Source: an uncultured Eubacteriales bacterium
GTDB taxonomy: Bacteria; Bacillota; Clostridia; Christensenellales; Aristaeellaceae
DNA length: 64,000 nucleotides
Direction of reading: 5' to 3'
Assembly (NCBI GenBank): GCA_900315675.1
Contig: OMZY01000001.1
Span: 124,001-188,000 of the forward strand
Positions 1 to 64,000 of this stretch are shown here, in pieces. Below the pieces are notes generated by a model that was not told the DNA's origin, searched no databases, and saw only the letters and a program-made list of their open reading frames with translations. The stretch's first letter is position 1. Each line of letters starts with the position of its first letter. Made by a program: the position numbers and the translations under genes.

Positions 1-9
1 ATAATCGCA

Positions 10-15
10 TATAAT
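10..15 (+). promoter_or_regulatory. possible -10 element upstream of threonine aldolase
   Basis: A perfect TATAAT lies 40 bases before the first start codon. A matching -35 would lie outside the window, so this is a weak call. Nothing else is visible in the first 54 bases except the ribosome-binding site GGAGG just before the ATG. Confidence 0.3.
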
Positions 16-54
16 CCGGAGATGATTTCATGAAACGAACGGAGGAAAAACCAT

Positions 55-1098
55 ATGATCTCCTTTGAAAGCGACTATATTGCCGGAGCGCATCCGGAGG
101 TCCTCAAAAGACTGACCGAGACGAACATGGAATCCCTGCCGGGATACGGTTCGGATCCATACTGCGAGAGCGCCAAAAGAAAAATACGCGAAAGCATCGG
201 CATGCCGGAAGCGGAGGTCTATTTCCTGACGGGCGGAACACAGACCAACGCGGTGGTGATTTCCACCCTGCTGGCGGATTACGAGGGCGTGATTGCCGCG
301 AAAACAGGCCATGTAAGCGTACACGAAGCAGGTGCCATTGAGTATACCGGCCATGAGGTGCTGGAAATACCGCAGAAAGACGGAAAGATCGCAGCAGAGA
401 CGCTGAAAGAATATCTGAAGGTTTATTACGGTGATGAAAGCCATGAACATATGACTTTCCCGGGTATGGTATACATTTCCCATCCGACGGAATATGGTAC
501 GCTGTACACGAAGACGGAACTGGAACACATAGCAGCAGTCTGCCGGGAGTATAAGATGCCGCTGTACCTTGACGGCGCAAGACTGGCATACGCCCTGATG
601 AGTCATGATACCGATCTGACCCTTTCTGACATTGCCAGGCTGTGCGACGTGTTTTATATCGGCGGCACCAAAGTGGGCGCCCTGTGCGGAGAAGCGGTGG
701 TATTCACCAAGGGGAATATGCCGAAACATTTCCTGACGTCTGTGAAGAAACGGGGTGCGCTGGTAGCCAAAGGACGACTCCTCGGCGTTCAGTTTGACGC
801 ACTGTTTACGGATGATCTTTACTTCCGGATCGGGCGACACGCCATTGAGATGGCTGAGAAGATGAAAGGCATTTTCCGCAAATATGGAATACCGTTCTTC
901 ATTCAATCACCGACCAATCAGCAGTTTGTCATCCTGGAGAACAGATGGATGAAAGAGATCGGACAGAAGGTGGCTTACAGCTTCTGGGAAAAACCGGACG
1001 ATGAACATACTGTAGTCCGTTTTGCGACGGGCTGGTCCACAACGGACGAAGATCTGCAGGCCCTGGATAAGGCACTCAGTGCAATTAACAATTCATAA
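55..1098 (+). CDS. Low-specificity L-threonine aldolase family (beta-eliminating lyase)
   Basis: PLP-dependent fold-type I enzyme expected to split L-threonine or L-allo-threonine into glycine and acetaldehyde in the cytoplasm. At 347 residues it has the usual family length. The N-terminus has the family pattern FESDYIAGAHPEVL, a GGTQTN loop near residue 60 contacts the cofactor phosphate, LDGARL near 173 carries the Asp that binds the pyridine nitrogen, and Lys206 in GGTKVGALCG is the predicted Schiff-base lysine. The ATG is preceded by GGAGG at good spacing. The last codons and the TAA stop lie in an AATTCAT-type repeat. An esterase and a DMT transporter follow on the same strand, perhaps a loose operon. 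The family is confident; the exact substrate is not shown. Confidence 0.9.
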   Translation: MISFESDYIAGAHPEVLKRLTETNMESLPGYGSDPYCESAKRKIRESIGMPEAEVYFLTGGTQTNAVVISTLLADYEGVIAAKTGHVSVHEAGAIEYTGHEVLEIPQKDGKIAAETLKEYLKVYYGDESHEHMTFPGMVYISHPTEYGTLYTKTELEHIAAVCREYKMPLYLDGARLAYALMSHDTDLTLSDIARLCDVFYIGGTKVGALCGEAVVFTKGNMPKHFLTSVKKRGALVAKGRLLGVQFDALFTDDLYFRIGRHAIEMAEKMKGIFRKYGIPFFIQSPTNQQFVILENRWMKEIGQKVAYSFWEKPDDEHTVVRFATGWSTTDEDLQALDKALSAINNS

Positions 1099-1113
1099 TG
1101 AACAATGATGAAT
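1083..1113. repeat. AATTCAN heptamer repeat copy at 3' end of threonine aldolase gene
   Basis: A degenerate run of the heptamer family found across the window (AATTAAC AATTCAT AATGAAC AATGATGAAT). It includes the stop codon of the upstream gene, so the last residues of that protein come from the repeat. Confidence 0.55.
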
Positions 1114-1181
1114 CTGGAACTTCGATATCTGAAAAAAGATGATCAATGAATCGTTCCCTTTATCCGGAAAGGAGGAAATGA

Positions 1182-2171
1182 ATGATGTCTTACGAATTCA
1201 ACACGCTTGGTGATCTGCTGAGCAATCCGAAGATCCGGCCGGTAGCGCAGGACGCGATCCGGAGAAGAAACCTGAAGGAAGAAGAACTGTGGAATATGAC
1301 GCTGAGCCAGCTGAAGGAGGAACACTTCTTCTCCGGCGAAATCAGCAATGGTATCCGGCGCCTGTATGAGGCTGCGGACAGCGGGGACTGGTATTATCCG
1401 CTGTACAGTGAGAAAGAATGCGACGAGGATGAAGCCCGCAGGGGCGTCAGCCTGGTATGGTTCCCCTCGGCCGATCCGGAGGCGGATAACCGGCCTTTTA
1501 TGCTGGTTGTGCCCGGAGGCGGATTCGTGAATGTATGGAACCTGACGGAAGGCTGGCCGATTGCGGAACAGTTTAACCGCTGCGGATATCATGCCTTTAT
1601 CCTGACCTATCAGGTGGGCGAGGAAGCCGGAAACGGACTGCTGCAGAAAAATATGGAAGATTTTGCCCGGGCACTGCAACTGATCCGGGAGAAAAGAGAA
1701 CACTTCCATGTGCAGGCAGAACGATATATTACCTGCGGCTTTTCCGCGGGAGGATATCTGATCTGCCTGTGGAACACGAAGATGGGTTATCCGGCGTTTG
1801 AACTGCCCAGGCCGCAGGCCAGCTTCCCGGTTTATCCGGTGGTCAGCATGAAAAACGACGGCGAGGAAGCTGATCCGGGAGAGGCTCTGTGGCTGTTCGG
1901 ATGTCCCCATGAAGAGGCAATGCAGAAGGAATATGAAATTCCGGAACACACGGAAACATTCCCGCCCTGCGCGATTTTCCTTGCTGCCGGGGATGAACTG
2001 GTGGATCCGGAAAACTCAAAAATGCTGGACAGGGCGCTGAAAGCGCTGAGTATTCCCAGCAGGCTGGAAATCGGGCCGGACGGCGGCCATGGATTTGCGG
2101 ACGGGTCCGGCATGTGCATGGCCGGATGGACGGAACGCGCGGTCAAATGGTTTGAATCACTTCAGAGATAA
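1182..2171 (+). CDS. Alpha/beta hydrolase, BD-FAE/carboxylesterase type
   Basis: Predicted cytoplasmic esterase of the BD-FAE/Aes type. The oxyanion-hole loop reads VPGGGF instead of HGGGF (about residues 108-113). The nucleophile elbow is GFSAGG (about 186-191). The acid is probably the Asp in AAGDELVDP and the base the His in GGHGFADG near the C-terminus. No signal peptide is seen. Two tandem ATGs (1182 and 1185) follow GGAGG at 6 and 9 bases. An N-terminal extension of roughly 90 residues precedes the hydrolase core. The substrate is unknown; acetyl-xylan or other short acyl esters are common in this family. Confidence 0.85.
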   Translation: MMSYEFNTLGDLLSNPKIRPVAQDAIRRRNLKEEELWNMTLSQLKEEHFFSGEISNGIRRLYEAADSGDWYYPLYSEKECDEDEARRGVSLVWFPSADPEADNRPFMLVVPGGGFVNVWNLTEGWPIAEQFNRCGYHAFILTYQVGEEAGNGLLQKNMEDFARALQLIREKREHFHVQAERYITCGFSAGGYLICLWNTKMGYPAFELPRPQASFPVYPVVSMKNDGEEADPGEALWLFGCPHEEAMQKEYEIPEHTETFPPCAIFLAAGDELVDPENSKMLDRALKALSIPSRLEIGPDGGHGFADGSGMCMAGWTERAVKWFESLQR

Positions 2172-2208
2172 CATTTAACAATCCACGGGACGCAGCGGGG
2201 TGATGGTA

Positions 2209-3099
2209 ATGGAGAACAGGACAAACGATCAAAGATCAGTTATCATGCTTGCTGCGTCCATGTTTATTTTTGGAACAATCGGTCTTTTCAGACGGTATAT
2301 TCCATGTTCTTCCGCGTTCCTGGCCATGATCCGGGGAATTCTCGGCGGACTGCTCCTGCTGGTGTTTATCCGGATCAGGAAAGAAAGCACCGGAGAGAAA
2401 CTGCCGAGGCAGACGGTCATCTGGCTTGGAATATCCGGGGCTGTGATCGGCATTAACTGGATGCTGCTGTTTGAGGCATACAATCATACGACTGTCGCTG
2501 TAGCCACGCTGTGCTACTATATGCAGCCCACGATAGTGATGCTGGCTTCACCGCTGCTGTTACGGGAAAAACTGACGAAAAGAAAAGCAATCTGTGCCAT
2601 GATAGCCGTGATCGGCATGGTGCTTGTTTCAGGCGTGACGGAAGGCGGCGGAGAAAGAACCGGACATCTGAAAGGAGTGCTGCTGGGACTTGGAGCAGCG
2701 GTCTGCTATGCTTCCGTGATAATCATGAACAAGAAAATTACCGGTGTGGATGCGTACCGGAAGACCACAATCCAGCTGCTGTGCGCAGGACTGGTGATGA
2801 TTCCGTATATGGCGCTGACAGACGGATTCGGAAGCAATGTATTCAACGCCTGGACCATAGCCCTGGTGGTGATCGTGGGGATTGTACACACAGGATTTGC
2901 TTATGTGCTTTATTTTGGAAGCATGGACGGACTGAAAGCACAGTCTATTGCCATGCTCAGCTATATTGATCCGGTGACCGCCCTGCTACTGTCCGCACTG
3001 GTACTCAGAGAACCGCTGACTGCGGCCGGTGCAGCAGGAGCGATCATGATTCTGTTATCTGCTGTCATTTCAGAAAAAGAATCAATGAATCATGATTGA
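2209..3099 (+). CDS. DMT-superfamily (EamA) transporter
   Basis: Integral membrane protein with two EamA repeats and about ten hydrophobic helices. The first repeat starts with MLAASMFIFGTIGLFRRYIP and the second with the GHLKGVLLGLGAAVCYAS segment. Family members usually export amino acids or metabolites, or take up nucleotide-type compounds; substrate cannot be read here. Three in-frame starts compete: GTG at 2200, ATG at 2203 and ATG at 2209. I prefer 2209 because a GGGGTGAT stretch fits the anti-Shine-Dalgarno for that codon. The gene follows the esterase by about 30 bases and ends at a strong two-way terminator. Confidence 0.85.
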   Translation: MENRTNDQRSVIMLAASMFIFGTIGLFRRYIPCSSAFLAMIRGILGGLLLLVFIRIRKESTGEKLPRQTVIWLGISGAVIGINWMLLFEAYNHTTVAVATLCYYMQPTIVMLASPLLLREKLTKRKAICAMIAVIGMVLVSGVTEGGGERTGHLKGVLLGLGAAVCYASVIIMNKKITGVDAYRKTTIQLLCAGLVMIPYMALTDGFGSNVFNAWTIALVVIVGIVHTGFAYVLYFGSMDGLKAQSIAMLSYIDPVTALLLSALVLREPLTAAGAAGAIMILLSAVISEKESMNHD

Positions 3100-3123
3100 T
3101 TCTGATTGAACAGAAGGGTATGT

Positions 3124-3156
3124 AAAAAACCGCTTCCTGAAAGGAAACGGTTTTTC
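3124..3156. terminator. Bidirectional intrinsic terminator between DMT transporter and nucleotidase
   Basis: Stem AAAAACCGCTTCC / GGAAACGGTTTTT with a short loop and one internal mismatch. It has a T tract on the + strand and the matching A tract on the other side, serving both converging genes. Confidence 0.8.
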
Positions 3157-3172
3157 TGCATTGTATGCAAGG

Positions 3173-5488
3173 TTAGTCAGGCTCATAGAAGTTGAAGATA
3201 TACAGTCCCGATGTGCCCTGAACATAGGTGGTGAAACGGTCGGAATAAAATTCCAAAGCCTGCTTATCCCGGGTGCCGACATTTGCGATGATCCAGCCGC
3301 CATAGGCCTCTTCCAGCCGCCAGAGACTCAGGTTATCTTCTGCCGGATCGTTTACCAGTTTCAACCCACCGCCGGAAGCACACGAAAGATAGCGGCCTTC
3401 CGAGTCGGAAAGGGAGAGACGGCCTTCCGCGTCTACATGGGCAGTGAGCAGCAACGCATTTTCCGGCAGGGTATCCACAAGGAACTCTCCATAGGCTTTG
3501 ATTTTTGTATCATCCAGACCGCCGTTTGATTCACGGGCTGTGAGTGCACAGCCCTGTGATTCATTATACAGGACGTAGGTATGGCCATCCTCAGGCTTCT
3601 GTGCCAACGAAGCAACCTTTTCCCCTTCATAAGCGGGGAGAGCGGCGGGATCCGCGGAATAAACAATCTTCCAGTACCAGGTAAAGGCATCCGGCGTCAG
3701 GGTGCCTTTTTCCTCTGTTTCCCGGCGGATATAGGCCGCGACGGAATCCTGGATTGTCATACTGCCGCCGTCTTCCAGCTGGGACCAAAGAGCGTCATCC
3801 GCGCTGAAGGCGCGTAAGCCGCAGCGCTCGTTGCCCAGGAGGTAGTTGTTTACGGCAACAAGGTAAAGGGCATCCCGGTCAAAGGTTCTGCCATTGGCAA
3901 AATCCTTAATACCGATGCGGTGTCCCTCCGGCTTTGACATATCAATGACAAAGTTAAGTCCGCCGAAAAGGATATTGGTAAACTGATCTCCCAGGGTATG
4001 GAAATAGGCGTTTCCATTCATCACCCGAACGGTCAGGCGGTTTTTTGCGTTCTCCTCCATGATGGACAGGATATCCCGGCCGTACATAGGCAGGACAAGC
4101 AGATTGTTGGCATAACGATACAGGCGGTAGATATCCTTCATACTGATGTTTCCGGGCCAGATGGTGAAGCCTGTGCTGGTGACTGAGGTCATAGCCATAT
4201 CCACATCCAGGTGATCGAGTCCGGCGGCTGCCTTCAGGGATTCCAGACCGGATTCGCCGTATTTCCGCTGCATGGCTTTGGTGCCGTCTGCCATCATGGC
4301 AGCGCTGACCAGATCCATGGAATCCGTTTGCTTTGTATAGAATTCACTGCTCTTGTCCCAATAGCCGCCTGCAATACCGACGGGTGCCTCCACATCAGCT
4401 TCAGCAATCTCCGCGTAGGGGCGGATGATATCTTCCAGGAACGGATCTGATTCAAAAGCACTGAGCTGAAGGTTTTCAGAAGAGGTCATCTGCCACTGCA
4501 AAGCACCGTTTTCATCCTCCGAAAAGCGGAAAACTGTCTTTGTCAGATCCTGTCCGCCCCCGTTGACCACGGGAACTTCCTTTCCGGCGGCATTGGCGAT
4601 GAAGGTGTTGGAATAACCGGTGGAGTGATCGTGGCCGTTGATCAGGAAATCGATACCCTCCGTTTCTTTGATCATCCGCATTCCCTGGTTTTCCGAATTG
4701 ATGCCGAAGAAAAGGCTGATATCCGTGTCTCCGATACCGCCGTGATAGGAGACTATGATGAATTCGCAGCCTTCCGCTTTCATTCGGGGGATGTAAAGTC
4801 CGGCCTCCCGGGCATTGGAGAAATCATCATTACCGGGATGGACAAAACGAATGCCGGGATAGTTGACGGGCAGATCCCAGCGGGTGATATCCACGTTTTC
4901 AAAACCCAGGATGCCGATTTTGTGCTCATGCCCGTTTACCGTAATTGTTTTGATTACGTAAGGGGTGAAGACATTTTCACCGGCTTCATGAGCAGGATCA
5001 CTTCCATCATAGCAGGCGTTTGCCGCCAGCACGGGGACTCCGTTTTCCTCCAGCCAGCGATAGGTATCGCTCATGATATCCCAGGCGTAATTGAACTCAT
5101 GATTGCCGAGGACAAAGGCGTCATAGCCGATCTCCTTCAGGCATAAAGCCATGGCAGGCTGGTCTGTGGATTCTCCGGAGGCACGCATGAGCAGCTGAAC
5201 CTGGGAGACCGGGGTGCCCTGGAAAAGATCGCCGTTGTCAATCAGCAGGACGTTTTCCGCACCATAATCCTCCCGGAACTGTTTTACAACGGTGGAAACC
5301 CGAAGCATATTGTTTTTTTCTGCGGCGCCGGTAAGAATATTGGTATTCCAGCACTTGCCGTGCATATCCGTTGTGGAGAGAATCACGACATCGGTGAAAA
5401 CGCCGGGTTCGGCGGCTGGTTCCTCAGCGAAAGCATTGCTGAAGAGGAACATCATGCAGAAAAGAAGAGAAAGCAGCTTGCATGTCAT
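3173..5488 (-). CDS. Secreted bifunctional metallophosphatase/5'-nucleotidase
   Basis: UshA/YfkN-type enzyme expected to hydrolyse nucleotides or cyclic nucleotides outside the cell. A signal peptide (MTCKLLSLLFCMMFLFSNAFA) is followed by a calcineurin-like metallophosphatase domain with the metal-binding signatures STTDMHG, DNGDLFQG, GNHEFNYAWD, SYHGG and NGHDHSTG. The middle part is the 5'-nucleotidase C-terminal domain, with the NYLLGNERCG region giving substrate contacts. The last 150 residues or so are extra and unassigned. No sortase motif or C-terminal membrane helix is seen, so release or wall association by another route is likely. An AGGGGG Shine-Dalgarno lies about ten bases upstream. 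At 771 residues it is longer than UshA (about 550). Confidence 0.9.
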   Translation of the reverse strand: MTCKLLSLLFCMMFLFSNAFAEEPAAEPGVFTDVVILSTTDMHGKCWNTNILTGAAEKNNMLRVSTVVKQFREDYGAENVLLIDNGDLFQGTPVSQVQLLMRASGESTDQPAMALCLKEIGYDAFVLGNHEFNYAWDIMSDTYRWLEENGVPVLAANACYDGSDPAHEAGENVFTPYVIKTITVNGHEHKIGILGFENVDITRWDLPVNYPGIRFVHPGNDDFSNAREAGLYIPRMKAEGCEFIIVSYHGGIGDTDISLFFGINSENQGMRMIKETEGIDFLINGHDHSTGYSNTFIANAAGKEVPVVNGGGQDLTKTVFRFSEDENGALQWQMTSSENLQLSAFESDPFLEDIIRPYAEIAEADVEAPVGIAGGYWDKSSEFYTKQTDSMDLVSAAMMADGTKAMQRKYGESGLESLKAAAGLDHLDVDMAMTSVTSTGFTIWPGNISMKDIYRLYRYANNLLVLPMYGRDILSIMEENAKNRLTVRVMNGNAYFHTLGDQFTNILFGGLNFVIDMSKPEGHRIGIKDFANGRTFDRDALYLVAVNNYLLGNERCGLRAFSADDALWSQLEDGGSMTIQDSVAAYIRRETEEKGTLTPDAFTWYWKIVYSADPAALPAYEGEKVASLAQKPEDGHTYVLYNESQGCALTARESNGGLDDTKIKAYGEFLVDTLPENALLLTAHVDAEGRLSLSDSEGRYLSCASGGGLKLVNDPAEDNLSLWRLEEAYGGWIIANVGTRDKQALEFYSDRFTTYVQGTSGLYIFNFYEPD

Positions 5489-5539
5489 GAAGCAAGATCC
5501 CCCTAATTAGCAGGCTGTGGTCAGTGATCTGTCCGGAGA

Positions 5540-5552
5540 TATTATAGCACAG
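5540..5552 (-). promoter_or_regulatory. Extended -10 promoter candidate for the nucleotidase gene
   Basis: On the minus strand the sequence reads TGCTATAAT, an extended -10 (TGN-TATAAT), some 50 bases before the nucleotidase start. No clear -35 is seen at 17 bases, which extended -10 promoters tolerate. Confidence 0.4.
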
Positions 5553-5571
5553 GGGGAAAGTTTATAGGTAT

Positions 5572-5745
5572 GAGGGAGAAGGTAGGAGGTAGGAGGGGAA
5601 CGAACCGAGAGGTGCCCCAGTGGGGCATTCGCCAAAGGCGAAAACGAGGTGAGTGAGTCAACCGAAACGAGCGGCGAGTGCGCTCCAAGCACGAGCAGCG
5701 ACGATTGAGGTTGCGGATAGGATATAGTGCATTCATAAATTGTGA
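5572..5745. other. GC-rich intergenic segment with small hairpins and GGTAGGA repeats
   Basis: This gene-free stretch between the nucleotidase and the permease holds two or three GGTAGGA units, a GCCCC-AGT-GGGGC hairpin and a TTCGCC-AAA-GGCGAA hairpin about 20 bases later. Base use differs from the AT-rich intergenic DNA elsewhere. Short reading frames exist in it but have no ribosome-binding site and look random. I recognise no named element. Confidence 0.4.
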
Positions 5746-5747
5746 GA

Positions 5748-5777
5748 AGAAGAAAAGAGCCTGCCGGAAAGGCAGGC
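5748..5777 (-). terminator. Intrinsic terminator of the Bce-like operon
   Basis: On the minus strand a perfect 7-bp stem GCCTGCC / GGCAGGC with a 5-base loop is followed by TCTTTTCTTC. It lies 11 bases past the permease stop codon. Confidence 0.8.
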
Positions 5778-5787
5778 ACGGGAGTGA

Positions 5788-7845
5788 TCAGTCGTTCTGA
5801 CCGCCGCCGCTGACAATTCGGTAATAGATACCGGAAGTCAGGCGGTAGACAATGCCGTAGAAGAGCGCAAAGACGACAAAGCTGATGACGGTGGTGCGCA
5901 TGAAGAGGTCAACGTTCGTCAGATGGAGGAGGGCCAGCATCTTCCGGATCATCGGGAAGGCAAAGATGAGATGCATACCGGCGAAGATCATCGGAAGGGC
6001 GAAGACTGTCAACAGCTGGGAACTGATGCTGGATCGGATCTCCTTCTTTGTCATACCAACCTTCTGCATGATATCAAAGCGTTTGGCATCCTCGTATCCT
6101 TCGGAGATCTGCTTGTAGTAGATGATCAGCACAGCGGCGAAGACGAAGACGATGCTGAGCAGGATGCCGATGAAGAAGAGACTGCCGTATGTGCCATAGA
6201 AATCAGCGGAACCTTCGGCGCGGGTATCAATGGAGATCCATCTGGTGGCATCTTCCGTGAAGAGGTTATTGAGATCAGGCCTGACGTTCTTACTCAGGGT
6301 TATATGCAGGTCCGTATTCTCAGCATCGGACAGGCCGGTGTCAAAGCTGTAATACCACTGGGACTGGAACTTCATGCGGCCTTCATCGTCAGCTTCTTCC
6401 AGACCACTGACAGCAGCGGCCAGGTCGGCCACGGCAACGGTCATGGTCGGAAAGCCCATAGAGGAAGTATCTCCGTTGGTATCATTCCGTTCATAATGCC
6501 GGATCTTCCAACTGCGGGTCTTTTCACCCATGGCCAGGGTCAGGGTATCATCGGTATAGTCCATGCCGTCTGTGATTACCATAACTTCATCAGCAGCCAG
6601 ATCCAGGAGACTGTTGTCCGAAGTTTCAATGGAATCGGCAGGCACCATGTAGATCTCCAGCAGGGAGTTGAAATCAGCTCCCATGCTTGCGGTTTCATAA
6701 TCGCACTGGATCAAACCGTCTTTCCGGACACCGCTCAGGTCGATCAGCTTCTGCTCCCGGATGTTCTTCGGGGTAATACCGTTTTTCTGAAGCTCGTCCA
6801 GGATCATGGAAGCAGCCTTGTCCGGTGTGCCGTCTGTCAGCTTTTCGGGATCGTTCAGGTTGGCAGTGAAGTTGATCTCACGGGGGAAGGTTTTTCTGAG
6901 GGAATCTTCCGCGCCGAACCACATACAGGTGGTGGTGGAAAGCATGACCAGGATCATCGTAGCGATGATGCAGATGGAGGCAAGGCCGGCACCGTTCCGT
7001 TTCATACGGAAAGCCATGGAAGAAACCGAGACAAAGTGCTTTGCTTTGTAATAGTAGCCTTTATTTGACTGCAGGATGCGGCACAGCTTTACACTGCCGG
7101 TGACCAGAAGCAGGTAAGTGGCCAGGATGACCATCAGCACGGCAATGAAGAACAACATAATCGCAGTAACCGGGTTTTTGACGGTGATGGCGATATAGTA
7201 AGCGCCGCCCAGAATGAGCACACCCAGGATCGCAAAAAGCCAGTTGCCCTTCGGGGGCTTCTCACCGGCATTCTCGGTCTTCATCAGGGAAACTGCATTG
7301 GCACGGACGGTCCGGATGACCGCGGACAGCATGAGCAGGCCAAAGATAATGGCATAGAACAGGACCGTCTGCCAAATCGCGGTTGAATCAACGCGGAAAA
7401 CGAAGTCGATGGTGCCTCCCAGCAGGTTGACCAGTCCGAGTTCCGCCAGCTTGGACAGGAGAATACCCAGGAACAGGCCGCAGGTCATGGCAATAGCAAA
7501 GGTGATGACATTCTCCCAGGTAATGATACGAACCAGGTTCCGTTTGCCCATGCCCAGCACGTTATACAGGCCGAATTCACGGGAACGGCGGCGAAGCAGG
7601 AACGAATAGGTGTAATACAGGAAGATCAGGGAAAAGGCCATGATGACATACCGGCCAAGGTTCATGATTTCGAAAACGATACTGGCACCTACCGGTATAA
7701 GGGGAAGCACTATCGGAGAAGCCAGGAAGGACAGGATGTAGAACACAGCGACCATGCAGACGCAGGTCAGCAGATAGGGCCTGGAGAGCTGACGGTTTTT
7801 CCGCAGACCCTCCCAGGCCAGGCGGGGATAGAAGAGCTTCTTCAC
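5788..7845 (-). CDS. ABC transporter permease, BceB/FtsX type
   Basis: Membrane subunit of a peptide-antibiotic detoxification ABC transporter. At 685 residues it shows the BceB layout: one N-terminal helix, three FtsX-type helices (about residues 55-180), a second helix group near 200-290, a large extracellular domain of about 200 residues (about 320-530) and a C-terminal helix group. In BceB proteins the extracellular domain mediates recognition of the peptide or its lipid II-type target. The start is GTG with GGAGGTGA seven bases upstream and overlaps the ATPase stop (GTGA), implying translational coupling. The two-component genes just upstream support a Bce-type module. The specific peptide is unknown. 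Confidence 0.88.
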   Translation of the reverse strand: MKKLFYPRLAWEGLRKNRQLSRPYLLTCVCMVAVFYILSFLASPIVLPLIPVGASIVFEIMNLGRYVIMAFSLIFLYYTYSFLLRRRSREFGLYNVLGMGKRNLVRIITWENVITFAIAMTCGLFLGILLSKLAELGLVNLLGGTIDFVFRVDSTAIWQTVLFYAIIFGLLMLSAVIRTVRANAVSLMKTENAGEKPPKGNWLFAILGVLILGGAYYIAITVKNPVTAIMLFFIAVLMVILATYLLLVTGSVKLCRILQSNKGYYYKAKHFVSVSSMAFRMKRNGAGLASICIIATMILVMLSTTTCMWFGAEDSLRKTFPREINFTANLNDPEKLTDGTPDKAASMILDELQKNGITPKNIREQKLIDLSGVRKDGLIQCDYETASMGADFNSLLEIYMVPADSIETSDNSLLDLAADEVMVITDGMDYTDDTLTLAMGEKTRSWKIRHYERNDTNGDTSSMGFPTMTVAVADLAAAVSGLEEADDEGRMKFQSQWYYSFDTGLSDAENTDLHITLSKNVRPDLNNLFTEDATRWISIDTRAEGSADFYGTYGSLFFIGILLSIVFVFAAVLIIYYKQISEGYEDAKRFDIMQKVGMTKKEIRSSISSQLLTVFALPMIFAGMHLIFAFPMIRKMLALLHLTNVDLFMRTTVISFVVFALFYGIVYRLTSGIYYRIVSGGGQND

Positions 7846-8606
7846 GCCCGCTCACCTCCCCGGGCCAGCAGGGTCAGGGTGTCAACGATCTTCTGATAGA
7901 ACAGTTCATCAGATTCTTCGCCGCGGTACAGTTGGTGGAACACTTCACCGTCACGGATGAAGAGCACGCGGCCGGAACGGCTGGCAGCCCGGGCAGAGTG
8001 GGTCACCATAAGGACGGTCTGGCCCATGCGGTTGACATCCGCGAAAAGACTGAGCAGTTCATCGGAAGACTTGGAATCCAGGGCACCGGTGGGTTCATCA
8101 GCGAGGATGATCCGGGGCTGGGTGATAAGAGCACGGGCAACAGCCGCACGCTGCTTCTGGCCGCCGGAAACCTCATAGGGATACTTTTTCAGCAGGCTTT
8201 CAATCCCCAGGGACACAGCAATGGGCATAAGAATAGCTTTCATTTCCTGATAGCCCTTGCCTGCCAGCACCAGGGGCAGGTAGATATTATCCTCCAGGGT
8301 GAAGGTGTCCAGCAGGTTGAATTCCTGGAAAACAAAGCCCAGATTATCCCGGCGGAAGGAAGCCACTTCATTCTCTTTTATTTTGGAGAAATCCTTTCCG
8401 TCCAGCAGCACGGTGCCGGAGGTTGCCTGATCCAGCGCGGCCAGAATGTTCAGCAGGGTTGTCTTGCCGGAACCGCTTTCACCCATGATGGCGACGTATT
8501 CGCCTTTCTCCACAGTGAAATTTACATTTTTCAACGCTTCCACGGACTGACTGCCGAAACGTGTTTTATAGACCTTTTTCAAACCTTTGACTTCAAGCAG
8601 ACTCAT
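7842..8606 (-). CDS. ABC transporter ATP-binding protein, BceA type
   Basis: Nucleotide-binding subunit partnering the overlapping permease. Walker A is GESGSGKTT (about residues 38-46), the Q-loop is FQEFNLLD, the ABC signature is EVSGGQKQRAAVARAL, and Walker B is IILADEPTGALD, followed by a switch His in MVTHSARAA. Length (254 residues) matches the MacB/LolD/BceA family. AAGGAGG stands nine bases before the ATG. It is separated from the histidine kinase by 112 bases that contain a nested palindrome, so it may have its own regulated promoter, as bceAB has in Bacillus. Confidence 0.92.
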   Translation of the reverse strand: MSLLEVKGLKKVYKTRFGSQSVEALKNVNFTVEKGEYVAIMGESGSGKTTLLNILAALDQATSGTVLLDGKDFSKIKENEVASFRRDNLGFVFQEFNLLDTFTLEDNIYLPLVLAGKGYQEMKAILMPIAVSLGIESLLKKYPYEVSGGQKQRAAVARALITQPRIILADEPTGALDSKSSDELLSLFADVNRMGQTVLMVTHSARAASRSGRVLFIRDGEVFHQLYRGEESDELFYQKIVDTLTLLARGGERA

Positions 8607-8640
8607 TTAAGGGTACCTCCTTGCATTTCGTTTACGTCCC

Positions 8641-8688
8641 TATTGTAAAGGCGAAAGCCGATCCATTCCATCGAATCGGCTTACAATA
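8641..8688. promoter_or_regulatory. Nested palindrome upstream of the bceAB-like pair
   Basis: Outer arms TATTGTAA (8641-8648) and TTACAATA (8681-8688) enclose inner arms GCCGAT (8657-8662) and ATCGGC (8675-8680). On the minus strand a TACAAT -10-like box lies in one outer arm, with no good -35. That pattern suits an activator-dependent promoter for the transporter genes, with the response regulator as the obvious candidate. The binding role is inferred. Confidence 0.5.
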
Positions 8689-8718
8689 CGAGGGGCAAAA
8701 CGAACAAAACTGTCACAT

Positions 8719-9699
8719 TTACTCAATGTTCAGTTTCCGTGTGCCCAGGTCCACACGAACAACAGTTCCCTGACCGGGAACGGACTCTATGGATATCCCG
8801 TGTCCCAGATTATCACACACTTTTTTACAAAGGCTCAGTCCCAGACCGCTGGCACGCCTGTCCGCACGGCCGGTGAGGCCGGTATAACTGCGTTCAAACA
8901 CCCGGGGCAGATCCTCCGGAGAGATGCCGATACCGGTATCGCGGATGCACAGGACCGAGGATTCCTCCACATAAACGGAAACAGTCCCCTTAGGAGTATA
9001 TTTGAGGGCATTGGAAAGCAGCTGCTCCACCACAAAGGAAAGCCATTTTTCATCTGTAAGCAATTTGACGTTCACGGGAGTATAATCCAGTTTCAGCTTC
9101 CGGCTGATAAACTCCCCGGCAAACTGTTTGAAGACATGCCGCAGAATGCTGTCCAGATCGTATTCCCGGATGACATAATCCGTACTGCTGCCTTCCAGAC
9201 GCAGATAAGTGAGCACCATGGAAACATAGCGCTCAATCCGGCCGAGATCGGATAAAAGGACCCGGGCCTGAGGCGTATCCTCCTCCTGAAGCCGCAGGCG
9301 CATGGAGGCGATGGGTGTTTTGATCTGATGAACCCAGAGCGTGTAATAATCCATCATAGCGGCCATGTCTGTTTCCGCACGGGTGCGGGCATCCCGGTTC
9401 TGTTCCCGAAGCAAGCGGACAATTTCCCGATAGTCTGCGGCTTCGATGTTCCTGACTTCCGGGAGCTCCGAGTCCATTTCCCGGATGTCGGAAATCAGTT
9501 TATGCATATGCAGGGTATGGATAAAACCGATGACCAGCGCTGCCAGTCCCAGAATCGCGCACAGCGCGGCAGGGTAGAGCACGGCTTCTGCCGGCAGGTG
9601 GTACAGGGAGAAAGAGAAGGCCAGAACGGCAGCAAAAAAGACAAAAAGCAGGACAGTGCCGGCTTTGCTCCTAAGATAACGTCCAAACAGCTTAATCAT
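8719..9699 (-). CDS. Sensor histidine kinase, BceS type (intramembrane-sensing)
   Basis: Two membrane helices in the first 65 residues (about 14-34 and 38-60) are joined by only a few residues, so there is almost no external sensor domain. This is the hallmark of BceS-type kinases, which sense through the partner ABC transporter. The phospho-acceptor His lies in WVHQIKTPIASMRL (about residue 124). The ATPase domain has an N-box LLSNALKYTP, a G1 box RDTGIGISPEDL and a G2 box GLGLSLCKK. The start overlaps the response-regulator stop by four bases (ATGA). Its output is predicted to be phosphorylation of that regulator. Confidence 0.92.
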   Translation of the reverse strand: MIKLFGRYLRSKAGTVLLFVFFAAVLAFSFSLYHLPAEAVLYPAALCAILGLAALVIGFIHTLHMHKLISDIREMDSELPEVRNIEAADYREIVRLLREQNRDARTRAETDMAAMMDYYTLWVHQIKTPIASMRLRLQEEDTPQARVLLSDLGRIERYVSMVLTYLRLEGSSTDYVIREYDLDSILRHVFKQFAGEFISRKLKLDYTPVNVKLLTDEKWLSFVVEQLLSNALKYTPKGTVSVYVEESSVLCIRDTGIGISPEDLPRVFERSYTGLTGRADRRASGLGLSLCKKVCDNLGHGISIESVPGQGTVVRVDLGTRKLNIE

Positions 9700-10376
9700 T
9701 CCTGTTCCACCAGATAACCTTCTCCGAATTTGGTTGTAATGAAATCACTTACGCCGGCGGATTCCAGCTTCTTGCGCAGACGACCTACATTGACCGTGAG
9801 GGTGTTCTCATCCACAAAGGAATCTGTCTGCCAGAGGGCTTCCATGAGCTTTTCCCTGCTGACGATCTTTCCTTTGCTTTGCATAAGGGTGAGCAGGATC
9901 CGGTATTCGTTCCGGGACAGATCCAGCTTCTGTCCGTTACAGGTGAGGCTGTTGTCCCCAGTGTTCAGCACGATGCCCCTGTGCTCCAGCACAGGAGCGG
10001 AACCGGCAAAGTCATAGGATCGGCGGAGCAGGGCCTGCACCTTGGCTACCAGAACATCCGGATCGAAAGGCTTGGCGATGAAATCATCCGCCCCCATGTT
10101 CATGGCCATAATAATATTCATATTATCGGAAGCGGAGGAAACGAAGATCACCGGGACTGAGGACGCCTTGCGAATTTCCGTACACCAGTGGTAGCCATTC
10201 ATAAAAGGCAGGGAAATATCCAGCAGCACCAGGTGTGGCTGGATCCGTTCGAAGTCTTCCATGACATGGCGGAAATCCATGACGGCTTCCGCTTTCAGAC
10301 CCCAGCGGGTCATGGCGGAACAGACGGCATCAGCAATGCCCTGCTCGTCCTCCACAATGAGAATGCGATATTCCAT
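9696..10376 (-). CDS. OmpR-family response regulator, BceR type
   Basis: A receiver domain (residues 1-115, acidic pair near VEDEQG, phospho-Asp in LVLLDISLPFMNG) is followed by an OmpR/PhoB winged helix (about 130-226, ending KLESAGVSDFITTKFGEGYL). I start at the internal ATG (MEYRILIV) because AAAGGAG lies five bases before it; a 15-residue upstream extension has no ribosome-binding site. The gene is followed by an overlapping histidine kinase and then the ABC genes, giving the order regulator-kinase-ATPase-permease. Confidence 0.92.
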   Translation of the reverse strand: MEYRILIVEDEQGIADAVCSAMTRWGLKAEAVMDFRHVMEDFERIQPHLVLLDISLPFMNGYHWCTEIRKASSVPVIFVSSASDNMNIIMAMNMGADDFIAKPFDPDVLVAKVQALLRRSYDFAGSAPVLEHRGIVLNTGDNSLTCNGQKLDLSRNEYRILLTLMQSKGKIVSREKLMEALWQTDSFVDENTLTVNVGRLRKKLESAGVSDFITTKFGEGYLVEQE

Positions 10377-10466
10377 AGAAACTCCTTTAAACCAGGCGGG
10401 AACAGCGAATTTGGGGAACAACTGATTTTACCATATTATTCAATGATTGGACAGAAGGAACGGCAA

Positions 10467-11408
10467 TCATCCGATTTCCCCGCGGGCGAAGAGATTATCC
10501 TTGCCCATGCCGCAGACATAAAGATTACTGTCATAGAGGTGGCAAAAATCAAGAAATTCCTTTTTCTGCTTCGGGTCGTTCATGATCTTTACCAGAATTT
10601 CATTGGGAATGGTCCGGGCAAAGGCGCCGGGACCGGCCAGGGAAATCTCCTTTACACCGCAGCTTTCCAGAATGTGATTCAGTTCATCCGGCAGGAAGTG
10701 ATAGGAGATACTCCAGGGAGATTCGCCCCGGTCATAGGCAGAACGGGTTTCTTCCACATCACACAGAAGTCCGGTTTCATGCGCCTTGATCAGGTCCGCT
10801 TCCCGGAAGGTGAAGCCTTCGATCATCTGTTCACGGTTGTTCAGGCACCACTGCACCCAGCTGTCCGGACTGTTCCTGTCCAGAATAAACTGATTCTTTT
10901 GAACAGGATTGGCAAGATAGGGCAGGGCGCCAAGACGGCTGGACACGCTGAGCATGATCCGCCTGCGCGCAAGACGTACAAGCTCCCGGATGGTCCGTTC
11001 CTGGTGCGGCCAGGTGTAGGAAACGGGAGCGTCAAAAGACATGACCAGGTCAAAACTCCGGTCTGCATAGGCGGAAAGGTCTTCCAGAGCCCCGTGCACA
11101 AAGGTGATGCGGTCAAGTACACCGGCTTTTTCTGCCAGCTCCCGGGCTTTTTCAATCATCGGCCGGGAAATATCAAAGTGCGTGACACGCAGTCCCTGAC
11201 GGGCCAAAAGAATCGAGAAACGGCCGCAGCCGGCGCCGCCGTCAAAAACCGTCTGAATACCATCCAGATGATCCAGCAGCTCCCGTTCGATATGCGCTTT
11301 CTGCACAATATCATCAATGAAGGTCTGTTCCCGTTCTGCCTCCAGTTCTCCCTTGTCCGGGAGGTTCCACATCCGCTCGGAAATCCTTGTACTGTAATCC
11401 ATCATCAT
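10467..11408 (-). CDS. Class I SAM-dependent methyltransferase
   Basis: Rossmann-fold methyltransferase. SAM-binding motif I is VFDGGAGCGRFS (about residues 53-64), the acidic end of strand 2 is THFDISRPM, motif III region is VHGALEDL, and FDLVMSFDAPVSY gives the post-II segment. The C-terminal 130 residues are specific to the protein and may bind substrate. Three ATGs in a row follow GGAAGGAG. A strong promoter and a terminator-like hairpin lie in its leader. Neither small-molecule nor RNA/protein substrate can be named. It stands next to the Bce-like module but has its own promoter and need not be related to it. Confidence 0.8.
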   Translation of the reverse strand: MMMDYSTRISERMWNLPDKGELEAEREQTFIDDIVQKAHIERELLDHLDGIQTVFDGGAGCGRFSILLARQGLRVTHFDISRPMIEKARELAEKAGVLDRITFVHGALEDLSAYADRSFDLVMSFDAPVSYTWPHQERTIRELVRLARRRIMLSVSSRLGALPYLANPVQKNQFILDRNSPDSWVQWCLNNREQMIEGFTFREADLIKAHETGLLCDVEETRSAYDRGESPWSISYHFLPDELNHILESCGVKEISLAGPGAFARTIPNEILVKIMNDPKQKKEFLDFCHLYDSNLYVCGMGKDNLFARGEIG

Positions 11409-11500
11409 TCCACTCCTTCCGGCTTGTGTATATTATAAACGAAAACGCCACAAACAATACCCTTTCGGGCATTGTTTGCGGCGTCGCTCAAAACGTACAT
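11405..11500 (-). CDS. Possible leader ORF of the methyltransferase (31 codons)
   Basis: On the minus strand an ATG 12 bases past the predicted transcription start opens a 31-codon frame. It runs through the leader hairpin and ends in a TGA that overlaps the methyltransferase ATG by the ATGA arrangement. There is no Shine-Dalgarno sequence, so translation is doubtful. It is listed because the exact overlap is typical of coupled leaders. Confidence 0.2.
   Translation of the reverse strand: MYVLSDAANNARKGIVCGVFVYNIHKPEGVE
11442..11483 (-). terminator. Leader hairpin / attenuator candidate before the methyltransferase gene
   Basis: On the minus strand a 17-bp stem closes a GAAA tetraloop and is followed by TTTTC. 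The two mismatched positions become G-U pairs only in the minus-strand RNA, so selection on that strand is likely. It lies between the promoter (11519-11546) and the coding start at 11408, that is inside the 5' leader. Confidence 0.65.
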
Positions 11501-11518
11501 CACACACAAACCACAGTC

Positions 11519-11546
11519 AATATACCATATTCAGAGACCCTGTCAA
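11519..11546 (-). promoter_or_regulatory. Sigma-A promoter for the methyltransferase
   Basis: Minus strand: -35 TTGACA (11541-11546), 16-base spacer, -10 TATATT (11519-11524). Predicted start of transcription near 11512, giving a leader of about 104 bases. Confidence 0.65.
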
Positions 11547-11663
11547 GTTTTTTGCTGACATTCTGAAAAATAAACAGGCATTAAACCAGAAGATGTTTGA
11601 CATTGACCGGTTTTCCGGTTACGATGAGGGCAATAATCTGAATATAACCGGAGGATGCAAGCG

Positions 11664-12245
11664 ATGAAGACTACACTGAACCGGTCCGCGGCGGCGGGCG
11701 TCCTGATCTGTATGGGCTGTATTGTGAACCTTAAGGTGGGCGGCGGTATTCCGGGAGCGGTGCTCTTCAGCGCCGGACTCTGGTTTGTGGTGAACTTTGA
11801 CGCGGAACTGTTTACCGGACGGGTGGCGCGGAATGATTATGATCCCCTGCAGAAGGTGATTATGCTGGTGATGAACGTGATCGGCGCAGCCGTGTGCGGC
11901 ATTCTGGCCTCGCTGTGTCTGCCTGAAATCCGGGAAGCCGCGCAGAAGATCGCAGCCGGATATCAGGATCCGCTGAAGGTGATCTGGCAGTCCATCATGT
12001 GCGGCATGTGCATGTATCTGGCAACCACCCAGCCGAAAAACAAGGATATCAGCCGGCTGCCTTTTGTGGTATACGGCGTGGCGCTGTTTATTCTTTCCTC
12101 CTATGCCCACTCCATTGCACTGGCAGGGTATGCGGCCATTGCCCAGGGAATTGCCTGGTGGGTGATTCCGCTGGCGGCTGCCGGCAACGCGGCGGGAAGC
12201 TATCTCATCAAGTTTCTGCTGATGCAGAAGAGCAACGAGAAATGA
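11664..12245 (+). CDS. Short formate/nitrite transporter (FNT)-like membrane protein
   Basis: About 193 residues with five or six hydrophobic helices. Family traits visible are an ELFTG motif after the second helix, a small-residue GMCMYLATTQ segment matching the FNT cysteine/asparagine region, and a central His in SSYAHSIALAG, the position of the conserved pore histidine. It is shorter than classical FocA/NirC (about 260-290), lacking the N-terminal helix region, so transport of formate or another small anion is inferred only from the fold. The start at 11664 is preferred because GGAGG sits nine bases before it; the ATG at 11655 abuts GGAGG directly. Confidence 0.7.
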   Translation: MKTTLNRSAAAGVLICMGCIVNLKVGGGIPGAVLFSAGLWFVVNFDAELFTGRVARNDYDPLQKVIMLVMNVIGAAVCGILASLCLPEIREAAQKIAAGYQDPLKVIWQSIMCGMCMYLATTQPKNKDISRLPFVVYGVALFILSSYAHSIALAGYAAIAQGIAWWVIPLAAAGNAAGSYLIKFLLMQKSNEK

Positions 12246-12309
12246 AACATGCGATACCGGTCTGCCATGGTATAAGCAAGGAAAGCTACGGGAAGAAGGT
12301 ATCATAAAG

Positions 12310-14073
12310 ATGGAAGAAGGCACGAAGCGGAGCAAGAAGGAAACCGCGGGATTGCTGAAAAGGTTCATTTCGTATTACAAACCGCATAAGAAACTTTTTG
12401 CCATGGACATGACGGCCGCGCTGCTGGTATCAGTGATTGGGGTTGTCTATCCCATGATTACCCGCACCATGCTGAACACACTGATTCCGGACCGGAATTA
12501 CCGGATGATCGTGATTTTCGGACTGACCCTGCTGAGCCTGTATTTCGTCAAAATGCTGCTGAATTACTTTATCCAGTATGAAGGTCATATGATGGGCGTA
12601 TACATGCAGGCACAGATGCGGACAGACATGTTTGCCCACCTGGAGACGCTGCCCTACAGTTTTTATGATACCCATGAAACCGGCAAAATCATGAGCCGGA
12701 TGACAAATGACCTGTTTGAAGTCAGCGAACTGGCACATCATGGCCCTGAGAACATCATCATCTCCGTGCTGAGCATAGTGATTTCATTCGTATATCTGAG
12801 CACTATCAATATCTGGCTGACGCTGATCGTTTTTGCCTGCGTTCCGTTCCTGATTGTGATTTCCTATAGCCTGCGGCAAAAGATGCGGAAGGCGTTCAGG
12901 GACACCCGTTCAGCTGTGGCAGAGATCAACGCCAGCATGGAAAGCTCCATATCCGGAATCCGGGTGACCAAGGCGTTTACCAATGCCGAAAAGGAAAAGG
13001 AAAAGTTTGAAATCGGGAACGGAAAGTTCCAGAAAGCCCGGCAGGCAGCCTACAGCGCGATGGGACGATTCCACAGCGGGAACACGTTTGTGACAGATGT
13101 GTTCAATGTGGTGGTGCTGATTGCCGGCGGACTGTTCCTGTATGACGGCCGGATCCAGTTCGGCGATTATTCAGCTTTCATTGTTTCCGTAAATATGTTT
13201 ATCGGCCCGGTGATGACGCTGATCAATTTCATGGAACAGTTTGAAAACGGAGTAACCGGTTTTGAGCGTTTCTGTGAGATTATGGACGCCAAACCGGAAA
13301 CGGACCGTCCGGACGCAAAGGACGCGGGAAAACTGGAAGGCCATATTGAGTTCAGGGACGTCAGCTATGCCTATGACGAAGACAAGAATGTGCTGCGGCA
13401 TGTGAACCTGAATATTGAAAAGGGAAAAACCTTCGCGCTGGTCGGCCCTTCCGGCGGCGGAAAAACCACGATCTGTCACCTGATCCCTCATTTCTATGAC
13501 GTAATGAGCGGCGAAATCCTGCTGGACGGGCAGGAAATCAACAGCCTGACGCTGGAAAGCGTGCGGCGGAATATCGGCATCGTGCAGCAGGATATTTACC
13601 TGTTCAACGACAGCATGAAGGAGAACATCCGCTACGGAAAACTGGACGCGACGGATGAGGAGATTATTCTGGCAGCGAAGCGCGCCAATATCCACGACTA
13701 TATCATGACCCTGCCCAACGGGTATGATACCAATATCGGCGAGCGGGGCGTACGCCTTTCCGGGGGCCAGAAACAGCGGCTGTCCATTGCCCGTGTATTC
13801 CTGAAGAATCCGCCGATCCTGATTCTGGATGAAGCCACCAGCGCGTTGGACAACACCACGGAAATCCTGATTCAGCAGGCGCTGGATGAACTGTGCAAGG
13901 GCAGGACCACGCTGGTGGTAGCCCACAGGCTGAGCACGATCAAGAACGCGGATGAGATTGCCGTAGTCAGCGACGGCCGGATTACGGAGCAGGGGACCCA
14001 CGAGGAACTGATGGCGAAACAGGGAACATACTTTGAATTGTACCAGCTACAATTCAAGGCAAATGCAGTGTGA
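12310..14073 (+). CDS. ABC exporter half-transporter (type IV fold, MsbA/BmrA-like)
   Basis: A fused membrane-plus-ATPase subunit of 587 residues that would work as a homodimer. The first 310 residues hold six helices including FDTHETG-type coupling sequence (FYDTHETGKIMSRMTND). The nucleotide-binding domain has Walker A GPSGGGKTT (about 380-388), signature LSGGQKQRLSIARVF, Walker B ILILDEATSALD and switch His VVAHRLSTI. Substrate is not predictable; lipids, drugs or peptides are usual. AAGAAGG precedes the start. The next gene begins about 70 bases later. Confidence 0.9.
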   Translation: MEEGTKRSKKETAGLLKRFISYYKPHKKLFAMDMTAALLVSVIGVVYPMITRTMLNTLIPDRNYRMIVIFGLTLLSLYFVKMLLNYFIQYEGHMMGVYMQAQMRTDMFAHLETLPYSFYDTHETGKIMSRMTNDLFEVSELAHHGPENIIISVLSIVISFVYLSTINIWLTLIVFACVPFLIVISYSLRQKMRKAFRDTRSAVAEINASMESSISGIRVTKAFTNAEKEKEKFEIGNGKFQKARQAAYSAMGRFHSGNTFVTDVFNVVVLIAGGLFLYDGRIQFGDYSAFIVSVNMFIGPVMTLINFMEQFENGVTGFERFCEIMDAKPETDRPDAKDAGKLEGHIEFRDVSYAYDEDKNVLRHVNLNIEKGKTFALVGPSGGGKTTICHLIPHFYDVMSGEILLDGQEINSLTLESVRRNIGIVQQDIYLFNDSMKENIRYGKLDATDEEIILAAKRANIHDYIMTLPNGYDTNIGERGVRLSGGQKQRLSIARVFLKNPPILILDEATSALDNTTEILIQQALDELCKGRTTLVVAHRLSTIKNADEIAVVSDGRITEQGTHEELMAKQGTYFELYQLQFKANAV

Positions 14074-14141
14074 GGCAATGGCTCACATCGCATTTGAACT
14101 GAAAACTTAAAAAATCATAATGTCTGCCACAGAAATAAGGG

Positions 14142-14771
14142 ATGGGTCATTCAGAAAGAACAGGAAATATGACTGCTATGTATGAAGTGCTGGAAGGAAA
14201 GAATATCAGGCTGAGGAAGGCAAGGGAAGATGATTATCAGTCCATGCTGAAGCATGTGTGGAGTGACGAGGCGGTTTACCGGTGGATGCTGTACCAGCCC
14301 ACGCTGACAGAAGAAGACGCCCGGGAAAGATGCCGCAGGAGCATGGAATACCAGAAAGACCATTATGCCTACTTTGTGACGCTGAAAGAGACGGATGAAG
14401 CCATCGGCCTGTGTGCCATTAAGGAAAATGAGCCCGGACACTTTGAAGAAAGCGGGATCTGCATCGGTACCGCGTTTCAGGGAAAAGGATACGGAAAGGA
14501 GACTGTCGCACTGCTGCTGGAACTGGCTTTCATGAAGCTGGGTGCGGAAGACTTCCGATACGGGTATTTCCATGACAATGAAAAGTCCCAAAAAGTGGCG
14601 GAATCCTTTGGCTTCCGTTATGAAAAGACCTATGAACTGACCCGCCCCTGGGATGGCAGCGTCAAAACGATTGATTCCTGTATCCTGACAAAGGAGGAAT
14701 ATGAAAACCAATTCAGAATTCAGAATTCAGAATTCATTACACCTGATGAAACAGTTTGTTCCTCCGATTGA
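14142..14771 (+). CDS. GNAT N-acetyltransferase (RimJ/RimL-like)
   Basis: Acetyl-CoA-dependent transferase. The N-terminal part LEGKNIRLRKAREDDYQSML is the family entry strand and GTAFQGKGYGKETVALLLELAF is the acetyl-CoA pyrophosphate loop (QGKGYG). Start choice is uncertain: the ATG at 14142 directly follows AAGGG, while the ATG at 14169 has AGGAA just before it and would still give the full domain. The last residues (QFRIQNSEFITPD) are encoded by three to four AATTCAG heptamers, so the C-terminal tail appears to come from repeat DNA. Substrate unknown. Confidence 0.78.
   Translation: MGHSERTGNMTAMYEVLEGKNIRLRKAREDDYQSMLKHVWSDEAVYRWMLYQPTLTEEDARERCRRSMEYQKDHYAYFVTLKETDEAIGLCAIKENEPGHFEESGICIGTAFQGKGYGKETVALLLELAFMKLGAEDFRYGYFHDNEKSQKVAESFGFRYEKTYELTRPWDGSVKTIDSCILTKEEYENQFRIQNSEFITPDETVCSSD
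14710..14737. repeat. AATTCAG heptamer array inside the end of the GNAT gene
   Basis: Four near-perfect consecutive 7-base units (AATTCAG, last one AATTCAT). The array is in frame with the GNAT gene and encodes part of its C-terminus. Confidence 0.8.
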
Positions 14772-14801
14772 GGTTCAGAAATGATAACAAAGGACTAGAG
14801 T

Positions 14802-15395
14802 ATGAACAAAAGAATCATCAATGAGCGGATCAGTTATATAGAAGCGACGGAAGAACCGCTGTCCGCGGATATCGGGATTATCCGGTGCAATGATACAGAA
14901 TGGCTTTATGATGTGGGCAATGATGAGAGAAGTCTGGCCGGATTGAAAGGTCAGTACAATGTGGTGCTGTCTCACTTCCATCAGGATCATACCGGAAGCC
15001 TGGACAAGGTACAGATCGGCGAACTATATGTATCCGGTGAAACTTTCCGGCATACCGGACGGGGAACCGTTGTGAATGATGAACTGACTGTCGGGGATCT
15101 GAGGATTTTCCAGATTCCTTCCAGTCATACAAAGGGATGCCTCGGGCTGGAAGTTGCAGGTGAATACGCTTTTGTCGGAGACGCTCTGTACAGTAAAGTG
15201 AAGGACGGATATTATGTTTATAATGCCCAGCTTCTGAAGGATGAAATTGAGGTGCTGAAAACACTGAAAGCGCCGAAACTGCTGGTGAGCCACTTCAAGG
15301 GATTTGTGCGTCCGAAGGATGAAGTGATTGAGGAACTGGAACAAATCTATAGTTTGCGTGAAAAAAACAATCCGGATATCAGAGTAGGCAGGTAA
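14802..15395 (+). CDS. MBL-fold metallo-hydrolase
   Basis: Metallo-beta-lactamase-fold hydrolase, 197 residues. The metal signature HFHQDHTG (about residues 58-65) is the HxHxDH motif. Later ligands are the His in PSSHTKGCLGL, the Asp in FVGDALYS and the His in LVSHFKGF. The family covers glyoxalase II, lactonase and RNase-like enzymes; small size and lack of extra domains fit a metabolite hydrolase, with substrate unknown. It lies 30 bases behind the GNAT gene and may be cotranscribed with it. Confidence 0.82.
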   Translation: MNKRIINERISYIEATEEPLSADIGIIRCNDTEWLYDVGNDERSLAGLKGQYNVVLSHFHQDHTGSLDKVQIGELYVSGETFRHTGRGTVVNDELTVGDLRIFQIPSSHTKGCLGLEVAGEYAFVGDALYSKVKDGYYVYNAQLLKDEIEVLKTLKAPKLLVSHFKGFVRPKDEVIEELEQIYSLREKNNPDIRVGR

Positions 15396-15475
15396 ACCGG
15401 AAAAAAGGAGCTGTTTCCGGTATAAGCCGCTTTGATCTGAGATGAAAAAAGATCAGGAAAGAGAAGGAAAAGAAC

Positions 15476-17290
15476 ATGAGAAAAAGAACCATCTCAAACA
15501 CCTTCCTACGCTGGCTGCTTCTGATTGTTATTCTGGCATTCGCCATGTCCATGGTCTTTTCCTGGACACTGCAGACACGCCTGTCCCAGCACAGTGCGGC
15601 CAACCTGCTGCGGCTGAACATCAAGGATGTGCGGCAGGATGTTATTGACGCTTCTGACGCGAATCTGCTGGCACTGACAAGAGCCATTGCCCATGAAATT
15701 GACAAAGGGGCACCGGTGAATGAAGTGGGACTTTCTTCGCTCATGAACTGGCATAATGTTGCGGAGATTAACATCATCAATCAGGATGGGATTATTACAG
15801 GAACCACACATGCCGCATTCCTGAACTATGATATGCGGAGCGGGGAACAGTCCGCTGAGTTTCTCTGCCTGCTGGACAGTACGGAAACGGAGCATGTCCA
15901 GAGTTATCAGCCAACAACCTATGATCCAGAGTTGCTGCGCAAATACGCAGCTGTCAAACTGAAACAGGGCGGCTTCGTACAGGTGGCCTATGACGCGGAA
16001 CGCTTTCAGCGGGATATTGACCATCTGGTGATCGGCGCGGCCCGCAACCGTCATGTGGGACAGGAAGGCGGCATTATCATTGCCGATGAAGACTGGAATA
16101 TTGTCAGTGACCGGAATCACAATGAGGGACAGAATCTGTTTGTGACCGGTATCTTGATCGACCGGGAAACCATGCCGGAACAGACCGTATTCCGGACCAA
16201 TGTGTAAGACGAGCCCTGCTCCTGTATGTATGTGTTTACGGAAGGATATTACCTGGTGGCGGTTTTGCCGGAAAATGAAATTCTGCTGCAGAGAAACACC
16301 TCTGTCAGGCTGACGGCGATCCTGGAAGTCCTGGTATTTGTGACGTTGTTCATTGTGATTTTCATGCTGGTCCGCAAACTGGTGGTCAACAATATCAACC
16401 GGGTCAACAGCTCCCTGTCCAAGATTACACAAGGGGATCTGGATGAGACGGTTGATGTGCGTTCCAACACGGAATTTTCCGCCCTGTCGGACGATATCAA
16501 TGCTACGGTCAGTACGCTGAAACAGTATATTTCCGCCGCCGCGGCCAGGATTGACGAAGAACTGGCGTTTGCCAAGAGTATTCAGCAGTCAGCGCTTCCG
16601 TCCGTATTTCCGCCTTATCCGGACAGAACAGACTTCAGTCTGTACGCAACAATGAACACCGCCAAAGAGGTGGGCGGAGATTTTTATGATTTCTATCTCC
16701 TTGACGAAAGGAAGCTGGCTTTCCTTGTGGCGGATGTTTCCGGTAAGGGTATACCGGCAGCCATGTTCATGATGACCGGCAAAACCGTAATACGGGATTA
16801 CGCCGAACGAGGGGATCACCCGACAGAAGTGTTCATCAATGCCAATAACAAGCTGTGCGAAGGCAATGAAGCAGAAATGTTCATTACAGCGTGGATGGGC
16901 TTCCTGGAAACAGACACAGGGCTGGTTCGCTTTGTGAACGCGGGCCATAACCCGCCGGTGTTGATCCGGAACGGGAAAGCATCCTTCATTGAACAGAAAG
17001 CGAACCTGACGCTGGCGGCCATGGAAGGAATCCGGTACCGGGAGCAGACGCTGCAGCTTCAGCCGGGCGATCTACTGTTCCTTTACACGGACGGGGTGAC
17101 CGAGGCAACGGATGCGGATAACCAGCTCTACGGAAATGACAGACTTATCCGGACGCTGACAGCATTCTTCAGCACGGGAATGGACGGATGCAGGGAAGCG
17201 TGTGAAGCGGTGAAGACGGATCTGGACGGTTTTGTGGGCGAAGCACCGCAGTTCGACGATATTACGATGCTGTGCCTGTACTACTCCTGA
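15476..17290 (+). pseudogene. SpoIIE/RsbU-type sensor serine phosphatase interrupted by in-frame TAA
   Basis: Two reading frames in the same phase form one gene split by a TAA at 16205-16207. The first part (243 codons) has an N-terminal membrane helix (about residues 11-32) and an extracellular sensor-like domain. Eighteen bases after the stop an ATG restarts in frame: the rest of the sensor, a second helix (ILEVLVFVTLFIVIFML), a HAMP linker (VVNNINRVNSSLSKITQGDLDE) and a PP2C-type SpoIIE phosphatase domain with EVGGDFYDFY, LVADVSGKGIPAA, NAGHNPP and LYTDGVTEA. Intact proteins of this design dephosphorylate anti-anti-sigma factors. No good ribosome-binding site precedes the internal ATG. A nonsense mutation is most likely; a truly split protein or a sequence error are alternatives. 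Confidence 0.8.
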
Positions 17291-17323
17291 TTTCGGGATT
17301 CAGCATTATTGACCAGAAGCAAA

Positions 17324-18367
17324 ATGATCTGGAACAGAGAGATGTTTGATTATCAAAGATATTTTGATACCTGTTGCAAAGAGAACGGGCTGGAACTGAA
17401 CCTGTGTTTTGATATGCCCGAAGGGTATGAAAATGCCAACGGAATGTTTGACGATGGGCAGAGAACGGTTTATATCAACAGGAAAGGCCTGGAAGACAGG
17501 CCGGATTTTGAGAAGGCCTTTTATCTGTTCCATGAACTGCGGCACGCAGCCCAGTACCTGTGCCCGGACCGGTTCCCGGAGCTGATCCGGAAAAGCCTTC
17601 AGTACGTGATCCAGTATAACGGCATATGCTTTAAGCGGATCGGGGACGATTACGCCGGGTGTGAACTGGAAGGCGGAGAAGAACGGTTTTCAGCGCTGTA
17701 TCTTGGTCAGCCCCATGAGACAGACGCAAACAACTACGCTTATGAACAAACGGAAAGGATGTTTGGAAAGTCTGAAGGACTGCGGAAACTATACGCTTTC
17801 TGGACGCCGGAAAAGCCGGCTGCGGACACAGAATATGAAGCCGTTTATTCACAGATTGATGATAAAACCGCATACATGCTGGTAAGGCCGACAGCGGCGT
17901 ACAGCAGACAGATTTCGGATTATAAAGCAGCATTTGCGGACTGTCCGGACTGGCTTCACGGAGCGCGAGGCCTTGCGGAAAGCCGGGACCCGGCAGAATG
18001 GCTCCGGGATCTGGAAGAAAGCAAAGAAAATTATACCCAGTTTCTTTATGTGCGCAGGTCAGATGAAAGCATTGCCGGCGTGATCGGGATCCGGCACAGA
18101 CCGGAGGAACCGGCAGAAACATGGGGCGGCCATATCGGCTATTCCGTGCGACCGTCGGAAAGGAGAAAAGGGATCGCTACGCAGATGCTCCGGGACGTAT
18201 TGCCGTACTGCAAAAGCATCGGACTGGACCGGGTACTGCTGACTGCAGGGGATGAGAATACGGGCAGCGTGAAAGCCATTACCGCGAACGGAGGCATTCT
18301 GGAAACCTACGTGATGTCTCCGAAACATCATGTGAGGGTGGGAAGATACTGGATTGACCTGAAATAA
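17324..18367 (+). CDS. HExxH zincin-like domain fused to GNAT acetyltransferase
   Basis: The N-terminal half (about residues 1-165) has an HELRH sequence within FYLFHELRHAAQYL, a zincin-type HExxH motif, and a downstream ETDANNYAYE stretch that could give the third ligand. The C-terminal half is a GNAT domain: YMLVRPT start, GVIGIRHR strand, acetyl-CoA loop RPSERRKGIATQML and TAGDENTGSVKAI. I see no reason to split it, as the frame is continuous through a proline-rich linker near 165. An upstream TTG at 17309 is possible; I choose the ATG at 17324. Ribosome binding is weak for both. Function is unassigned. Confidence 0.68.
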   Translation: MIWNREMFDYQRYFDTCCKENGLELNLCFDMPEGYENANGMFDDGQRTVYINRKGLEDRPDFEKAFYLFHELRHAAQYLCPDRFPELIRKSLQYVIQYNGICFKRIGDDYAGCELEGGEERFSALYLGQPHETDANNYAYEQTERMFGKSEGLRKLYAFWTPEKPAADTEYEAVYSQIDDKTAYMLVRPTAAYSRQISDYKAAFADCPDWLHGARGLAESRDPAEWLRDLEESKENYTQFLYVRRSDESIAGVIGIRHRPEEPAETWGGHIGYSVRPSERRKGIATQMLRDVLPYCKSIGLDRVLLTAGDENTGSVKAITANGGILETYVMSPKHHVRVGRYWIDLK

Positions 18368-18436
18368 AAAGAGAACGCGTCCGAAGACGCGTTCCTGCGC
18401 TGACAGGAACAGGCGGGGCTCAGCCCCGCCTGTTCC
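18365..18436 (-). terminator. Two tandem hairpins between converging genes
   Basis: A 15-bp near-perfect palindrome (18406-18436) is followed on the minus strand by a 9-bp stem GAACGCGTC / GACGCGTTC with a 4-base loop (18373-18394) and then CTTTTT. The second is a good intrinsic terminator for the cysteine hydrolase gene; the first ends one base from its stop codon. Confidence 0.75.
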
Positions 18437-18958
18437 TTATCTGCTCATCATTTCGATAGCTTCTTCCATTGTGACGCTTTCGACGATCTCTTCCCAGACA
18501 TCCTCGTTGTAGTATTTCACCGTGGTTTCCCCGGTCATGTAGTCATTGTCGAAGGTGGAATTGGTGCCTTCCGGGATGATAACCTCAAAGCCTCTTTCAA
18601 ACGCGGATTTCACGGTGGCGTCAATGCAGTAATTGGTCTGGAGACCAATGATCATCACGCGCTTGTCGTCAAGCTGCTCCATATATTCTTTGAAATCCTT
18701 GTTGCCGAAGCAGCTGTTGATGGTTTTGATGAAGACTTTTTCACCTTCACGGGGAGCAACCTCTTCGGCAATTTCAAAGGCTTCATCCCCGACGGAGAAC
18801 CCGCTGCCGGCACCGGCGTCATGCTGCACGTAAATCACTTCCACGTTGTTTTTCCGGGCAGCGTCAATCAGCCGGGCGGTTCTTTCCATAAAGGTGTCAA
18901 AAGCGTAAAGCTCGTCATCAATCAGAGCTTTCTGCATATCAATCACTAACAGAATCAT
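18437..18958 (-). CDS. Isochorismatase-like cysteine hydrolase
   Basis: Cytoplasmic hydrolase of 173 residues. The catalytic triad is visible: Asp in LLVIDMQKALID (about residue 7), Lys in FIKTINSCF (about 100) and Cys in LQTNYCIDATVKSA (about 132). Cis-peptide region and length match nicotinamidase/isochorismatase relatives, but the metal-site residues of nicotinamidase are not evident, so the substrate is open. A short upstream sequence GGAGGATAATTGA supplies the ribosome-binding site. It stands alone, ended by two hairpins. Confidence 0.85.
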   Translation of the reverse strand: MILLVIDMQKALIDDELYAFDTFMERTARLIDAARKNNVEVIYVQHDAGAGSGFSVGDEAFEIAEEVAPREGEKVFIKTINSCFGNKDFKEYMEQLDDKRVMIIGLQTNYCIDATVKSAFERGFEVIIPEGTNSTFDNDYMTGETTVKYYNEDVWEEIVESVTMEEAIEMMSR

Positions 18959-19088
18959 TCAATTATCCTCCTGCAAAATGTATTGACATTATCAAAACAC
19001 AGGAAGGGCTGAAAGTCAAGGAAAATCAGACAGGGAGCGCTTTCCCGCAAGGCCTGACGGAGCACAGAACGGAGCCCTCCCGGGGCGT

Positions 19089-19544
19089 TTATTCGAAGGA
19101 TAAATCAAGGATCCTGTCCATTTCCAGACAGCGCTGACGGGGCGGGACGGCATCGTCGAGCAGGAAAAGCTTTTTTTCGGCCGGCTCCAGCCTGCGGACG
19201 CGGCCGGTTACGGTTTCATAACGGCCGCCGGCCTTGCGCGGGTCGGGAATGAAAACCAGCAGGGTCACCCGCGGAAGCTGTCCGCCGGACAGCATTTCCG
19301 ACAGGCGGCGGAACTGACGGTCCAGCAGATCCAGATCTGAATCCCCAAGGGAAATCTCCCGGTCCGTCAGCCGGGCTTCCTCATCCACCATTTCCTCATA
19401 GCCGGAGAGGGCCGCAAAGGGGGCAAACTGAGCGGCGCGGTCATGCAGGCTCATATGAGGGCGGAAAGCAGACTGATGGTGAGGCAGGGAAATAATGTCC
19501 GCATAAACGATCAGGGGATCGGTATTCGATTCGCAATTCATCAT
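19089..19544 (-). CDS. YolD-like protein of a Y-family polymerase set
   Basis: A 151-residue protein with the YolD-type core YADIISLPHHQS, then HDRAAQFAPFAALSGYEEMV and ARLTDREISL, typical of proteins encoded beside DinB/UmuC-like polymerases in Firmicutes and thought to act in damage tolerance. It is third in a minus-strand set (small protein, polymerase, YolD-like), 68 bases behind the polymerase. Its only usable start, MMNCESN, lies in an AATTCAN repeat and has no Shine-Dalgarno sequence. The C-terminal half is less conserved. Confidence 0.82.
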   Translation of the reverse strand: MMNCESNTDPLIVYADIISLPHHQSAFRPHMSLHDRAAQFAPFAALSGYEEMVDEEARLTDREISLGDSDLDLLDRQFRRLSEMLSGGQLPRVTLLVFIPDPRKAGGRYETVTGRVRRLEPAEKKLFLLDDAVPPRQRCLEMDRILDLSFE

Positions 19545-19557
19545 TCACAACTCATTA
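19534..19557. repeat. AATTCAN heptamer run at the start of the YolD-like gene
   Basis: Units AATTCAT, CATTCAC and AACTCAT occur in a row and include the start codons of the YolD-like gene on the minus strand. Confidence 0.7.
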
Positions 19558-19612
19558 CGGCGGTCAGAAAGTATATGGTGACAAAGGAACGTAAAAGAGC
19601 AGGGGAACCGTC

Positions 19613-21199
19613 TCACGCGCGGTGGCCGCCAACCTGGCCGTTGCGTTTGACCGTCATGGCGCCTTCTGCCAGATTAATGCCCTTAAGCATGGCGTTTTTG
19701 CCGAAGCGCTCCTGAATATCCAGGGCCGCTTCCTGCAGGCGTTTTTCCCTTGCATCCGCAGCGGCATCCTCTTCCATCTGACGGGAAAGGGATTCATAAT
19801 CCGTGAAGAGGTCCAGCTGGAGGGGGGCTTCCTCCGGAATGTCCTCCTCCCGGAGGAGACCGACGGCCACGACATAGATCCGGCGGACCAGCAGATCCGG
19901 GTGAACGATCCGGTCATACAGCTCCATCATGGCGTCTGAAATGCGCCGGGTGCTGCTGGTCCAGCGCTCCAGACTGCCGGTGCCGTGGGCATACTTCGGG
20001 GTAATCCGGCCGTAGGGATCAGCGGAGATCGGTCCGTTGTAGATGTCTCCGGTGGAAGCAATGCGGAAGAGCGACTGCGGCAGGGTAGGCCCCTGCTGCG
20101 CCAGAATGAGACTTTCCCGGTCATAGCAGACAGTGAGCTCTATTTTCCGGGTAACCAGCCTTTTTTTTACCAGATCCAGGGTCAGCAGATCGGTCATCTC
20201 CCGGACCAGCAGACGGCCTTTGGCGGCGTTACAGGCTTCGGAAAGTACCTGGCCGCTGCTGAGACTGCTGGAAACGGGCCGGTAGGATTTGATGTCCGAA
20301 ATCCGGGTCGGTTCCCAACCCCAGGCATGATCAATGATCAGCTCCGCATTGATACCGAAGGCTTTATAGAGCAGACGTTCATCCGTCAGACTGAGACGCG
20401 CGATATCTCCCATGGTATAACAGCCCAGTTTTTCCAGACGGCGGGCAAGGCCGAAACCGATCCGCCAGAAATCCCGCAGGGGACGGTGGCACCAGAGGAG
20501 TTCCCGGAAGCGCATTTCATCCAGCTCCGCGATACGGACCCCGTCCCGGTCTGCCGGTACACGCTTGGCCACGATATCCATGGCGATTTTGGCCAGGTAC
20601 ATGTTGGTGCCGATGCCGGCTGTGGCGGTGATGCCGGTGTTGTAAAGCACGTCCCGGATCATGGTCATGGCCAGCTCATGGGCAGTCATACCGTAGGTTT
20701 TCAGATAGCCGGTGACATCCATGAAACATTCATCCACGGAATAGACGTGGATATCTTCATCGCTGATATATTTCATATAGATGGAAAAGACTTTGGTACT
20801 GACCTGCTCATAGAGCTTCATCCGCGGCGGGGCGACGATATAGTCCAGCTGCAGGGAAGGATCCGCAGCCAGTTCCCTGACGTCAGCGGATTTGCCGGAG
20901 AAGCCGTATTTCCCGTCCGGGCCGCGCACGGCTTCCCCCAGACGGATGGCATTGCGCAGACGATCAGCGTTGATTTCTTTAACACGCTGAACGACTTCAA
21001 ACAAACGGGCACGGCCGGCAATATCATAGGCCTTGAGGCTGGGGGTAACGGCCAGACAGATCGTCTTCTCCGTACGGGTGGCATCCGCAACAACAAGGTT
21101 TGTGGACAGTGCGTCCAGATTCCGGGCAGCACACTCAACAGAGGCATAGAAACTCTTAAGGTCTATGGCGATAAAAACACGGTTTGATTCACAATTCAT
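19613..21199 (-). CDS. Y-family DNA polymerase (UmuC/DinB-like)
   Basis: Translesion polymerase, 528 residues. The first catalytic motif is AIDLKSFYASVE (Asp near residue 13) and the second is YSVDECFMDVTGY (Asp-Glu near 150). A helix-hairpin region (LEKLGCYTMGDIARL) and the little-finger domain follow, then a C-terminal tail with many charged residues. The long insertion between the first two motifs (ADRLRNAIRLGEAV to LQLDYIVAPPRM) is typical of the Firmicutes subgroup linked with YolD. Expected role is mutagenic bypass of DNA damage. The start codon lies in a heptamer repeat with no Shine-Dalgarno sequence; no better start is available because the catalytic motif begins right after it. Confidence 0.92.
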   Translation of the reverse strand: MNCESNRVFIAIDLKSFYASVECAARNLDALSTNLVVADATRTEKTICLAVTPSLKAYDIAGRARLFEVVQRVKEINADRLRNAIRLGEAVRGPDGKYGFSGKSADVRELAADPSLQLDYIVAPPRMKLYEQVSTKVFSIYMKYISDEDIHVYSVDECFMDVTGYLKTYGMTAHELAMTMIRDVLYNTGITATAGIGTNMYLAKIAMDIVAKRVPADRDGVRIAELDEMRFRELLWCHRPLRDFWRIGFGLARRLEKLGCYTMGDIARLSLTDERLLYKAFGINAELIIDHAWGWEPTRISDIKSYRPVSSSLSSGQVLSEACNAAKGRLLVREMTDLLTLDLVKKRLVTRKIELTVCYDRESLILAQQGPTLPQSLFRIASTGDIYNGPISADPYGRITPKYAHGTGSLERWTSSTRRISDAMMELYDRIVHPDLLVRRIYVVAVGLLREEDIPEEAPLQLDLFTDYESLSRQMEEDAAADAREKRLQEAALDIQERFGKNAMLKGINLAEGAMTVKRNGQVGGHRA

Positions 21200-21215
21200 A
21201 ATTCACAATTCATAA
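21186..21215. repeat. AATTCAN heptamer array at the start of the polymerase gene
   Basis: Four units in a row (AATTCAT, AATTCAC, AATTCAT and a degenerate GATTCAC). The minus-strand start codon of the polymerase is the second unit read backwards. Confidence 0.82.
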
Positions 21216-21256
21216 TGTATTATGACGGAAAGATTGAGCCTGAACAGAAAATGGCT

Positions 21257-21538
21257 TCAGGCTTCGACGTACCACCTGCCCAGACGGCTTCCCAGACGGT
21301 CACCGGAGCGCTCAAAGAAGAGACGGCGCTCCTGCCCGTGGATGATGACGGTATAGCAGTCCAGCAGGGGACTGCCGCCAGCGGGACGGAAAGCACGAAC
21401 CTCATCAATTGTGAAATGGCGTCCGTCCGGCCAGAGGATGGCGCGGGGCTGCATATAACCGGTGGAATCAAAGTCAGAAGTGACCTTGACGTACAGACGA
21501 TCGGACACAGGCATCCCATCTTTCAATTCAGAATTCAT
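21257..21538 (-). CDS. Small conserved protein of the YolD/polymerase set
   Basis: About 93 residues, no signal peptide or membrane helix. The pattern LYVKVTSDFDSTGYMQPRAI, WPDGRHFTIDEV, YTVIIHGQERRLFFE and a final RWYVE matches small proteins of about 80 residues commonly found beside DinB-like genes in Clostridia; no function is known to me. Two starts are possible: the ATG at 21538, which falls in the heptamer array, and a second ATG eight codons later (MPVSDRLYVK) just after a weak GATGGG. It is the first gene of the three-gene minus-strand set. Confidence 0.68.
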   Translation of the reverse strand: MNSELKDGMPVSDRLYVKVTSDFDSTGYMQPRAILWPDGRHFTIDEVRAFRPAGGSPLLDCYTVIIHGQERRLFFERSGDRLGSRLGRWYVEA

Positions 21539-21557
21539 AATTCAGAATTCATAATTA
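21524..21557. repeat. AATTCAN heptamer array at the start of the small protein gene
   Basis: Four to five units alternating AATTCAG and AATTCAT. The first possible start codon of the minus-strand small gene lies inside. Confidence 0.82.
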
Positions 21558-21669
21558 TTGGTTTGCCGGAAAACAAACCAAAGGTATGAAATATGAATTA
21601 TCCATCTGGATAATAGCACAATAAAATGAAATTATCAACAGAAAAGCACAATAATATTGTGCTTATATA

Positions 21670-22320
21670 TCAATACAGGAAAAAGTAAATACCGAACCAG
21701 TGAACCACCGCACCGAAGAAAACAAAGAAATGCCAGAGAAAATGGGCGCCTTTCTTTTTCATCGCAAAGGGGATGATACCTACGGTGTAGATCACACCGC
21801 CGATGAGCGTGAACAGGAACAGCGCCAGGTTTTCCCGAAGCATCCGGGGCAGGAAAATCAGACCGCACCAGCCAAGCACGATGAACAGGGTAATATGAAG
21901 CGCTTTGGGACGGCCGGGACCGAAAACAGCGACAAAAACAATGCCGGTAATAATAACCGCCCACTGGACACAGCAGAGAATGGTGCCCAGCCGGCCGCCC
22001 CAGAAGAGCAGCCACATGGGCGTGAAGGTGCCGCCGATGAGCAGGTAAATGGAGATATAGTCGAAACGCCGCCAGACCCGTTTGACGGTGGATCCCCAGC
22101 GGAAGGAATGATACAGGCAGCTCATGAGGAACATCATGATCAGGCAGAAGCCGTAGACGATTGAGCAGAACAGCCCGGTGGATGTATGTGATTTCAGGAT
22201 CAGCAGGACCAGACCGGCGACGGCACAAAGAGCGCCGACACCATGGGTGACGGCATTGCCGATCTCTTCCAGAATGGAACGCTTCGGCGGCTCGTTCAGC
22301 CTGCGGGAATCTTTTTCCAT
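21670..22320 (-). CDS. Hemolysin III / PAQR-family membrane protein (YqfA-like)
   Basis: Seven-helix membrane protein, 216 residues, COG1272. Family signs are EEIGNAVTHGVGALCAVAG with the conserved Glu and His at the first helix, SCLYHSFRWGS after helix 2 and the late HFLWHFFVFFGAVVHWFGIY with two conserved histidines; these His/Asp positions bind zinc in PAQR proteins. Its role is probably lipid or membrane homeostasis rather than haemolysis. AAGGAGA precedes the ATG. It is separated from the polymerase set by about 130 AT-rich bases with no clear terminator. Confidence 0.9.
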   Translation of the reverse strand: MEKDSRRLNEPPKRSILEEIGNAVTHGVGALCAVAGLVLLILKSHTSTGLFCSIVYGFCLIMMFLMSCLYHSFRWGSTVKRVWRRFDYISIYLLIGGTFTPMWLLFWGGRLGTILCCVQWAVIITGIVFVAVFGPGRPKALHITLFIVLGWCGLIFLPRMLRENLALFLFTLIGGVIYTVGIIPFAMKKKGAHFLWHFFVFFGAVVHWFGIYFFLY

Positions 22321-22535
22321 AACAGTGTCTCCTTGGAAAGGATAATAAATATACAGAACGGAGATGATTATAGCATACTTTCAGGAAACAGGAGATCGCA
22401 AAAGGCTGCAAACATGAAAAAATGTTACACCATTGTTACACTGCCGGCAGCGATTTCATGATAAAATGAAAACAGAGGACGGATATGGAGTGAAGAAGAC
22501 CGCTGTATCCGACAAAGAGAGGGGAAGATATCAAA

Positions 22536-23813
22536 ATGAAAAAACTGCTTGTTGTTGTGCTGGCAATCATGCTGGTATGCGGCGGAATGATGTCCGCTTC
22601 ACAGGCGACAGCTCAGGGACCTTATGAATACAGGATTCTGGCGGACGGAACCGTTGAGATTACACATGTAAGCGAAGACTGTGCGGATCAGGTGATTCCC
22701 GCAGAGCTGGACGGACGGGCAGTATCATCGATTGCAAACGACGCATTCAGCGGATGCCTGAAGCTGAAAGATGTTGTTATTCCGGAAGGCGTGACATCTG
22801 TCGGCAATTATGCGTTCGGCTGGTGTTACAATCTGACATCGGTCACGATACCGGACAGTGTGAAGTCCTTTGGAGAAGGCGTTTTTTCATATTGCATGAA
22901 GATGAAAGATATCCGGATTTCCAGAGAGCATCCGGCACTGGCGTTTAATAACGGAGCGCTGATCAGGAAAGACGATATGACACTGCTTTATGTTGCGGGG
23001 GTAAAAGCGCCGGATTATGAAATCCCCTGGGGAATCAAAAGAATTGGAACCTGTGCCTTCTCATACAACAAACTGCGCTCGGTCATTATTCCGGACAGTG
23101 TAACCGCAATCGGACACAGCGCATTTGAGAATTGCTCCAGCCTGACAGATGTCTATATTCCCGGAAGTGTTACGATAGTGGATGTACAGGCGTTCAATTC
23201 CTGCAGCAAACTGAAGAAAATCAGGATTCCGAACAGTGTGACAAAGATCGGCGAAGGTGCATTTGACTGGTGTTTCAGCCTGGAATCCATCGAGCTTGAT
23301 CCGGATCATCCTGTATATGAATTCCGGAACGGAGCACTGATTCTGAAAGAAGCACGGGAGCTGCTCTGCTGTGCCGGCGGAATAAAGGGAGTTTATGAAA
23401 TTCCTGAAGGAATTGAAAAAATATCACGTATGGCATTCCATGGCAATAAGAATCTGAAGGAAGTCATTATTCCGGACGGTGTGACCTATATCGGCAGCCT
23501 GGCATTCTGCGACTGTAAGAACCTGACGAAAGTACGGCTTCCCGAGGGACTGAAGGAGATTGAATCGAACACATTTGCCTACAGCGAAAAGCTGAAGGAA
23601 GTCAATATTCCAGGTACCGTAACAAAAATAGGATCTTACGCCTTTGACGGCTGCAAAAGCCTGGCCAGTTTAGTTATCCCCGACAGCGTAAGCGTCATCG
23701 AAATGAATTCGTTCAACAGATGCGAGAAACTGATCTGCACGGTCGGAGAGGGATCCTACGCGAAGCAGTTCTGTGAGAAGAATAATATCCACTATATTGT
23801 AGCCGGAAACTGA
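22536..23813 (+). CDS. Secreted leucine-rich repeat protein (BspA type, LRR_5)
   Basis: Signal peptide MKKLLVVVLAIMLVCGG to ASQATA, then about a dozen BspA-type repeats of 22-23 residues with the pattern IGxxAFxxCxxLxxVxIPxSV from about residue 65 to 405. Two stretches (near residues 145-165 and 255-285) break the array with a DPDHPVYEFRNGALI-type insert, also common in this family. Such proteins act at the surface in adhesion or host/plant-fibre contact; no anchor motif is seen here. The promoter region has the direct repeat TGTTACA twice. A strong terminator follows. Confidence 0.88.
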   Translation: MKKLLVVVLAIMLVCGGMMSASQATAQGPYEYRILADGTVEITHVSEDCADQVIPAELDGRAVSSIANDAFSGCLKLKDVVIPEGVTSVGNYAFGWCYNLTSVTIPDSVKSFGEGVFSYCMKMKDIRISREHPALAFNNGALIRKDDMTLLYVAGVKAPDYEIPWGIKRIGTCAFSYNKLRSVIIPDSVTAIGHSAFENCSSLTDVYIPGSVTIVDVQAFNSCSKLKKIRIPNSVTKIGEGAFDWCFSLESIELDPDHPVYEFRNGALILKEARELLCCAGGIKGVYEIPEGIEKISRMAFHGNKNLKEVIIPDGVTYIGSLAFCDCKNLTKVRLPEGLKEIESNTFAYSEKLKEVNIPGTVTKIGSYAFDGCKSLASLVIPDSVSVIEMNSFNRCEKLICTVGEGSYAKQFCEKNNIHYIVAGN

Positions 23814-23850
23814 CTGCCTGAAAACAGCACCCAGCCCAACGTGGAAATGA

Positions 23851-23891
23851 CCGCCCCGCGCCGTTTGTCCGGCACGGGGCGGATGCTTTTT
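23851..23891 (+). terminator. Intrinsic terminator after the LRR gene
   Basis: A GC-rich stem of about 13 bp (CCGCCCCG outer arm paired with CGGGGCGG) with a short loop is followed by GCTTTTTAT. Confidence 0.85.
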
Positions 23892-23941
23892 ATACCGGAT
23901 CGAAAACAGAAACAATCAGAGGAAAAACACCCGGACAATAA

Positions 23942-23971
23942 TTGACAGAGGAGCAATATTTTTGATAAAAT
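23942..23971 (+). promoter_or_regulatory. Promoter of guaB
   Basis: TTGACA (23942-23947), 18-base spacer, TAAAAT (23966-23971), about 30 bases before the guaB start region. Confidence 0.65.
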
Positions 23972-23980
23972 ACACTTTAA

Positions 23981-25462
<1,482 letters not shown>

Positions 25463-25605
25463 CGCCTGAAATGGAAATAAAACATCCGGCATAGCCGGAT
25501 GCAAAAGATCCTTCTGTTTTTCATCGGAATTAAAGGTATCTGCACGGTTGATACCGAATTATGTAAAAGAAGCCTGTCGTTTCGCATAATCAATCATAAT
25601 CTTTT

Positions 25606-25646
25606 CTGTTATGTCATCCTCAGCTTCGCTCAGGATGACATAACAG
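25606..25646. repeat. Inverted repeat of the GTCATCCTGAG type
   Basis: Perfect 15-bp arms CTGTTATGTCATCCT (25606-25620) and AGGATGACATAACAG (25632-25646) around an 11-base loop with CTTCGCT. It resembles the TGTCATCCTGAGCGAAG palindromic repeats found scattered in many bacterial genomes. It sits in the leader of the acyltransferase-like gene. Confidence 0.75.
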
Positions 25647-25663
25647 CAGATGGAGGAGAAAGA

Positions 25664-26326
25664 ATGGGCAAGCGGTTTTATAAACTGGCGGGAGCCACAG
25701 TCAGACTCTTCAGTCACAGGATGAAAACGGAATGGGAAGTCCCTTTTGAGGACGGACCCTGCGTATTTGTGGTGAATCATGCCGGTTCCAGCGGACCGGT
25801 GGATATGTGCGCCAAATTCCCGATGAGGGATAAAATTCATCCCTGGGTGAATGCTGAGATGCTGAATCCGAAGGAGGTTCCCGGATACGTCCGGAAGGAC
25901 TACTGGTGGAAACCGGACAGCTTTTTCGCTCCGCTGCTGAACGTGACTGTGCCCTATATAGCGTCGGTATTTATGCCGCCCATGCTTCGCAGTGTTCCGC
26001 ATATCCCGGTATACCGTGATCAGAGGATTATGCTGACATTGCGCCAGAGCGTACGCTTACTGCAGAAGGATCATTACCTGCTGCTGTTCCCGGAAGTTCC
26101 CGGACCCGGAAAAAACAGCCACCGCCGGATCAACACCGGGTGGCTGCGACTGGGACAGCTGTGGTACAAGGCCAGCGGCAGAGCGCTGAAAATGTATCCT
26201 GTCCACGTGGATTATAAAAATCATCTTTTCAAAGTAGCCGCTCCCATATGGTATGATCCCTCCAAACGCTTCAGCGAGCAGGAGAAGGAGCTGGCCGACA
26301 AACTGACCGCGGGAATCAGAGGCTGA
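25664..26326 (+). CDS. Lysophospholipid acyltransferase-like protein
   Basis: About 220 residues. The region CVFVVNHAGSSGPVD resembles the NHxxxxD block of PlsC-type acyltransferases but the aspartate is displaced, and LLLFPEVPGPGKNS resembles the later FPEGT motif with VPG in place of GT. The start has GGAGG eight bases upstream; the frame upstream to 25499 lacks a ribosome site and contains the palindromic repeat, so I exclude it. No membrane helix is obvious. It may act in phospholipid synthesis or be a degenerate relative; the altered motifs lower certainty about activity. Confidence 0.7.
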   Translation: MGKRFYKLAGATVRLFSHRMKTEWEVPFEDGPCVFVVNHAGSSGPVDMCAKFPMRDKIHPWVNAEMLNPKEVPGYVRKDYWWKPDSFFAPLLNVTVPYIASVFMPPMLRSVPHIPVYRDQRIMLTLRQSVRLLQKDHYLLLFPEVPGPGKNSHRRINTGWLRLGQLWYKASGRALKMYPVHVDYKNHLFKVAAPIWYDPSKRFSEQEKELADKLTAGIRG

Positions 26327-26329
26327 TGA

Positions 26330-26968
26330 TCAGGGCTGCCCGTCAGACTGCGGGAGACCGTCGCGGCAGAGGATCCGGAGAAGTTTGAGCGCGTTATCCT
26401 TATTGCCGCCTGAAATGATCACAGACAGATATCCATCCTGTGCATAGACATAATGACCGAGACCGGGGAGCTTATCCAGCGGAATGCCGTAAAGATGAGT
26501 TTCCCCGGTTTCTGTATCCCTGCGCCAGCCGCTCTGCAGACTGATGTTCCGGCTGTCAAACAGGGCCAGAAGCTCTGCGTCATTTTCCAGGGGAAGCAGG
26601 GAGCCGCTCATGGCGTTGTTCAGGAACTGCTCGCGGGGAAGGAGATAGATATCCCCCTCACCGGCAGCCAGATAGGTCATCAGCTGCATCGGGCCATAGG
26701 TGTCGTCTATGGTGAGGGCCAGGCCGTTTACTTCCTCCATATCGGGCATTTCCGTCTGGCGGATGTTGTCCAGGTAGGGAGTCAGTTCTGTTTCATTCAC
26801 ATAGCCGTAGACATAAAGACCGACAGTCTTATCCCGCGGGGCATGGTAGGCAGTAACGGTATAGAGCAGATCCACCAGACCGAAGGCAATGACGGCGATC
26901 AGAAGATACTTCCACCAGCTGTAGGTAAGATGCTGACGTAATGTTCCGGAATTAATGGGGGTTTTCAT
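26330..26968 (-). CDS. Single-pass membrane protein of unknown function
   Basis: The N-terminal tail (MKTPINSGTLRQHLTYSWWKY) is followed by one helix (LLIAVIAFGLVDLLYTVTAY, about residues 22-41) and an outside domain of about 170 residues. That domain contains TVGLYVYGYVNETELTPYLD and GEGDIYLLPREQFLNNA, reminiscent of a substrate-binding fold, but I do not recognise the family. I start at 26968, where CGGAG lies six bases before the ATG, not at the longer upstream frame, whose extra codons run through a heptamer repeat. It converges with the acyltransferase-like gene, leaving three bases between stops. Confidence 0.6.
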   Translation of the reverse strand: MKTPINSGTLRQHLTYSWWKYLLIAVIAFGLVDLLYTVTAYHAPRDKTVGLYVYGYVNETELTPYLDNIRQTEMPDMEEVNGLALTIDDTYGPMQLMTYLAAGEGDIYLLPREQFLNNAMSGSLLPLENDAELLALFDSRNISLQSGWRRDTETGETHLYGIPLDKLPGLGHYVYAQDGYLSVIISGGNKDNALKLLRILCRDGLPQSDGQP

Positions 26969-26990
26969 GCGAACTCCGTTTCTGATAACT

Positions 26991-27005
26991 CTGAATTCAG
27001 AATTA
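26991..27005. repeat. AATTCAG heptamer pair
   Basis: Two adjacent units (GAATTCAGAATTAC) upstream of the single-pass membrane protein gene, on its 5' side. Confidence 0.5.
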
Positions 27006-27174
27006 CTATGAGTTTTAATCAACAACATGAAGGATACCACGGAATGAGGGCAAAGACAAGTGAGGGCGTGGCGGAAAGCAGGAGAACCCGTGACAGAGGG
27101 CGAATAAAGAAAAAGAGGACAGAAAAATGTGTTCCGGCACGATGATAAAGACAGAAGAAAGGAAGGGAGCTTTA

Positions 27175-27825
27175 ATGAAGTATCAGCCGATCATTACCGT
27201 AGGGAGACAGTACGGATCCGGCGGCCGCTATGTGGCCAAGCTGCTGGCCGAAAAGCTGGATATCCCTTTCTACGACAAGGAGCTTCTGGCGGAGGCATCC
27301 CGGGACAGCGGCATCTGTCAGGAACTGCTGGAAAGCTATGATGAAAAGCAGGGCAAGAATCTGCTCTTCTCCCTGATCAGCGGCGCACAGACCCGGGGCG
27401 AACCGGGAACCATGTATATGGACATGCCGCTGAACCATAAAATTTTCCTGGCCCAGTTTGACACAATCCGCAGGCTTGCGGATGAAGGTCCCTGCGTTAT
27501 TGTGGGACGCTGCGCGGATTATGTGCTGCGGGATCATGAAAACGTACTGAACGTTTTTGTGAAAGCCAAAACGGAGGACCGGATCCAGCGGGTGATCAAG
27601 TATAACGGAGCGGATCCGGTAAAGGCTGAGGAAATCCTGCGCAAGGCGGATAAACAGCGCGCTTCCTACTACAACTATTATGCCACAGGAACCTGGGGCG
27701 ACGTGAATAACTATGACCTGTGCGTGGACACGGGTACGCTGGGAATTGAAGGCTGCGTTGAACTGATCTGCAAGTGCGTGGAGATCAAGAAAAAAATGAT
27801 TGAGGACAAAGAAAAAGAATGGTAA
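27175..27825 (+). CDS. Cytidylate kinase-like family protein
   Basis: About 216 residues. The nucleotide-binding loop GRQYGSGGRYVAKLLAEKL (about residues 9-27) takes the place of the classical P-loop and is typical of the cytidylate-kinase-like family (AAK_Cytidylate_kinase_like). FYDKELL follows, and IVGRCADYVLRD and the KADKQRASYYNYYATGTW lid region match. The family is often annotated without proof of CMP kinase activity. AAGGAAGGGAG precedes the ATG at 27175; a 16-codon upstream extension has no ribosome site. It overlaps the next gene by seven bases. Confidence 0.83.
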   Translation: MKYQPIITVGRQYGSGGRYVAKLLAEKLDIPFYDKELLAEASRDSGICQELLESYDEKQGKNLLFSLISGAQTRGEPGTMYMDMPLNHKIFLAQFDTIRRLADEGPCVIVGRCADYVLRDHENVLNVFVKAKTEDRIQRVIKYNGADPVKAEEILRKADKQRASYYNYYATGTWGDVNNYDLCVDTGTLGIEGCVELICKCVEIKKKMIEDKEKEW

Positions 27826-28625
27826 AACGGATTGCTCTGCTGCTTCTGGCGATTCTGCTGGCGCTGCCTGCCGGAGGCAGCCTGGCGGAACTGAAACTGA
27901 GGGATAAAACCCCGGCTCAGAAGATGCTGAAGACCTACATGGAGAATGTGAACGCGTTTCTTGAGGAGAGCGGCGAGCTGCCGATCAACAAGATTTTTGA
28001 CCAGGCGAATTCCATTGTTGAAATGGGAATAACGGTTACGGAAGAAACATATATACCGGAAGGCGTGACCGTAACGGTACACCTGTACTATGATCAGCTC
28101 TGGTATATGCTGGTCCGGGTGGACAGCAACAACATGCAGCGTTTCCCGCGGATCGCGGCAGCCTTTATCAGGGCGCTGAATCCGAAAACCATGACCCAGG
28201 CGGACGCAATCAAGGTGCCGACACAACGGCTGCAGAAAGCATTGAATGATCCGAATACTTCCTTTGAAGACTTTGAATATAACATCTATGAGGACCGGGA
28301 AACATCGATCCTGAACGGGGAACGGCCCCAGACTTACTATTCCTATTATCCGAACCAGTATAAGGAAGACCCGCGGGTAGACTGGATCGAGCTGATGGTT
28401 ATTTTCCCGATCGCTGAGTACTGGGACATTGAAAAAGGGGTCATGACAGATTCCAATTCCATGGAGGATAATACCCGGAAGTATACAGATGAAAACGGGG
28501 AAACCATCCCTGAATCATCCTTCGCGAATGACGAAAGGAACAGTTTCACGCACATCGAATATTTCGCCACCCCGACGCCTGAACCGGATTCGGCCGCGGG
28601 CGAGGATGGCTGGGCCGGACCGTAA
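27819..28625 (+). CDS. Secreted protein of unknown function
   Basis: Signal peptide MVKRIALLLLAILLALPAGG to SLAE, then about 245 residues rich in charged and tyrosine residues. No domain is recognised. The segment VTVTVHLYYDQLWYMLVRVDSNN suggests a beta-rich fold and the tail ATPTPEPDSAAGEDG is low complexity. It starts inside the last codons of the cytidylate-kinase-like gene, so the two are translationally coupled. A strong terminator ends the unit. Confidence 0.75.
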   Translation: MVKRIALLLLAILLALPAGGSLAELKLRDKTPAQKMLKTYMENVNAFLEESGELPINKIFDQANSIVEMGITVTEETYIPEGVTVTVHLYYDQLWYMLVRVDSNNMQRFPRIAAAFIRALNPKTMTQADAIKVPTQRLQKALNDPNTSFEDFEYNIYEDRETSILNGERPQTYYSYYPNQYKEDPRVDWIELMVIFPIAEYWDIEKGVMTDSNSMEDNTRKYTDENGETIPESSFANDERNSFTHIEYFATPTPEPDSAAGEDGWAGP

Positions 28626-28670
28626 GGATTCCTGTCTTTTCTGTGTTGTTTTTTCAAACTTCGCTTGTTT

Positions 28671-28716
28671 CTCCCCGGATGAAGGGATACAATCTTCATC
28701 CGGGGAGATTCTTTTG
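28671..28716 (+). terminator. Intrinsic terminator after the secreted protein gene
   Basis: A perfect 14-bp stem CTCCCCGGATGAAG / CTTCATCCGGGGAG with a 9-base loop, followed by ATTCTTTTG. Confidence 0.88.
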
Positions 28717-28738
28717 TCATCCCGAGGGGATGAAGCGT
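28716..28738. repeat. Second, degenerate copy of the GTCATCC repeat
   Basis: GTCATCCCGAGGGGATGAAG resembles half of the palindromic element at 25606-25646. It stands between a terminator and the isocitrate dehydrogenase gene. Confidence 0.4.
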
Positions 28739-28824
28739 GAGGGACAGCTCATTCAGAATGAATTCCGCAGAATGATCCCCGAAGAGCCGAATGTGACAGC
28801 ATAGCAGATAAAGGAGATGCACAG

Positions 28825-30027
28825 ATGAGCAAGATTCAGATGAAAACGCCGCTGGTGGAGATGGACGGGGATGAAATGACCCGGATTCTCTGGGCTGAGA
28901 TAAAGGAACAGCTGCTGGAGCCCTTTGTGGACCTGAAAACAGAATATTATGACCTGGGACTGAAACACCGGGATGAGACCAATGACCAGGTCACAGTGGA
29001 TAGTGCGAAAGCAACGCTGAAATACGGCGTAGCTGTGAAGTGCGCAACCATTACACCCAATGCCCAGCGGGTGGAGGAATACAACCTGAAGGAAATGTGG
29101 AAAAGCCCCAACGGAACGATCCGTGCCATACTGGATGGTACCGTCTTCCGGGCGCCGATCCAGGTAAACGGTGTGCATCCCACAGTCCGTACCTGGAAAA
29201 AGCCGATCACCATCGCCCGTCATGCATACGGAGATGTGTACAAGAATACGGAAATCCGGGTACCCGGCGCCGGCAAGGCGGAGCTTGTGTTTACCGGAAC
29301 GGACGGAAAAGAAATCCGACAGACAATATTTGAATTCAAAGGCCCCGGCGTGATCCAGGGACTGCACAATCTGGACGCATCCATTACCTCCTTTGCCCAC
29401 AGCTGCTTCCAGTATGCGCTGAGCGTGAAACAGGACCTGTGGTTCTCCACCAAGGACACGATCAGCAAGACATACGATCACCGGTTCAAGGATATCTTCG
29501 CGGAACTGTACGAGAACCAGTACAAAGAAGCTTTTGAAAAAGCGGGCATTACCTATTTCTACACCCTGATCGATGACGCCGTGGCACGGGTGGTCCGCTC
29601 TGAAGGCGGCTTTATCTGGGCCTGCAAAAACTACGACGGCGACGTAATGAGCGATATGATTGCCACCGCGTTCGGGTCCCTTGCCATGATGACTTCCGTG
29701 CTGGTGAGTCCGAACGGCCAGTTCGAATATGAAGCGGCTCACGGAACCGTCACCCGGCACTATTACCGCTACCTGAAGGGTGAGGAAACCAGCACCAATC
29801 CCGTGGCAACAATCTTTGCCTGGAGCGGCGCGCTGCGCAAACGCGGCGAGCTGGACAACCTTCCCGAACTGCAGGCGTTTGCGGACAGACTGGAGAACGC
29901 CACGCTTGATACCATCAACAGCGGAATCATGACAAAGGATCTGGCACTGCTGTATGAAGGAGAAGCACAGGCGGTCAACAGCAAGCAGTTCCTTGCGGCA
30001 ATCCGTGAGAGACTTGTTCAGAATTAA
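28825..30027 (+). CDS. icd: NADP-dependent isocitrate dehydrogenase (eukaryotic-type class)
   Basis: Oxidative decarboxylation of isocitrate to 2-oxoglutarate, giving NADPH. The N-terminus [18 protein letters not shown] and the [37 protein letters not shown] segment (substrate Ser/Asn/Arg contacts) mark the homodimeric eukaryote-like subfamily of about 400 residues. Metal ligands lie in [28 protein letters not shown], and the [11 protein letters not shown] segment belongs to the coenzyme site. AAGGAG precedes the ATG. It likely supplies 2-oxoglutarate for glutamate synthesis in an incomplete citric-acid cycle, which is an inference. No neighbour belongs to this pathway. Confidence 0.96.
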
Positions 30028-30050
30028 GCATTCGGAATGAACGGTTTCAC

Positions 30051-30079
30051 TTGACGGAGGAACCTGCGGCGGATATAAT
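30051..30079 (+). promoter_or_regulatory. Strong promoter of the free-standing RNA
   Basis: TTGACG (30051-30056), 17-base spacer, TATAAT (30074-30079). Predicted start near 30086. No coding start with a ribosome-binding site follows before the terminator. Confidence 0.8.
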
Positions 30080-30085
30080 AATGAC

Positions 30086-30313
30086 AGACATCCTGGGGTT
30101 CGCGACAGCCTTTCGGTTTTCCCCACATTTCACAAAATGGAGCCCGGGTCCATAGAACGATATGCCATGCCCCCGTCTTGTACGCCAGGGGACGGCAGAT
30201 TCGATCGGCAGGGCACCAGCCTGCTTTACAGAGCGGGTGAAAAAACGAGGGCATCGGCTCCCTGGGGCAATGTTGCAAAAAGAGTCCTTCCGCGATTGCG
30301 GAAGGGCTTTTTT
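30086..30313 (+). ncRNA. Structured non-coding RNA, about 228 nt, 6S-like candidate
   Basis: The stretch has its own promoter and a strong intrinsic terminator and no convincing gene. The two ends can pair: ACAU (30088-30091) with AUGU (30270-30273), and CCUGGGG (30092-30098) with CCCUGGG (30260-30266). A long inner helix joins AUGCCCCCGU (30167-30176) to ACGAGGGCAU (30245-30254) with one mismatch. Smaller hairpins fill the 5' side (GGGG...CCCC, CAUUU-CACA-AAAUG) and the apex (CCUGCU...AGCGGG). Closed ends plus a long imperfect rod is the shape of 6S RNA, and length fits, but no sequence motif proves it. RNase P, tmRNA and SRP signature sequences are absent. Confidence 0.55.
30284..30313 (+). 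terminator. Terminator of the structured RNA
   Basis: Stem GTCCTTCCGC / GCGGAAGGGC (one G-T pair) with loop GATT, followed by six T. The flanking GCAAAAAG and CTTTTTTGC can lengthen the stem. Confidence 0.88.
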
Positions 30314-30371
30314 GCAAGAACAAATCTGCCGGCAGCAGAATGGAAATTTATGCTGCGCGCATGTATCAGAG

Positions 30372-30404
30372 AGAAAAGCCCTTCAGCATAAGCCTGAGGG
30401 GCTT
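30372..30404 (-). terminator. Terminator of the MMPL transporter gene
   Basis: On the minus strand AAAGCCCCTCAG pairs with CTGAAGGGCTTT and is followed by TCTCTC. It lies just past the MMPL stop codon. The 60 bases between the structured RNA and this hairpin hold nothing I recognise. Confidence 0.7.
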
Positions 30405-30409
30405 TCTGG

Positions 30410-32620
30410 CTATTTCCGGGGGATGATGAAACGATCCAGGGCAGCAAGAACGCCGGGCAGGACGAAGACAATCAGAAGCGTAGCGGAAATGGCGCCGCGG
30501 GAAATGGTGAGGCAGATTTCACCGATGGCCGGATTGGCAAAGACAAAGCCCAGAATTCCTGCAGCAACGATCATGATGGACGCGGAGGTGAGGATTGTAT
30601 GCAGGGAGCCGTTATAGGCATTGCATATCGATGAACAGCAGTCTGACTCGCGGCGAAGATCCCGGTAATAGGAGGTATAGAGGATAGCATAGTCAACAGC
30701 AGCGCCCATAAGGATGCACTGTACGATCAGAATAGCCAGATAGTACATGGCACCGCCGCTCAGCCCGATGAAAGCCATGGTCAGGTAAATACCGCACTGA
30801 ACAGTTAAAACCAGAGTCAGAGGGATGACGAGGGAACGGAAGGTAAGCGCGATAACGAGAAAGATAGCCAGGGCGGAGATCAGGGTAATACGGTTCATCT
30901 CCGCATCAAAGGTCCGGGACATTTCCAGATTCATGACAGAGGTTCCGATCAGCCAGCTTTCTCCCTCCAGAACATTGCCGCATCTGTCCTCCAGAGAACG
31001 GATGAAAGCCCTGGTTTCATCAGAATCCTCGGGATAGACGGTGGTGAGGAGGACGCGGCCATAGTGTTCTCCTTCCAGCCTCGCCGCATTTTCTCGGATC
31101 AGATGATCAGCGTCAGCAATCATCTGACGGGTTTCAGCCGGAATCATTGCCGAAAAGCGGGGATCATCCAGAATGTGGTCCTGAAGCCAGGCGATCAGTT
31201 CGGCAGGAGTCATGGTCCAGCTGTCATCATATGCGGTGCGGGAAGCCATGAACAGGGACATAACGGATTTGTCCTCCAGATCAGCAAATCTATCGGTATA
31301 AACCAATCGGATGAGGGAAGGATCCGGGGCGTTTTCACCGCTGAACATCGCGGCGATTTCCTCTGCCCGGTAAGCTTTGCCGAGGGTGCCGGCATAGCTG
31401 GTGATTTCTGTTACGTGATCATCCTTCTCCAGAGGGGCCAGGACCTCGGAAATCTTTTCCCTGTCCTTTGATTCATAGAGCAGCACCAGGGAATGAGATT
31501 CTTCAAAGACTTTCTCCACTGTGTTATTGGTCTGAAGCATATAGAGGATTTTTGTATTGCTTTTCAGAATAAAGGCTCCGGCAAACAGTAACAGGAACAC
31601 AATCAGCAGGACAAATCTGCGGCGATACCCGAAGCGGGCACAGCCTGAAACCGGAATATGAAGAGCCTTTTTACGGGTTTTCACAATCCATCTATCACTG
31701 ATGAGAATCAGGGAAGGAAGAACGGTGAAGATGCAAACCAGACTGACAATCACACTTTTTGCCAGCGCAAAGCCCATATCCGCTCCGAGTTTGAAGCTCA
31801 TGAAACCCAGACAGAGCAGTCCGGCAAAGGTGGTCAGCGAACTGCCGGCAACGGCGGGGAAAGCTGCGGCAAGAGCTGCTTTCATAGCGGAGAGATTATC
31901 CGGCTGTATTTCCTTTTCCTGGGTATACCGGTTCAGCAGTATAATGGAGTAGTCCATGGACAGAACCAGCTGAAGGATGCCGACGATGGAGTTTGTGTAT
32001 TCAGAAATGTCAGGAAAAACGATATTGGTGCCCAGATTGATGGCAACGGCAATGCCGATGTTCACCATGAAAACCACCGGCTCAAACCAGGAACTGCACA
32101 TGAGCAGCAAGAGCAGAAGCACCAGTCCCACCGCAATGATCATGACATACAACGGAAGCATGGGCATGTTGGCTTCATGAATACTTCCGCCTGTAGCAAC
32201 AGCGCGGCTGTCATACAGGTTATGAACGGTACGGAAAAGGTCAGACGCCTCCTTCGAGTGGCTGTCATATTCTGTTGTGATTTCATAAAGGGTATAACCA
32301 TCGCGATTATACTTTTCCCCGGGCTCCCAGGAGACGCTGACAGCCGGATCCAGGACGGCGAGATCCTCCAGTATCTGAGGTTTTTCATCTTCAGAAAGAT
32401 CCGGGAACATGATCCGAAGCTGAGACGCAGATGAAGAACCGAATTCACTGTCCATCAGACGTATCCCCTGCTTCATCCGGGAATCCGCGGAAAGGTATTT
32501 TGTGAGGTCATAATTAATCCTGACATGCCCCATGAGCAGCAGGGAAGATGCTGCCAGAGCCAGGAACAGGCAGAAAAGGATTTTTCTTTTCTCCACAAGA
32601 AACGAAGCTGTTTTTTTCAT
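30410..32620 (-). CDS. MMPL/RND-family transporter
   Basis: A 736-residue membrane protein with the two-fold RND layout: helix 1 near residue 15, an external domain, five clustered helices (about 165-330), then a repeat of the plan with helix 7 near 360 and five helices at the C-terminus. The motif LQLVLSMDYSIILLNRYTQE and its repeat IVQCILMGAAVDYAILYTSYY carry the Asp-Tyr pair of MMPL proton relay sites. Start at 32620: GGGAGG lies ten bases before this ATG and a classic N-terminus follows (MKKTASFLVEKRK). It is divergently arranged with a TetR regulator, so it is probably an exporter controlled by it. Cargo unknown; drugs or lipids are typical. Confidence 0.9.
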   Translation of the reverse strand: MKKTASFLVEKRKILFCLFLALAASSLLLMGHVRINYDLTKYLSADSRMKQGIRLMDSEFGSSSASQLRIMFPDLSEDEKPQILEDLAVLDPAVSVSWEPGEKYNRDGYTLYEITTEYDSHSKEASDLFRTVHNLYDSRAVATGGSIHEANMPMLPLYVMIIAVGLVLLLLLLMCSSWFEPVVFMVNIGIAVAINLGTNIVFPDISEYTNSIVGILQLVLSMDYSIILLNRYTQEKEIQPDNLSAMKAALAAAFPAVAGSSLTTFAGLLCLGFMSFKLGADMGFALAKSVIVSLVCIFTVLPSLILISDRWIVKTRKKALHIPVSGCARFGYRRRFVLLIVFLLLFAGAFILKSNTKILYMLQTNNTVEKVFEESHSLVLLYESKDREKISEVLAPLEKDDHVTEITSYAGTLGKAYRAEEIAAMFSGENAPDPSLIRLVYTDRFADLEDKSVMSLFMASRTAYDDSWTMTPAELIAWLQDHILDDPRFSAMIPAETRQMIADADHLIRENAARLEGEHYGRVLLTTVYPEDSDETRAFIRSLEDRCGNVLEGESWLIGTSVMNLEMSRTFDAEMNRITLISALAIFLVIALTFRSLVIPLTLVLTVQCGIYLTMAFIGLSGGAMYYLAILIVQCILMGAAVDYAILYTSYYRDLRRESDCCSSICNAYNGSLHTILTSASIMIVAAGILGFVFANPAIGEICLTISRGAISATLLIVFVLPGVLAALDRFIIPRK

Positions 32621-32671
32621 AGCAAGATATCCTCCCGTTTTTCCTTTACTGCGGGAGTTTTTTGTACCCGC

Positions 32672-32700
32672 TTGACAGAATCCTGTACTCTCAATAAAAT
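32672..32700 (+). promoter_or_regulatory. Promoter of the TetR regulator
   Basis: TTGACA (32672-32677), 17-base spacer, TAAAAT (32695-32700) on the + strand. Its -10 overlaps the -10 of the divergent MMPL promoter. Confidence 0.65.
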
Positions 32701-32727
32701 TATAAACAACAGATGTTGATAAAACAA
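32699..32727 (-). promoter_or_regulatory. Promoter of the MMPL transporter
   Basis: Minus strand -35 TTGTTT (32722-32727), 17-base spacer, -10 TATAAT (32699-32704). The spacer contains the palindrome CAACA-GA-TGTTG. Confidence 0.65.
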
Positions 32728-32782
32728 CCGACAGTTTATATGCGTTTGGATTGTTTCTCAACATCCGGAGTCCAAGTGTTGA
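32707..32782. promoter_or_regulatory. Candidate TetR operators (CAACA/TGTTG repeats)
   Basis: Site 1 is CAACA-N2-TGTTG (32707-32718) in the MMPL promoter spacer. Site 2 is TCAACA-N13-TGTTGA (32758-32782) just before the regulator gene. The same half-site in both suggests one binding protein, most simply the adjacent TetR regulator. Confidence 0.5.
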
Positions 32783-32809
32783 GTTACGGCCCGGGAAAGG
32801 ATGAAACGC

Positions 32810-33349
32810 ATGGAGAAAAAAGAAGACCGCCGGATCACTATGACCAGGCGGATGCTCAAGGATGCACTGACGGAAATGCTGCGCGAAACGGACATCTATC
32901 ATGTTTCCATCCGGGAACTGTGCCAACGGGCGGATATCAACCGCACTACTTTCTATAAGTATTACGGCAGTCAGTTTGACCTGCTTACGGATATGGAGAA
33001 TGACCTGCTGGAGTTCCTTTCCAGTACAATACGGGAATACGCGGAGGATCCGGTGAGGATTATTGAGACGGCCTGCGAATATATGGAGAACCATCTGGAA
33101 TTCGGACGGCTGATTATCAACAACAATGTAGATCCGCTGTTTCCGCAGAAACTGTTTTCCCTTCCTGAACTAAGGGAAACGGTGCTGACGCGGTGCAGCG
33201 GACAGGAAGACGGTCCGATGCAGGAATATCTTTTTCATTTTATCACCTACGGTGCGTACAGAATCATTTCCATGTGGGTGAACAAGGAGCAGCGGGAAGC
33301 TCCGGCTGAAATCGCGCACCTGCTGATGAGACTGATTCAGCTGGAATAA
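32810..33349 (+). CDS. TetR/AcrR-family transcriptional regulator
   Basis: About 180 residues. N-terminal helix-turn-helix: RRITMTRRMLKDALTEML then DIYHVSIRELCQRADINRTTFYKYYGSQFDLL, the canonical TetR DNA-binding domain. The C-terminal domain (YAEDPVRIIETACEYME and onward) is the TetR_C type seen in small Firmicutes regulators. I prefer the ATG at 32810 (AAAGG ten bases upstream); an ATG at 32801 directly follows that site. It is predicted to repress its own gene and the divergent MMPL exporter. Confidence 0.88.
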   Translation: MEKKEDRRITMTRRMLKDALTEMLRETDIYHVSIRELCQRADINRTTFYKYYGSQFDLLTDMENDLLEFLSSTIREYAEDPVRIIETACEYMENHLEFGRLIINNNVDPLFPQKLFSLPELRETVLTRCSGQEDGPMQEYLFHFITYGAYRIISMWVNKEQREAPAEIAHLLMRLIQLE

Positions 33350-33440
33350 GGGAAGAGGCCACCGACATGAGCAGAACAGCAAGAAAGATCAAAAAAAGAA
33401 TGGACAGAACTGATATTCTATTCATGCAGGAGGAAAACGC

Positions 33441-34328
33441 ATGAAAGAATGGTGCGGCGCGGTCCAGCGGATGATCGACTGGATCGAGGAACATCCGGAC
33501 CGGAACAAAGTCCTGGAGAGCCTGTCCGAAGAGATTGGCTATTCTCCGTGGTACTGCTCCGTACTGTTCCATGATGTTACCGGTATGACGCTGAAAGCAT
33601 ACGCGTCCGGCAGGCGGCTGGCACGGGCAGCGGAAGAGATCAGGGACACAAAGGAACGCATACTGGATATTGCGCTGAAGTACGGTTTTTCCTCCCAGGA
33701 GGCGCTTTCCAGACCGTTCCGGGAACAGTATGGATGTACACCGGCAGCATACCGCAGGAAACCCGTTCCGGTCCGGCTGCAGATTTATAAGGATGTGCTC
33801 CTTCCTGACTATGATGAAGAGAGGATACGAACCATGGAAGAATCAAGACTGGCAGTCCGGGTGGAACATATTCCCGCGCACAAATACCTGGGAATCCGGG
33901 AAAAAAGAGCGAAGGATTACTGTGACTTCTGGAAATACCATGACTGCGATACCGTATGCGGTATTGTGACCAGTATGGACAAAATGGCCCATCCCGTCGT
34001 AACGCCCCATACAGCCGGATGGCAATGGGACGACGGGAAAAGGATCTATTTCTACGGGACGGGTGTGCCGCTGGATTATACCGGACCGATTCCGGACAGT
34101 TTTGAGCTCTGGGAAATACCGGCAAGCGATTATCTGGTGTTTTCCTATCCGTCCTTCGACTTTATGACAGAGAATGCGGAAGTAATGGACGCGGTGGAAA
34201 AGCTGGCCTGGGGCTTTGATCCCGCAGACAGAGGCTATGAATGGAACGAGGACGCCTGCCCCGATTATCAGCGGCATTGTCCGGAAGGCGCCGGTTATCA
34301 GGTGCTGCGGCCCGTCAGGCGCAGATAA
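33441..34328 (+). CDS. AraC-family regulator with GyrI-like effector domain
   Basis: The first 110 residues form a double helix-turn-helix AraC domain (IEEHPDRNKVLESLSEEIGYSPWYCSVLFHDVTGMTLKAYASGRRLARA, then ILDIALKYGFSSQEALSRPFREQYGCTPAAYRR). The rest, about 140-295, is a GyrI-like small-molecule-binding domain starting RVEHIPAHKYLGIREKRA and ending in CPEGAGYQVLRPVRR. This layout is that of Rob/BltR-type multidrug regulators. AGGAGG lies seven to eight bases before the ATG. It follows the TetR gene on the same strand and may share its transcript. Confidence 0.88.
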   Translation: MKEWCGAVQRMIDWIEEHPDRNKVLESLSEEIGYSPWYCSVLFHDVTGMTLKAYASGRRLARAAEEIRDTKERILDIALKYGFSSQEALSRPFREQYGCTPAAYRRKPVPVRLQIYKDVLLPDYDEERIRTMEESRLAVRVEHIPAHKYLGIREKRAKDYCDFWKYHDCDTVCGIVTSMDKMAHPVVTPHTAGWQWDDGKRIYFYGTGVPLDYTGPIPDSFELWEIPASDYLVFSYPSFDFMTENAEVMDAVEKLAWGFDPADRGYEWNEDACPDYQRHCPEGAGYQVLRPVRRR

Positions 34329-34345
34329 AGACTGAAAAGCATATT

Positions 34346-34386
34346 AAAAGCGCAGTTCCCTTGCGTAAACGGGAACTGCGCTTTTA
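34346..34386. terminator. Bidirectional terminator
   Basis: A perfect 15-bp stem AAAAGCGCAGTTCCC / GGGAACTGCGCTTTT with a 10-base loop, between two converging genes. T and A tracts are present on both sides. Confidence 0.9.
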
Positions 34387-34398
34387 TAAACAGTCGAA

Positions 34399-34818
34399 TC
34401 AGGGCTTCGGGACGGAATTCTGCCGACGGCGGATCAGGCGGAGGACACCGATGACCGCACCGCGGATCAGTGCAAAAACCGCGAACAAACAGATGAATCC
34501 GCCTATACCTGAAACAATATCGGCAAATTCCATATCTCCGGTGCCGGTCAGACGCTGGCCGATCTCAATGGAGAAAGTGATTACCAGAATCAGCGTAAAG
34601 ACATAAATCCAGGAGATGATCATGACATGGTTTGTCTTTGACAGATGACGGAACAACGGATGAATAAGAAAAATCAGCAACATACCCAGTATGCCAATCA
34701 CGAGGAAATGCATCTGCTTATCGGATAACGTTCCCTCAAACTGATCATTCAGCCGGCCGATTTTGTCATGAACCATCGCAATCCAGTCAACTGCCTGGTA
34801 CAGTAATTGCTTCAGCAT
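34399..34818 (-). CDS. Small membrane protein downstream of the ZorAB-like pair
   Basis: 139 residues with three hydrophobic helices (about 38-58, 68-90 and 103-125) and a positively charged C-terminus. The last third, EIGQRLTGTGDMEFADIVSGIGGFICLF, recalls the C-terminal part of VanZ-like proteins, but the match is short. GGAAAGG lies just upstream. Last in a minus-strand run with a 160-residue membrane-anchored protein and the ZorAB-like genes, so it may be a component of the same unit. Function unknown. Confidence 0.6.
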   Translation of the reverse strand: MLKQLLYQAVDWIAMVHDKIGRLNDQFEGTLSDKQMHFLVIGILGMLLIFLIHPLFRHLSKTNHVMIISWIYVFTLILVITFSIEIGQRLTGTGDMEFADIVSGIGGFICLFAVFALIRGAVIGVLRLIRRRQNSVPKP

Positions 34819-34839
34819 GATAGTTCCTTTCCAGGGGAT

Positions 34840-35322
34840 TTATCTTCCCAGGGTCATTTTCTCGGTAAAGGGAATACCCCAGAAGTACCAGGTGACGGTA
34901 GCCTCCCGGACGGAATGCATATTCCGGTCGGTCAGGATTGTGGCAGACAGGTCTGTCTGGCGGCCGGAGAGGAGATCATGAGGCGTCTCTTCTCCGATCT
35001 GGAGTATATCTCCCTGCATCGGGGTGATTCGGATTTCAATCACTTCCGCTTTCAGGAAGGAGTGGTTGTTTATGTGGATTGTGTACGTGAGGAACTGGTA
35101 CTGTTCTGCAGCGTCGAGCTCCTCACCGGTAAAACGGGTACCGATAAAGGTATTATTTTTCAGGCTGGCTTTGACCTTGTTGAAAACCTCCGACTGCGTA
35201 TAACCATCATTGGCAATGCAGGACTCAAAACGGATGTCCATGCGGGCGTTCAGATACAGCCAGCCCACACCGATGACGGCGACCAGCACCAGAACAATCA
35301 GAAAGATGGCAAATGGTTTCAA
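34840..35322 (-). CDS. Membrane-anchored protein of unknown function
   Basis: 160 residues: one N-terminal helix (FAIFLIVLVLVAVIGVGWLY) and an outside domain of about 135 residues with predicted beta strands (YQFLTYTIHINNHSFLKAEVIEIRITP). The pattern of the outside part, ending ATVTWYFWGIPFTEKM, looks like an Ig-like or DUF-type sandwich. GGAGGCTCTGCCTTGAA stands before the ATG. Placed between the MotB-like gene and another small membrane protein on the same strand. I do not recognise the family. Confidence 0.6.
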   Translation of the reverse strand: MKPFAIFLIVLVLVAVIGVGWLYLNARMDIRFESCIANDGYTQSEVFNKVKASLKNNTFIGTRFTGEELDAAEQYQFLTYTIHINNHSFLKAEVIEIRITPMQGDILQIGEETPHDLLSGRQTDLSATILTDRNMHSVREATVTWYFWGIPFTEKMTLGR

Positions 35323-35403
35323 GGCAGAGCCTCCCGTTCAAATATACATCATTGACAATGAATGCAGCGAGTGGTGCTGATCATACAGGGAACATCACAT
35401 GAA

Positions 35404-36357
35404 TCAGTTTGCGGAGAGAATCCGGTTCATTTCCTCAATCATTTCCGCATCCTTCAGGCTGAATTTGAATTCAACCCGGCGGGAAGCCTCCGAGTCCTCA
35501 ACACCGTTGACATAGATCAGATCAGCATAGCTGCGGCCTTTGGCGGTGAGGATCTTCTGGAGCTGCTGTTTCTGCGCGGAGGAGAGGGAAGGCATCTTCA
35601 GGCAGTAAAGGGCAACCTGCAGCGCACGGTTCTGGCTCAGTTTCAGGTTCGATTCATAGGAGCCCTTGGAGTCCGTATGGCCTTCAATGATGATTTCACC
35701 CAGATAATCCGCATAGGTGTCGCGCATGAGCACATCCAGGTAAACAGGAATGAAGCGATCCAGCAGGTCTTTACCTTCCTGGCGGATTTCCGCACTGCCG
35801 GTCTCAAAGAAGACAGCGCTGTCCAGCATGATATCGCCGCTGTTCGGATCCACCGCGGCTTTCAGATTGGCGGCGGCCAGCGAACTGGACAGATCCTGGA
35901 TCATGGTGGTGCGGATACCGATGAGGTTATCGATGCGCAGGGCCTGAGCGTTCAGCTGATCCTTCTGTTCCTGCAGCTGAATGGTGGCGGCTTCCAGATC
36001 CGCTTCCTTGGAGGACAATACAATCTGCAGATCAGCCAGCGTCTTTTCCTGATCCTCCAGTTTCACTTTCAGATTATCCAGATCACCCTGGACAATCACC
36101 AGACGGGCTTCCTTCGTGTCCAGCTCATCCCTGGCCAGCTGCAGGTCTATGGCCTGCTGGTCCAGAACAATCTGCTGGTCATTCAGCTCCTTTGTCTTGG
36201 TCTCCAGCATGGTAAAATACTGATAAAGACTGTAGGTCAGGACCAGGACGAAAATCAGCAGCAGGGCTGCCATCATATCGGAGTAGCTGATCCAGCTGGC
36301 GCCGGTTCCGGAAGAACCCCGGCCGGCTCGCCGGTTATGGATGCGTTGACGTGCCAT
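35404..36357 (-). CDS. OmpA/MotB-domain protein, ZorB-like
   Basis: 317 residues. A basic N-terminus is followed by a single helix ISYSDMMAALLLIFVLVLTY (about 24-44) with the aspartate of MotB/ExbD/ZorB ion-conducting helices. Next comes a coiled coil of about 100 residues rich in Leu/Gln/Asp heptads. The C-terminal OmpA domain (about 180-317) has FFETGSAEIRQEGKDLL and IIIEGHTDSKGSYESNLKLSQNRA, its peptidoglycan-binding core. AGGAGG lies seven bases before the ATG, inside the tail of the upstream gene; the two are two bases apart. Together they form an ion-driven stator-like complex outside any flagellar cluster. Confidence 0.85.
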   Translation of the reverse strand: MARQRIHNRRAGRGSSGTGASWISYSDMMAALLLIFVLVLTYSLYQYFTMLETKTKELNDQQIVLDQQAIDLQLARDELDTKEARLVIVQGDLDNLKVKLEDQEKTLADLQIVLSSKEADLEAATIQLQEQKDQLNAQALRIDNLIGIRTTMIQDLSSSLAAANLKAAVDPNSGDIMLDSAVFFETGSAEIRQEGKDLLDRFIPVYLDVLMRDTYADYLGEIIIEGHTDSKGSYESNLKLSQNRALQVALYCLKMPSLSSAQKQQLQKILTAKGRSYADLIYVNGVEDSEASRRVEFKFSLKDAEMIEEMNRILSAN

Positions 36358-36359
36358 GA

Positions 36360-37649
36360 TCAGGCCTCCTTGGACAGCCGGGTCAGGGTTTCAGAAACGG
36401 TTTTCACATTATCGTTGAGACCGGACAGCAGCGTGCTGATTTCGGTCAGTTTGCCGTTATCAGTTTCCTCGCCGTCAGCAGGAAGCGTTTTCAGTTTGTC
36501 TGTCAGTCCGGAAATCAGGGAAGCCATATCCTTGCTTTCCTTCCGCATGTCATTGAGAAGATCGGCGGTACGACGCTCGAAGTTTTCATCACGTTCCCTG
36601 ATGGTGTTGAGCTGGCTCATATAGGTATCAAACTTATCCAGCGCGCGGGAGGTGATTTCCTGCAGGGACTGGGCATTGCGGATAATTCCCTCCGCAGCGG
36701 ACAGATTTTCGCCTGTAGCCTGTGCAGCCCGGCGCTGATTCTGCTCCAGGGTGCTCATGGACTGGGCCAGGGAAGACAACTGACCGCCCATGCTCCGGTC
36801 CATCTCAGTCAGGAAACGGCTGACAATATGATTGACGCCTTCAATCTGATTCCGGGTTGTACCGACCAGGAAACGATCCATGGATTCAGCGACGGGATTC
36901 AGAGCATGGGAGATGGAACGGCCCACATTATCCACGAGCCGGTCAGTCAGGGTTTCATTGATGCCCTGAAGCATGAAGTTACGGTCCTGGTTCTGGATGA
37001 TCAGCTGGACATCGTTATCCAGAGGGCGGGACATGGCCAACTGGGTGAAGGAGGTCACAAAATCATCAATCGCGCGGTAACTGGATCCCTGGGAAATGCG
37101 GTTGAGCATATTGAAGACCAGACTGCAGCTGATACCGGCAACAGAAGTGCCAAAGGCAAAACGCATGCCACTCAACAGATCCGGAATGCCCTGGATGAGC
37201 TGGGCAGAATCTGCAAAGTTCAGGGAAGAAAGACCGCGGGAAAGACCCATGAAGGTACCGAGAATACCCAGGGAAGTGAGCAGATTCGGAATCAGCTCTG
37301 CCAGGCCTGCATTTCCGGGACCGTGGGTGACAGTGTCATCATTAATATAATCCTCCACGTTGGTGGGGAGACCGCGGCGGTCCAGCTGTTCCGCGTTCTG
37401 CAGGAAACGGAGCCAGCTGCCTTTCAGACGGCGGCCGACGAAACGGGCTTCCTGCCAGACGGGCTTATCCAGCTGTTTTCCGGCATTCTGCTGCAGGCGG
37501 GAGATGGCCAGGCGCAGGGAGGCCGTGGTACGCCACAGGGGAATCAGACATTTGAAAAGGCCTATCAGCGTAACAATCGCAATGGCCCCGTAAACCACAT
37601 AATCGGTAAGATCCGGAAGGATCGCCGTGACCTTGGACAAATCAGGCAA
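36360..37649 (-). CDS. MotA/TolQ/ExbB-type proton channel, ZorA-like
   Basis: 429 residues. Helices lie near 17-38, 118-140 (LIPNLLTSLGILGTFMGLSRGL) and 158-185 (GMRFAFGTSVAGISCSLVFNML); the last two are the MotA/ExbB pore signature. The last 200 residues form a long helical, coiled-coil-prone cytoplasmic tail (SSLAQSMSTLEQNQRRAAQ onward), as in ZorA of Zorya defence, though shorter. The start is TTG with AGGAGG eight bases upstream. No ZorC, ZorD or ZorE helicase/nuclease is near, so a defence role is only a possibility; a cell-envelope role is equally open. Confidence 0.82.
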   Translation of the reverse strand: MPDLSKVTAILPDLTDYVVYGAIAIVTLIGLFKCLIPLWRTTASLRLAISRLQQNAGKQLDKPVWQEARFVGRRLKGSWLRFLQNAEQLDRRGLPTNVEDYINDDTVTHGPGNAGLAELIPNLLTSLGILGTFMGLSRGLSSLNFADSAQLIQGIPDLLSGMRFAFGTSVAGISCSLVFNMLNRISQGSSYRAIDDFVTSFTQLAMSRPLDNDVQLIIQNQDRNFMLQGINETLTDRLVDNVGRSISHALNPVAESMDRFLVGTTRNQIEGVNHIVSRFLTEMDRSMGGQLSSLAQSMSTLEQNQRRAAQATGENLSAAEGIIRNAQSLQEITSRALDKFDTYMSQLNTIRERDENFERRTADLLNDMRKESKDMASLISGLTDKLKTLPADGEETDNGKLTEISTLLSGLNDNVKTVSETLTRLSKEA

Positions 37650-37776
37650 GTAATCCGCCTCCTTTGATACAACATCATCTGATTATATCATAGATGACAT
37701 ACAAATGAAACGATTAATTAACATATTACATTCCAGGCACATCATAACAGTTCTGAGAAAAGCAGAATAACAAAGA

Positions 37777-37806
37777 AGCAGCTGTTTCCGTCCGGAAACG
37801 GCTGCT
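37777..37806 (-). terminator. Terminator after the Sir2 gene
   Basis: A 14-bp stem AGCAGCTGTTTCCG / CGGAAACGGCTGCT (one mismatch) followed on the minus strand by TTCTTTGTTATT. It separates the Sir2 gene from the ZorA-like gene. Confidence 0.75.
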
Positions 37807-37827
37807 GTCAGTATTCTGAAACATTGA

Positions 37828-38544
37828 TCAGGAAAGGGAAGACAGGACTTCGCCGACTTTATCATGAATGACCAGATCGCATTCAGAATCCATGGGTGTG
37901 GCGTCGCGGTTGATGAGCACAATGTGTTTTCCGCGGAAATAACGGATCAGGCCCGCGGCGGGATAGACGGTAAGGCTGGTACCGGCAACAATCAGCAGAT
38001 CCGCCTGAGCGATGGCATGCACCGCGCCGGAGACCACGTCGTTATCCAGACCTTCCTCATAAAGAACCACATCCGGTTTGATCCGGCCGCCGCAGGGGCA
38101 GACAGGAACCGCGTCCCTGCTGTCCCGGATATATTCCGGCGGGAAGAATTTGCCGCACTTTGTGCAGTAGTTCCGGTGAATACTGCCGTGAAGCTCATAA
38201 ACCTTTTTGCTGCCGGCGGCCTGGTGCAGGCCGTCGATGTTCTGGGTGACAACGGCAAGCAGTTTTCCTTCCTTTTCCCACTGGGCCAGTTTCAGGTGAG
38301 CTTTGTTGGGCTTCGCTTCCAGGGGAAGCATTTTATCCCTGTAAAAGCGGAAGAATTCTTCCGGCTTCTTCATGAAGAAGGTGTGGGACAGGATGGTTTC
38401 CGGCGGATAATCGTATTTCTGATTGTAAAGACCGTCCACGCTGCGGAAGTCCGGGATGCCGCTTTCCGTGGAGACACCGGCGCCGCCGAAGAAGACGATA
38501 CTGGAGCTTTCATTAACATACTGCTGGAGAAGCTCATACGACAT
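37828..38544 (-). CDS. NAD-dependent protein deacylase, Sir2 family
   Basis: 238 residues of the bacterial CobB/SrtN class. NAD-binding motifs are VFFGGAGVSTESGIPDFRS (about 18-36) and TQNIDGLHQAAGS (about 112-124) with the catalytic His. The zinc site has the four cysteines CTKCGKFF and CPCGG. GAGTSLTVYPAAG-type residues (VAGTSLTVYPAAGLIRYF) complete the NAD fold. Lysine deacetylation or other deacylation in metabolism is expected. Some Sir2 proteins act in phage defence, but this one is a stand-alone short form with no effector domain. Confidence 0.93.
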   Translation of the reverse strand: MSYELLQQYVNESSSIVFFGGAGVSTESGIPDFRSVDGLYNQKYDYPPETILSHTFFMKKPEEFFRFYRDKMLPLEAKPNKAHLKLAQWEKEGKLLAVVTQNIDGLHQAAGSKKVYELHGSIHRNYCTKCGKFFPPEYIRDSRDAVPVCPCGGRIKPDVVLYEEGLDNDVVSGAVHAIAQADLLIVAGTSLTVYPAAGLIRYFRGKHIVLINRDATPMDSECDLVIHDKVGEVLSSLS

Positions 38545-38558
38545 GGAACGTGCCTCCC

Positions 38559-38580
38559 AATTAAGAATTCAGAATTTATA
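38559..38580. repeat. AATTCAG heptamer copy
   Basis: AATTAAGAATTCAGAATTTAT, two to three degenerate units upstream of the Sir2 gene and past the end of the DUF308 gene. Confidence 0.55.
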
Positions 38581-38618
38581 CTGTGATCTGAATGAAGAGT
38601 ATAGAGTTGCCGATGCAG

Positions 38619-39374
38619 TTATGCGTTGGTTTCGGGAGCAGTGGACTTTTCGGCCTCTTCTGCAGGGGTGGATTCTTCTTTGGCCGGTTTCCCGTCCGGC
38701 TCTTTTTCTTCAGATTCGTCCCCGGTTGTTTGTTCAACAGGAGCGGACTGTATTGGTTCATCCACGGAGAAGGTCTGGGAGACGGTTGCCAGAGGCTGGG
38801 AGCTCTTTTTCAGTGCGTGACGCAGGAGAAAGAAGACCGTAATATCCAGAACTGCTTCCAGCACCAGCAGGATGCCGATGACCAGGTTGCGGTTCTCCCC
38901 GAGGAAAGCGGGATTCAGCAGGGCAATAATGCCGACAATCAGGGAGAAGGCGGCGAAGAGAAGCATGATCCACCATTTCTTCACCTGGACGGATTTTTCA
39001 TCGAAAGCATACTGAATCTTCAGGAAACCACCGAAGAGAAGGGCCAATCCCCAGATGAAGGGCAGGATATCTTCCAGATAGTTGGGATTGAAAGCCAGCA
39101 GGGTGCCGGCAACCAGCAGGATCAGGCCGGTGGCGAGACGGGATTCCGTAATCCGTCTTACGGGATCAGAACGAAGATAAACGATGCCTGACCAGACTCC
39201 GCAGAGAATCATGACCCCGGCCAGGACATAAGCCGTAATCCTCAGGGCAAGATTGCCGAAGAAAATCAGCAGCAGACCGCAGACCAGGCAGAAAAGAATC
39301 GGTAAAATCATGGAACGGGCGGTCAGGGTATCCGGATCTTTTTTACTCCGGCTGAACAGCTTCAAATTTGCCAT
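38619..39374 (-). CDS. DUF308 (HdeD-like) membrane protein with acidic tail
   Basis: About 185 residues of membrane domain with six helices in pairs (first pair SMILPILFCLVCGLLLIFF and YVLAGVMILCGVWSGIVYL), the DUF308/HdeD pattern with GxxLLxxG-type repeats. It is followed by a 65-residue cytoplasmic tail rich in Glu, Pro and Ala (VEQTTGDESEEKEPDGK). GGAGG is nine to ten bases before the ATG. HdeD proteins are linked with acid stress in enterobacteria; that role does not transfer safely here. Confidence 0.8.
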   Translation of the reverse strand: MANLKLFSRSKKDPDTLTARSMILPILFCLVCGLLLIFFGNLALRITAYVLAGVMILCGVWSGIVYLRSDPVRRITESRLATGLILLVAGTLLAFNPNYLEDILPFIWGLALLFGGFLKIQYAFDEKSVQVKKWWIMLLFAAFSLIVGIIALLNPAFLGENRNLVIGILLVLEAVLDITVFFLLRHALKKSSQPLATVSQTFSVDEPIQSAPVEQTTGDESEEKEPDGKPAKEESTPAEEAEKSTAPETNA

Positions 39375-39546
39375 AACAGATATTCCTCCGTTTTATTCAT
39401 TTCATATCATGGATATTTTCCACAAACAGCATGGGAAATCCTGCCGAGGGTACCGGCACGGATAAAACCCGATCCGGATGATGAACGCGAATATATTGCA
39501 GGAAAACTCTGCCTTGTTTTTCAACTGTTCGTATACTCCGAAACTG

Positions 39547-39575
39547 TTGACACTGCCTGCACCGCATGGTAATAT
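39547..39575 (+). promoter_or_regulatory. Promoter of asd
   Basis: TTGACA (39547-39552), 17-base spacer, TAATAT (39570-39575). It sits about 53 bases before the asd start. Confidence 0.6.
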
Positions 39576-39587
39576 GCTTTGTAATTA

Positions 39588-39607
39588 CGGGCGGAGCCCG
39601 GTTTTTT
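39588..39607 (+). terminator. Terminator-like hairpin in the asd leader
   Basis: CGGGC-GGA-GCCCG followed by G and six T, lying between the asd promoter and its ribosome-binding site. With transcription starting near 39582 it would form almost at the 5' end, so a role in RNA stability or start control is as likely as termination. Confidence 0.45.
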
Positions 39608-39627
39608 GCTACATGGAGGGTATTGCA

Positions 39628-40722
39628 ATGGCTCAGTATCGCGTCGGAATCATTGGTGCCACCGGTATGGTGGGACAGCGTTTTATCTCCCTGCTGAAGG
39701 AACATCCGTGGTTTAAGGTGACCTGCCTGGCGGCTTCTGCCCGCAGTGCCGGTAAAACCTATAAAGAAGCGGTCGGAGAACGCTGGGCTTTTGACTGGCC
39801 GATCCCGGATTATGCCGCGGACATGGTGATTGTTGACGCGTCTGATATCGACGCGGTAGGCGAGAAGGTTGACTTCTGCTTCTGCGCGGTCGACATGAAA
39901 AAGGATGAGGTTCGTGCGCTGGAAGAAAACTATGCGAAGCACGAGATCCCGATCGTCAGCAATAACAGCGCATGCCGCGGTATTGAAGACGTTCCCATGG
40001 TAGTGCCGGAAATCAATGCCGATCACCTGGCTGTGATTGAAACACAGCGGAAGCGGCTTGGCAGCAAATACGGCTTTATTGCCGTGAAGCCCAACTGCTC
40101 CATCCAGAGCTATGTGCCCGCGCTGACCCCTCTGCTGGAGTATGAACCTACCCAGGTGAGCGTCTGCACCTACCAGGCGATCAGCGGTGCCGGCAAAACG
40201 TTCAAGACCTGGCCTGAAATGGTGGACAATGTCATCCCCTATATCGGCGGAGAGGACGAAAAGAGCGAGAATGAGCCCCTGAAACTGTGGGGCAGCCTGG
40301 AAGACAAGGGCAACGGTCCGGTGATCGTCAACGCGGCTGAACCCGTGATCGGCGCACAGTGCCTGCGCGTTGCCTGCAGTGACGGCCATATGGCTGCGGT
40401 TTCCGTGAATTTCCGAAAGAAGGTTACCAAAGAGGAAATCCTGGAGAAATGGGCCAACTTTGAGACTGAAGCCCAGCGGCTGGAACTGCCGAGCGCACCC
40501 AAGCCCTTCCTGCAGTACTTTGAAGATCCTTCCCGTCCCCAGACCCGTCTGGACCGGGATTTCCAGAACGGCTTCGGTGTGAGTATCGGCCGTCTGCGGG
40601 AGGACAAGATCTTCGACTGGAAGTTTGTCTGCCTGAGCCATAACACGATCCGCGGTGCTGCCGGCGGCGGAATCCTGACAGCGGAGCTGCTGTGCAGGAA
40701 AGGATACATCGTGGCGAAGTAA
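39628..40722 (+). CDS. asd: Aspartate-semialdehyde dehydrogenase
   Basis: Reduces aspartyl phosphate to aspartate semialdehyde, the branch point for lysine/diaminopimelate, threonine and methionine. NADP loop GIIGATGMVGQRF (about residues 7-19), catalytic Cys in KPNCSIQSYVPAL (about 156), substrate Arg/His region LRVACSDGHMAAVSV and the C-terminal GAAGGGILTAEL. Length of 364 residues and the SIQ motif fit the archaeal/eukaryotic-like ASADH class found in many Clostridia. GGAGG is nine bases before the ATG at 39628. A 50-codon frame upstream runs through the promoter and is not coding. Confidence 0.94.
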   Translation: MAQYRVGIIGATGMVGQRFISLLKEHPWFKVTCLAASARSAGKTYKEAVGERWAFDWPIPDYAADMVIVDASDIDAVGEKVDFCFCAVDMKKDEVRALEENYAKHEIPIVSNNSACRGIEDVPMVVPEINADHLAVIETQRKRLGSKYGFIAVKPNCSIQSYVPALTPLLEYEPTQVSVCTYQAISGAGKTFKTWPEMVDNVIPYIGGEDEKSENEPLKLWGSLEDKGNGPVIVNAAEPVIGAQCLRVACSDGHMAAVSVNFRKKVTKEEILEKWANFETEAQRLELPSAPKPFLQYFEDPSRPQTRLDRDFQNGFGVSIGRLREDKIFDWKFVCLSHNTIRGAAGGGILTAELLCRKGYIVAK

Positions 40723-40740
40723 AAACTACGCTGCATTCAG

Positions 40741-40773
40741 ATATCCGCCTGCAGCGGATATGACATTGTTTTT
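40741..40773 (+). terminator. Terminator of asd
   Basis: A perfect 8-bp stem ATATCCGC / GCGGATAT with a 5-base loop, followed after six bases by TTTTT. Confidence 0.7.
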
Positions 40774-40794
40774 CCTGAGACGGAAGGGGATTAC

Positions 40795-40823
40795 TTGCGT
40801 CATGGAAAAGGTTAGTGTATAAT
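40795..40823 (+). promoter_or_regulatory. Promoter of the THF riboswitch-folT unit
   Basis: TTGCGT (40795-40800), 17-base spacer, TATAAT (40818-40823). Predicted start near 40830, giving a leader of about 215 bases. Confidence 0.7.
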
Positions 40824-40880
40824 CCGGATGTTCAGACGCTGCTGTTTTTCAGCGCGGATGGATATAGAGCGATTCGTAAA

Positions 40881-40980
40881 GGCAGAGTAGCGTTTTCCGC
40901 GTGAAGTGTTCATGGACGGGGAGTTGCCATGGAACGAAACGGCCGGGTGCCGTGCGGTGGAGGATGCGCATCCCGCTGCT
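40881..40980 (+). promoter_or_regulatory. Tetrahydrofolate (THF) riboswitch aptamer
   Basis: The leader of folT carries the conserved blocks of the THF (folT) riboswitch in order: AGAGUAG, CGCGUGAAGUG, a GGGGAG segment with GUUGCC, ACGAAA, CGGUGGAGGAUGC and GCAUCCCGCUGC. The outer helix GCAG (40882-40885) closes with CUGC near 40976. This class binds reduced folates and controls folate transport and synthesis genes in Firmicutes. The aptamer is followed at once by an expression platform. The match of motif order and gene context makes this call strong. Confidence 0.9.
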
Positions 40981-40990
40981 TTTTACAGCA

Positions 40991-41044
40991 AAAGCCTCTG
41001 CGAATCACAAGAACTGTTTCTGTGAATCGGAAGGAGGCTTTTTT
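40991..41044 (+). terminator. Riboswitch expression platform: terminator that also holds the folT ribosome-binding site
   Basis: AAAGCCTC (40991-40998) pairs with GAGGCTTT (41034-41041), with a weaker inner stem CACA/TGTG, and a run of six T begins at 41039. The Shine-Dalgarno AAGGAGG (41031-41037), nine bases before the folT ATG, is part of the 3' arm. Ligand binding can thus act by both termination and hiding of the ribosome site. Confidence 0.75.
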
Positions 41045-41046
41045 CT

Positions 41047-41739
41047 ATGCAAAATAATATCAAACTGTTTGACAGACCTTTCAGTAAGGAATACTGGAAA
41101 CAGGCAGCTTCAGAGCTTAAAAATACCAAAGCGCTGATCTTCGCAGCACTGATGATCGCGCTTCGTATAGCTCTGAAATCCGTAAGCATTTACATTGCAG
41201 CCGACCTGAGGATCAGCATCGAATTCCTGGTCAACGCTCTGGGCGCTATGGTTTTCGGACCGGTAGTGGCGATTGCCGGCGCTGCTGTATCTGATACGCT
41301 GGGAGCGTTGCTGTTTCCATCAGGACCATACTTCTTCCCGTTTATCTTCACGGAAATTGCAGGGTCGATGGTGTTCGCATTATTCTTTTACAGGACAAGG
41401 ATTTCTGTGACAAAGGTTATTTTATCCCGATTCTGCACCAATTTCTTTGTCAACATTGTTCTCCAGACACCCATCATGGCCCTGTATTACCAGATGATGC
41501 TGGGAAAAACCTACAAGATTCTGAATCTTCCGAGAATGATCAAGAACCTGGTTCTTTTTCCGATCGAATCGTTACTTCTGGTGCTTTTCCTACGCGCATT
41601 GATTCCTTCGTTGAAAAGCCTTGGATATAAAGTCAGTGATATATCTAACCTGCACTTTACAAAAAAGAATATAATTACGTTGGTCATTCTGATGATTATC
41701 GGAGTTGCTGCTGTTGTGGCCTATGTGCTGACAAAATAA
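41047..41739 (+). CDS. folT: ECF transporter substrate-binding component for folate
   Basis: S-component of 230 residues with about six helices. Helices lie near 30-55, 60-95 (LRISIEFLVNALGAMVFGPVVA), 95-130, 140-160, 175-195 and 210-228. Motifs LVNALGAMVFGPVVAIAGAAVSDTLGALLFPSGPYF match FolT proteins and the first helix carries the EcfT-contacting small residues (ALMIALRIAL). With the THF riboswitch upstream, folate import is a firm inference. Its energising module is probably EcfA1A2T encoded at 56.9-59.4 kb. The next gene, nth, begins 11 bases later. Confidence 0.9.
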   Translation: MQNNIKLFDRPFSKEYWKQAASELKNTKALIFAALMIALRIALKSVSIYIAADLRISIEFLVNALGAMVFGPVVAIAGAAVSDTLGALLFPSGPYFFPFIFTEIAGSMVFALFFYRTRISVTKVILSRFCTNFFVNIVLQTPIMALYYQMMLGKTYKILNLPRMIKNLVLFPIESLLLVLFLRALIPSLKSLGYKVSDISNLHFTKKNIITLVILMIIGVAAVVAYVLTK

Positions 41740-41750
41740 AGGAGCAGGAC

Positions 41751-42377
41751 ATGAACAGGGAAACAAAAAACAGGATCCTGGAAAAGCTAGAAGAGATGTA
41801 TCCGGACGCAAGACCGGAACTGATCTTTTCCAATCCTTACGAGACGCTGGTAGCGACGATGCTTTCCGCCCAGTGTACAGACAAGCAGGTGAACAAGGTG
41901 ACACCCGCCGTGTTTGAACGCTGGCCGGATGCAAACGCCATGGCTGCGGCGGAAGTTGAGGAGCTTTTCCCCATGGTCAAAAGCTGCGGCTTTAAGAGCA
42001 AGGCCGGCAATATTATTGCGGCGTGCAGAATTATCAGGGAAAAGCACAGCGGACAGGTGCCGGATACCATGGAGGCACTGACAGCTCTGCCCGGTGTGGG
42101 CCGGAAGACGGCGAATGTGGTTTTGTCCAATGCGTTCGGTGTGCCGGCTTTTGCAGTAGATACCCATGTGTTCAGGGTATCCAACCGGATGGGACTGTGC
42201 AAAGCTGACACCGTGGAGGAAACAGAACGGCAGATGACCAGGCTGATTCCGCGGGAAAAATGGGGGAAAGCGCATCACTGGCTCATCTGGCACGGACGAA
42301 AACTCTGCAAGGCGCAAAGACCGCTGTGCGATGAATGCGCATTGAAGGAGCTTTGTCCATATCCCTCAAAAAAATGA
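41751..42377 (+). CDS. nth: Endonuclease III (DNA glycosylase/AP lyase)
   Basis: Removes oxidised pyrimidines and cuts at the abasic site. Helix-hairpin-helix LPGVGRKTANVV (about residues 112-123) with the catalytic Lys, the Asp in AFAVDTHVFRVSNRMGL (about 138), and a C-terminal 4Fe-4S site with spacing C-x6-C-x2-C-x5-C in CKAQRPLCDECALKELC. 208 residues, the normal length. It follows folT by 11 bases, so it probably rides on the same folate-controlled transcript, which is unusual for a repair gene. Confidence 0.97.
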   Translation: MNRETKNRILEKLEEMYPDARPELIFSNPYETLVATMLSAQCTDKQVNKVTPAVFERWPDANAMAAAEVEELFPMVKSCGFKSKAGNIIAACRIIREKHSGQVPDTMEALTALPGVGRKTANVVLSNAFGVPAFAVDTHVFRVSNRMGLCKADTVEETERQMTRLIPREKWGKAHHWLIWHGRKLCKAQRPLCDECALKELCPYPSKK

Positions 42378-42435
42378 ATTCTGCGGATGTGCACTGAAGC
42401 AGGGGAATAACGACACTGGATTTATCAGAACAAAA

Positions 42436-42466
42436 AAGGCATCCGGTTCTCTGAACCGGATGCCTT
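42436..42466. terminator. Bidirectional terminator between nth and the secreted protein gene
   Basis: A perfect 14-bp stem AAGGCATCCGGTTC / GAACCGGATGCCTT with loop TCT. On the minus strand it is followed by TTTTG. Confidence 0.9.
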
Positions 42467-42479
42467 ATATCATGTCTGG

Positions 42480-44099
42480 TTATTCGTAAGAGACATAGTC
42501 AAACCCGGGATAAGTGACAATGTCTTCTTCCGACTGTACCGGATAGCCGCCGGTGAAAACACCGTAAACCTTCACTTTGGTATCGGGCGCCAGTCCGGGA
42601 TCCGTATTGGCTGTGTAGTAAAGGAAGCTGGAATAGATTCCCCTGTTCTTCTTCAGGGCGGCTTTGATGATCCATTCATCAGAGACCTGCTTCACTTCCA
42701 CAATGTGGACGGAATAGACCATGGTTTTTCCAATATAGGAATCCATGTTTTTCGTCAGCGCTTTGTATGCGGGGTGAATCGCCTTTGTATTGGCGCGGGC
42801 CTGGGTATCCGCGGCGGTCAGCGTGCGGGAACTCTTGAAGGCAAGCCGCTCATTGTCGAGACCTTTTTTCTGGAAGGTCAGAATGAAGTCATAATCACCC
42901 TCGTCAGCGGTGGATGTCTTGAACTTGAAAGCACCGGTGCCGTTGGTTTTGACCTGCTTGTTGAAAATGGCGTTTCCGTTGAGCTGAACAATACACTGGA
43001 TATTGACACCCTTGTCAGTGGTGCCGGAAATTGTCAGTTCATCAGAGGTAAGGGTATCGGGAATAGGCGTATCCAGCGTCACGGGCAGAAGGGACTTTTT
43101 AAATTCAACGCTGTGTTTGTTGACGATATCATAATCCCCGGTAAGCTGACCGTCCACTTCAAGTCCGATGGTGAAGTTCCAGGCTCCTTCTTCCGGAAGG
43201 ACAACGTTGATTTTGAAATTACCCTTGGAAGACACATCGGCACTGAAGCGGTGAGCTTCTATTTTGGAAACACGCATACATACCAGCGTAACACGGCCAT
43301 TGGGTGTGGAGGTTCCCTCCAGGGTGAATACGCCTGTGTTGGTCTGATTCGGCGGATAGGTTGTCAGCTTAATCAGACCGGCACTCAGGGCAGGAACCTC
43401 ATTGGGATCAAGCGTTATCCCCTGTGAAGCATCGGCATCGCCAGACTGCTGTGCAGCTTCCTGGGCTATCTGTACGGGATCCCTGACTTCAAAGGAAACG
43501 GTGTTGGCGATCCTGTTCAGCTGATCTTCATCCGTACGGCGGGGAAGCCGGTCAAAGGCCTGATAGTCCAGCATGACAGTATAACCGTTGCGGACGGTTT
43601 TACGGATATAGCCGCGCCAGGTCTTTTCACCGACAGTGCGTTTATACTCAAATTTAAGGAAGTTTCCGCCGTACTTCTGCTTTTTCCATGCGGGCTTCAG
43701 AATGGTGAAACCGTCCTGGGCGAAACGGCCGGAACCTTTATGAAGATTGAGATATTCATTGCGCTCTTTGCGGGTCTTCTGCTCCAGATCAATATACCGG
43801 GCAGATTCTTCATCCTGGATAACGGTGACTTCCAGACAGGAATCCATCTTTTTGGTCCAGGCCTGGAACTGAACGCCACGGGCTTCCCAGTCCTGCAGCA
43901 GTTCTTCCTGAGACATACCGAGACTGCTCACGAGATCAGGATGATCAGACAGATTGCCGGGGGTCAGGAGAATAAAATTGTCCTCATTAATGGACATTTT
44001 ACCGGCACACGGTTCCAGAGCAATTTCTGTATCCGCCTGCGCACAGGCACAGAAGGCCAAAAGGAACAGCACCAGGACGAGCAACAACGATTTCCGCAC
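42480..44099 (-). CDS. Secreted protein with Ig-like repeats
   Basis: Signal peptide MRKSLLLVLVLFLLAFCACAQA, then a 190-residue N-terminal domain and two Ig-like domains (about 240-330, GVFTLEGTSTPNGRVTLVCM, and 335-425, TSDELTISGTTDKGVNIQCIVQ), each with the strand pattern of bacterial Ig-like linker repeats, then a 100-residue C-terminal domain with TMVYSVHIVEVKQVSDEWII. The cysteine in LLAFCAC is not a good lipobox. Likely a cell-surface structural protein; no catalytic motif is seen. The gene is alone between two terminators. Confidence 0.75.
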   Translation of the reverse strand: MRKSLLLVLVLFLLAFCACAQADTEIALEPCAGKMSINEDNFILLTPGNLSDHPDLVSSLGMSQEELLQDWEARGVQFQAWTKKMDSCLEVTVIQDEESARYIDLEQKTRKERNEYLNLHKGSGRFAQDGFTILKPAWKKQKYGGNFLKFEYKRTVGEKTWRGYIRKTVRNGYTVMLDYQAFDRLPRRTDEDQLNRIANTVSFEVRDPVQIAQEAAQQSGDADASQGITLDPNEVPALSAGLIKLTTYPPNQTNTGVFTLEGTSTPNGRVTLVCMRVSKIEAHRFSADVSSKGNFKINVVLPEEGAWNFTIGLEVDGQLTGDYDIVNKHSVEFKKSLLPVTLDTPIPDTLTSDELTISGTTDKGVNIQCIVQLNGNAIFNKQVKTNGTGAFKFKTSTADEGDYDFILTFQKKGLDNERLAFKSSRTLTAADTQARANTKAIHPAYKALTKNMDSYIGKTMVYSVHIVEVKQVSDEWIIKAALKKNRGIYSSFLYYTANTDPGLAPDTKVKVYGVFTGGYPVQSEEDIVTYPGFDYVSYE

Positions 44100-44185
44100 G
44101 GGATCACCGTCTTTCTCAGAAAATAATAATCAGTCAATGAAAGAACTGATGAAACATCAACAATCATTATATCATAGGGGAGAGT

Positions 44186-44398
44186 TTATTGGCAAGAATC
44201 TGACGGCTTTGCACCGCGGGACAGCACGGATTTACGGCGCCGGAGAAAGCTTTCACGGTCCAGCATGACAATCCGCCCGCAGCCGCTGCAGCGAATCTTG
44301 ATGTCCGCCCCGGTACGGATAACAGTCCATTCACTGGAACCGCAGGGATGCGCTTTCCGGGTGGTGATTACATCGCCGACGAGGATCTCTTCTATCAT
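44186..44398 (-). CDS. DUF951 family protein
   Basis: About 70 residues. The pattern ILVGDVITTRKAHPCGSSEW, then IKIRCSGCGRIVMLDRESFLRR, is the DUF951 family, a small protein usually encoded near rpsF/ychF in Firmicutes. The CGS and CSGC cysteines may form a metal site. I start at the ATG at 44398 because GAGG lies about eight bases before it; an upstream TTG frame is less likely. Here it sits alone before a secreted protein gene on the same strand. Function unknown. Confidence 0.82.
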   Translation of the reverse strand: MIEEILVGDVITTRKAHPCGSSEWTVIRTGADIKIRCSGCGRIVMLDRESFLRRRKSVLSRGAKPSDSCQ

Positions 44399-44510
44399 CG
44401 CTATCGCCTCAATTACCAATCAGAAATCAGAATGAGCATGCACAGTACGTCATAACGGCAGGTAAAACCCATATCATGATAATTCAAGGGAAGGGAAAAT
44501 TCAACCGAGG

Positions 44511-44539
44511 TTTACAGAAGAAAGAGAATTTGCTACAAT
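44511..44539 (+). promoter_or_regulatory. Promoter of the glutamate racemase gene
   Basis: TTTACA (44511-44516), 17-base spacer, TACAAT (44534-44539). The coding start at 44575 is 36 bases downstream. Confidence 0.65.
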
Positions 44540-44574
44540 ATCGCGAAGAACGAGGTAGCAAAAGAGGCATGGAA

Positions 44575-45327
44575 ATGAGTCAGAAGCGCGATCCGATCGG
44601 AGTCATGGACAGCGGGGTTGGCGGAATCAGCACCCTGCGTGATATGATCCGCGAACTTCCGGATGAGCGCTTTATCTATTTCGGCGATATGGCAAACGCG
44701 CCTTACGGAACAAAAAGTACTGAAGAAGTGATTGCCTGCGTACGGAATGTTGTGGATCAACTGACAGCACAAAGGATTAAAGCACTGGTTATCGCGTGCA
44801 ATACAGCTACAGGCGCAGCAGCTGCCGTACTGCGCGGGGAACTGAGCATTCCTGTGGTGGGAATGGAACCGGCGCTGAAACCGGCCGCCAGAATGCGGAA
44901 AAACGGCAGCGTTCTGGTACTGGCAACACCGCTGACACTGCATCAGGAAAAGTTTGAAAACCTGATGAAGCAGTACGGGGAAGGCGCGGTGAAGGTTCCG
45001 TGCCCCGGGCTGATGGAGCTGGTGGAAGCAGATGACCGGGAAGGTGCGCGGCGGTATCTGACGGAACTGTTTGAACGGTATCCTGCTGACCATGTGGACG
45101 CGGTGGTGCTTGGCTGTACACACTATGTATTTCTGAAGGATATGTTCCGGGAAATGCTGCCGGAAAGGATTGCCATTACAGACGGAAATGAAGGAACCGC
45201 CAGACAGCTGAGAAGAGTGCTCGACAGGGAAAACCTGCTGAACGATGAAGGACCGGGCAGTGTGACACTGCAGACCAGCGGGGGAGAAAGCGCAATGGCG
45301 CTGATGAAGAAGCTTCTGAATTCATGA
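44575..45327 (+). CDS. murI: Glutamate racemase
   Basis: Makes D-glutamate for peptidoglycan. GVMDSGVGGISTLRDM (about residues 9-24) and FGDMANAPYG precede the first catalytic Cys in VIACNTATGAAA (about 78). The second Cys lies in VVLGCTHYVFLKD (about 184). 250 residues, normal length. The ATG at 44575 follows AGAGG by seven bases; an ATG six bases upstream is too near that site. Its stop codon lies in a terminator stem that also contains an AATTCAT unit. Confidence 0.95.
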   Translation: MSQKRDPIGVMDSGVGGISTLRDMIRELPDERFIYFGDMANAPYGTKSTEEVIACVRNVVDQLTAQRIKALVIACNTATGAAAAVLRGELSIPVVGMEPALKPAARMRKNGSVLVLATPLTLHQEKFENLMKQYGEGAVKVPCPGLMELVEADDREGARRYLTELFERYPADHVDAVVLGCTHYVFLKDMFREMLPERIAITDGNEGTARQLRRVLDRENLLNDEGPGSVTLQTSGGESAMALMKKLLNS

Positions 45328-45346
45328 TTCAGAGGCTTCTTCTTTT
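45309..45346 (+). terminator. Terminator overlapping the racemase stop codon
   Basis: GAAGCTTCTGAAT (45309-45321) pairs with ATTCAGAGGCTTC (45327-45339), one mismatch, loop TCATG, then TTCTTTT. The stop codon TGA is in the loop. The 245 bases after it (to 45593) hold a CCCGCG-GAAA-CGCGGG hairpin at 45418-45433 and a TATACT box near 45506 before the EF-G paralogue. Confidence 0.8.
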
Positions 45347-45593
45347 GGAAAAGAATACAGCCGCTTTGACGAAAACGCGCATAACATAGAATACATGCTG
45401 AGGATAGGGACAAATAACCCGCGGAAACGCGGGATACATTGGTTTTCTGGCCCATAACTGACCGGAAAATATATTTTCCTTTTCTTTTGAGCCGGTATAT
45501 GGTATACTCCCTTTTAGCAATTGATTCCGCTTTTTCGCGAATTCGGAAAAACGGATGATCATCGTTGAATTAAATTAAGGAGGAATGACAACA

Positions 45594-47681
45594 ATGGCTG
45601 AATTCGCAACCAGTAACATTCGTAACGTTGCCTTCATGGGGCATGGCAGCGAGGGCAAGACCACGCTGACCGAGGCGATGCTCTTCGCTGCCGGCATGAC
45701 TGACCGTCAGGGTAAGGTGGAGGACGGTACCACCGTTTCCGACTTTGATCCGGAAGAGAAAAAGCGCGGTTTTTCCATCAGCGCTTCTTACGCTCCCATT
45801 CCCTGGAATGGAAAAGTTATCAATGTCATCGATGTTCCCGGATACTTTGACTTCATCGGCGAACTGATGGGGCCCCTGCGCGTGATCGAGACCGCGGTGA
45901 TCGTGGTCGGCGGCGTGAACGGCCTGAGCGTCGGCGCCGAAAAGGCATGGGATTACGCCGGTGCCCATAACCTGGGCCGTATGTTCATCGTAAACCAGAT
46001 GGACCGTGAACATGCCAATTTTGAAAAAGTGACTGCCCAGCTTCGTGAAAAATACGGCTCCAGCGTGGTGCCGATCCTGCTGCCCCTCGGACAGGGCGCA
46101 AGTTTCCGCGGCGTTGTGAACGTCCTGGAAAAGAAAGCCTATGAAGGCGCCTACAAGAAGAGCCTTGAAGTGCCGATGCCCGCTGAGCTGGAAGCTGAAG
46201 TGAACGAAGCTTTTGAATATCTGACTGAACAGGCGGCTGCCGCGGATGATGACCTGATGATGAAATACCTGGAAGGCGAAGAGCTGACCTATGACGAAAT
46301 CATGGCCGGCTTCCGCAAGGGTATGAAAGACGGCAGCATTGTTCCTGTTGTGGCTTGCTCCGCCCTGACCGGCGTCGGTATTGCCCGTACGCTGGATCTG
46401 ATGGCCAAATACCTGCCGTCACCCGCGCATGAAGGTCTGTTCCAGACCGGCAAAAACCCGAAGACCGGAGAAGAAATCAAGCGCGTCTGCAAAGATGAAG
46501 AACCTTTCTCTGCGCTTGTATTCAAGACCATTGCTGACCCCTTCGTCGGCAAGCTGAGCCTGTTCCGGATCTTCTCCGGTATGCTGACCTCCGCTACACA
46601 GCTGTATAACGCCAACAAGGAAAAGACCGAAAAGGCGGGCGGCATGTTCTCCCTGAAGGGTAACAAGCAGACAAACGTTGACAAACTGCATGCCGGCGAC
46701 CTGGGCGCCCTGGCAAAGCTGCAGTTCACCTCCACCGGTGATACGCTCTGCGATCCGAATAACCCGATTATCTATCCTACGATCGAGTTCCCGGCTCCCT
46801 GCATTTCCAAGGCTGTATTCGCCGCGAAACAGGGTGAGGAAGACAAAGTATTCAGCGGCCTGAACCGCCTGGCGGAAGAAGATCCGTCCATCCGGATTGA
46901 GAAGAATGCCGAAACCACCGAAACCGAGCTGAGCGGTCAGGGCGAAATGCACCTGGACGTGATCAAGAACAAGCTGGCTTCCAAGTTCGGCGCCAACGCC
47001 GTGCTGCAGGATCCCAAGATTCCGTACCGTGAAACCATCCGCAAGACCGTTAAGGTTCAGGGACGCCATAAGAAGCAGACCGGCGGCCATGGACAGTTCG
47101 GCGATGTATGGATTGAGTTCAGCCCCATCCTGGACAGCGACGCGGACTTTGAATTCGAAGACGCGGTCGTCGGCGGTGTGGTTCCGAGGAACTTCATCCC
47201 CAGCGTTGAAAAGGGCCTGCGCGAGAATATCGTGAAGGGTGTTCTGGCCGGATATCCGATGGTTCATCTGCACGCGAAGCTTTATGACGGATCCTACCAT
47301 CCGGTAGACTCCTCCGAAATGGCCTTCAAGACCGCTGCCCGTATTGCCTACAAGAAGGGCTGTATGGAAGCAAGCCCCGTGCTGCTGGAGCCGATCATGC
47401 ACGTTGAAGTGCTGGTTCCCAACGAGTACATGGGCGATATCATGGGCGACATGAACAAGCGCCGCGGCCGCATCATGGGTATGAACCAGGTGAACGGTAT
47501 GCAGCAGCTGGAAGCGGAAGCGCCCCTGGCTGAAATGTTCAAGTACGCGACGGACCTGCGCAGTATGACACAGGCGAGGGGATCCTTCTCCATGAAGTTT
47601 GAACGTTATGAGGAAGTACCCCAGGCCGAAGCCCAGAAGATCATTGCCAACGCGAAGATCGAGGACGACGACGAGGAATAA
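45594..47681 (+). CDS. EF-G paralogue (EF-G2-like translational GTPase)
   Basis: Ribosome-associated GTPase of 695 residues with all EF-G domains. G1 is GHGSEGKTTL (about 16-25). G2 lies in EKKRGFSI, G3 is DVPGYFDF where canonical EF-G has DTPGHVDF, and G4 is NQMD instead of NKMD. The loss of the catalytic His of G3 (here Tyr) puts it in the EF-G2-like group. Domain IV has TGGHGQFGDVWIEF and the C-terminal YMGDIMGDMNKRRGRIMGM is normal. AAGGAGG lies ten bases before the chosen ATG; an ATG nine bases upstream is too near. Whether it is the sole EF-G cannot be told from this window. Confidence 0.88.
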   Translation: MAEFATSNIRNVAFMGHGSEGKTTLTEAMLFAAGMTDRQGKVEDGTTVSDFDPEEKKRGFSISASYAPIPWNGKVINVIDVPGYFDFIGELMGPLRVIETAVIVVGGVNGLSVGAEKAWDYAGAHNLGRMFIVNQMDREHANFEKVTAQLREKYGSSVVPILLPLGQGASFRGVVNVLEKKAYEGAYKKSLEVPMPAELEAEVNEAFEYLTEQAAAADDDLMMKYLEGEELTYDEIMAGFRKGMKDGSIVPVVACSALTGVGIARTLDLMAKYLPSPAHEGLFQTGKNPKTGEEIKRVCKDEEPFSALVFKTIADPFVGKLSLFRIFSGMLTSATQLYNANKEKTEKAGGMFSLKGNKQTNVDKLHAGDLGALAKLQFTSTGDTLCDPNNPIIYPTIEFPAPCISKAVFAAKQGEEDKVFSGLNRLAEEDPSIRIEKNAETTETELSGQGEMHLDVIKNKLASKFGANAVLQDPKIPYRETIRKTVKVQGRHKKQTGGHGQFGDVWIEFSPILDSDADFEFEDAVVGGVVPRNFIPSVEKGLRENIVKGVLAGYPMVHLHAKLYDGSYHPVDSSEMAFKTAARIAYKKGCMEASPVLLEPIMHVEVLVPNEYMGDIMGDMNKRRGRIMGMNQVNGMQQLEAEAPLAEMFKYATDLRSMTQARGSFSMKFERYEEVPQAEAQKIIANAKIEDDDEE

Positions 47682-47694
47682 GATTCACATCAAG

Positions 47695-47727
47695 GATGCT
47701 CCGGCGCATGCCGGGGCATCTTTTTTT
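47695..47727 (+). terminator. Terminator of the EF-G paralogue gene
   Basis: An 11-bp stem GATGCTCCGGC / GCCGGGGCATC with one T-G pair, loop GCAT, followed by seven T. Confidence 0.92.
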
Positions 47728-47785
47728 GCTTCACACAGGACGATGCCGGATGTACGAAGCAGTCCGAAGGGGTACCGTCAAACAG

Positions 47786-47813
47786 AAAAATCCCTGCCTC
47801 CGGAGAGGCAGGG
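47786..47813 (-). terminator. Terminator of the flavoprotein reductase gene
   Basis: Minus strand: perfect 9-bp stem CCCTGCCTC / GAGGCAGGG with a 4-base loop, followed by ATTTTTC. Confidence 0.85.
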
Positions 47814-47834
47814 AAGAGTAACCGGGGCAAAGGA

Positions 47835-50309
47835 TTATTCAGCAGCGATGGTGTTCGCAGCGGTACGGCCGGAAACGAAGATCTCGACGATCGCGTTGCC
47901 GCCCAGACGGTTACCGCCGTGGATACCGCCGGTGACTTCACCCGCAGCGTAGAGGCCGGGGATGATGTTGCCTTCCGCATTCAGCACGTGGCGCTGGGTA
48001 TCAACAACGATACCGCCCATGGTGTGGTGAGTGGAAGGAGCCATCAGACGGACGAACACCAGGGTGTTGTCCAGGTCATAAGTCTCAGTCTTATATTTGC
48101 CGTCTTCGTCCTTTTCGACGTTGCCGATAGTACGGTCGCAGACCTTCTTGCCGACTTCGCCGAAGTCCGCAGAACCGGTGTTGGCCTTGTCCATAACAGC
48201 CTTGTCATAAGCTTTCACGGTTTCCAGCATGGTTGCAGCGTCAGCGGTTACGTTGGCAAATTCCGGCTTCGCCAGCACCTTGGCCAGTTCTTCCTCATTG
48301 CACTTGATCTTGTAGTAACGGCCGGCAAATTCGTCCATACGCAGCTGAGCGGTGGGCGGGCCGGGGATGTACTGATCCGCGTTGAAGAACTCAATGAAGA
48401 CGCCGGGGGTTCCGTTCAGTTCCATACCGTTACGGAATTCAGCCAGGGACAGCACGTCGCGCTCGGAACCTTCATCCACGAAGCGCTTGCCGGTGGAGGG
48501 GCTTACCCAGCAGGCATAGGTGCCGCTGCCGAAAGCCAGGTTTCCGTTGTCAACCCAGGAGATGGGCATCAGCTGGGTGAAGTTCATGCCGGTGACATCA
48601 GCGCCAACGGCCTGAGCCATAACGATACCGTCGCCCATCTGGGAGGAACGGTTGGTGGTCTTGGTGGACTTGGTCAGATACGCGGAATCCCAATAGGCAT
48701 TATCGCGCAGAACCATGTCGATGTTGGCGGCATAACCGCCGGTGGCCAGGATAACACCCTTGGAAGCATGAGCGATTACTTCGGTTCCGTCATAACGGAC
48801 AGCCTTGACACCGGTGACTTTGCCGTCTTCAACGATCAGTTCGTTGGCGGTGGTGCGGGTCAGGATGTTTTCTTCGCCGATCACAGCCAGCGGGCCTTTG
48901 AAGTAGGGCGTCCAGTTTCCGTCGGGGCTGGTGTATTCATTTTCACGATACCACAGAGCGCCGATCAGAGTGGGCTGGGTATGCTTGAATTCAGCACCCA
49001 TGTCTTCGAGCCACTCTTTCAGACCCTGGCCGTTCTCAATGAACTGTTTGACCAGATCCAGATCGCCGTAAATCCAGGAGGACTTGTCCGCAGTCTGACG
49101 CAGACCGCCGTAATAGGTCTGGAAGATGTGCAGGTTCAGGGTGGAGAACAGGGTCAGTTCACTCTCGGGAACACCTGCATCCAGCTTGGGCTGTGCCCAG
49201 TCCAGATAAGCCTGAATTTCCTTCTTCAGATCCTGCAGGACGGGGAGATATTCAGCGTGTACGCCATGCTTGGACAGCTCAGCGTCATCACCGGCAACAA
49301 ATTCGTTGGTCTTGTAGAACTCTTCATCGAAGGGTTCTTCACTCCAGTTCAGGATGATTTTCAGCACGTCGATGCAGCCCAGGTTAGACTTGATCTTGTC
49401 ATAGGTTTCGCCGGTGCGGCCATAGACGCCGGTGGTGGCATCGGGATCATTGGCATCCCAGACAAGGTAGGGCATTACGGACTGGAACTGACCGCCGGAA
49501 ACCAGCGTGTTACCGCCGACTTCAGCATTCTTTTCGAGCACCAGCACGGAGTTGCCGTTCTGGGTTGCCTGAGCCGCGGCAGCAATACCGGCACCGCCGG
49601 CGCCGACCACGACAACATCAACGGTCTTTTCGATCGTTTCGGAAGCGGGATGCTCAACCTTGTTGGATTTGAAAGCATCCAGGTTGGTGCAGCCGGCCTG
49701 TTCAGCAGCAGCGTTCACGATTTCACGGAGAGCGCGGCCGGAGAAGGTGGCACCGGAAACACCGTCCACACCGGTTCCGTTGGCCTGAAGCATATCGGGA
49801 ATCATGATCTCGAAAGCGTCAGTACCCACATGGGCGGTTTCCATGGAGGAGGTGATTTCAATTCCGGTCAGGGCAGTGTCAGAAAAGGTGACCTTTGCGG
49901 TAACATTGCCATTGTAGCCGTAAGCAGTAGCTTCGTACTCACCGGCGGTGAAAGCCAGTTCAGCAGGAGCTTCACCGGCGTCAGCCAGCGCCTTGCCGAC
50001 AGCTTCCAGAACAGCCTTCTGGGTGGCAGTGGCACCCGCGACAGTGTCCACACCGTCAACGGTACCGGCAGCCACGATGGCTTCGATCAGCTTTTCAACC
50101 GTATCAGCACGGTTAAAGCCGGCCAGAGAATAGGTTTCTCCGGAATCGTCCACATCGAGGCCGGTGATCTTACCGTCTTCAACGGTAACAGTCACCTTCA
50201 CCTCGCTGCCGAAGCCCTGGGCAGAACCGGTTTTCTCTTCAGCAGAAGCGAAAGCCGTCATACCGAGGATCAGGCAGAGGGACAGGAGAAGGGCAACAAG
50301 TTTCTTCAT
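47835..50309 (-). CDS. Secreted FAD-dependent reductase with two FMN-binding domains (fumarate/urocanate reductase type)
   Basis: About 824 residues. A signal peptide (MKKLVALLLSLCLILG to FASA) is followed by two FMN_bind domains: one ends in DTVAGATATQKAV (about residues 98-110) and the next in GVSGATFSGRAL (about 186-197). The last Thr/Ser of each GAT motif is the predicted covalent FMN site made by ApbE. The rest is the flavocytochrome-c-type FAD domain, with VVVVGAGGAGIAAA and LEKNAEVGGNT near 232-265, the GKRFVDEGSERD Arg region and THHTMGGIVVDTQ near the C-terminus. Reduction of an enoate such as fumarate or urocanate outside the membrane is likely, exact substrate open. I start at ATG 50309 (GAGG six bases upstream). 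Confidence 0.9.
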   Translation of the reverse strand: MKKLVALLLSLCLILGMTAFASAEEKTGSAQGFGSEVKVTVTVEDGKITGLDVDDSGETYSLAGFNRADTVEKLIEAIVAAGTVDGVDTVAGATATQKAVLEAVGKALADAGEAPAELAFTAGEYEATAYGYNGNVTAKVTFSDTALTGIEITSSMETAHVGTDAFEIMIPDMLQANGTGVDGVSGATFSGRALREIVNAAAEQAGCTNLDAFKSNKVEHPASETIEKTVDVVVVGAGGAGIAAAAQATQNGNSVLVLEKNAEVGGNTLVSGGQFQSVMPYLVWDANDPDATTGVYGRTGETYDKIKSNLGCIDVLKIILNWSEEPFDEEFYKTNEFVAGDDAELSKHGVHAEYLPVLQDLKKEIQAYLDWAQPKLDAGVPESELTLFSTLNLHIFQTYYGGLRQTADKSSWIYGDLDLVKQFIENGQGLKEWLEDMGAEFKHTQPTLIGALWYRENEYTSPDGNWTPYFKGPLAVIGEENILTRTTANELIVEDGKVTGVKAVRYDGTEVIAHASKGVILATGGYAANIDMVLRDNAYWDSAYLTKSTKTTNRSSQMGDGIVMAQAVGADVTGMNFTQLMPISWVDNGNLAFGSGTYACWVSPSTGKRFVDEGSERDVLSLAEFRNGMELNGTPGVFIEFFNADQYIPGPPTAQLRMDEFAGRYYKIKCNEEELAKVLAKPEFANVTADAATMLETVKAYDKAVMDKANTGSADFGEVGKKVCDRTIGNVEKDEDGKYKTETYDLDNTLVFVRLMAPSTHHTMGGIVVDTQRHVLNAEGNIIPGLYAAGEVTGGIHGGNRLGGNAIVEIFVSGRTAANTIAAE

Positions 50310-50370
50310 AGGGTTCCTCATCCTTTCCTATGGAATATGAATTTTGACAGATAAAATCATCTGTATCTTT

Positions 50371-50400
50371 ATTGTACGCTTTCAAAACCGGTTACGTCAA
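50371..50400 (-). promoter_or_regulatory. Promoter of the flavoprotein reductase gene
   Basis: Minus strand -35 TTGACG (50395-50400), 18-base spacer, -10 TACAAT (50371-50376). The leader to the start codon is about 55 bases. The gene-free stretch from 50310 to 50686 also holds the forward promoter at 50624; between them only AT-rich DNA with a weak 65-codon frame is seen. Confidence 0.6.
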
Positions 50401-50623
50401 CTTAAAAAAACCGGATCCGATGCGGTTACATACAAGTCCGTGACAGGCAAAAAATGATGAATAATAAGGGGTTGGAGAATCTTTCCATATCTGAAAAAGA
50501 GAATCGTTACGGTTTTGCAGGAGAGGTATATAAAAAATATACCTTCCAGAAAATGGTCAAAAAACCACGGGAGAGGGAACAAAAAAAGCAGATATATACC
50601 AACGCAAAGAAAGCAGAGAACGG

Positions 50624-50652
50624 TTGCCTGAAAGGATCAAAAAAGATATAAT
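50624..50652 (+). promoter_or_regulatory. Promoter of the Gx transporter-ApbE-NusG_II operon
   Basis: TTGCCT (50624-50629), 17-base spacer, TATAAT (50647-50652), 34 bases before the GTG start. Confidence 0.7.
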
Positions 50653-50686
50653 ACATTGTTACTGAAGACACAGAGGAGGAAAACCT

Positions 50687-51367
50687 GTGAGACCGCAGAC
50701 TCAGAGAATAGCCAGATTCGGCCTGCTTACAGCGCTTGCGCTCGTGCTCGGGCTGATCGACCGGGCTGTACCGGTTTCGGCTCTTCTCGGCGGAATGCTC
50801 CCCGGAATCAAACTCGGACTGGCCAATACGGTTCTGCTGTATGCCGTTTATCTGATGGACCGGAAGAGCTGCGTCGCCCTGATGCTTACCAAGGTTGTTC
50901 TTTCAGGTTTTCTGTTCGGATCACTTTCGGCCATTCTGTTCAGCTTATCAGGCGGCGTGCTGAGCCTGCTTGTTATGCTGCTGATCAGGAAACGGCCTGA
51001 AAGCGGTGCCGTCTGTACAATTCTGATGACAGCGGCTGCGGAAATCTACCTGCTGAGCAAGAATCCCCATCCGCAGGGAGAAATGCTGATCACCGTTATC
51101 CTGATCGGACTGGCATTTGCCGCGGGCATTGTGATCCTGGCCCTGACACACCAGGGTACCGTGACTCCGGTGATGGGCACCTCGCTGGCAGGCGCGGTTA
51201 CCCATAACATCGGACAGGTGCTGATGGCCTGCCTTGTGATGAACAATACGCGGCTGCTAATCAGCTATCTGCCCGCGCTGATCGGTATCGGAGCGGCAGT
51301 CGGCTGCCTGACGGGGATTGTTACAGACCGGGTGCTAAAAGTGCTGAAGCTCAAACCCAATGTATAA
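50687..51367 (+). CDS. Gx transporter family membrane protein (EetB-like)
   Basis: 226 residues, six to seven hydrophobic helices. The start IARFGLLTALALVLGLIDRAVPVSALLGGMLPGIKLGLANTVLLYAVYLM and the LGLAN motif match the Gx/heptaprenyl-diphosphate-synthase-component-I family (Hpre_diP_synt_I), an S-component-like fold. It lies before ApbE and a NusG_II protein, as in flavin-based extracellular electron transfer loci, where EetB belongs to this family. Electron or quinone-related transfer is the inferred role; the old synthase name is probably wrong. The start is GTG with GGAGG seven bases before it. Confidence 0.8.
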   Translation: MRPQTQRIARFGLLTALALVLGLIDRAVPVSALLGGMLPGIKLGLANTVLLYAVYLMDRKSCVALMLTKVVLSGFLFGSLSAILFSLSGGVLSLLVMLLIRKRPESGAVCTILMTAAAEIYLLSKNPHPQGEMLITVILIGLAFAAGIVILALTHQGTVTPVMGTSLAGAVTHNIGQVLMACLVMNNTRLLISYLPALIGIGAAVGCLTGIVTDRVLKVLKLKPNV

Positions 51368-51383
51368 ATGAGGAGATATTTTC

Positions 51384-52376
51384 TTGAAAAGGACAATGAA
51401 GATCGGCGCGCTGCTGGCAGCAGTTCTGCTGATGAACGGAGGCTGTGCGGCAGAAAAGATTCCGCCGAAACTTTCCGAGGTCGGTTTTTACCTGGATACA
51501 GTCATTACCATGACAGCCTATGTGGAAGACAAACAGGTGCTGAAGGACGCAATGAATGAGTGCGGCCGGTATGAGCAAATCCTTTCACGAACGGTGGAAG
51601 GAAGCGATGTCTGGCGGATCAACCATGCGAAAGGCGAACCTGTGGAGGTGTCGGAGGATACGATGAACATTCTGCGCTGTGCGCAGGAAATCGGCGATCA
51701 GTCCGGCGGCGCATTTGATGTGACCATTGCTCCGGTATCCACCATGTGGAACTTTACCAGGGAGCCTTACACACTGCCGGACAGTGACGCCATTGCACAG
51801 GCAGCCAAACTGGTGGATTATACACGGATGAAGCTGGAAGGAAATACCGTGACGCTTCCTGAAGGCATGATGATTGACCTGGGCGGTATAGCCAAGGGAT
51901 ATATTGCAGACCGTGTAAAAGCATACCTGCAGGAACGCGGCGTACAATACGCGATTCTCTCCTTCGGGGGCAACATTGTGGCCATCGGCAGCCGGAAACC
52001 GGACGGTTCACCCTGGCGGGTCGGGATTCAGGATATTGATAAACCGACCGGGGAACATATGCTGATTTCCGTCAATAAAGGCGGATCCACGGTAACCAGC
52101 GGAACCTATGAGCGGGGATTTGATCTCGACGGCGTAAGGTATCACCACCTGCTGTCACCGGATACCGGCTGGCCTGTGCAGAATGAACTGGCTTCCGTAA
52201 CCATCTTCTCGGAAAGTTCAATGGAAGGAGACGCCCTGTCCACAACGGCGTTTATCCTGGGGACGGACAAGGGACTTGAACTGATTGAAAGTCTGAAAGG
52301 CGTTGAAGCTGTATTTATCGCGAAGGACCGGAAGGTGACGTATTCCTCCGGTGCAGAAGAATACATGGTACAGTGA
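51384..52376 (+). CDS. apbE: FAD:protein FMN transferase (ApbE), lipoprotein
   Basis: Attaches FMN from FAD to Thr/Ser in FMN-binding domains. The N-terminus MKIGALLAAVLLMNGGCAAEK carries a lipobox-like NGGC, so it should be membrane-anchored outside. Conserved parts are FYLDTVITMTAY, GAFDVTIAPVSTMWNF, MMIDLGGIAKGYIADRV (metal and FAD region), SFGGNIVAIGSR and WPVQNELASVTIF. The frame opens with TTG at 51384 (AGGAG eight bases upstream); an ATG at 51396 gives a normal signal peptide with weaker ribosome binding. Its target is plausibly the secreted reductase encoded at 47.8-50.3 kb. The Gx gene is 16 bases upstream. Confidence 0.93.
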   Translation: MKRTMKIGALLAAVLLMNGGCAAEKIPPKLSEVGFYLDTVITMTAYVEDKQVLKDAMNECGRYEQILSRTVEGSDVWRINHAKGEPVEVSEDTMNILRCAQEIGDQSGGAFDVTIAPVSTMWNFTREPYTLPDSDAIAQAAKLVDYTRMKLEGNTVTLPEGMMIDLGGIAKGYIADRVKAYLQERGVQYAILSFGGNIVAIGSRKPDGSPWRVGIQDIDKPTGEHMLISVNKGGSTVTSGTYERGFDLDGVRYHHLLSPDTGWPVQNELASVTIFSESSMEGDALSTTAFILGTDKGLELIESLKGVEAVFIAKDRKVTYSSGAEEYMVQ

Positions 52377-52389
52377 TCGGAGAGTATAG

Positions 52390-52953
52390 ATGAAGAAAAA
52401 GTATTGGATCGCAGGAACGGCGGCAGTTATTGTTCTGATTGCAGCAATTGTTTTGCTGCTGATGCAGAACAATAACAATAATTCAGAATCCAGAATTCAG
52501 AATTCAGAATTAAATGCTGAGGCAATATATACAGCAGTTCCTGACGTAGAAAAGAAGAAGGAAGAAACTGTGAAGGAAACGGCTGAAGCTGAGAAGAAGG
52601 AACAGCCTTTCCTGGTGCAGATTACAGAGAATGATCCCGCAACGGCTTATGTGCTTGTGAGAATGCCGAATCCTGTCGGCCTGCTGCCGCTTCCGACAGA
52701 AGGAGAGTACAGCAGGACCATCCGGATACAGATGGCAGACGGTTCAGAAGCGGTGAACGTGCTTCATCTGACAACAGACGGGTTCCGGATGGAGGACGCC
52801 AACTGTGAAGGACATGACTGCGTAAAGCAGGGAGAAGTGACCCTGGCAAACCGGGAGGACCGGATTCTTTCCAACATGATTATCTGCCTGCCGCACCAGC
52901 TGTCCGCTGAGCTGATTACGAGGGAAGAAGCCGAACAGATGCTCAGCCGCTGA
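52390..52953 (+). CDS. NusG domain II-containing protein (EetA-like) with heptamer-encoded insert
   Basis: 187 residues. One N-terminal helix (WIAGTAAVIVLIAAIVLLLM) anchors it. The outside domain (about 75-187) is NusG_II type, with RTIRIQMADGSEAVNVLHL, DANCEGHDCVKQGEV and ILSNMIICLPHQLSAEL, including the conserved Cys pair and ICLPH signature. Codons 31-41 (NSESRIQNSEL) are encoded by four AATTCAG-type heptamers, so the linker contains repeat DNA in frame. It is last in the Gx-ApbE-NusG_II operon. Such proteins accompany flavinylated reductase or Eet systems; their exact role is unknown. Confidence 0.85.
   Translation: MKKKYWIAGTAAVIVLIAAIVLLLMQNNNNNSESRIQNSELNAEAIYTAVPDVEKKKEETVKETAEAEKKEQPFLVQITENDPATAYVLVRMPNPVGLLPLPTEGEYSRTIRIQMADGSEAVNVLHLTTDGFRMEDANCEGHDCVKQGEVTLANREDRILSNMIICLPHQLSAELITREEAEQMLSR
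52480..52513. repeat. AATTCAG heptamer array inside the NusG_II gene
   Basis: Four units in a row (AATTCAG, AATCCAG, AATTCAG, AATTCAG) followed by AATTAAA, in frame within coding sequence. Confidence 0.85.
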
Positions 52954-53067
52954 CCGTTCGGCTGCAACATGATATCCGGGAAACCGGAGGCACATAAAAT
53001 TTATTTTTCAGCCATGCAATAAAAGCGATTTTTTCATCGTCTAATATAGTGGGAGGAGGTTTCCATT

Positions 53068-54450
53068 ATGAAGAAACAGTTCTTTTTTGCTGTCCTGATG
53101 ACGCTCTGTATCCTTTGCGCTGCCGCATCTGCGGATCCGGTCATCACCGACAGGGAAGCAACCGCATGGATTGCTGAAAACAACTATCTGTATCTGCAGA
53201 ATGCGGAAGGACGTATTTCACAGATGCCGCTGGAAATGGCCGATCTGCTGCAAATGACGAAGGATGAGCTGATCTGCCAGACCAAAGACGGCCGGACCAT
53301 TGCGGTAAAAAAAGACGGCACAGGCAGCCGGACCGTGGATCCGGGCGCGGAGCTTCCGCAGGATACCCGGGTTGAACTGAGCGCAGAAGGGGTGCTGAGA
53401 CTGAACGGTTCAGTGATTTCCAATTCTGCCGTGCAGGCGGTGAACGACGGTGTCTTCCTTTACTATACTGAAAGAATGGGGGCTTTATATCTCCTGCGCG
53501 TCAGTCCGATGCAGAACGATATGCAACCTCTTACCCTGGGGAGCAGGGACGCCAACGCGGCAGCCCTTACAGGCAAATCCATTCCCGAACCCCTGAATCT
53601 GACGGTGAGCAAAGACGCGGTGGTTCTGACAACAACGGATCACCGGGTTATCGTGATGGATCTGAACAAGGGTACGACTGAAGAACTGGCCGCACTGAGC
53701 AGAGAGACCCTGTCGGCCTGTATGGTCAACGATGTAGTGTACCGTTATCACCATGCGAACGACAGAACCTGGGTCATCGAATCCGGTGTGGCAGAGACAG
53801 CGGCAACCATGAAGCCTGCCGCAACAGAAACAATGAAACCGGCTGAGACGGCACAACCTACAGCAACCCCCAGGCCTGCCGCAACGGCTAAACCCGCGGA
53901 GAACAAGTCCGGCAATGAGAACCTTATTGACGATGACGGAACCATTCATTACGGCGCCAGGGGAAACACGGTCAAGAAAATCCAGAAGAGGCTGGCTGAC
54001 CTTGGATATCCTGTGGGTTCAGCAGACGGCAAATACGGCAACGATACGCAGGTGGCCATCGATCTGTTCTGCGAAGCAATAGGCGCGAAACTGCACAACT
54101 ACATTCCGAAAAAGGTTCAGAACAAACTGTTTGCCGATGACGCTCCGTACTGCGTCTTTGATATGTATATGCCGCTGAAGAAAGGCGACAAGGGCGGCAA
54201 TGTACGACTGATGCAGAAACGGCTGAAGGATCTGGGCTATGATCCCGGCACAGTGGATGGCAGCTACGGCAAGAACACGGTTGCAGCGGTTGCCCGTTTC
54301 CAGGCCGCCTATGATATTGCCCGGGAAGCGAATGAGAAGCCCGGCGAGGTGGCTTCACGTGATATGCTGATTACATTGTACGCAACGGAAACCAAACCGC
54401 AGATCGGCACCGCTGCTTCGATTGACGGCGGAGCGAGCAATTTCAAATAA
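53068..54450 (+). CDS. Secreted protein with two peptidoglycan-binding domains
   Basis: Signal peptide MKKQFFFAVLMTLCILCAAASA, then about 220 residues with a beta-propeller-like or PepSY-like pattern that I do not recognise. A Thr/Pro/Ala-rich linker with repeated MKPA and ATPRP units lies at about 248-280. Two PG_binding_1 domains follow: HYGARGNTVKKIQKRLADLGY and KKGDKGGNVRLMQKRLKDLGY, each ending in YGxxT. No catalytic domain is present, so it is probably a wall-attached sensor or adaptor. GGAGGAGG lies about eight bases before the ATG. Confidence 0.82.
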   Translation: MKKQFFFAVLMTLCILCAAASADPVITDREATAWIAENNYLYLQNAEGRISQMPLEMADLLQMTKDELICQTKDGRTIAVKKDGTGSRTVDPGAELPQDTRVELSAEGVLRLNGSVISNSAVQAVNDGVFLYYTERMGALYLLRVSPMQNDMQPLTLGSRDANAAALTGKSIPEPLNLTVSKDAVVLTTTDHRVIVMDLNKGTTEELAALSRETLSACMVNDVVYRYHHANDRTWVIESGVAETAATMKPAATETMKPAETAQPTATPRPAATAKPAENKSGNENLIDDDGTIHYGARGNTVKKIQKRLADLGYPVGSADGKYGNDTQVAIDLFCEAIGAKLHNYIPKKVQNKLFADDAPYCVFDMYMPLKKGDKGGNVRLMQKRLKDLGYDPGTVDGSYGKNTVAAVARFQAAYDIAREANEKPGEVASRDMLITLYATETKPQIGTAASIDGGASNFK

Positions 54451-54470
54451 GATCACTGTCTCAAATATCA

Positions 54471-54506
54471 AAACTGCCGGAGCATACAAAGCTCCGGCAG
54501 TTTTTA
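54471..54506. terminator. Bidirectional terminator between converging genes
   Basis: A perfect 13-bp stem AAACTGCCGGAGC / GCTCCGGCAGTTT with a 7-base loop, T tract on both strands. Confidence 0.9.
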
Positions 54507-54539
54507 TGCCAGAAACAGACCAGGCCGGTTTCTGGGTCA

Positions 54540-56150
54540 TCAGATCAGACTGTTTGCAGTCAGAACACGAAGCGCCGCCGTGATTCCGTCCGCAGCGGCA
54601 GATACGATTCCGCCCGCGTAGCCCGCACCTTCGCCAACCGGATAAAGACCGCGCAGATCTTCCGCTTCACCCAGTGCGTTGCGGCTGATACGGACAGGGG
54701 AGGAGGAGCGCGTTTCGGGACCGGTCAGGACGGCGTCCGGATTCGCAAAGCCAGCAAGCTGGGCGTTCATGGCACGAATTCCTTTTTTCAGGTTTTCTGT
54801 GATCCAGTCCGGCAAAACAGCCCGAAGATCAGCAGGAACAACGCCGGGACGATAAGAAGGCGTGATTTCACCAAAGGAGACCGAAGCCCTGTTCTCAAGA
54901 AAATCTCCAACCCTTTGTGCCGGCGCGATGAAATGGCCGCCGCCCGCACGGAACGCCGCTTTTTCGATACTGCGCTGGAGAATAAAACCGGCCAGAGGGT
55001 GATCATCCCCGAAATCCTGGGGTTTAACCCCGACCAGCAGGGCGGCATTGCTGTTGACGCTGTCACGGGCATGCAGGCTCATGCCGTTGGTCACGACTCC
55101 GCCGGGCTGGGAAGCCGCAGCGATGACTTCACCGCCAGGACACATACAGAAGGTATAAACACCCCGGCCGTCCGGAGTATGACAGATCAGCTTATAAGAC
55201 GCGGCACCCAGCGCAGGATGGCCGGCGAAGGATCCATACTGGGATCGGTCAATGAACGTACGGGGATGTTCAATCCGCACACCCATGGCAAAGGGTTTCT
55301 GCTCCATACGAAGGCCCTGACCGAAAAGCGTCTGAACTGTATCCCGTGCAGAATGACCGATACACAGCAGGATAGTGTCAGTCAGGAATTCGCGCTGCTC
55401 TCCGTTGCAGGAAAGCACCGCGCCTTCTATATGACTGCCGCGGATGATCAGCTTTTCCAGACGGGTTTCAAAATACACCGCACCGCCAAGACGGATAATT
55501 TCATTCCGTATAGACGCGACGACGCCTTTGAGACGGTCTGTGCCGATATGCGGTTTCTGATCAATAAGGATCTCCTCCGGCGCGCCGTGTGAGACGAAGG
55601 TTTCCAGAATGCTGCGGACATGGGGACTTTTAATGCCGCACGTCAGCTTTCCGTCTGAAAAAGCACCGGCGCCCCCTTCACCGTACTGTACATTTGAATC
55701 AGGATTCAGAATACCGCTTTCCTGCATGGCGGTTACATCATCTGTACGCTGGTCTACAGGCTTGCCCCGTTCAATGAGGACGGGACAGGCACCTGCACGG
55801 GCCAGTGTCAGCGCGGCAAAAAGACCTGCCGGGCCGGCACCGACCACCAGCGGCGGCTGGCTGAGTGCAGTATGGGAAGTGAAGGAAGGAATACTGTTTT
55901 TCTGACTGCATGAAGAGGAGACCGGTGACAGGTTCTTGTTTCTGCGAAGCGCACCGGTTTCATTCTTCAGGGACAGGTCAACGGAGAGAACAAAATGAAC
56001 GTCCCGCTTGTCTCTGGCGTCAACGCTGCGGCGTGATATGTGAAAAGAGAGAAGCTGATCAGGGGTCAGCTTCAGTTTTTTCAGCAGCGCATCACGGATC
56101 GTGGATTCGGTATAATCCAGCGGGACAGAAAGATTTGTCAGTCTGAGCAT
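54540..56150 (-). CDS. FAD-dependent dehydrogenase-like protein (COG2509)
   Basis: 536 residues. The N-terminal 95 residues form a small domain (LRLTNLSVPLDYTESTIRDALLKKL) typical of this family. The FAD Rossmann motif is VVGAGPAGLFAALTLARAG (about 102-120) with the ERGKPVDQRT segment, later VQYGEGGAGAFSDGKLTCG, CIGHSARDT, and the closing YPVGEGAGYAGGIVSAAADG. It is annotated generally as an NAD(FAD)-using dehydrogenase with no known substrate. Start at 56150: AGGAAG eight bases upstream, and the gene overlaps truA by 13 bases in another frame, marking translational coupling at the end of the ecf operon. Confidence 0.85.
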   Translation of the reverse strand: MLRLTNLSVPLDYTESTIRDALLKKLKLTPDQLLSFHISRRSVDARDKRDVHFVLSVDLSLKNETGALRRNKNLSPVSSSCSQKNSIPSFTSHTALSQPPLVVGAGPAGLFAALTLARAGACPVLIERGKPVDQRTDDVTAMQESGILNPDSNVQYGEGGAGAFSDGKLTCGIKSPHVRSILETFVSHGAPEEILIDQKPHIGTDRLKGVVASIRNEIIRLGGAVYFETRLEKLIIRGSHIEGAVLSCNGEQREFLTDTILLCIGHSARDTVQTLFGQGLRMEQKPFAMGVRIEHPRTFIDRSQYGSFAGHPALGAASYKLICHTPDGRGVYTFCMCPGGEVIAAASQPGGVVTNGMSLHARDSVNSNAALLVGVKPQDFGDDHPLAGFILQRSIEKAAFRAGGGHFIAPAQRVGDFLENRASVSFGEITPSYRPGVVPADLRAVLPDWITENLKKGIRAMNAQLAGFANPDAVLTGPETRSSSPVRISRNALGEAEDLRGLYPVGEGAGYAGGIVSAAADGITAALRVLTANSLI

Positions 56151-56938
56151 GTTACATCTTCCTCGTGCCAACGTAAGGATTCAGGGTCGGTAAAGGCCTG
56201 TGGGGGATATCTGACTTCAGTCAGTTCCAGTCCGTGTGCCGGAGCAGTCATGCCGAGCGCAAGCCGGTCCAGCGTTTCAAAAGCCCTGGTGAAGGAATCC
56301 GGCTGAAATTTACCAAGACCGATTTCCACAACGGTACCCGCAATGATCCGAACCATATTATACAGAAAAGCGTCTCCGCTGACGGTCAGGATCCACTCCT
56401 GTCCCCGCACTTCAAGACCGGCGGACCGCAGGGTTCGTACGGTGGTTTTTGCTGTACCGCCTGACGCCTGAAAGGCCGCAAAATCATGACGGCCTGTCAG
56501 AGTAGCGAGAGCCTGCCGAACGGGGGCTTCCGCCAGCGGCACAGGGACGTGCCAATGTGTATTGCGCCGGAGCGCGCTGGCATGGCGGGCATTCCAGATC
56601 CGATAGGTATAGGTTTTACCGGCAGTGAGAAAACGGGCGTGGAAACCGGCCGGAACTTCACGGCCGTCCAGCACCCGGATATCAGGCGGAAGCATTGTGT
56701 TAAGCACAAAAGGATATTTATCCGGAGGGATTGTAGATTCTGTATCAAAATGGACTTTCTGATCCAGCGCATGAACACCGGCATCCGTGCGGGAAGCTCC
56801 GGTAACCGTAACAGGCTGCCCGCAGGCAGAGGAAAGCGCCTCCTCAAGCACCTGCTGGACAGCCAGACCGTTAATCTGCCGTTGCCAGCCGGCATAGGCG
56901 GTTCCGTCATATTCCACTGTCAGCAGGATCCGTTTCAA
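56138..56938 (-). CDS. truA: tRNA pseudouridine(38-40) synthase
   Basis: 266 residues. The catalytic Asp is in SRTDAGVHAL (about residue 51). Other family parts are YDGTAYAGWQRQ, GKTYTYRIWNA, HDFAAFQASGG and FLYNMVRIIAGTVVEIG. The start is TTG, overlapping the ecfT stop (TTTTGA), with GGAGGG about nine bases upstream. The order ecfA1-ecfA2-ecfT-truA is normal for Firmicutes, but the ribosomal protein genes often beside it are absent. Confidence 0.96.
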   Translation of the reverse strand: MKRILLTVEYDGTAYAGWQRQINGLAVQQVLEEALSSACGQPVTVTGASRTDAGVHALDQKVHFDTESTIPPDKYPFVLNTMLPPDIRVLDGREVPAGFHARFLTAGKTYTYRIWNARHASALRRNTHWHVPVPLAEAPVRQALATLTGRHDFAAFQASGGTAKTTVRTLRSAGLEVRGQEWILTVSGDAFLYNMVRIIAGTVVEIGLGKFQPDSFTRAFETLDRLALGMTAPAHGLELTEVRYPPQAFTDPESLRWHEEDVTCSD

Positions 56939-57738
56939 AAGATGATTCCCTCCAGTATGATCAGCGCCAGCAGCGCAGCCACGGCGCCGCAGGCTATCCA
57001 GTCGTTCCGGGTGATCTTCAGAACACGCAGGCGGGTGCGGCCTTCACCGCCATGATAACAACGGCTTTCCATGGCCATAGCCAGATCTCCCGCACGGCGG
57101 AAGGCACTGACAAACAGCGGCACCAGCAGGGGGACCATGGCTTTCGCACGGGAAAGCAGGTTTCCGCTCTCAAAATCTGCGCCGCGCGCCATCTGGGCTT
57201 TCATGATTTTGTCCGTTTCCTCCAGCAGGGTGGGAATGAAACGCAGAGCAATGGTCATCATCATGGCCAGTTCATGGGCCGGGAAATGAATAACCTTCAG
57301 GGGGGACAGCAGGATTTCAATTCCATCGGAAAGCGCCACGGGGGAAGTGGTGAGGGTCAGCAGGCTGGTGCCGATGACCAGGAAGATCAGCCGCAGGGAA
57401 TAGAAAGCAGCCTGCATAAAGCCTTCCTGTGTAATCCGGATGCCCCAGAATTCCACCCAGACAGTTTCGCCCGTTGTGAAGAACAGGTTCAGCAGGAAGG
57501 TCAGGATAATAATCAGACGCAGCGGTTTTAATCCGCGCAGAAGCATGCGGAAGGGAACATTTGCCAGACGGGATGTCAGCCAGACAAAGCCCAGAATGAC
57601 AGCATAGCCGAGGAAAGTCCTGGCCATGAAAACCGTAACGATAAAAACAATGGTCAGGATCAGCTTCACACGGGGATCCAGACGATGAACCTTACTGTCC
57701 ACAGGATAGTACTGACCCATGGTGATGTTGTTCAGCAC
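56935..57738 (-). CDS. ecfT: ECF transporter transmembrane component
   Basis: 267 residues. Energy-coupling membrane subunit that joins the two ATPases with interchangeable S-components. Helices near 25-55, 60-80, 100-130 and 240-262; the coupling helix region holds two small motifs of the A-R-G type (KAQMARGADFE and SAFRRAGDLAMAMESRCY), as known for EcfT. The start is GTG with GGAGGG, overlapping the ecfA2 stop by seven bases. The pairing partner FolT is encoded 15 kb upstream under a THF riboswitch. Confidence 0.95.
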   Translation of the reverse strand: MLNNITMGQYYPVDSKVHRLDPRVKLILTIVFIVTVFMARTFLGYAVILGFVWLTSRLANVPFRMLLRGLKPLRLIIILTFLLNLFFTTGETVWVEFWGIRITQEGFMQAAFYSLRLIFLVIGTSLLTLTTSPVALSDGIEILLSPLKVIHFPAHELAMMMTIALRFIPTLLEETDKIMKAQMARGADFESGNLLSRAKAMVPLLVPLFVSAFRRAGDLAMAMESRCYHGGEGRTRLRVLKITRNDWIACGAVAALLALIILEGIIF

Positions 57739-58595
57739 TGCGATCCCTCCTTCCAGAGACGGAGAAGCTGTTCCTTCAGCTGCTCCGGACGGAACAGATC
57801 TGCGGGCAGATCATAACCTTTCGCGCGAAGCCGGGCACACAGGCGGGCGGCTTCCGGCACATCCAGGCCGATGGAAGTCATCATCTCTTCCTGCATGAAG
57901 ATTTCCCGGGGCGTTCCGTCAGCTACGATTTTTCCGTCGCTCATGACAATCAGACGGGTAGCCAGCCGGGCCATATCATCCATACTGTGGGAAACCATCA
58001 GAATGGTGACGTTTTCCCGGGCGTGAAGTTCTTCCAGCATACTCAGGATCCGGTCACGACCGCGGGGATCCAGCCCGGCTGTCGGCTCGTCCAGGATCAG
58101 AACTGAGGGACGCATCGCCAGCACACCGGCTATGGCGACACGACGCATCTGGCCGCCGGACAGTTCGAAGGGACTGCGTTCAGCGTACTTCTGATAATCC
58201 AGATGCACGCAGTCCATGGCGTAACGGACCCGCTCGTCAATTTCCGCCGCGGACAGTCCCTGGTTTTTCGGTCCGAAGGCGATGTCCTTTGCAACAGTTT
58301 CCTCAAAAAGCTGATATTCAGGGTATTGAAACACAAGGCCGATCCGCTGACGGAGCGCACGGCGGTTGACATGTTCTCCGTTCAGATCTTCCCCGTCCAC
58401 AAGAACCTGCCCTGAGGTTGGCTTCAGCAAGCCGTTCAGATGCTGCACAAGGGTGGATTTTCCGCTGCCGGTGTGACCGATGATACCGACAAATTCTCCG
58501 TTTTCAATCCGGAAGGAAACATCATTCAGCGCAACAGTACGCAGGGCACTGCCTTCAGAATAGCAATGGGTCAGGTGGCTGACTTCAATGGGCAC
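57732..58595 (-). CDS. ecfA2: ECF transporter ATPase A2
   Basis: 287 residues. Walker A GHTGSGKST (about residues 39-47), Q-loop FQYPEYQLFEETV, signature LSGGQMRRVAIAGVL, Walker B VLILDEPTAGLD, switch His MVSHSMDD, and the C-terminal helical extension typical of EcfA. Residue layout with YPEYQLF marks the A2 type. The start is GTG with GGAGG, overlapping ecfA1 by 25 bases. Confidence 0.95.
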   Translation of the reverse strand: MPIEVSHLTHCYSEGSALRTVALNDVSFRIENGEFVGIIGHTGSGKSTLVQHLNGLLKPTSGQVLVDGEDLNGEHVNRRALRQRIGLVFQYPEYQLFEETVAKDIAFGPKNQGLSAAEIDERVRYAMDCVHLDYQKYAERSPFELSGGQMRRVAIAGVLAMRPSVLILDEPTAGLDPRGRDRILSMLEELHARENVTILMVSHSMDDMARLATRLIVMSDGKIVADGTPREIFMQEEMMTSIGLDVPEAARLCARLRAKGYDLPADLFRPEQLKEQLLRLWKEGSQC

Positions 58596-59425
58596 AGTCT
58601 TTCCACCTCCTCAACAAACTCATCAACGGTCAGGATTCCGGGCTTCAGCGGCATTCCCTCTGCACGGAGTTCACCGGCCAGGGCAGTCATATGCGGAACA
58701 TCCAGATGCATTTCGCGCATCTCATCCACACGGTCAAATACTTCGGCAGGGGTACCTTCAAGACGGATCTGACCATCGGTTACAACAAGCACACGGTCGG
58801 CCTGTGCGGCTTCCTCCATGAAATGGGTGATCCACACCACGGTGATGCCTTTCTGGCGGTTCAGGGTACGAATCGTATCCAGAACTTCCTTACGGCCGGA
58901 AGGATCAAGCATGGCGGTCGCTTCATCCGCAATAATGACGGAGGGTTCCATGGCCAGGATGCCGGCTATGGCAACCCGCTGCTTCTGGCCGCCGGAAAGC
59001 AGATGCGGCGCTTTATCCGCATATTTGCTCATGCGAACGGCAGAGAGAGCGCTCTCAATACGGGGAAGCATTTCTTCCGTGGGAACGCCGAGGTTTTCCA
59101 GACCGAAGGCGACATCCTCCTTGACGACGGTAGCCACAATCTGGTTGTCCGGATTCTGGAAGATCATACCTGCACGCTGCCGGATTTCCCAGACGTATTT
59201 CTCCTCGCGCGTGTCATAACCGCAGACCAGGACATTCCCTTCGGTGGGAACATAAAGGGCGTTGAGGAGCTTGGCCATTGTGGATTTACCGGAGCCGTTA
59301 TGGCCCAGAACAGCAACGAATTCTCCGGGCTGTATGACCGCAGAGACGCCGGAAAGAGCAGGCGTCGCCTGCTCTTCATAGGAATAGGATACATCGTTCA
59401 GCTGAACGCGGGTATCGGAATGCAT
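58571..59425 (-). CDS. ecfA1: ECF transporter ATPase A1
   Basis: 284 residues. Walker A GHNGSGKST (about 37-45), Q-loop FQNPDNQIVATVV (A1 signature), ABC signature LSGGQKQRVAIAGIL, Walker B VIIADEATAMLD, switch His WITHFMEEA. The start is ATG with AAAGGA upstream. It heads the five-gene overlapping operon. No other S-component gene adjoins, which is normal for a group II ECF system. Confidence 0.95.
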   Translation of the reverse strand: MHSDTRVQLNDVSYSYEEQATPALSGVSAVIQPGEFVAVLGHNGSGKSTMAKLLNALYVPTEGNVLVCGYDTREEKYVWEIRQRAGMIFQNPDNQIVATVVKEDVAFGLENLGVPTEEMLPRIESALSAVRMSKYADKAPHLLSGGQKQRVAIAGILAMEPSVIIADEATAMLDPSGRKEVLDTIRTLNRQKGITVVWITHFMEEAAQADRVLVVTDGQIRLEGTPAEVFDRVDEMREMHLDVPHMTALAGELRAEGMPLKPGILTVDEFVEEVERLCPLKSAT

Positions 59426-59456
59426 GACAGTTCCTTTCTATTACGAAAATATATGA

Positions 59457-60392
59457 TCAGTCAGTAAGTGTAATACAGTGGATAGTGGGGAAACAGAGAA
59501 GCCTGCCAGGGAAGACAGAGGTACCGACACCGGGGGAGATCAGAAGATCCACCCGGTTTTCCTTCAGCCATCCGCTGCGATACCGGTCGGGAACATCCTC
59601 CGCGATATTCAAGGCAGAAGAGAAGAAACTCATCTGCCCGGCATGGGTATGACCGAACAGGCCAAGATCAAACCAGCCGAGGTTTCCATAAGCATCAGGG
59701 GCAATCTGGGCATCCGGAATGACGGAGGGGTTATGACTGAGCAGAATGACAAAATCCCGGGCACTGACGGATTTGGCGACTGCTTTGATGTCAGGGGTTC
59801 CGGTAAGTTTATCATCCAGACCGGCAATGAAGATCTGACGGGAGGCGATACTGACAGGAACCACCCGGTTGATCAGCGGGATAACGCCGGCATTGGTCAT
59901 GGTTTCAGCCAGCTGCTGGCAGGAGGCATCTGTTTTTCCGCGGTCCGCTTCACCGATGACGCCGAATATGCCGTAACGGGAGTGGATGGTTCCCTGCTTC
60001 TGCAAAGCACGGAAGAACTTCATGGCAGTCTGATTATCCGTGGCGTAATCGCCGCCGAAAAGGACCAGATCGGGACGGAGCGCATTGATCCGCGCGATCA
60101 GATGGCCCAGATCCGCATCAGAGAACCAGAAACCGTAATGAATATCACTCAGATAGACAACACGGAGATTGTTGGCTTCCTCAGGAAAGTCATCAGACCG
60201 GATAGTCTTCTGCTCTGTCTGAAGAAGGCGCGCTTCCAGCAGCGGATAGCAGGCAGCCAGGATAACCAGCACAAGAAGGAATATCAGCCAGCGCCGGCGC
60301 CGGGGATGACGTATCTGATGCCGGCCGCGGCGGAAGGAGGGAGAAGAACGGCGGGAAGCGGAGGAAACATGCTTTCCACGGTACGCGTTCAT
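59457..60392 (-). CDS. Membrane-anchored metallophosphoesterase (YkuE/LpxH-like)
   Basis: 311 residues. A basic, serine-rich N-terminus is followed by one helix (WLIFLLVLVILAACYPLLEA, about 35-54). The calcineurin-like domain has the blocks LSDIHYG (about 91-97), GGDYATDN, DDK-type loop, LSHNPSVIPD and FGHTHAGQ, all metal ligands. Family members act on lipid or nucleotide phosphate at the membrane. It is next to the ecf operon on the same strand but separated by about 30 bases and is probably independent. Confidence 0.85.
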   Translation of the reverse strand: MNAYRGKHVSSASRRSSPSFRRGRHQIRHPRRRRWLIFLLVLVILAACYPLLEARLLQTEQKTIRSDDFPEEANNLRVVYLSDIHYGFWFSDADLGHLIARINALRPDLVLFGGDYATDNQTAMKFFRALQKQGTIHSRYGIFGVIGEADRGKTDASCQQLAETMTNAGVIPLINRVVPVSIASRQIFIAGLDDKLTGTPDIKAVAKSVSARDFVILLSHNPSVIPDAQIAPDAYGNLGWFDLGLFGHTHAGQMSFFSSALNIAEDVPDRYRSGWLKENRVDLLISPGVGTSVFPGRLLCFPTIHCITLTD

Positions 60393-60480
60393 TTCTCATC
60401 ATCTCCTTACGGAAAAATTGACTGCATAACAGAAATATTATACACTAATTCCATGAATCTTCAAGGAGTGGGGAGATATT

Positions 60481-61095
60481 ATGGATAAGTTCGGGTATCA
60501 GATTCTGCCGCCTTCAACCTTGCTGAATCCCACCCCCGTGGTGCTGGTCAGCTGCGCGGACCCGGAGAAGCCGGAAAACCGTAATATGATTACAGTTGCC
60601 TGGGCAGGAACGGTCAATTCCGATCCGCCGATGATCTCTGTCAGCATCCGGAAGGAAAGATATTCCCACGGGCTGATCAGCGCTTCCGGCGAATTTGTTG
60701 TGAATCTGGTGGATGAAAAAATGGCCAGGTCCGTGGATTTCTGCGGCGTGAAAAGCGGCTGGGACACGGACAAGGCGAAGGAAACAGGATTAAGCTATAT
60801 TCCGGCGGAAGGAATGAATACGGCTCCGGCGGTTGACGGCTCACCTGTGAGCCTGTGCTGCAGGGTCCGTCATACGCTGGAGCTGGGAAGCCATGACATG
60901 TTCATAGGCGAGGTGGTTTCCGTCATGGTACGGGAAGATCTGCTGGACGCAGGCGGAAGCCTTCACCTGGAAAAAGCAAGGCTGGTTGCATACAGTCATG
61001 GCCTTTATCAGAAACTGGGCGAAGTAATGGGATTTTTCGGCTGGTCTGTTGCCAGGGAAGATGTATTGAACCGGAGAATGAGCGCTTACCGCTGA
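60481..61095 (+). CDS. Flavin reductase-like protein
   Basis: 204 residues of the FMN-binding split-barrel flavin reductase family. The family pattern is NPTPVVLVSCADPE, NMITVAWAGTVNSDPPMISVSIRKERYSHGLI, GEFVVNLVDEKMARSVDFCG and MFIGEVVSVMV. Such proteins bind FMN and reduce it with NAD(P)H or act as small oxidoreductases of unknown substrate. GGGGAG lies about eight bases before the ATG. Its end overlaps the converging GNAT gene by ten bases. Confidence 0.87.
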   Translation: MDKFGYQILPPSTLLNPTPVVLVSCADPEKPENRNMITVAWAGTVNSDPPMISVSIRKERYSHGLISASGEFVVNLVDEKMARSVDFCGVKSGWDTDKAKETGLSYIPAEGMNTAPAVDGSPVSLCCRVRHTLELGSHDMFIGEVVSVMVREDLLDAGGSLHLEKARLVAYSHGLYQKLGEVMGFFGWSVAREDVLNRRMSAYR

Positions 61096-61712
61096 TTCTT
61101 CTCCCAGTCAGAACGGAGAATTGAATATAACGCAGTATCCACATATTCTCCTTTGTTCAGAATGCGGCCCCGCAGGATGCCTTCCTGCGTGAGGCCGCAT
61201 TTCTGCATCACCCGCCCGCTGGCAGGATTGCGGACATCATGCTGGGCTTCCAGGCGGTTCAGGGGCAGAGAGGAGAAGACAGCGTCAATTACTGCACGAA
61301 GTGCCTGTGTGGCATAACCGTGATTCCAGTATTCCCGGGAAAAACTGTACCCCAGTTCAGCTGCGTTGTTTTCCGCAGAATACCAAACAAAACCGACAGT
61401 ACCGATAACGGTACCTGTCCCGCGGAGAACAACAACCCAGGAGGAGGGACAGCCGGCACGGATACGGGCGCGCAGATCGCGGATAAATGACGCGGTTTCG
61501 GAGACGCTGCGATGAGGCTCCCACAGGACATAGCGCGCCACTTCAGGATCCGAGGCATAACTGTAAATATCCTTTGCATCCCTGATCCGGGGCTTTCGGA
61601 GGATCAGGTCTTCCGTTTCAAGGTCGGGAAGACGGAAAAAGAAAGCCGACGGTGACATCGTACCATCAGGACTTTTGGGTACCGCCAGGAACCTGTTCCA
61701 TAAAAAACTCAT
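61086..61712 (-). CDS. GNAT N-acetyltransferase (RimJ/RimL-like)
   Basis: 208 residues. Family entry [40 protein letters not shown] (about 29-68), [11 protein letters not shown] strand, [22 protein letters not shown] acetyl-CoA loop and [21 protein letters not shown]. The substrate is probably a protein N-terminus or small amine. The C-terminal codons overlap the end of the flavin reductase gene on the other strand. Start at the ATG at 61712, no clear ribosome site beyond weak GAAAGGG. The region 61713-61917 holds a CTTTCC-type palindrome near 61798-61820 and the promoter of the next gene. Confidence 0.83.
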
Positions 61713-61840
61713 ACAGAAAAACCCTTTCGGGAATGAAACGGACAGACAGACCGTTTCTATAATTGATTATATCCTTCTTCTTTCGACGGTTCCCACGGCT
61801 TTTCCTTCCGGAAGGAAAGGCAGTGCACGGCCCGGTTTCA

Positions 61841-61869
61841 TTGACACGGTTGCCGGTCGGCGGTACAAT
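61841..61869 (+). promoter_or_regulatory. Promoter of the SH3-repeat protein gene
   Basis: TTGACA (61841-61846), 17-base spacer, TACAAT (61864-61869). GGAGGACC precedes the ATG at 61918. Confidence 0.8.
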
Positions 61870-61917
61870 ATCCGGGAGCTGTTACTTTCATCACATACAA
61901 TTCAGGAGGACCGGATT

Positions 61918-64000
61918 ATGACGAGTAAGTATCAATGGATCCTGAAAAGAGCGACAGCGCTTCTGGCAGCTCTGCTGATGGCGCTTTCCGTCTTGCCCCT
62001 GGCTGCTGCCGCAAGCGCTGACTGGACAGAACTTCAGATCAGCGTCAGCTGGTATGACAGCACAGGTGCTTTGCAAAGCGCCGCAGCTTTCCCGGCGGGT
62101 GAAACAGAAACCGGAGAAGGCTGTTTCTGGGTGCTGCTTCCGGCGGACGCACCGCTGGACGGACTCACGTTTACAGTATTCCATCCTGCACATGAATATC
62201 AGTATTCTCCCGAACCCGGATCTGTCCTGGCAGGCGTTACGGACGCGGGTGAATATATGGACGGAGTCAGCTTTGTTCCCATATCCGCTACGGATCCGGG
62301 AAACGGCATGACGGAAGTGTTTTATCTGTATATTTCCACTGTAACCGATCAGCCCTTGCCTGTGCCGGACGAGCAGGAACCTTATACGGAACCCGAACCG
62401 GAACCCTATGTGGAGCCGCAGCCCGAACCGGAACCTTATGTGGAACCGCAGCCCGAACCGGAACCCTATGTGGAGCCGCAGCCTGAACCGGAACCCTATG
62501 TGGAACCGCAGCCCGAACCGGAACCCTACGTGGAACCGCAGCCCGAACCGGAACCTTATGTGGAACCGCAGCCCGAACCGGAACCCTATGTGGAACCGCA
62601 GCCCGAACCGGAACCCTATGTGGAACCGCAGCCCGAACCGGAACCCTATGTGGAGCCGCAGCCTGAACCGGAATCCTACGTGGAACCGCAGCCCGAACCG
62701 GAACCCTATGTGGAACAGGCAGCGGCACAGGAACCTGAATCTCAGGCGGAAGTGCCTACGGAAGCTCCCATCATGCCGGTTGGCGAAATGATCAACAGCT
62801 ATGGCATGACAGCTGCTAAAGTCAATTACCGGAAAGAACCGAGCAAGGATGCCGGAAAGTACGGTGAACTGGCTGCCAACACCATGGTATATCTGATCTA
62901 TACAGAAGTTAACAGCGCCGGAGAAATGTGGACGCTGGTTGAAGCGGACGGACATACCGGCTATCTGATGAGCGAATTTATTACGGTACTGACGCCTGAA
63001 GACAGCAACGCTTATAGCAATGCCCAGCCGAATCCGGCCCACATCTACACCTATGAGGAAATTTTCCCCACGACGGCGGCGGAACCCGAACCTGCAGCGG
63101 AACCTGCTCCTGTGACGGAACCTGAACCCGCAGCGGAACCGCAGACTGAACCTGAACCCTACGTGGAGCCGCAGCCCGAACCGGAACCTTATGTGGAACC
63201 GCAGGCGGAACCTGAACCTAACGTGGAACCGCAGCCTGAACCCGAACCTGTTGCTGAGGCAGCCCCCGCGAACGAACCGGAACCTGCGGCAGAGCCTGCT
63301 CCTGAAACGAATCAGGAAACTGCCACGGTTACAGAAGCTCCCGTGATTATCGACGGTGAAATGATCAACCGTTACGGTATTACCAATGCAGTCAGACTCG
63401 CACTTCGCGAACAGCCGGATAAGAAAGGTAAAGAATTAGCCCGTCTGGACAAGGGAATCCATGTCTATATGTACCGCGCGGAGCAGAACAGTGCGGGTGA
63501 AAGCTGGACGTATGTTGAAGTGAACGGGCGGAGGGGATATATCAAGACGGAATTCCTGAATCCGCTTACACAGCAGGACAGTGATGAATGGGACAGCATC
63601 CAGCCGACCCGTGCTCCTGTGCTGACGGAAGCAGAACTGTTCCCGCAGCCGGAAGCGGCTGTCCCGGAACAGGTTCCGGAAACCGCTGAAACAGATCAAA
63701 CAGAAAACAACGAGCCTGATAACAGCGAGACCGGTATCGGAACACCCGAAAGCAGCGAACCTGAAGCGACCACCCCTGAAAACAATACTTCTGAAACCGG
63801 CAATCCTGAGAACAACACCCCTGAAAACAGCGTGCCGGAAAATAATGTACCGGAAAACAACGAAACCGGTATCGGTACTCCCGAAAGCAATAATCCTGAA
63901 ACGAATAATCCCGAAGCGGATCAGAATACTGTCAGCCAGCCGGCAGCGGAAACGCCTGCTCCAGAAATTCCGGTGGGCGAGATGATGAACCGTTACGGAA
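61918..64000 (+). CDS. Large secreted SH3-domain protein with Pro/Glu repeats (partial)
   Basis: Open to the window end, at least 694 codons. A signal peptide ([25 protein letters not shown]) is followed by a 125-residue N-terminal domain. A repeat tract of about ten 10-residue units ([10 protein letters not shown]) occupies codons near 162-261. SH3-like modules follow at about 290-356 ([15 protein letters not shown]) and 482-546 ([16 protein letters not shown]), with a third (MMNRYG) starting at the cut edge. Asn/Glu/Thr-rich linkers (PENNTPENS) separate them. SH3b modules bind wall peptides; the tracts look like extended surface stalks. The frame is continuous with no stop in the window. 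Confidence 0.85.
62401..62700 (+). repeat. 30-bp tandem repeat (10 units) encoding [10 protein letters not shown]
   Basis: Ten consecutive 30-base units, each GAACC-C/T-TA-T/C-GTGGA..CCGCAGCC.GAACCG, differing only at silent third positions except one Pro-to-Ser change. Partial units flank it and a shorter group recurs at 63150-63240. Near-identity points to recent slippage or recombination. Confidence 0.95.

Follow-up and report, generated by a model that had tools for sequence, protein, structure and literature searches.

Extracytosolic reductases that combine FMN_bind and FAD_binding_2 domains have been described in Shewanella (UrdA) and Listeria (FrdA). The reductase studied here, RED, is likewise predicted to be extracytosolic and shares with UrdA and Fcc3 the catalytic Arg and the carboxylate-binding His and Arg. 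Unlike UrdA and FrdA, it has a pair of FMN_bind domains and other residues on the substrate side, and its insert exceeds the corresponding UrdA stretch by about 105 aa. The Listeria FLEET/EET locus (ndh2, pplA, fmnA/B, eetA/B, dmk) brings together EetB-family, ApbE and NusG_II genes, as is the case here; we take the NusG_II protein to be EetA-like. Unlike in that system, the genome has no UbiA match, it encodes RNF, and ndh2, pplA and dmk are absent from the locus genes. In Clostridia, RNF-associated ApbE/EetB modules have ApbE, together with Gx, NusG_II or both, beside RNF (as in six relatives fetched here), whereas here the module adjoins a reductase and RNF is on another contig.

PF07456, the family of Gx, is the EetB family, and Listeria EetB is described as the ECF-S (substrate) subunit of a FAD exporter that works with FmnA and ECF ATPases to export FAD for flavinylation; in the same account deletion of eetA gave no EET phenotype, and eetB is found together with apbE and, most often, with Rnf and EET systems (PMC9973259). 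A study of Lactiplantibacillus (L. plantarum) proposes a flavin-dependent electron route through EetA, based on an eetA/B double deletion in which neither gene alone restored the wild type (PMC9888254). FMN_bind fumarate-reductase-like and multi-FMN proteins are described as frequent in a 2021 survey, whose passages on them do not describe the insert and active site of the RED subfamily (PMC8238504).

Against this background RED is ordinary in kind, a predicted flavinylated respiratory reductase adjoining the probable flavinylation hub of the cell. New here are a defined reductase subfamily with a long insert and, at this locus, a reassigned role for Gx, from electron carrier to FAD exporter. 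The best explanation as a whole, which we hold with reasonable confidence, is that the operon would load covalent flavin and that RED, fed by RNF, would reduce a 2-enoate.

The reductase and the divergent operon

Open reading frames and Pfam matches confirm the arrangement reported by the first-pass annotation, a reductase with two FMN_bind domains adjoining a divergent Gx-ApbE-NusG_II operon. The features are given below in coordinates of the window, the whole stretch of 64,000 nucleotides that was analysed.

47791..47814, minus strand: terminator-like hairpin 3' of RED, 10 pairs, then T-rich (consensus match only)
47835..50321, minus strand: RED, secreted FAD reductase of 828 aa with two FMN_bind domains (ORF and Pfam); signal sequence, FMN_bind 1 at about residues 36-112 (motif 92-98), FMN_bind 2 (motif 186-192), FAD_binding_2 with the insert 283-415
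49077..49475, minus strand: RED insert, residues 283-415, conserved, about 105 residues longer than UrdA
50371..50400, minus strand: RED promoter-like site, TTGACG-18-TACAAT (consensus match only)
50624..50652, plus strand: Gx operon promoter-like site, TTGCCT-17-TATAAT (consensus match only)
50687..51367, plus strand: Gx, EetB-family ECF-S subunit (PF07456), 226 aa, predicted FAD export (Pfam)
51384..52376, plus strand: ApbE FMN transferase, 330 aa, probable lipoprotein (NGGC, an atypical lipobox, by eye) (Pfam)
52390..52953, plus strand: NusG_II protein, 187 aa, with an N-terminal hydrophobic segment (ORF and Pfam)
56935..59425, minus strand: ECF-T (CbiQ) and two ECF ATPases, 4 kb beyond NusG_II

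The Pfam E-values are 9.5e-24 for FMN_bind in RED (E-value of the protein), 1.8e-54 for FAD_binding_2, 3.6e-27 for PF07456, 1.6e-87 for ApbE and 4.9e-10 for NusG_II. RED and the operon (50687-52953) each have their own sigma-70-like site with 10 of 12 consensus positions. These promoter-like and terminator-like elements are consensus matches, and the site counts are not far from chance (the region has 8 and 7 such sites, where shuffles gave 4.7, sd 2.4, and 6.9, sd 2.6). Among 19 aligned intergenic regions, which include two pairs from the same record, at least 16 show a TTGAC block upstream of RED. A riboswitch between RED and the Gx operon was rejected, as nothing in the divergent region reaches the gathering score.

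RED begins with a signal sequence (KK, a hydrophobic stretch and ASA, recognized by eye and from the alignment). A lipobox-like stretch is absent from the window's RED and occurs in 8 of the 21 rows of alignment A1, which comprises the window's RED and 20 of the 21 named loci (the partial L103 was omitted), the others being 66-88% identical to the window's protein. The FMN attachment motifs of RED are DTVAGAT (92) and DGVSGAT (186). Two forms of the motif are described, one Dxx[S/T]GA[S/T]-like and one DxxxGAT (PMC10339131); motif 1 reads AGAT and fits only the second. An FMN_bind motif occurs together with FAD_binding_2, the combination (PF00890 + PF04205) expected of ApbE-flavinylated extracytosolic reductases. 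This supports the earlier prediction of such an enzyme, in the fumarate/urocanate reductase superfamily and with flavinylation partners adjoining.

Both domains carry the motif in all 21 rows of A1, and two rows have three motifs. Among the 53 orthologue loci whose reductase exceeds 700 aa, 46 have at least two motifs and seven have one clean motif (L060, L062, L071, L076, L077, L079 and L081); three motifs are found in L069, L072, L098 and L101. The second FMN motif is therefore usual among the orthologues, and neither universal nor required. The suggestion that two FMN domains form a short electron wire is weakened by the single-motif loci, by those with three, and by the paralogues C34 and C48 of the same genome, which also have two FMN_bind stretches.

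Gene order in relatives

RED orthologues were detected in 35 of 150 genomes of the family, including its own; six candidates were scored in each genome, and a match, fragments included, required 50% identity or more across 350 residues or more. ApbE lies within about 3 kb of RED in 10 of the 35, namely in all five RED-bearing genomes of its own genus and in five of six of genus g17, and is unlinked in 25; one of these (G008) has Gx alone beside RED and the remaining 24 are unlinked. On a tree of 47 of the 56 loci, a gene of the ApbE/NusG_II or Gx clusters starts within 6.5 kb of the RED start ("linked") in 23 loci and not in the other 24, with the reservation that some linked loci have other genes in between (L089, L092) and some unlinked ones may be cut by contig ends. 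The outcome that would have counted against the first-pass annotation, homologues always lacking ApbE, Gx and NusG_II neighbours, is contradicted by the 23 linked loci, though the other 24 do lack them. The tree excludes L087 and L094 (duplicates of the L053 and L054 records), L081 and L083 (hand-chosen), L079 and L084 (motif unmatched by the pattern) and L082, L085 and L103 (reductase below 700 aa).

The linkage state changes seven times on this tree (at least five changes are forced by starred branches), against a mean near 16 when shuffled. The gene order differs between linked clades: in the own-genus clade Gx-ApbE-NusG_II mostly faces RED, in the g17 clade and L101 the NusG_II gene is nearest to RED, followed by Gx, and in L076 NusG_II-Gx lies downstream of RED in the same direction. 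On the far side of RED the neighbour varies while the flavinylation module stays.

ApbE abuts RNF genes in six of six fetched regions (L107-L112, from G060, G134, G094, G115, G001 and G105), which is no frequency, since these relatives were picked because ApbE and RnfD are near each other on one contig. Five of these regions contain NusG_II (L111 yielded none), and three contain Gx (L107, L110 and L111). Four of the six genomes have RED (not G115 and G001), and in G060, a member of g17, the module neighbours RNF, with RED on a different contig.

G060 and the 24 unlinked loci would suit a reading in which the adjacency is incidental, module and reductase each moving freely without functional meaning. 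The recurrence of linkage in separate clades with different gene orders, and the persistence of the module where the far-side neighbour of RED changes, nevertheless speak against it, and we consider it unlikely.

Active site, insert and substrate class

The solved structures closest to RED are UrdA (8.1e-49) and Fcc3 in a PDB sequence search; by profile, UrdA matches at 2.1e-56. The fumarate reductase (Fcc3/FrdA) residues Arg402, His504 and Arg544 have equivalents in RED (R621, H765 and R805), and those of His365 and Thr377/Glu378 are not kept, with M585 in place of Fcc3 His365 and F597/G598, the latter for Glu378, in place of the pair; the Fcc3 numbers His504, Arg544 and Thr377 are assumed here. 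With UrdA residue roles as given in PMC10882135, Arg411, His520 and Arg560 correspond to the same R621, H765 and R805. The urocanate reductase residues Tyr373, Glu177 and Phe245 are replaced by M585, Q278 and I453, and Asp388 by G600 (give or take two), the Asp388/Glu378 position being beside a two-residue alignment gap. Across the 21 rows of A1, none of these RED residues (R621, H765, R805, M585, Q278, I453, F597, G598 and G600) varies. When aligned together with RED, two paralogues from the same genome, C53_593 and C14_626, retain the fumarate signature and serve as a positive control.

From these residues, the substrate of RED is probably neither fumarate nor urocanate, and RED is likely a respiratory reductase acting on a 2-enoate. 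It might instead be an ordinary fumarate (or urocanate) reductase whose substrate residues have drifted: UrdA and Fcc3 are its best PDB relatives, the catalytic Arg/His/Arg are retained, and a fumarase/aspartase-type lyase, which would suit fumarate as the substrate, adjoins the orthologue in L074. We regard this as decidedly unlikely, given that the substrate-specific positions that can be mapped differ, yet are themselves conserved, and that the genome has two further reductases with an intact fumarate signature.

The lyase is one of 20 genes neighbouring RED orthologues that were scanned for families. Beside RED, L102 encodes a nucleoside hydrolase together with a PnrA-like (Bmp) ABC transporter, and L099 holds the same gene clusters (by cluster, not by family scan); L079 has two BPD_transp_2 permeases, in clusters as in L102, and L067 an FMN_bind protein. 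The other scanned neighbours are mixed (ZnuA, ROK, pyruvate kinase, glycosyl hydrolase and others, with three assigned to no family), so the neighbourhood was rejected as a clue to the substrate.

The insert, residues 283-415 of RED, compares with about 29 residues at that stretch in UrdA. In the 45 of the 53 orthologue loci for which the pattern matched both ends, the two are 144-147 residues apart. The insert has no Pfam match, and residues 283-420 have no PDB match below E 0.1, so a known domain was rejected. In paralogues from the same genome the MAFFT alignment, which is unsure there, places 131 residues at this stretch in C17_678, 73 in C14_626 and 30-36 in the others; the length in C17_678 counts against the uniqueness of the insert.

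Flavin supply and electron source

The operon's Gx is the only PF07456 gene in the genome and its ApbE the only one above the cut-off; a second ApbE-like match (C19) is partial, at 23.4-23.5 bits against a cut-off of 25.6. As these single copies stand against 16 FMN_bind matches, the operon probably serves all FMN_bind proteins and is probably the genome's general flavinylation supply; an ApbE dedicated to RED was rejected on the same count. Since Gx belongs to the family of the Listeria FAD exporter, the operon is predicted both to supply and to attach flavin. Consistent with an EetB-type exporter, PF07456 lies beside apbE and an ECF T/A/A' module is available: the ECF-T and ATPase genes at 56935-59425 are the kind of module that such an exporter needs, and are possibly the cell's general ECF module.

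A single RnfD-family gene is present in the genome, and it belongs to a complete RNF operon on another contig than RED. The operon runs RnfC, RnfD (as a fusion with FMN_bind), RnfE, RnfA and RnfB, followed by a protein of 1134 aa that combines FMN_bind domains with a cytochrome c552 domain of the NrfA type, and by ResB and CcsA. UbiA, the type to which the Dmk prenyltransferase (DmkA/B) presumably belongs, has no match in this 95.66% complete genome (0/1; control 14/14), which fits the absence of demethylmenaquinone genes noted earlier and argues against a quinone-based Eet chain. Neither Ndh2 nor PplA was found among the six genes scanned at the locus. With RNF present and UbiA undetected, RNF is the likelier electron source, available to RED as a donor though not proven; quinones taken up from outside could still act as alternative carriers. 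RNF occurs in 133 of the 150 family genomes and in 33 of the 35 with RED (missing in G103 and G141), and this generality means that its presence says little about RED. A multi-flavinylated, multi-heme RnfG in Christensenellales is remarked upon in the 2021 survey (PMC8238504), from which a tentative placement of this genome in Christensenellales may be guessed.

That Gx and NusG_II are instead membrane electron carriers feeding the FMNs of RED in an Eet-like unit, as the first-pass annotation held from gene adjacency, and as the place given to L. plantarum EetA in a flavin-dependent electron route (PMC9888254) might suggest, is very unlikely: PF07456 is a FAD-export ECF-S subunit and the eetA deletion had no EET phenotype in the Listeria work described (PMC9973259), which led us to reject Gx as a carrier, Pfam detects no redox domain in either protein, the genome yielded no quinone prenyltransferase gene, the module is the only one found in the genome, and in relatives ApbE and NusG_II or Gx are not tied to RED, with ApbE adjoining RNF genes in the six fetched.

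In the favoured reading, FAD would be exported by the EetB-like Gx with the ECF T/A/A' module, and ApbE would transfer FMN to the Thr of the FMN_bind motifs of RED and of the cell's other FMN_bind proteins. In this anaerobe, electrons from ferredoxin or NADH would pass through the RNF complex to extracytosolic FMN carriers, from these to the FMN of RED (two here, one to three in relatives) and on to its FAD. The hydride of FADH- and a proton from Arg621 would then be added to the C=C of a 2-enoate, the carboxylate of which may be held by His765 and Arg805. The observations behind this are the domains, motifs, gene copy numbers, gene order and conserved residues; flavinylation, the RNF donor, the order of electron transfer and the class of substrate are inferred.

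In gut anaerobes, reductases of the respiratory type consume hydrogen equivalents that might otherwise end up in methane or propionate, and the RED subfamily provides a defined target with a predicted substrate class. For annotation, a "Gx transporter" or heptaprenyl diphosphate synthase component I beside ApbE is better read as a FAD exporter than as an electron carrier.

More tentatively, and with considerable doubt, RED may represent a lineage-restricted subfamily (one Clostridia family so far, many ruminant-gut genomes) by which cells that do not make quinones respire a so far unrecognised 2-enoate of plant or host origin, with RNF acting as a ferredoxin:extracellular-acceptor reductase and the conserved insert serving either as a novel lid over the substrate or as the place where flavin carriers dock. 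A wider search took in its own genome and 340 others of the class, a single one of which belongs to the same family; of these 341, only its own matched at E 1e-100. At this threshold, and with scoring limited to two candidates in each genome, relatives that are weaker or were missed may exist. The 21 named relatives, MAGs with titles of Clostridia, Clostridiales or Lachnospiraceae, include 10 whose titles name a goat or sheep gut compartment.

An RNF operon with an FMN_bind/cytochrome fusion

In the source genome of the window, an RNF operon is followed by a gene that joins FMN_bind and cytochrome c552 parts (locus L046, contig C53).

L046:6359-17020: RNF operon region with the fusion gene, ResB and CcsA
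L046:8560-11964: FMN_bind/cytochrome c552 fusion, 1134 aa, 3' of the RNF operon

The gene order is RNF operon, fusion, ResB and CcsA, and a similar arrangement is found at three other loci (L113, L114 and L115), with a shorter fusion in L115 (742 aa, fewer motifs). The 1134-aa protein has six [S/T]GAT motifs and three FMN_bind Pfam stretches that pass; its NrfA-type cytochrome part has four CxxCH and one CxxCK. This fusion is possibly an extracytosolic nitrite reductase driven by RNF. A multi-flavinylated, multi-heme RnfG is noted in PMC8238504.

RnfD frames are 519-561 aa (fused type) in genomes of the window's genus that have the window's double-FMN_bind reductase, vs 313 and 351 aa in two that lack it (G026 and G149, respectively). 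Frames of fused length are also present in genera without the reductase.

Other FMN_bind proteins

The source genome of the window encodes two further reductases with double FMN_bind and two other FMN_bind proteins; a protein with the domain pair of one of these two adjoins an orthologue of the window's reductase.

L047:7929-10268: double-FMN_bind reductase
L051:9575-11695: double-FMN_bind reductase
L049:9357-10814 (C18): FtsX-type ABC permease, FMN_bind domain internal
L044:5811-6743 (C49): C_GCAxxG_C_C redox protein fused to FMN_bind, RR signal
L067:11495-12484: protein with C_GCAxxG_C_C and FMN_bind domain pair, adjoining the orthologue

Equivalents of R621, H765 and R805, the predicted catalytic arginine and carboxylate-binding residues of the window's reductase, are all absent from the L047 and L051 reductases in alignment with it, and their predicted active site is unlike its own. 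Its orthologues carry one (L060, L062 and others) to three (L069, L072, L098 and L101) FMN attachment motifs per protein.

A THF riboswitch in the window

40881-40980: THF riboswitch, 79.6 bits
41047-41739: gene 3' of the riboswitch; weak ECF S-component match, below cut-off

The gene is probably a folate transporter.
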